Part shown: one piece after another, positions 1-5,090 of the stretch
Layout: each line of letters starts with the position of its first letter
Position numbering within the stretch: position 1 is the stretch's first letter
Source of the DNA: a bacterium
Lineage (GTDB): Bacteria; ARS69
Assembly: GCA_025774865.1 (NCBI GenBank)
Contig: JALGZO010000628.1
Coordinates: 1 to 5,090, forward strand
Length of the DNA stretch: 5,090 nucleotides
Reading direction: 5' to 3'
Position numbers and translations under genes: made by a program
The notes under the pieces: model-generated
What the model was told of the DNA's origin: nothing
The model's input: the letters and a program-made list of their open reading frames with translations, nothing else
Databases searched by the model: none

Positions 1-924
1 ACCCGCCCAAAGGCGATTCGTCACGACTCGATCGAGACCACGGCTCAGATCGAAGGCCGGCGCGCCGCGGCGAGAGCTCGCGCGCTCGGCGATCGACGCC
101 GCCTCACGGAAGATCGTCTCCATGACGCTGTCGTGGACACCGTGGCCCACCTGGTCGCGCAGAGTGCTGGCCACCCGCGAAAGAGAGCCGTCGGCGAGGG
201 AGCCGTCCCCTTCGAGAAGCCGGAGCGCGATCCATCGCCGGTTCGGCAGGTCGGCACGGGTCGCTTCGATCCAGGTCTCCAGCTTCCGGACCGAGTCCTC
301 GATCTCCCGCGAGTAGTGCAACCGCCGCGGGCGCACGTGCGTCCGCCCGGTGGCCACGTCGTGAATCGCCTCGATGAGGTTGTCGACGCCCTCACCACTT
401 CGCGCCGCCGTCAGAACTACCGGCACGCCCAACGATCGGGACAGCTTTTCCCCGTCGATCTCGAGTCCGGCCCGCTGGGCCTGATCCACGAGGTTGACGC
501 ACACGACCGCCCGCTCCGTGATCTCGAGCACCTGGAGGGCCAGGTTCAGGTTGCGTTCGAGAACCGTGGCGTCGACGATGACCACGGTGACGTCGGGCTG
601 CGCGAGGAGCAGAAAGTCGCGCGCGATCTGCTCGTCGCGGCTGGTGGAAAGCAGCGAGTACGTCCCGGGCAGGTCCACGAGCTTGAATCGCTCGTTCGCG
701 TATGAGAATCCTCCCTCCGCGCGGGTGACGGTCTTCCCGGGCCAGTTCCCGGTGTGCTGGCGAAGCCCGGTCAGCCGGTTGAAAACGGTGCTCTTTCCGG
801 TGTTCGGATTCCCCGCGAGCGCGACGACATAGTCCCACCGCTTCATGTCGATCCCGAGCTGGACGAGTTTGTGCGCGCGGCTCGGCACGCACGCCGCGCA
901 GGTGCGTCGTGCGGGTGCCTTCAT
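1..924 (-). CDS. feoB: Ferrous iron transporter FeoB, N-terminal part (cut by window edge)
   Basis: FeoB imports Fe(II) across the inner membrane; its cytosolic N-terminus is a GTPase. The 308 codons visible hold the G domain: G1 GNPNTGKS (38-45), the switch region around TGNWPGKTV (58-66), G3 DLPG (84-87), G4 NLVD (144-147) and a G5-like TAARSGEG (172-179). A GDI-like helical region follows to about residue 290. LDRVVTNR (297-304) is the usual lead-in to the first membrane helix, so the missing part should be the membrane domain; whole FeoB proteins usually have about 650-800 residues. The start at 924 is supported by GGGAGGG nine bases upstream and by the TGATG overlap with the preceding gene; Met27 is a less likely alternative. 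The first 26 residues contain C9-A-A-C12 and H18, a small possible metal-binding extension. Identity is seen directly from the motifs; the role of the Cys pair is inference. Confidence 0.96.
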   Translation of the reverse strand, partial: MKAPARRTCAACVPSRAHKLVQLGIDMKRWDYVVALAGNPNTGKSTVFNRLTGLRQHTGNWPGKTVTRAEGGFSYANERFKLVDLPGTYSLLSTSRDEQIARDFLLLAQPDVTVVIVDATVLERNLNLALQVLEITERAVVCVNLVDQAQRAGLEIDGEKLSRSLGVPVVLTAARSGEGVDNLIEAIHDVATGRTHVRPRRLHYSREIEDSVRKLETWIEATRADLPNRRWIALRLLEGDGSLADGSLSRVASTLRDQVGHGVHDSVMETIFREAASIAERASSRRGAPAFDLSRGLDRVVTNRLWAG

Positions 925-1952
925 CAGGCGTCACCCTCCCGCCGAGAGATGCACACCTGCTTCGCCTGTTCGTACCTCAGGGCGACCAGCGCACCGCGAA
1001 TGCGGTAGGCGGTCGGCTCACCGTTTCTCGCCCGAAACTCCGCGGTGATTTCGGTGCCCGGCAGGATTCCGAGGTCCATCAGGCGGCGCCGCTGGAGGCC
1101 GCGACACGTGGGTAGCAGGTGGATGACGGCGCCTCGTTCGCCGGACTTCAGGGAGGCCAGCGTATCGAATGGTCCCTCGACCTCGATGGGTTCTTCGAGC
1201 TGAACCACCGTGACGTTGGCCGCCAACACGGGAGCCAGCACCTGCTCGTCGCCGTCCGCCCAGAATCGGAGGCGCCCGGCCGAGTTCTCGATCAGCTGGA
1301 TCTTCATTCCGGGGTGCAGGCCTTGCGCGACGAGCTGCGAGAAGACGACTTCCGGTTCGTCCTCCAGGTGGATGATGGCGCCGCTCTCTCCCTCGGCGAG
1401 CGTCGTCAGAGCGCGGCCACGAAACTGGGGGAGCTCTCCGCTCGCGGTGGGAATGGGATCGCCGTGCGGGTCGAAGCGGGGGTGGCCGAGCCGTTCGGAC
1501 AGCTCTTCCGCCTCCTCTATCGACGTCGTGTGCTCGCGCTCTTCGGCGCGACGGTGCCATTCCGCGGCGTGCCAGCCGGTGTCCTCGGCGAAGTGCCGCT
1601 CCCAGAGTCGGTGAATGCGAATGATCCGAAGCGCGTACGTTCTGCCCTCGGGCGTCAGCTGGAAGGTCTCTCCGGCCATCTGGAAAAGACCCAGCCGCTC
1701 CATGCGTCCCAAGAGCTGCACGGCCCGGTCTGTCGGGATGTTCAACGCACCGGCCAGACTCTGAACCGACGGTGTCTGGCGTCGGTACTCCGCGTCGTAG
1801 AGGTGCTTGAGTGCGTCCTCGATGAGGACCCTCTCGTCGAGCCGGACGAGGCGGCGCGCCCGGGCCACGAGTCCGTGACGCGGCCACAGCACGATGGCCA
1901 GCATGGTCACGACGGCCGTTCCGGCGAGGAGGGCCCCGAGAGGATCGACCAT
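924..1952 (-). CDS. Membrane-anchored DtxR/MntR-type regulator fused to two FeoA domains
   Basis: A 342-residue protein in four parts. (1) Residues 6-23 form a hydrophobic helix followed by an Arg-rich stretch (25-37), which predicts a membrane anchor with the rest in the cytosol. (2) Residues 40-108 form a DtxR-type winged helix, with a recognition helix near 73-88 and the wing ending in LTPEGR. (3) Residues 109-170 are the metal-binding dimerisation domain. By alignment to DtxR, H114, E118 and H133 match H79, E83 and H98; E140 and H141 match E105 and H106. D46 and E137 stand at the Met10 and Cys102 positions, as D8 and E99 do in MntR. (4) Two SH3-like FeoA domains follow (about 178-252 and 262-336); the second has the typical RLMDLGILPGTEI core. 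Known DtxR-family proteins repress metal-uptake genes when metal-bound, and FeoA is the small partner of FeoB. Placement directly before feoB, with a one-base overlap, fits both roles. Start at 1952 has only a weak GGGG site; most likely first gene of the operon. Confidence 0.92.
   Translation of the reverse strand: MVDPLGALLAGTAVVTMLAIVLWPRHGLVARARRLVRLDERVLIEDALKHLYDAEYRRQTPSVQSLAGALNIPTDRAVQLLGRMERLGLFQMAGETFQLTPEGRTYALRIIRIHRLWERHFAEDTGWHAAEWHRRAEEREHTTSIEEAEELSERLGHPRFDPHGDPIPTASGELPQFRGRALTTLAEGESGAIIHLEDEPEVVFSQLVAQGLHPGMKIQLIENSAGRLRFWADGDEQVLAPVLAANVTVVQLEEPIEVEGPFDTLASLKSGERGAVIHLLPTCRGLQRRRLMDLGILPGTEITAEFRARNGEPTAYRIRGALVALRYEQAKQVCISRREGDA
934..940 (-). promoter_or_regulatory. 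Ribosome binding site of feoB inside the upstream gene
   Basis: The minus strand reads GGGAGGG nine bases before the ATG at 924. It lies within the last codons of the DtxR-FeoA gene. Together with the TGATG stop/start overlap it fixes the feoB start and implies translational coupling of the two genes. Confidence 0.7.
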
Positions 1953-1973
1953 CGGCTACCCCGGGCTCGGATT

Positions 1974-1991
1974 GTGGATCAGAGAGTCCAC
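1974..1991. promoter_or_regulatory. Candidate operator: GTGGA-8-TCCAC inverted repeat
   Basis: Perfect 5-bp arms around an 8-bp spacer, 22 bases upstream of the DtxR-FeoA start and outside any gene. The 18-bp span suits a dimeric winged-helix regulator, and its position close to the start would suit autorepression. Short arms mean chance occurrence is possible. Confidence 0.35.
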
Positions 1992-2047
1992 TATTCGTCC
2001 AATCTATGCTTCGCGCGGGCGAAAAGCCAGAGCCGTCGCCGTGGTCG

Positions 2048-2065
2048 ATCCCGTGCCCACGGGAT
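2048..2065. promoter_or_regulatory. Candidate operator: perfect 8-2-8 palindrome ATCCCGTG/CACGGGAT
   Basis: Eight-base arms match perfectly around a 2-base centre (CC). The 2-base centre is too tight for an efficient RNA hairpin loop, there is no T-tract, and the site lies between two divergent starts, so a protein-binding site is likelier than a terminator. The 18-bp length is close to the 19-bp sites of DtxR-family dimers, though the sequence is not the known DtxR/IdeR or MntR consensus. The natural candidate binder is the DtxR-like protein encoded next door (inference). Confidence 0.5.
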
Positions 2066-2142
2066 AGCTTCGATTGGCGGAAGTGAGCCGGTGCTTCCCC
2101 TACCGCGAGGCCCGTTTCCGCCCGAACTCGAGGGGTGGAATC

Positions 2143-2616
2143 ATGAGACTCACCAGCTCGCTACTCGCTCTTGCCGCCCTCTCCCTTCTCGTACCCGGCG
2201 TTGCGGATGCGGGGCGCTGGAATGGAGGAGGCTGCGGCGGTTGGGGCGCGAAAAGCCCCTACGATCAGCACTTCGATTCCGAGACCATGATCCGCGTGTG
2301 GGGCGAGGTCTGCCGCGTCGAGACGTTTCGCCCGCGCCCCGGAATGACGCCCGGCATCCAGTTTCAACTCTTCACCGGCGAAGCGGATCTCCCTGCGGAC
2401 GATGCGACCCTACTTCGCGTTCACCTCGGCCCCGAATGGTTTCTCGAAGACCTGGATATCCGTCTCGAAGAGGGCATGGGCGTGGGTGTGAGAGGATCGC
2501 TCGTCCTCTGGGGGGATGAGACGATCTTGATGGCGGCGGAGCTCGTAGACGACGCCGAGGAAGTACTGACGCTGCGCGCGGAAAACGGGTACCCGGCGTG
2601 GAGTCCAGGGCCCTGA
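2143..2616 (+). CDS. Small exported protein of unknown function, possible OB-like beta barrel
   Basis: 157 residues beginning with a clear Sec signal peptide: a basic start (MR), hydrophobic core 5-18 and a VADA cleavage site near residue 23. The mature part starts Gly-rich with Cys31, has a second Cys57, then alternating hydrophobic segments that look like beta strands. Motifs VHLGPEWF (93-100) and LRAENGYPAW (144-153) resemble those I recall from small exported uncharacterised proteins of delta-proteobacteria and relatives; no activity is known to me. The two Cys could form a disulfide or bind metal. The ATG at 2143 is chosen over the in-frame one at 2074 because it puts the signal peptide at the N-terminus and has AGGGGTGG just upstream. 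It is divergent from the feo operon and shares its control region, so a link to iron is possible but unproven. Confidence 0.85.
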   Translation: MRLTSSLLALAALSLLVPGVADAGRWNGGGCGGWGAKSPYDQHFDSETMIRVWGEVCRVETFRPRPGMTPGIQFQLFTGEADLPADDATLLRVHLGPEWFLEDLDIRLEEGMGVGVRGSLVLWGDETILMAAELVDDAEEVLTLRAENGYPAWSPGP

Positions 2617-2624
2617 GTCACGGG

Positions 2625-2638
2625 CGCACCGGGGTGCG
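2625..2638. terminator. Possible bidirectional terminator hairpin between convergent genes
   Basis: CGCACC and GGTGCG pair perfectly around GG (equivalently a 5-bp stem with a 4-base loop) in the 28-bp gap between two convergent stop codons. No T-tract follows on either strand, so it would be at best a weak intrinsic terminator. Confidence 0.3.
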
Positions 2639-2644
2639 AGTCGA

Positions 2645-4645
2645 TCAAGTCGAAGTGGTGCGCCTCTCCCGATAGAGCTCCTGGAGCTTGCGGCGCATCA
2701 GCTTGTTCGATGCGGTTCGGGGAAGCGCGTCGATCGGGATCACTTCGTGGATTTTGAACAGCGGATTGATGTTGTCCGCGATCAAGCGCCGGAGCTCTGC
2801 ATTGAGGTTCTCCGCGTCCTCCCGGTTCCCACGGCCAACCACGTAGACGACGAGTCTCTCGGCGCCCTCACCGCCGAGCTGGACGCCGATTGCAGCGCAC
2901 TCCGCCACGGCTTGATGGGTATTGAGAACGCGCTCGAGCTCGAGTGAGCCGACCTTGATGCCACCGAGGTTCATCGTGTCGTCGGTCCGTCCCTGCGCCT
3001 TGTAGAACCCCTGCCCGAGTTGCGCGAACTGATCCCCGTGGCGGCGGAGTACCTCTCCCCGAGGACCTGGCGGGCACTCCGCGTAGTAGGCTCGCTCGTG
3101 GTCGGCGTTCAACAGCGTCTGCGAAAGTCCGATCGAGGGAGGGACGAGGAAGAGCTCTCCGGCCTCGCCGACTCCGGCCGGCGTGGCGTCTTCCTGGAGG
3201 AGGCGAAAGTCGATTCCCAGGGCGGGTGTCGTGAAGGTGGCCGGGGAGGCGGGTTGCGCCAGCGTTCCCGTGATGTGCCCTCCGCCGATCTCGGTTCCCC
3301 CCAGGTATTCGATCACGGGGGCCCGGTAATCCGTGCGGCTCATGAGCCACAGGTAATCCTCTTGATTGGAAGGCTCGCCGGTGGAGCTGAATACGCGGAC
3401 GTCGTGCCACCGCTTCCGCCGCAGGAAGCCTCGGTTTCGCCAAGCCCGCACGAGCGAGGGGACCACCCCGAGCACGGATACCTTCGCGTCGGCGACGAAT
3501 TCCGCGAAACCAGCTCCCAGGGGAGCTCCCTCGTAGAGCGCGATCGTGGCTCGATTCATGAGGGACGCGAAGATCAGCCACGGTCCCATCATCCAACCGA
3601 TGTTCGTCGGCCACGCCACGACGTCTTCGCGGTGAATGTCCTGGTGAAAGTGCCCGTCCATCGCCCCTTTGATGGGCGTCAGATGGGTCCAGGGGATGGC
3701 CTTCGGTGTGCCCGTGGTTCCGGACGAGAAGAGGATGTTGATGGCGCGGCGCGGCTCACCCACCGACGAGCCGATCGCTTCGCCGCCGCCGATCAAGTCG
3801 TCCCACGAGAGATCTCCGTGGCGGAGCGCAGGCTCGGAGCCGCCGCGGTCCTTGATCACGACCGCCCGGGGGGCGCCGGCCTCTTTCACCTTCTCGTACA
3901 TGGGGACCCGCTTGCCGCCGCGCAGCTGCGCATCCACCGTCACGATCCCGTTCGCGTCAGAGATCGAGAGCCTCTTCGCCAGTTCAGCGGGGGTGAAGCT
4001 GTCCGCAATCGAAACGACACAACCACCGGTCTTCACGATACCGAGATACGCCGCGACGCACTCCAGGTTCATGGGCATGTAGAGAGCGATGCGATCGCCC
4101 TCGGAGAAGCCGTGGCGAGCCAGTCCCGACGCGACCCGATTCACCATTTGCCTGAGGTCGCGATAGCTCGTGACCGTGAGCTCACGGCTCCCCTCGCGCC
4201 CGGAGATCACCGCCGCCTTGTCCGGGGGCGCGAGAAAGCAGCTGTCGCAGATGTTCATCGAGGCCCCCGGTAACCAGCGCGGATCCCGGACGTCGCTCTG
4301 CGGATCGAGGATCACGGTCGGCGCTCGGTCGAACACGACCCCGAGGCGTTCGATGACGGTGCTCCAGAACTCGGGTCTCTCTCGCGCTGACCATCGGTGA
4401 AGCTTCGCGTAGTCCGAAAAGCCGTGATCGCGCATGCAATCGCCGAGGTGGGTTCGCGCCACGATGTCCGCCGTGGGTTGCCAGGCGAAGGGCGGTCCGT
4501 CGGACTCGGCTCGGCCCGTGTAGATCTCGCGGTAGAGATCCCACTGTTTCTCGAAGGGGTGGGGTGAGCGACCGAGCTCCTTCGCGAACGCGGCCCAGCG
4601 CTCGTCCTGTTTGGTTCCCTCGGGGGTCCGGGCTCTCCGGATCAT
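2645..4645 (-). CDS. AMP-forming acyl-CoA synthetase, plant AAE17/AAE18-like
   Basis: A complete 666-residue adenylate-forming enzyme, which should activate a carboxylic acid with ATP and then form its CoA thioester in the cytosol. Core motifs in order: P-loop FSSGTTGTPK (306-315), TNIGWMMGP (347-355), YLGGTE (447-452), RRHGD (534-538), QGRTDDTMNLGGIK (551-564) and PRTASNK (642-648), where K648 is the usual adenylation lysine. An N-terminal extension with LHRWSARERPEFW (82-94) resembles acetoacetyl-CoA and acetyl-CoA synthetases. PWTHLTPIKGAMDG (318-331), the YEGAPLGAGF segment and the C-terminal INPLFK match Arabidopsis AAE17/AAE18 most closely, from memory. The substrate is unknown; short- or medium-chain or substituted acids are possible. 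The start at 4645 is preferred because the upstream in-frame extension to 4813 is not protein-like and overlaps the neighbouring gene. No Shine-Dalgarno site is visible at 4645; translation may be coupled to a short ORF ending there. Confidence 0.93.
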   Translation of the reverse strand: MIRRARTPEGTKQDERWAAFAKELGRSPHPFEKQWDLYREIYTGRAESDGPPFAWQPTADIVARTHLGDCMRDHGFSDYAKLHRWSARERPEFWSTVIERLGVVFDRAPTVILDPQSDVRDPRWLPGASMNICDSCFLAPPDKAAVISGREGSRELTVTSYRDLRQMVNRVASGLARHGFSEGDRIALYMPMNLECVAAYLGIVKTGGCVVSIADSFTPAELAKRLSISDANGIVTVDAQLRGGKRVPMYEKVKEAGAPRAVVIKDRGGSEPALRHGDLSWDDLIGGGEAIGSSVGEPRRAINILFSSGTTGTPKAIPWTHLTPIKGAMDGHFHQDIHREDVVAWPTNIGWMMGPWLIFASLMNRATIALYEGAPLGAGFAEFVADAKVSVLGVVPSLVRAWRNRGFLRRKRWHDVRVFSSTGEPSNQEDYLWLMSRTDYRAPVIEYLGGTEIGGGHITGTLAQPASPATFTTPALGIDFRLLQEDATPAGVGEAGELFLVPPSIGLSQTLLNADHERAYYAECPPGPRGEVLRRHGDQFAQLGQGFYKAQGRTDDTMNLGGIKVGSLELERVLNTHQAVAECAAIGVQLGGEGAERLVVYVVGRGNREDAENLNAELRRLIADNINPLFKIHEVIPIDALPRTASNKLMRRKLQELYRERRTTST

Positions 4646-4701
4646 GGATCCGCGGCAAGGGGAGTCGTGATCATCGCCGCCGTGTCGAGGGCACGTCTCA
4701 T
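4642..4701 (-). CDS. Possible 19-codon leader ORF of the synthetase gene
   Basis: ATG at 4701 opens a short reading frame (MRRALDTAAM...) whose TGA overlaps the synthetase ATG as ATGA. The synthetase start has no clear ribosome site of its own, so reinitiation from this frame would explain its translation. TACAAT lies exactly six bases before the ATG, which would make the transcript leaderless. The peptide itself matches nothing I recognise and shows no amino-acid run typical of attenuators. A frame this short can arise by chance. Confidence 0.3.
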   Translation of the reverse strand: MRRALDTAAMITTPLAADP

Positions 4702-4707
4702 GCCCGG

Positions 4708-4713
4708 ATTGTA
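4708..4713 (-). promoter_or_regulatory. Possible -10 element TACAAT for the synthetase gene
   Basis: TACAAT on the minus strand matches the -10 consensus at five of six positions and sits six bases before the ATG at 4701, 62 bases before the synthetase start. No good -35 hexamer is found 16-18 bases further up (best is TGGCCG or GTGGCC), so it would be a -10-only promoter. The surrounding 4646-4790 holds no other credible gene. Confidence 0.35.
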
Positions 4714-4790
4714 CCGGAGGCGATGAGCCCGGCCACCTTCTTTCCGTGCCACCGGGGTGCCGGAGAATCTGCTGGACGCCAGCCGAGACG

Positions 4791-5063
4791 TCAGCGGACC
4801 AGGAAGATGTCATACACGATCAGCACGATCTCGAAGAAGATGAGCGCGACGATGTACCATTCGACCCGGATACCTTGCCGGTTCTGGAGGAGATTCAGGT
4901 ACATTTCCGCGGTCCCCGAAATCAGATCGAGCTTCCTCGACAGCGCCAGGTCACGGTCGCGTAGCTCGTACTCGGCGCTGCGAGAGACCCCTCCCATCAC
5001 GCCGTCGTTCACGATCCGCCAGCGATCGGCGGTCTCTTCGTCGAGCTGCACGACCGTGCGCAT
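4791..5063 (-). CDS. CIA30-like N-terminus joined to Rmd1/YagE (DUF155) membrane C-terminus
   Basis: A 90-residue ORF of two unlike halves. Residues 1-29 look like the start of a CIA30/NDUFAF1-type protein: the hallmark WRIVNDGVMGGVSRS spans 15-29. From about residue 30 it matches the C-terminal end of Rmd1/YagE proteins: EYELRDRDLALSRKLDLI, then a helix and RVEWYIVALIFFEIVLIVYD, a membrane segment (about 69-88). Both families are normally much longer (CIA30 proteins about 160-200 residues, Rmd1 about 250-300), so each partner is truncated. The start at 5063 has a good GAGGA site seven bases upstream and a TGATG overlap with a preceding frame, as expected for the true start of a CIA30 gene in an operon. 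The joint lies near 4973-4985. It may be a real deletion fusion or an assembly error; any product would be a small membrane-anchored remnant of doubtful function. The same frame stays open to the window edge, so a longer upstream start is not excluded. Confidence 0.65.
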   Translation of the reverse strand: MRTVVQLDEETADRWRIVNDGVMGGVSRSAEYELRDRDLALSRKLDLISGTAEMYLNLLQNRQGIRVEWYIVALIFFEIVLIVYDIFLVR

Positions 5064-5089
5064 CAGATCTTCCTCAGCAAAGAAGTACG
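5063..5089 (-). CDS. Possible last codons of an upstream gene
   Basis: A minus-strand frame reading RTSLLRKI ends in TGA, overlapping by one base the ATG at 5063. The same stop/start overlap links the feo genes. Only eight codons are visible, so neither identity nor reality can be judged. Confidence 0.2.
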   Translation of the reverse strand, partial: RTSLLRKI

Positions 5090-5090
5090 C

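Follow-up and report, generated by a model that had tools for sequence, protein, structure and literature searches.

The 342-residue protein encoded on the minus strand at positions 924..1952 of the window (the whole 5,090-nucleotide stretch analysed) is read here, with a probability of about one half, as a membrane-tethered, metal-sensing accessory subunit of the FeoB iron/manganese importer that would face the cytosol and present a FeoA domain to the FeoB GTPase. The features on which this reading is built appear in the sequences themselves: a membrane anchor, a composite architecture, conserved metal ligands, a degenerate DNA-binding domain, obligate linkage to feoB, and a spacing that excludes a free feoA gene. 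The protein belongs to a widespread and apparently uncharacterised family. Annotation models group such proteins with transcriptional regulators, an assignment that may be mistaken in most cases. Our literature search, with most subscription journals outside its reach, turned up nothing on an anchored DtxR–FeoA protein that stands alone, on its biochemistry, on split FeoB or on a link between the two. Each of the parts has a precedent: PgMntR combines DtxR with two FeoA domains, YtgCR joins a permease to DtxR, and FeoA is known to occur with FeoB.

Domain architecture of the anchored protein

The start of the gene is well constrained. A start further upstream is impossible, since an in-frame stop lies just 5' of the ATG, and a start further downstream, which would omit the anchor, was rejected because both start and anchor are conserved: relatives share the start position and have an M-x-D/N-P-type N-terminus followed by the anchor.

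The chain opens with a membrane anchor (residues 4-23; 1884..1943, minus strand, as for all segments of the gene), predicted to be N-out/C-in and identified by hydropathy, flanking charge, a modelled helix at residues 4-22 and profile alignment. A basic juxtamembrane segment follows (residues 24-44; 1821..1883), in which the modelled helix 28-56 starts before entering the winged helix. The winged-helix region (residues 45-100; 1653..1820) keeps the metal-site residue D46 and has a degenerate recognition helix (residues ~73-88) and wing. The DtxR metal-binding and dimerisation domain (residues 101-170; 1443..1652) carries the ligand positions H114, E118, H133, E137, E140 and H141 and is assigned by conservation, fold match and PF02742 (Fe_dep_repr_C), which scores 74.3 bits against a cut-off of 27 and matches all 54 relatives. 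Two SH3/FeoA-type domains complete the protein. The first (residues 188-252; 1197..1391) only reaches the Pfam cut-off (23 bits) and contains a near-invariant HxEDEP motif at residues 195-200. The second (residues 264-337; 942..1163) is a canonical FeoA domain with a strong match to PF04023 over residues 264-336 (54.1 bits); its core, RRRLxDLGxxPG and GDPxxYxI, is conserved in the family, and the FeoA model PRK09555 matches 46 of 54 relatives.

The AlphaFold model, built with 54 relatives as input (mean pLDDT 91.3), contains the membrane-type helix 4-22 and the long helix 28-56, which leads into the winged helix, followed by the metal/dimer, SH3 and FeoA domains. The DNA-binding model PF01325 stays under its cut-off in the window protein (15.9 bits against 26); nevertheless, the winged helix is present as a fold. 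Residues ~37-252 have the fold of complete DtxR/MntR structures (5zr6_B: Z 25.8, rmsd 1.3, 206 residues). The sequence-only reading of this DNA, which had described an N-terminal membrane helix, a DtxR/MntR winged helix and two FeoA domains, was thus borne out by hydropathy, AlphaFold and Pfam in its overall layout, with one correction. Both SH3/FeoA-type domains were found, but the first corresponds to the SH3 domain that a full-length DtxR/MntR normally carries, because the alignment with 5zr6 extends to residue 252. The idea of two extra FeoA domains beyond DtxR was dropped, and the accurate description is an anchor, a complete DtxR/MntR and one canonical FeoA. The chain holds no ABC-3 permease domain, having 342 residues and one transmembrane helix. 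The window protein reaches the cut-off of no NCBIfam model.

Conservation of the membrane anchor

In the window protein the best 19-residue hydrophobic window covers approximately residues 5-23, with a Kyte-Doolittle value of 2.2. Among 84 aligned relatives the peak hydropathy of the anchor has a median of 2.5; it reaches at least 1.6 in 81 and is lowest at 1.51. The flanking charge lies on the C-terminal side in all 84, which predicts the N-out/C-in orientation. A chance hydrophobic stretch was ruled out by these values and by the profile match to permease–DtxR fusions described below.

Residues 1-156 were searched against the contigs of 84,980 genomes, which recovered at least 516 relatives; the best 80 of these were examined, and all 80 have the anchor. 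According to record titles, the relatives (at least 516) spread over about ten phyla. They include Ignavibacteria and other Bacteroidota, Chloroflexota, Acidobacteria, Gemmatimonadota, Calditrichota, KSB1, Latescibacterota, Planctomycetes, Myxococcales and Omnitrophota. In the phylum of the host, the protein was found in four of five genomes.

As the first query contained the anchor, a second search was performed with a profile of residues 45-342 only, against 386 diverse genomes and with membership set at E <= 1e-50. Members were found in 19 of these genomes, 16 of them anchored and three anchorless, so the anchor is dispensable. In a Bacteroidota-type sample all 29 parsable members are anchored, and the low-scoring matches that were examined in full are ordinary single-SH3 regulators. 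In a phylogeny built from DtxR domains, the family linked to feoB forms one group (support 99/98), within which anchorless members arise at two or more positions. The anchor is therefore probably ancestral and was sometimes lost. Tethering, as originally proposed, depended on the helix being present in homologues and on the protein not starting past residue 30; both are borne out by the conserved start and anchor. The three anchorless members (L151, L152 and L153) still lie immediately 5' of feoB and represent natural losses of the tether.

Linkage to feoB

The anchored gene and feoB overlap by one base in a TGATG (922..926, minus strand), the TGA stop occupying 924-926 and the feoB ATG 922-924. 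This overlap, noted in the sequence-only reading, is real; the equal production of the two proteins that had been deduced from it is only suggested. The window is the whole contig, and feoB (1..924, minus strand) runs off its end after 308 codons, covering the GTPase domain and the start of the membrane domain in one frame (PF02421, 203 bits; PF17910).

The same order is found wherever it can be judged. A survey of the layout, which the earlier reading had called for, placed feoB directly downstream in all 78 loci with sequence left, among the best 80 of at least 516 relatives; the other two stop at a contig edge. The GTPase G1 motif starts 82-220 nt past the stop of the anchored gene in all 76 loci compared, a distance that leaves no free feoA between the anchored gene and feoB. 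The sequence QHTGNWPGKTV is present in all 76 loci. In 73 of them, a CxxC motif lies ahead of the GTPase domain of FeoB.

In about 60 of 75 loci (L025-L104) feoB is divided between two genes, one of ~265 codons for the GTPase and one of ~477 codons for the membrane part, often with a 4-nt overlap; a few of these cases, for example L038 and L094, may be assembly errors or reflect parsing limits. An intact feoB was found in 12 of the 75, and the feoB of the window continues past the position of the usual break without a change of frame.

In 25 of the loci examined there is also a gene for a soluble DtxR/MntR whose DNA-binding features are intact, mostly directly upstream of the anchored gene. 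Overall, a soluble DtxR/MntR gene lies immediately upstream in many loci and is divergent in a few. In one further genome (G226), the soluble DtxR encoded ahead of feoB has two FeoA-like regions and lacks HxEDEP.

The upstream region of the anchored gene was also inspected. The search of positions 1800-2250 for a promoter, terminator or operator gave no sigma-70 or terminator match and only weak inverted repeats, for which reason no operator was assigned; Rfam detected no RNA element within the window.

Conserved metal site and degenerate DNA-binding domain

The metal ligands and HxEDEP are among the most conserved positions of the family. D46, H114, E118, H133, E140 and H141 occur in all 84 aligned sequences, and position 137 is E in 76, D in seven and H in one. 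The Glu at this position, as in the MntR of Bacillus subtilis and instead of Cys, leans towards Mn(II) without settling the metal. This conservation bears on a reading in which the tethered FeoA alone matters and the DtxR part persists as a dimeric scaffold that has stopped sensing metal. FeoA alone is the usual partner of FeoB (PMC8980893), and with the DNA-binding part decaying, as described below, other parts could be inert too; however, a scaffold would not require conserved ligands and HxEDEP, and we consider this reading very unlikely.

The winged helix shows the opposite trend. At E 1e-3, PF01325 is found in four of 54 anchored proteins as against all 25 soluble paralogues from the same loci, whereas PF02742 is found in every protein of both sets. 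The 25 loci that encode both an anchored and a soluble protein allow a paired comparison. Pairwise identity in the recognition helix is 0.30 for the anchored and 0.51 for the soluble proteins, and at contact-equivalent positions 0.23 and 0.52, whereas in the dimer/metal domain it is 0.62 and 0.57, respectively. The net charge of the winged helix is -3.2 in anchored and +0.8 in soluble proteins (Wilcoxon p = 2e-4). The signature T/S78, K/R/Q82 and K/R83 is complete in all 25 soluble paralogues and in three of 84 anchored proteins. The soluble paralogues keep A75, T78, M80, K/R82-83, Y94 and G96 of the recognition helix and wing, and the same positions vary in the anchored proteins. Judged by these comparisons, the winged helix of the anchored family appears to have largely lost the usual DNA-contact features.

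The sequence-only reading had proposed a protein with two functions, which without cleavage would repress the feoB promoter from the membrane and also act on FeoB. All the domains required are on one chain, and membrane-anchored DNA-binding regulators are an established class; an anchored LacI is mentioned in PMC5599777. Against this dual role stand the degenerate DNA-binding features and the geometry of the model, in which helix 28-56 reaches ~9 residues past the native DtxR N-terminus towards the membrane, so that a helical stalk may clash with DNA. In DtxR structures that end of helix 1 must unwind to admit DNA. We regard the combined function as improbable. Its promoter half is weak because the DNA-binding residues are largely lost across the family, and the intact soluble DtxR/MntR encoded in 25 of the loci speaks against it as well. 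Direct control of the transporter is plausible; it fits a FeoA domain carried on a metal-sensing, membrane-bound protein beside FeoB.

Relationship to known regulators

The closest characterised relative is PgMntR (PG1044) of Porphyromonas gingivalis, encoded in an operon with the manganese-linked FeoB2 (PG1043). Like the window protein, it combines DtxR/MntR with two FeoA domains and shares an operon with FeoB; the likeness rests on domain layout and published residue spacing. Its predicted ligands H85, E89, H104, C108, E111, H112, D132, H134, H166, D169 and E170 correspond, at a constant offset of +29, to H114, E118, H133, E137, E140, H141, D161, H163, H195, D198 and E199 of the window protein. 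The near-invariant HxEDEP of the SH3 domain thereby matches the additional candidate ligands H166, D169 and E170 of PgMntR. Asp19 of PgMntR is at the place of D46. Unlike the anchored protein, PgMntR is soluble and has no anchor, and its Cys108 is replaced by Glu in the anchored family. PgMntR binds its own promoter (PMC4805248).

The second related system is that of the YtgCR-type fusions of an ABC-3 permease with DtxR, which are reported in 11 phyla (PMC5599777) and share with the anchored protein a homologous last transmembrane helix, juxtamembrane segment and DtxR domain. In hhalign, a profile of residues 1-44 aligned to the last transmembrane helix and following segment of these fusions (probability 91.8, E 7.5e-7; the next-best place reached 0.3%), and a profile of residues 1-175 aligned through the DtxR domain (99.9%, E 2.2e-36 over residues 7-171). 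The anchored protein is thus related to the C-terminal end of YtgCR-type proteins, since residues 1-44 align only there and the longer profile continues through the DtxR domain. In contrast to YtgCR, it has a lone transmembrane helix without the permease and an added FeoA domain, and its partner is FeoB and not an ABC importer. The permease–DtxR group does not come out as one clade on the DtxR-domain tree, so the anchored protein may have arisen either by loss of the permease or by capture of the anchor. One ABC-3 permease–DtxR fusion (L110) has an SH3 domain and lies nearer the soluble and anchored groups than do other permease fusions.

With soluble regulators of the DtxR/MntR/IdeR type (Deinococcus radiodurans MntR, 5zr6; IdeR, 1u8r) the protein shares the fold over residues ~37-252 and the metal ligands, and differs from them in having the anchor, a canonical second FeoA and degenerate DNA-binding features. 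With FeoA and natural FeoAB fusions it shares the canonical FeoA and the FeoB partner; here, however, FeoA is joined to an anchored DtxR, being neither free nor fused to FeoB. A published survey of FeoA fusions removed FeoA–DtxR fusions by hand (PMC8980893).

These relationships also suggest a membrane-stored repressor of the YtgCR kind, in which the DtxR part is clipped from its anchor, or acts at the membrane, and represses the operon when metal is plentiful, with FeoA as a regulatory or structural addition. The homology of the anchor to the last helix of permease–DtxR fusions agrees with this. In Chlamydia, YtgR is freed from YtgC and represses in an iron-dependent manner (PMC5599777), and DNA binding by PgMntR needs the second FeoA domain (PMC4805248). 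Since PgMntR binds its own promoter and YtgR represses transcription, the degenerate helix may still bind DNA. The recognition-helix and wing residues are, however, unconserved, the winged helix is acidic, PF01325 is detected in only 4/54 anchored proteins, and many loci have a second, intact soluble MntR; we therefore hold a stored repressor to be rather unlikely. The strongest counter-evidence to the subunit reading comes from the same comparison, in that both nearest characterised relatives, PgMntR and YtgR, bind DNA.

Proposed role as a metal-sensing subunit of FeoB

Under the preferred reading, a single N-out/C-in helix would keep a DtxR/MntR-type dimer against the cytosolic surface of the membrane, with the MntR-type metal site retained and the winged helix apparently without its usual DNA-contact features. 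The canonical C-terminal FeoA would replace the missing free FeoA and, by analogy with other systems, meet the GTPase domain of FeoB. FeoA stabilises GTP-bound NFeoB in a natural fusion of Bacteroides fragilis (PMC8980893). Cytosolic Mn(II) or Fe(II) filling the DtxR sites could then cause a change of shape that moves FeoA on the GTPase or locks it there. Import would thereby be turned down, or perhaps up, as a post-translational feedback, and transcription would be left to the separate soluble MntR. The occurrence of the same anchored module fused to ABC-3 permeases, including two in the host genome, was counted in favour of the subunit reading. Finding one tethered DtxR module on two unrelated kinds of metal importer suggests a general route for building sensing into transporters.

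A more specific version takes the split of feoB into account. We propose, tentatively, that the protein is a former repressor turned transporter subunit: as feoB is split in most relatives, the anchored DtxR–FeoA could be a metal-gated dock that brings the free soluble GTPase to the separate permease. If true, import would be switched by metal-dependent docking, and the result would be a regulated Feo system of three parts, different from both FeoAB and FeoABC. The family bears on two questions, namely what FeoA contributes to FeoB and how import by FeoB is stopped once metal is abundant. The metal sensor, FeoA and tether lie on one protein encoded next to feoB, with the GTPase often split off, and this makes metal feedback on FeoB testable with purified parts.

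Other loci in the host genome and window

The host genome contains a second, canonical Feo locus on another contig (C779, 1-1002, minus strand), which encodes a short DtxR-like regulator, a free 79-aa FeoA and a feoB cut by the contig end. A further contig (C524) carries a TroA-like ABC operon in which a DtxR metal-binding domain is fused to each of two ABC-3 permeases and a soluble MntR heads the run; the genes of this permease–DtxR/MntR run lie at 1482-2750, 2789-4081 and 5835-6548 on the minus strand. In the window itself, a 157-aa reading frame on the plus strand (2143-2616) has a signal-peptide-like start and a glycine-rich stretch, and no Pfam match. Another gene (2645-4813, minus strand) encodes an AMP-binding enzyme with an acetyl-CoA-synthetase N-terminus, by resemblance of the acetoacetyl-CoA synthetase kind; translation probably begins further downstream than the listed ATG.
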